This document shows positions 1 through 7,964 of a DNA stretch of 7,964 nucleotides, in pieces (position 1 is the first letter of the stretch; every line of letters begins with the position of its first letter). The notes under the pieces were generated by a model. It was not told the DNA's origin. It ran no database searches and saw only the letters and a program-made list of their open reading frames with translations. Origin of the DNA: Desulfuromonas sp. SDB (GTDB lineage: Bacteria; SDB-A); contig LKUE01000266.1 of NCBI GenBank assembly GCA_001412365.1, forward strand, positions 1 through 7,964. Direction: 5' to 3'. Both the position numbers and the translations under genes were made by a program.

Positions 1-11
1 AATATCCCCCG

Positions 12-25
12 GTTAATTTATTAAC
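12..25. promoter_or_regulatory. Short palindrome GTTAAT-N2-ATTAAC in the leader
   Basis: Two perfect 6-base inverted arms are separated by TT, about 40 bases upstream of the start at 64. The position would suit an operator or transcription-factor half-sites. In sequence this AT-rich such a palindrome can arise by chance. The true promoter may lie left of the window, and no convincing -10/-35 pair is visible in bases 1-63. Confidence 0.2.
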
Positions 26-47
26 AGAATAAAAAATAAAAACCTGT

Positions 48-56
48 AAAAGGAGG
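48..56 (+). promoter_or_regulatory. Strong Shine-Dalgarno sequence for the secreted protein gene
   Basis: An AAAAGGAGG stretch ends seven bases before the ATG at 64, which is optimal spacing for pairing with the 16S rRNA 3' end. It fixes the start codon and suggests high translation. None of the minus-strand genes whose starts are visible has a comparable site. Confidence 0.85.
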
Positions 57-63
57 TTGGATC

Positions 64-1884
64 ATGAAAGCTTTTTCAGTGATCATTCTAACAGTGATGT
101 CTCTGTCAATTCTTTATTCATCAGGAATTGACTATAGTGGCGGAGGATATGACTTTGCTCCGGTCAGATATGAAAACCCGGAAATAGTAATACCGGATAA
201 TTTCGATATCAACCTGGCAAATGCTGAATTTCATACAGCCAGAGAAAATGGAAATATGGAAACTGCCAATTTGTTATCACTTCAGATTAATCAGTACTGG
301 AAGGAAAATAGAGTTAGAGGGTATGATCCTCTTGATCACGGTTCATCGGTTAATTCAAACCAAAGGGAAACCATAGAATTAAATGAAGATCAAAAACTTC
401 CCAAAGATTACGCTCCATTATGGGGAGATGATGTGAGAGTTGATCCCAGGGATTATATGCGTGACGGCAATGTTGTCAGTTTAAGCAACGGTGAACTTTA
501 CTGCGTGGCAATATATCACCCCTCCGGCGGAGATTACACAATAGTAACCAATAGATCAACTGATGACGGTCAAAACTGGTCAGTTTGTCATGAATATACC
601 GCCTCCGGTTATACCTTTTTGGAACCGAGATTAAGTGTAGCTGACGATACTTTGATACAGTCCTATATTATTGTAAATCCATCAAATGAATTCAGAGCCT
701 GGGTAAGAGTATTTGAACCGGGAGCATCATTGAATTCAATTTACTTCGGTTCTCCTACTCAAACCGGATCTTTCCAGGATAATCCCATATCTGATTTAAG
801 AGTTACCAATGACGGACCAAATTACAGTGCTAAATATGTATTTGCCACCTGGACTGAAACAAATACTTCCGGAACGGATTCCACCTGGGTGATGTTCGCC
901 CGGTCCAATGACATGGATGTCAGTACCTGGAATATTCATGATACTCTGAGAATTTCCTCAGGCAATGGAATTTATTACGATGAAACCAGAATTGCCAATG
1001 GCGATGGTGATAACCTGGTGCTGGCAGCACATCTGCATCCCAATAACTATCCTTATTATGATGAATCAGTAAGAGGTTGGTCTTCTAGCAATGGCGGAGG
1101 TAGTTGGTCAACATATTTTAACATTACTCCCAGCGATAATGACCTGGATGAATCACAACCCGCTATTGCCGGTTCACATAATAATAATAATTGGGCTTGT
1201 ATAGTTACTCAGGAAGATACTGTCCCCGTCAGCGATAAAAATCTGGTAAATTATTATTCCACTGACAACGGAGCCAATTGGACTGAAGCTGGCTGGGTAT
1301 ATCCTGATTCTAACTACTTAGCTTATGTAATGGTGGATTACAACAGTACTGCATTCTATGCGGTTTTCCGCAAAGATCTGGCTAACGGAGATGAAGAAGT
1401 TAAATTTAAACAGGGCAATATTTCCAATCCCAATTCCTGGACCCAATCAGTTACGGTAAATGATAATGTAAATAACCTCAGCGGAGTTTACGGACCTTCG
1501 GTCTGCTACAACTATTCAGCAGACGGAGTATGTGTACTCTGGAATGACTATCAGAGTTCAATCTACAGTCTCTGGTTTGATAATATGTCCTGGACTACCG
1601 GAGTGGAAGAAGAACCGGTGGTTGGTGATATAAATACTGAAATATTCTCAGTTGTTCAAAACGGAAGATCATTCAGAATTAATTATTCTGTAACTGTCCC
1701 GGGTAATGTATCCATTAACATTTTCGATATCAGCGGTAGAAATATAGCTAATGTTTTAAATGAATATAAACAAGCAGGAACTTACAGCTTGAACTATGAG
1801 TCTGATTTCTCCTCAGGGTCATATTTCTTCACCATACAGACCAGCCAGGGGATTCAAACCAAATCCACCTTCTTTGTTAAATAG
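64..1884 (+). CDS. Secreted Asp-box beta-propeller protein with T9SS-type C-terminal sorting domain
   Basis: Predicted exported or cell-surface protein of 606 residues; no enzymatic role can be assigned. Residues 1-20 form a signal peptide (Lys2, hydrophobic core 4-18, Ser/Gly at the probable cleavage region). Residues 47-83 look like a short helical pair. Residues about 134-510 hold seven repeating units of about 53-65 residues. Good Asp-boxes (S-x-D-x-G-x-N-W) lie at 165-172 and 399-406, with a degenerate copy at 341-348. This is the sialidase/BNR-type propeller fold, but I see no sialidase FRIP motif or obvious catalytic set, so a binding role is as likely as hydrolysis. Residues about 527-606 are a FlgD-like/T9SS type A sorting domain: an Ig-like strand pattern with the hallmark INIFDISGR (551-559), then GSYFFTI (585-591) and a short basic C-terminus. 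The ATG has an AGGAGG seven bases upstream. A terminator follows the TAG stop. The propeller and sorting-domain calls are strong; the substrate is unknown. Confidence 0.93.
   Translation: MKAFSVIILTVMSLSILYSSGIDYSGGGYDFAPVRYENPEIVIPDNFDINLANAEFHTARENGNMETANLLSLQINQYWKENRVRGYDPLDHGSSVNSNQRETIELNEDQKLPKDYAPLWGDDVRVDPRDYMRDGNVVSLSNGELYCVAIYHPSGGDYTIVTNRSTDDGQNWSVCHEYTASGYTFLEPRLSVADDTLIQSYIIVNPSNEFRAWVRVFEPGASLNSIYFGSPTQTGSFQDNPISDLRVTNDGPNYSAKYVFATWTETNTSGTDSTWVMFARSNDMDVSTWNIHDTLRISSGNGIYYDETRIANGDGDNLVLAAHLHPNNYPYYDESVRGWSSSNGGGSWSTYFNITPSDNDLDESQPAIAGSHNNNNWACIVTQEDTVPVSDKNLVNYYSTDNGANWTEAGWVYPDSNYLAYVMVDYNSTAFYAVFRKDLANGDEEVKFKQGNISNPNSWTQSVTVNDNVNNLSGVYGPSVCYNYSADGVCVLWNDYQSSIYSLWFDNMSWTTGVEEEPVVGDINTEIFSVVQNGRSFRINYSVTVPGNVSINIFDISGRNIANVLNEYKQAGTYSLNYESDFSSGSYFFTIQTSQGIQTKSTFFVK
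463..1593 (+). repeat. Seven degenerate propeller-blade repeats within the secreted protein
   Basis: Protein-level repeats, not DNA-level. Each unit has a strand of the type 'x-hydrophobic-x-D/N-G-x-hydrophobic-x-hydrophobic-W/Y'. They begin near residues 134, 187, 241, 306, 364, 420 and 476. Several are followed by an Asp-box-like turn (165-172, 341-348, 399-406). The spacing of 53-65 residues fits one blade per unit. The count of seven was made by eye and could be six or eight. Confidence 0.6.
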
Positions 1885-1897
1885 CAGCAACCAAACA

Positions 1898-1929
1898 TGA
1901 GGGGGCAGGAATGCCCCCTTACTTTTCTT
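1898..1929 (+). terminator. Rho-independent terminator after the secreted protein gene
   Basis: The stem GGGGGCA (1901-1907) pairs perfectly with TGCCCCC (1912-1918) around a GGAA tetraloop of the stable GNRA class. It can be extended by an A-T pair (1900/1919), a G-T pair and a further T-A pair. A T-rich run, ttacttttctt, follows on the plus strand. It starts 14 bases after the TAG stop. On the minus strand the hairpin is followed by a poor T-tract, so it mainly terminates the plus-strand gene, though it may also slow the convergent transcript. Confidence 0.88.
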
Positions 1930-1935
1930 AATATC

Positions 1936-3093
1936 TTAAAATTTTCTATTATAAAAAAGCCGGGGCGGTTTGATTATTTTTCCTGATCTTTTATCTACTG
2001 AAGATAAACTGAATTTATGTGAGCTCATCCCCATATAGATGAAGTAAATTTCTCTCTGATAGGTGGTAAAATAAAGATAATTGCTTTCTGAAAATTTAGG
2101 TTTTTCAACAATTTTACTGATTGACTTTTTCCAAAGTTCTTCACTCTGATTACTTACTCTGGAGATGTATATATCCTTGATTTTGGGATTTAAATTAGCT
2201 GAATGGGCAATAACAACACTGGAGGGAGTTCTAGTCAGATATGGCATGGAGCAATTTCCCCGGTTCAACAGCTTGGGATTTAAGAAGGAATCATATAACT
2301 TCTTGGGTTTATCACTGGAAAAATTTATTTTGATATGCAAAAAATATCTCTTGCTTCCCGGTTCAGGGATGAAATCAATATCATATTTATTTGAGCCGGA
2401 GAAATAGGTGTCCGGTTCGGAATTGGACAATGCATATTTATCAAGCGTCACCTTAGGTAAATCACCTAAAGACAAATGTTTAACCCTATCTTCAGGGGAA
2501 ATATCAAATTTAATTTTTTTTGCCTTAACTGTTTCCGGATCAAGCAAATAGGCATAACCTTCATTATCATAAATTACAATAGTCTGTTCAATATGGCTGT
2601 ACACACAAAGCCGTTCATTAAAATCTTTCAATTGGGGATTTTTCTTGATAATCTGTTTTTTTGTGCATAACCTCTTGCCTTTTTTATTATCCACCACAAT
2701 TAGATCTTGATTATCAGTAACTAGAAATAGATAATGGGGATTCATTCCAAATAGTTTAATATATCCACCCATCATTCCCGAACCAAACCGGGATAATTTA
2801 ACTTCATACACAACTCTTTGATATTTAAGATTAATTTTCTTTACTCTAAAATCATGCTGTAAGGACATACCGCTTTTAGAAGTGTGGGTTATCTCATAGT
2901 CCAGAATAAGAAGCAGATAGGTAATTCTATTTTCAGATAGAATATAACCGTCAATTATTTTACCCCGGGCAAAAACGGATTTTAAAACTTCATACAAGAT
3001 AAAAGCAGACGCAAAACCGATCAACATTTTCACTGAAAAAGATAAATTAAAGAAAAATTCCTTAATATTTTGCATGAATTCTAAAATAATCAT
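1936..3093 (-). CDS. Membrane-anchored propeller-like protein of unknown family
   Basis: I do not recognise this 385-residue protein. Residues about 16-41 form one hydrophobic segment followed by basic residues (R43, K45), consistent with an N-terminal signal anchor; topology is not clear from the charges. The rest is soluble and lysine-rich, with repeated strand-turn-strand elements. Three resemble PQQ-type propeller blades: LIVVDNKKGKRL (131-142), YLLDPETVKAKKI (182-194) and LSSVDKRSGKII (363-374). A pattern at about 291-322 ending in an 'SxVSNQSEELWKKSI'-like strand fits 'value in one state, then Trp-containing blade end'. A PA2928-like or quinoprotein-like propeller is possible, but that is a guess from shape. 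Met1 gives a full leader before the anchor; Met7 is an alternative, and neither has a good Shine-Dalgarno. The gene starts 19 bases after the cyclase gene stop, which implies co-transcription and perhaps a sensor or anchor role for that protein. Confidence 0.9.
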   Translation of the reverse strand: MIILEFMQNIKEFFFNLSFSVKMLIGFASAFILYEVLKSVFARGKIIDGYILSENRITYLLLILDYEITHTSKSGMSLQHDFRVKKINLKYQRVVYEVKLSRFGSGMMGGYIKLFGMNPHYLFLVTDNQDLIVVDNKKGKRLCTKKQIIKKNPQLKDFNERLCVYSHIEQTIVIYDNEGYAYLLDPETVKAKKIKFDISPEDRVKHLSLGDLPKVTLDKYALSNSEPDTYFSGSNKYDIDFIPEPGSKRYFLHIKINFSSDKPKKLYDSFLNPKLLNRGNCSMPYLTRTPSSVVIAHSANLNPKIKDIYISRVSNQSEELWKKSISKIVEKPKFSESNYLYFTTYQREIYFIYMGMSSHKFSLSSVDKRSGKIIKPPRLFYNRKF

Positions 3094-3112
3094 TTGCTAA
3101 TAATTTTAAATC

Positions 3113-6100
3113 CTAACTGGCGTTAAGTTTCGTTGATTTTATTCTTTTAACAATCTTCCGGGATTGATTTAAATACTTTTTAGACTGAACTTTATCCCTC
3201 TTTGAATTTAGATATTCAGCATATTGCTTTAGTAAATTTGCATATTCAATATTGTCCTTTTCTCTTTTCATTTCTTTAAGAGAATGTTGCAAATAATTTT
3301 CAGGTTCAGTTCCTTTCCCAGTTATTTTTGAGATTTCCTTTGCCTGCTTAATTGTTGGATCAATATTTGCAAAACAAATACCAATGGAATAATAATAAGT
3401 GTAGCCTTTTGTTTTCAATTCTTTTTCCATTAACAGGGAATTTTTATTGGTTTGAAGGGATTTAAGATATTCTCCATTTAAAGCATAAGTAAGACCCATT
3501 TTTGATGAAATTTCAACTAATCCGATTTTCAAATTAATATTTTCAGCAATACTAAATGCTTTTTTATAATTTTCAATGGCCAGATGATAATCCTCTTTCC
3601 TTCGATAGAGATCACCAATGTACATTGCAGCATAAACTGAACTTCTTTGATCGTTTAATTCTTCACTTATCTTTTTTTTCTGGTTCAGACAATCCAAGGC
3701 AAATTCATAATTGCCTATCTCCATATATATTGTGCCCAAGTTCCCCACTGCTACGCTTAAACCTCTTTGGTCACCTAAATCCAAGGATATTTTTTTCTTG
3801 GTAATAAAACATTCAAATGCACTGCTGATATCCCCCCTATCCACATAAACTGCCCCCATATTTCCCACTGCTGAACTAAGCACTCTTTTATAGCCAATTT
3901 GTTCACAGATCTGTTTAGTTTTTGCAAAGTATTCCATCGCTTTTTCTACTTGGTTACGGTGAAATAATACTGAGCCTAAATTTAAATAAGCTACACTTAA
4001 TCCGAATTTATCATCATTCTTAATGTTGATATTAATTTGTCTCCGGTAACAATTTACTGCTTGATCAAATTCTCCCCTATTCCAGTATATAAGTCCAATA
4101 TTACCCAATGCTATGGAAACAAACTCAGAATTCCCATCATTTTCATGCCTGTTGATTATTTCTCTATAAATATTCATAGCTTCATCATATTTATTCTGTC
4201 TAAAATAAATCTGACCAATATTTGTTTTAAAATTATCCATTTTTACATCAAATTTGTTGATTTTGGCTTGATTTAATCCACTAATTGCTATTTTCAGCGC
4301 ATCTTCCACCTTTTCTTGATAAAGATAAATTTGACTCAACAGGTTTTTTGAATCGAGAATAATCTTCAACTCCAATTCATCAGGTTGTTCAATAAGATAA
4401 ATAAGATCCCTAATTGAACTTTCCCAACTGCCTTGAACAAAATTAATATATGCTCTCAAGTACAATGTTTTATTTTTAATTTTCTTTCCAGGCTTAAGTT
4501 TTAATATTTTTTCACAACAATCTAATGCTTCTAAATTCTTATATTGTTGTTTGTAATGATTCCCAGCACTAGAATAATAGAAAATTGATTTTTGCCTGTT
4601 TCCGGCTAAATAGAAATGAGAGGCAATATCGTAATGATAACTTACTTCTTTGATATATAGTTTCTCCAGACTATCCCCAACCAAACCATGTAATTTAGAT
4701 AATCTAGCTTTCAACTGCATATCATAAACCACATCCCGGTATAGAGAACTGGCAAAGGAATAATGTGACTTATCCGCCTTGATTAATATACCATTTTCAG
4801 TTATTGAATTGACCATATCGGTAAAATTTTCAAATTCAATTTGATTGTTAACTTTAACTAAACTGTAGAGAATATTCAGATCAAAGTCCATGCCCAGAAC
4901 ACTGCATAATTGAATAACTTCTTTTTGTTTTTTGGGTAATTTATCAATTCTGGAAATTATTATCGAAGTTATACTGTCCGGAATCTCCACATCTATTTTA
5001 TTTACTTCATTTACTTGATTATCAAAAATTTCATTATCCTGAAAATATTGGCAAAGCTGTTTTATATAAAATGGATTTCCTTGAGATTTTTTAAAAACAT
5101 AACTAACTAGGGATTCAGGCACATCTTGATTATACATCTGCCTTATGATTTCAGAGCTGTGTTGATAATCAAACCTGTTTAAATTAATCTGTTTGACTTT
5201 CCAACTAGCACTATGATTTATTTCAGATAATTCAATATTTTCAGTAAATCTTCCTGCAGTTATTATTAATACCGGATGATTTTCCAGGCTTCTTAGAAAT
5301 ATTTCCAGAAATTTCTTTGTTTCATCATCAATCCAGTGATAATCATCTATAAACAGGACTACTGGTTTAACTGAACTGAGAACAACTAAAAATTCCTTAA
5401 GAGCAAAAAGAGAATTTTCATATTTTTGCTTTGGTTCAAGTTTATCGTAAACAGTTCCATTTAAATAATCAGCAAACAAAATAAAGCCAATTAACGGTTT
5501 AATTCTAATAAAATTTTGAAAGTAATCCCGATTTAAATCCTGTTTGTCCTTGATAAGGTCTATGCTTTGATTATATCTTTCCTCAAATTTCTGTTTCTTT
5601 GATATTTCATCGGATAATCCCCATTGATTGAAAAAATTTTCCAAAAAGTAAATTATTGGATTTAGTGATTTTCTCAGGATTGAATCACACTTCCAATAGA
5701 ATATTTGAAATTTTTGTTGATAGTCTTCCAGCACATAATTTATCAAGGAAGTTTTCCCAATTCCCATCTCTCCCTGAATATTTACTACACCCTGGAATTT
5801 TCCCTTTTCCAAATCATTAAGACAGTCCTTAAGAATTTTCTTTTCATCATTGCGGTCACAAATTTTTTTGACATCCCAGATGTGATATTGAGGACTGTTT
5901 TTGGCAATTAATTTATAAACAGGCAAGGGACTGGATTTGCCCTTAAAAAGGATATTATCAATTAACTGAATTTTATATCTGTCTGAATATTCCTGTTCTA
6001 TATTCTGAGAAACCCATATCTCTCCAAACTGGGCTTTTTCCATAAACCGGGAAGAGAGATTAACTACTTCTCCAAGAGCAGTATATTGGCATCTTATATC

Positions 6101-7099
6101 ATCTCCAATAAAACCCGAATAAGCTAAACCACGGTTAATGCCCATTTTCACATTCTGATTAATTATGTTTAATCCAAAATCCAATGCTCTTTGCACATTA
6201 TTTTCATGGGATAAGGGAGCGCCAAAGATAATCAAAAAAGTTGCTCCTTTATCTCCAAAATTTAATGAAGAGAAATATCCTCCATAATTTATTACTTCTT
6301 TTAGAATACTACGGATAAAATCGTTTAATAGCTGATGGGAATTATAATTTTTAAAGGACACCAAAACCGAAGTTATATCTCTAAACTCACCCCGGTAAGG
6401 TAAATCAAACACATCATCCGAAACAAAATTTCTGTAGAGATCTGTATCTATAGAAATATCATAAGTTAAATTAGAAAAATTCTTATTTTCATTATCCCCA
6501 GAATTAATTTCTTTTAAAATAAAATAATTCTGATCAAGTCTTTCAACAATGATATCTTCATGATTAACTTGCTGGATAACACTCCGGTCAATTATTATCT
6601 CAGTTTTATCGGAAATCCTCTTGGATTTTGAACATCTGTCAATGGCTTTACCTCTAAAATAATAAGTTTTGATATTTTTATATCCAATAGTCCCCCAGTT
6701 AACCAAACCATGAGAAATTCCGATTTTTAGAGATATGTCAAAGTTGCCAAATTCTGTATACTGAATTCTGTTTTCAATAATATGATTGCTAATCTGATGG
6801 GCACAAGTCAAAGCCATAAGTGTATTGGCTTTTTCACTGGGAAATACAGCAGTTAAACCATCTCCAACAAAACCTGAAATAAATCCGCTATTGATATAAA
6901 TTATGGCAGTGATTGGTTTAAATACCTTTTCCAGTATGACTGATAATGTTTCCGCTCCATGCCTTTTTTCTTTCAACAGTTTTTCAGTAAGAGGAGTGAA
7001 GCCTTTTATATCAATGAATATTGTGGTTGCAGTAAACTGCCCTTGAAATTTACCTTGTCTATCTTTCAGCAGGATAAATTTGGGAACAAGATTTTTCAT
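3113..7099 (-). CDS. Tandem class III cyclase / STAND ATPase / TPR protein, soluble adenylyl cyclase-like architecture
   Basis: Predicted cytoplasmic signalling protein of 1,328 residues; no signal peptide or membrane segment is seen. Residues about 20-170 are cyclase domain 1, with metal-binding aspartates D30 (FIDIKGFT) and D80 (GFVGDG). Residues about 240-395 are cyclase domain 2, where the first aspartate is S248 but D283, N347 and R351 (LGEVVNLSSR) are present. Residues about 415-800 are an AAA_16/STAND ATPase: Walker A GEMGIGKTS (443-451), Walker B VLFIDDYHWID (581-591), a sensor-like R617 and a GNPF motif (674-677). Residues about 835-1240 are TPRs, the last seven or so (994-1233) in exact 40-residue register. 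Domain order and residue split resemble ADCY10: domain 1 binds metal and domain 2 supplies Asn/Arg. The usual adenine-reading lysine is G76 in domain 1 and appears to be Ser near 278 in domain 2, so cyclase activity or nucleotide choice is uncertain. The start is supported by the family-typical VPKFIL motif at residues 5-10, although no clear Shine-Dalgarno precedes it. Confidence 0.95.
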   Translation of the reverse strand: MKNLVPKFILLKDRQGKFQGQFTATTIFIDIKGFTPLTEKLLKEKRHGAETLSVILEKVFKPITAIIYINSGFISGFVGDGLTAVFPSEKANTLMALTCAHQISNHIIENRIQYTEFGNFDISLKIGISHGLVNWGTIGYKNIKTYYFRGKAIDRCSKSKRISDKTEIIIDRSVIQQVNHEDIIVERLDQNYFILKEINSGDNENKNFSNLTYDISIDTDLYRNFVSDDVFDLPYRGEFRDITSVLVSFKNYNSHQLLNDFIRSILKEVINYGGYFSSLNFGDKGATFLIIFGAPLSHENNVQRALDFGLNIINQNVKMGINRGLAYSGFIGDDIRCQYTALGEVVNLSSRFMEKAQFGEIWVSQNIEQEYSDRYKIQLIDNILFKGKSSPLPVYKLIAKNSPQYHIWDVKKICDRNDEKKILKDCLNDLEKGKFQGVVNIQGEMGIGKTSLINYVLEDYQQKFQIFYWKCDSILRKSLNPIIYFLENFFNQWGLSDEISKKQKFEERYNQSIDLIKDKQDLNRDYFQNFIRIKPLIGFILFADYLNGTVYDKLEPKQKYENSLFALKEFLVVLSSVKPVVLFIDDYHWIDDETKKFLEIFLRSLENHPVLIITAGRFTENIELSEINHSASWKVKQINLNRFDYQHSSEIIRQMYNQDVPESLVSYVFKKSQGNPFYIKQLCQYFQDNEIFDNQVNEVNKIDVEIPDSITSIIISRIDKLPKKQKEVIQLCSVLGMDFDLNILYSLVKVNNQIEFENFTDMVNSITENGILIKADKSHYSFASSLYRDVVYDMQLKARLSKLHGLVGDSLEKLYIKEVSYHYDIASHFYLAGNRQKSIFYYSSAGNHYKQQYKNLEALDCCEKILKLKPGKKIKNKTLYLRAYINFVQGSWESSIRDLIYLIEQPDELELKIILDSKNLLSQIYLYQEKVEDALKIAISGLNQAKINKFDVKMDNFKTNIGQIYFRQNKYDEAMNIYREIINRHENDGNSEFVSIALGNIGLIYWNRGEFDQAVNCYRRQININIKNDDKFGLSVAYLNLGSVLFHRNQVEKAMEYFAKTKQICEQIGYKRVLSSAVGNMGAVYVDRGDISSAFECFITKKKISLDLGDQRGLSVAVGNLGTIYMEIGNYEFALDCLNQKKKISEELNDQRSSVYAAMYIGDLYRRKEDYHLAIENYKKAFSIAENINLKIGLVEISSKMGLTYALNGEYLKSLQTNKNSLLMEKELKTKGYTYYYSIGICFANIDPTIKQAKEISKITGKGTEPENYLQHSLKEMKREKDNIEYANLLKQYAEYLNSKRDKVQSKKYLNQSRKIVKRIKSTKLNAS
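3401..4120 (-). repeat. TPR array with 120-base period in the cyclase gene
   Basis: Residues 994-1233 split into six full 40-residue units starting at 994, 1034, 1074, 1114, 1154 and 1194. Each has the core 'xxNLGxIYxxxGxYxxAxxxYxxxxxI'. A more diverged unit starts near 957. DNA similarity persists between adjacent units: around 3731-3760 and 3851-3880 the same codons recur exactly 120 bases apart, suggesting fairly recent internal duplication or conversion. Helical solenoids of this type bind proteins or peptides. Confidence 0.85.
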
Positions 7100-7160
7100 A
7101 TAACTTTTTTTTATGTTTTAATTATTATGAAAGTCCTGATTTCTATAAATTAATAATATC

Positions 7161-7964
7161 TCAATTTATATAGTTTTTGTATTGATCAATTTTCAATTTA
7201 AGATCAGTTAGTTTTAATTCATCTATTAGGGAAAGTGCTTGTTTATATAAATTTTTCATTTTTCCAGTTTTTTCCTGGATCATAAATAATTCCAGCATCT
7301 CAGTGATAAGGTAAGCTAGTAGAAATTTTGAATTTAAAGATTTGAGGATGTGTAAAGATTCATTTAAATACTGTTCTGCTTTCTTGAAATTTTTTAAATC
7401 CCGGAACATAATACCCATATTTCCCAACAATATTCCTCTACCCTTGATATCTCCAATTTCATCTTTGATTAATGAAGCTTTCTGATAATACTGTTCTGCT
7501 TGTTTATATTTTTCCTGGCGGTAATACAAATTTCCTAAATTAACCAATACTCGAGATATCTCCAACCGGTTGTTAATTTTCTTATTTAAGTTCAGACTTT
7601 TTCTCAAGTAACTATTTGATTTTTTTAACTTTTGTAGCTCAAAACTTACCAGTCCTAAATTCAGATAAGTTTTGGCAGTATTCTGGATTTCACCAGTTTT
7701 TTTAAATATTTTCAGACATTTAAGAAAGGAGGTCTCAGCTTTTTTAAAATCTCTCTTTTCGAAGTATATATATGCAATATTGAACATTGAGCCGGTTATA
7801 CCAAATAAGTTATTATTCTTTTCTGATATAGATAAAGCTTGCTGGTAGATATCAACAGCTTTAGCATAATCAGACATTTCTGAGTAGATATTTCCCAAAT
7901 TCATCAAACTCTTTGTTAATTTCTCATCATCATTATATTTTTTAGATATCTTTACAGCATGATT
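7161..7964 (-). CDS. TPR protein, C-terminal part (5' end beyond the window)
   Basis: The reading frame is open from the TGA stop at 7161-7163 to the right edge, giving 267 residues of a longer protein. The residues closest to the edge, NHAVKISKKYNDDEKLTKS, are themselves the end of a TPR helix pair, so the gene must continue. Six TPR units of exactly 40 residues fill positions 16-255 of the visible part (for example LMNLGNIYSEM, LVNLGNLYYRQEKYKQAEQYY), followed by a 12-residue tail. No catalytic domain is visible here. The unit length and style match the TPRs of the next gene, whose start is 61 bases downstream. The missing N-terminal part could therefore be another cyclase/ATPase module or a TPR-only protein; the window cannot decide. 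The likely role is protein-protein interaction in the cytoplasm, in the same operon as the cyclase-like gene. Confidence 0.92.
   Translation of the reverse strand, partial: NHAVKISKKYNDDEKLTKSLMNLGNIYSEMSDYAKAVDIYQQALSISEKNNNLFGITGSMFNIAYIYFEKRDFKKAETSFLKCLKIFKKTGEIQNTAKTYLNLGLVSFELQKLKKSNSYLRKSLNLNKKINNRLEISRVLVNLGNLYYRQEKYKQAEQYYQKASLIKDEIGDIKGRGILLGNMGIMFRDLKNFKKAEQYLNESLHILKSLNSKFLLAYLITEMLELFMIQEKTGKMKNLYKQALSLIDELKLTDLKLKIDQYKNYIN
7200..7919 (-). repeat. TPR array with 120-base period in the partial TPR gene
   Basis: Six 40-residue TPR units run without any insertion or deletion. At DNA level, the sequence aatactgttctgct recurs at 7367-7380 and 7487-7500, exactly 120 bases apart, where it encodes the AEQY of two adjacent repeats. 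This indicates duplication of units within the gene. Confidence 0.85.

Follow-up and report, generated by a model that had tools for sequence, protein, structure and literature searches.

A tandem cyclase-STAND-TPR protein from Desulfuromonas sp. SDB and its relation to human soluble adenylyl cyclase

The DNA analysed here, a stretch of 7,964 nt that we refer to as the window, encodes on its minus strand a 1328-aa protein (3113..7099) that combines two tandem cyclase domains with a STAND ATPase and a TPR tail. We put a probability of about two in three on this protein being a ligand-gated tandem cyclase, in which the TPR arm would serve as sensor, the STAND module as switch and the C1/C2 pair as output, the product being a cyclic nucleotide, probably cAMP. 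Computation gave the architecture, the fold, the division of active-site residues and how well it is conserved, along with cNMP-binding proteins encoded in the genome.

Domain layout and the predicted composite site

The gene was delimited as an ATG-start open reading frame with the aid of Pfam and its orthologues. Pfam resolves two Guanylate_cyc stretches, PF00211 matching both cyclase halves, followed by an AAA_16 NTPase and a long TPR tail. The first cyclase domain, C1 (residues 18-198, 6506..7048; all features of the protein are on the minus strand), holds the metal-binding aspartates D30 (codon 7012-7010) and D80 (6862-6860), and has D154 (6640-6638) and K158 (6628-6626) at the catalytic Asn and Arg positions. 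The second, C2 (residues 234-400, 5900..6400), has S248 (6358-6356) at the first metal position and S278 at the adenine-Lys position, and carries T340 together with N347 (6061-6059) and R351 (6049-6047) in the motif LGEVVNLSSR. D30 and D80 are thus confined to C1, and N347 and R351 to C2; a codon check bore out all seven residues (D30, D80, D154, K158, S248, N347 and R351) from which the first-pass annotation had proposed that the two domains supply complementary halves of one active site.

Among solved structures, human soluble adenylyl cyclase (sAC, ADCY10) is the best sequence match, with C1 aligning to C1 and C2 to C2 in order (phmmer, E 8e-19). The alignment with ADCY10 that had been proposed as a check gives the same register by phmmer and in an 88-row alignment, the latter pairing sAC D47 with D30, D99 with D80, T405 with T340, N412 with N347 and R416 with R351, and placing D154 at D173 and K158 at L177. 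Two points are absent from the earlier annotation. In the 88-row alignment S278 falls at sAC K334, the adenine-selecting lysine, and a conserved D283-K284-G285 motif (6245..6253) is the counterpart of D339-K340-G341 in the hairpin with which sAC covers its dead site. K284 of this motif was considered as the adenine lysine and ruled out, since the sAC chain numbering aligns K334 with S278.

An AF2 model of residues 1-400, built from 65 natural homologues (mean pLDDT 95.2, pTM 0.92), superposes on human sAC with AMPCPP (4clk) over 387/400 residues in one superposition (Z 42.0, 2.4 Å), and Foldseek agrees. The next structural matches are C1/C2 pairs of membrane adenylyl cyclases (Z 30-37), and single-domain bacterial cyclases cover only one half of the model (Z ~20). 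In the model, C1 and C2 of one chain pack into an sAC-like composite arrangement. Because both domains superpose on sAC together, D30, D80, N347 and R351 should share one cleft, that of sAC D47, D99, N412 and R416, their joint placement resting on this superposition. The structure prediction suggested by the first-pass annotation therefore came out in its favour, and the model supports a pseudo-heterodimer formed within one chain around one composite site.

C2 is followed by the STAND/AAA_16 NTPase (residues 413-700, 5000..5863; PF13191), with Walker A GEMGIGKT (5773-5750), Walker B LFIDDY (5359-5342) and a GNPF motif, and then by a TPR superhelix (3380..4627), the presumed sensor arm, which was assigned by Pfam and structure model matches. 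The model of residues 401-1328 (pLDDT 87.9) matches Apaf-1 (Z 22.1, 404 aa) and MalT (Z 21.4, 375 aa), as well as plant NB-ARC proteins and the STAND-TPR protein 6mfv. PF13191, the Walker motifs, a STAND core and superhelical repeats, which together mark a STAND NTPase with a TPR arm, were all found, and both Walker motifs are intact in all orthologues. The likeness to MalT and Apaf-1 lies in the NTPase-helical core (residues 401-900, Z 21-22), whereas their outputs are DNA-binding or CARD domains and that of the 1328-aa protein is a cyclase. For full-length sAC, too, a STAND domain and its P-loop have been predicted (PMC12802110).

It is the STAND ATPase fold and the TPR arm of residues 401-1328 that lead us to favour a ligand-gated cyclase, and by analogy with MalT and Apaf-1 the tail likely gates the cyclase pair. 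From these features we infer catalysis, product identity, ligand gating and STAND switching as follows. The TPR arm would bind a ligand (a protein, peptide or metabolite), upon which the STAND module would exchange ADP for ATP and rearrange. This rearrangement would free C1 and C2 to produce a cyclic nucleotide (probably cAMP) for the cNMP-binding proteins of the cell to read.

A widespread bacterial family of sAC type

From 84,980 species genomes, scanned with another alignment after one of 14 paralogues had proved too diverse as a seed, we retrieved 195 relatives, of which the best 80 loci (L096-L175) were analysed. These best 80 span about twelve phylum names, including Chloroflexota, Bacteroidota, Cloacimonadota, Myxococcota, Gemmatimonadota, Delongbacteria and WOR-3, and the matched segments are open in 80/80. 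D30 and D80 are each present in 80/80, R351 in 79/80 and N347 in 78/80, while Asp at position 248 occurs in 0/80; D283, K284 and G285 are kept in 79/80, 78/80 and 76/80, respectively. Judged from the alignment, this degree of conservation is far beyond chance. The split is also mostly retained in the paralogues, and its near-universality among the 80 relatives makes it a family trait older than the 1328-aa protein. As these sequences read, the C1/C2 split characterises a whole sAC-type family widespread in bacteria, not the 1328-aa protein alone.

Bacterial sAC orthologues are reportedly among the subjects treated by Roelofs and van Haastert in 2002. Bacterial sAC has also been mentioned elsewhere (PMC6660944), and the 1328-aa protein is an added case of a known and widespread kind of enzyme. 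The contrast that the first-pass annotation drew with homodimers in bacteria is broadly fair, but overlooks how widespread the tandem type is among them. CyaC of Spirulina (1wc0) and other single-domain class III cyclases have the same domain fold (Z ~20 with C2), but they are homodimers with two equal sites and one cyclase domain per chain (PMC4506562). The 80 bacterial tandem-cyclase STAND-TPR proteins share the residue split and have a similar length, mostly 1230-1420 aa; most have K or R at position 278 and Asn at 347, whereas the orthogroup of the window protein is drifting at both.

Human sAC (4clk, 4clf, 4oya) has in common with the 1328-aa protein the C1-C2 order, the residue split, the fold and the relative placement of the domains, as well as the DKG motif of the capped second site and a downstream STAND-type P-loop NTPase (PMC12802110). 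They differ in sequence, at ~22% identity, and K334 and V167 of sAC are S278 and F148 in the 1328-aa protein. A common account derives the single C1/C2 site of sAC from a fusion on the route to the enzyme of mammals, and treats those of bacteria as homodimers (PMC4506562). In our domain tree, human C1 groups with the bacterial C1s (99/96) and human C2 with the bacterial C2s (97/89), apart from single-domain cyclases. This grouping suggests that one duplication preceded the human/bacterial split, although a topology that makes human C1 and C2 each other's sister survives the AU test (p-AU 0.099). A divergent tandem pair with long branches (L025 of the genome studied here, G000, and L093 of G001) joins human sAC both when whole pairs are placed in a tree and among the C1s of the single-domain tree, and L025 has a Lys at the position of sAC K95.

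The degenerate site of sAC binds bicarbonate via K95 and R176, the latter forming an inhibitory salt bridge with D99 (PMC12250328), while the hairpin Met337-Gly341 blocks the second nucleotide site (PMC4506562). In the 1328-aa protein these two positions read G76 and S157, on which grounds bicarbonate sensing in the manner of the animal and cyanobacterial enzymes was rejected; among the best 80 of the 195 relatives, K95 has a counterpart in 1/80 and R176 in 0/80. A search of the genome for beta-carbonic anhydrase gave none, which by itself proves nothing on bicarbonate sensing. The earlier suggestion that the degenerate site is free to serve as a regulatory pocket is thus without support in the sAC sense, the bicarbonate residues being absent and the occluding hairpin conserved. 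In the same best 80, D154 (sAC D173) is common (59/80) and the K158 position varies freely, and I137 and F148 are nearly invariant with W135 in 67/80, so something is conserved in that part of C1. Since the C1/C2 asymmetry is near-universal in a family that spans about a dozen phyla and is without the bicarbonate residues, it probably arose earlier than control by bicarbonate through K95/R176.

Drift in the orthogroup and competence of the site

The 1328-aa protein has three orthologues of 1328-1331 aa, to which it is 36-39% identical over the full length. The four form one clade with a support of 100, and a Delongbacteria protein is sister to this orthogroup within the bacterial tandem-cyclase family. 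Orthology rests on the tree, because the EF-G-like gene found near the orthologue in three other genomes is not a neighbour in the window. The cyclase domains are the best-conserved parts among the orthologues (43-48% identity versus 34-36% for the NTPase), and D30, D80 and R351 are intact throughout the orthogroup. At the base- and ribose-reading positions the picture is one of substitution: position 278 is Ser in 4/4 members, so that the sAC-type adenine Lys is absent while the Thr (T340) is present in the 1328-aa protein, and N347 is replaced by I, I and T in the three orthologues, all of which have S in place of T340. By comparison, K or R occupies position 278 in 39/57 members of the phylum and in 45/80 of the wider relatives (best 80 of 195).

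Across these best 80 of the 195 relatives, the base-reading pair varies, being K/R-T in most and otherwise E-A (16/80), L-T, M-T or S-T/S, and the K/T adenine pair is therefore not defining for the sAC type. The Glu-Ala pair is seen in L117, L123, L135, L138, L141 and other Bacteroidota loci. This combination is listed for guanylyl cyclases (PMC4215837), and the Saprospiraceae/Lewinella branch that carries it may, by its residues, consist of guanylyl cyclases. With such natural variation (K/R-T, E-A, S-T) one could test how the substrate is chosen and in what order catalysis decays.

For the first-pass claim of a pseudo-heterodimer with one competent site, the composite site holds, backed by the superposition and by the split in the 80 relatives and most paralogues. 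The word competent was over-called, given S278 across the orthogroup and the orthologues' substitutions at N347 and T340. Non-conservation in close homologues had been offered as grounds for rejecting the claim, and it is found in part, with N347 lost in three orthologues while D30, D80 and R351 hold. Absence of the Asn is no proof of inactivity, because the active mycobacterial cyclase Ma1120 has Ala in its place and loses activity once Asn is introduced (PMC4215837). As far as the residues tell, the competence of the site in the 1328-aa protein is uncertain.

An unlikely but serious alternative to a gated enzyme is a pseudo-cyclase receptor, whose site, on binding metal-nucleotide, would regulate the STAND module but no longer cyclise efficiently. 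The invariance of the metal and phosphate contacts D30, D80 and R351 in the orthogroup fits such a role, as do the Ser in place of the adenine Lys in 4/4 members, the loss of N347 in 3/4 and the Ser at T340 in 3/4, and three tandem members of the same phylum (L082, L084, L085) lack D30 and R351 outright. It sits poorly with the retention of N347 and T340 in the window protein and with the cyclase domains being the best-conserved region, and Asn loss is not always inactivating, as Ma1120 with its Ala illustrates (PMC4215837). We consider it improbable that S278/T340 no longer reads adenine and that the enzyme makes another cyclic nucleotide or is promiscuous. The variable base-reading pair in the family, including the guanylyl cyclase-like E-A of 16/80 (Bacteroidota), leaves room for this, but such substitutions lower activity more often than they switch it (PMC4215837), and PADLOC models of the pyrimidine cyclase PycC match C1 only, weakly, at 46 bits.

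Least probable of all is that C1 and C2 of separate chains pair in an intermolecular homodimer, or that the domains work alone as two independent sites. STAND proteins such as MalT and Apaf-1 oligomerise in the active state, and many bacterial class III enzymes are homodimers, both of which would suit such an arrangement; against it, the full residue set is in neither domain and the modelled chain has its own C1 and C2 arranged as in sAC across 387 residues. Relative to these alternatives we retain the ligand-gated tandem cyclase, and add, with the odds clearly against it, a tentative reading for the orthogroup, in which a tandem cyclase is becoming a nucleotide-sensing or base-switched regulator and loses base and ribose contacts stepwise while its STAND-TPR part stays constrained. 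The order of loss would then be Ser278 first and Asn347 later in one genus, with metal and phosphate contacts kept. If true, the orthogroup would offer a natural enzyme-to-sensor series in a family of sAC type that numbers about fifteen to nineteen members in each genome.

A Pycsar system was suggested by PycC of clade A (6yii), whose function is cUMP/cCMP anti-phage signalling (PMC11224242). This bacterial chain superposes on both model halves (348 residues, Z 26.4), but it lacks a STAND-TPR tail in the solved chain and is a lower structural and sequence match than sAC. With PADLOC PycC models matching C1 only (<=46 bits), this reading was set aside; within the 7,964-nt window there is no gene for a cyclic-nucleotide-binding effector.

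Genome complement and neighbouring genes

The genome (3.14 Mb, 98.7% complete) encodes 15 tandem cyclases with both domains readable, that of the window included, and additionally three cut by contig ends, one strongly degenerate and seven single-domain cyclases. Three other genomes of the phylum each have a similar set of tandem cyclases. Among the tandem members, L082, L084 and L085 (G003, G001 and G002) and L094 (G000) lack D30 and R351, and from their sequences are likely pseudo-cyclases kept in parallel across genomes. Five proteins have a cNMP-binding domain, each with a PRSA-type (RSA-type) phosphate-cassette motif: a CRP-like regulator, an MscS-type channel with a cNMP domain, two small proteins and one GGDEF fusion. 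Their presence makes cAMP signalling in the cell plausible; a PF02112 search found no class II cAMP phosphodiesterase in the genome. The GGDEF fusion (L042, G000:C172) is a possible link from cAMP to c-di-GMP. About fifteen to nineteen cyclases, with STAND gating inferred, in a small candidate-phylum genome suggest a large receptor set that feeds few cNMP readers.

Upstream of the cyclase gene, a TPR tail reading frame cut by the contig end (7161..7964, minus strand) has its best match in the C-terminus of the tandem cyclase L078 (42% over 251 aa). It is, by this match, probably the tail of a second tandem-cyclase paralogue arranged head to tail, and the window thus probably begins inside that paralogue. 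Downstream lies a gene for a 385-aa protein of unknown function (1936-3093, minus strand), single-copy in the genome, with a weak match to the PA2928 family (41.9 bits versus a cut-off of 70). The product of the gene at 64-1884 on the plus strand is probably secreted; it contains BNR/Asp-box-like repeats and has a sorting tail for type IX secretion (TIGR04183, 24.8 bits versus a cut-off of 23). Between these two convergent genes, a GC-rich inverted repeat (gggggca...tgccccc) followed by T-rich sequence (1898-1926) looks like a shared terminator.
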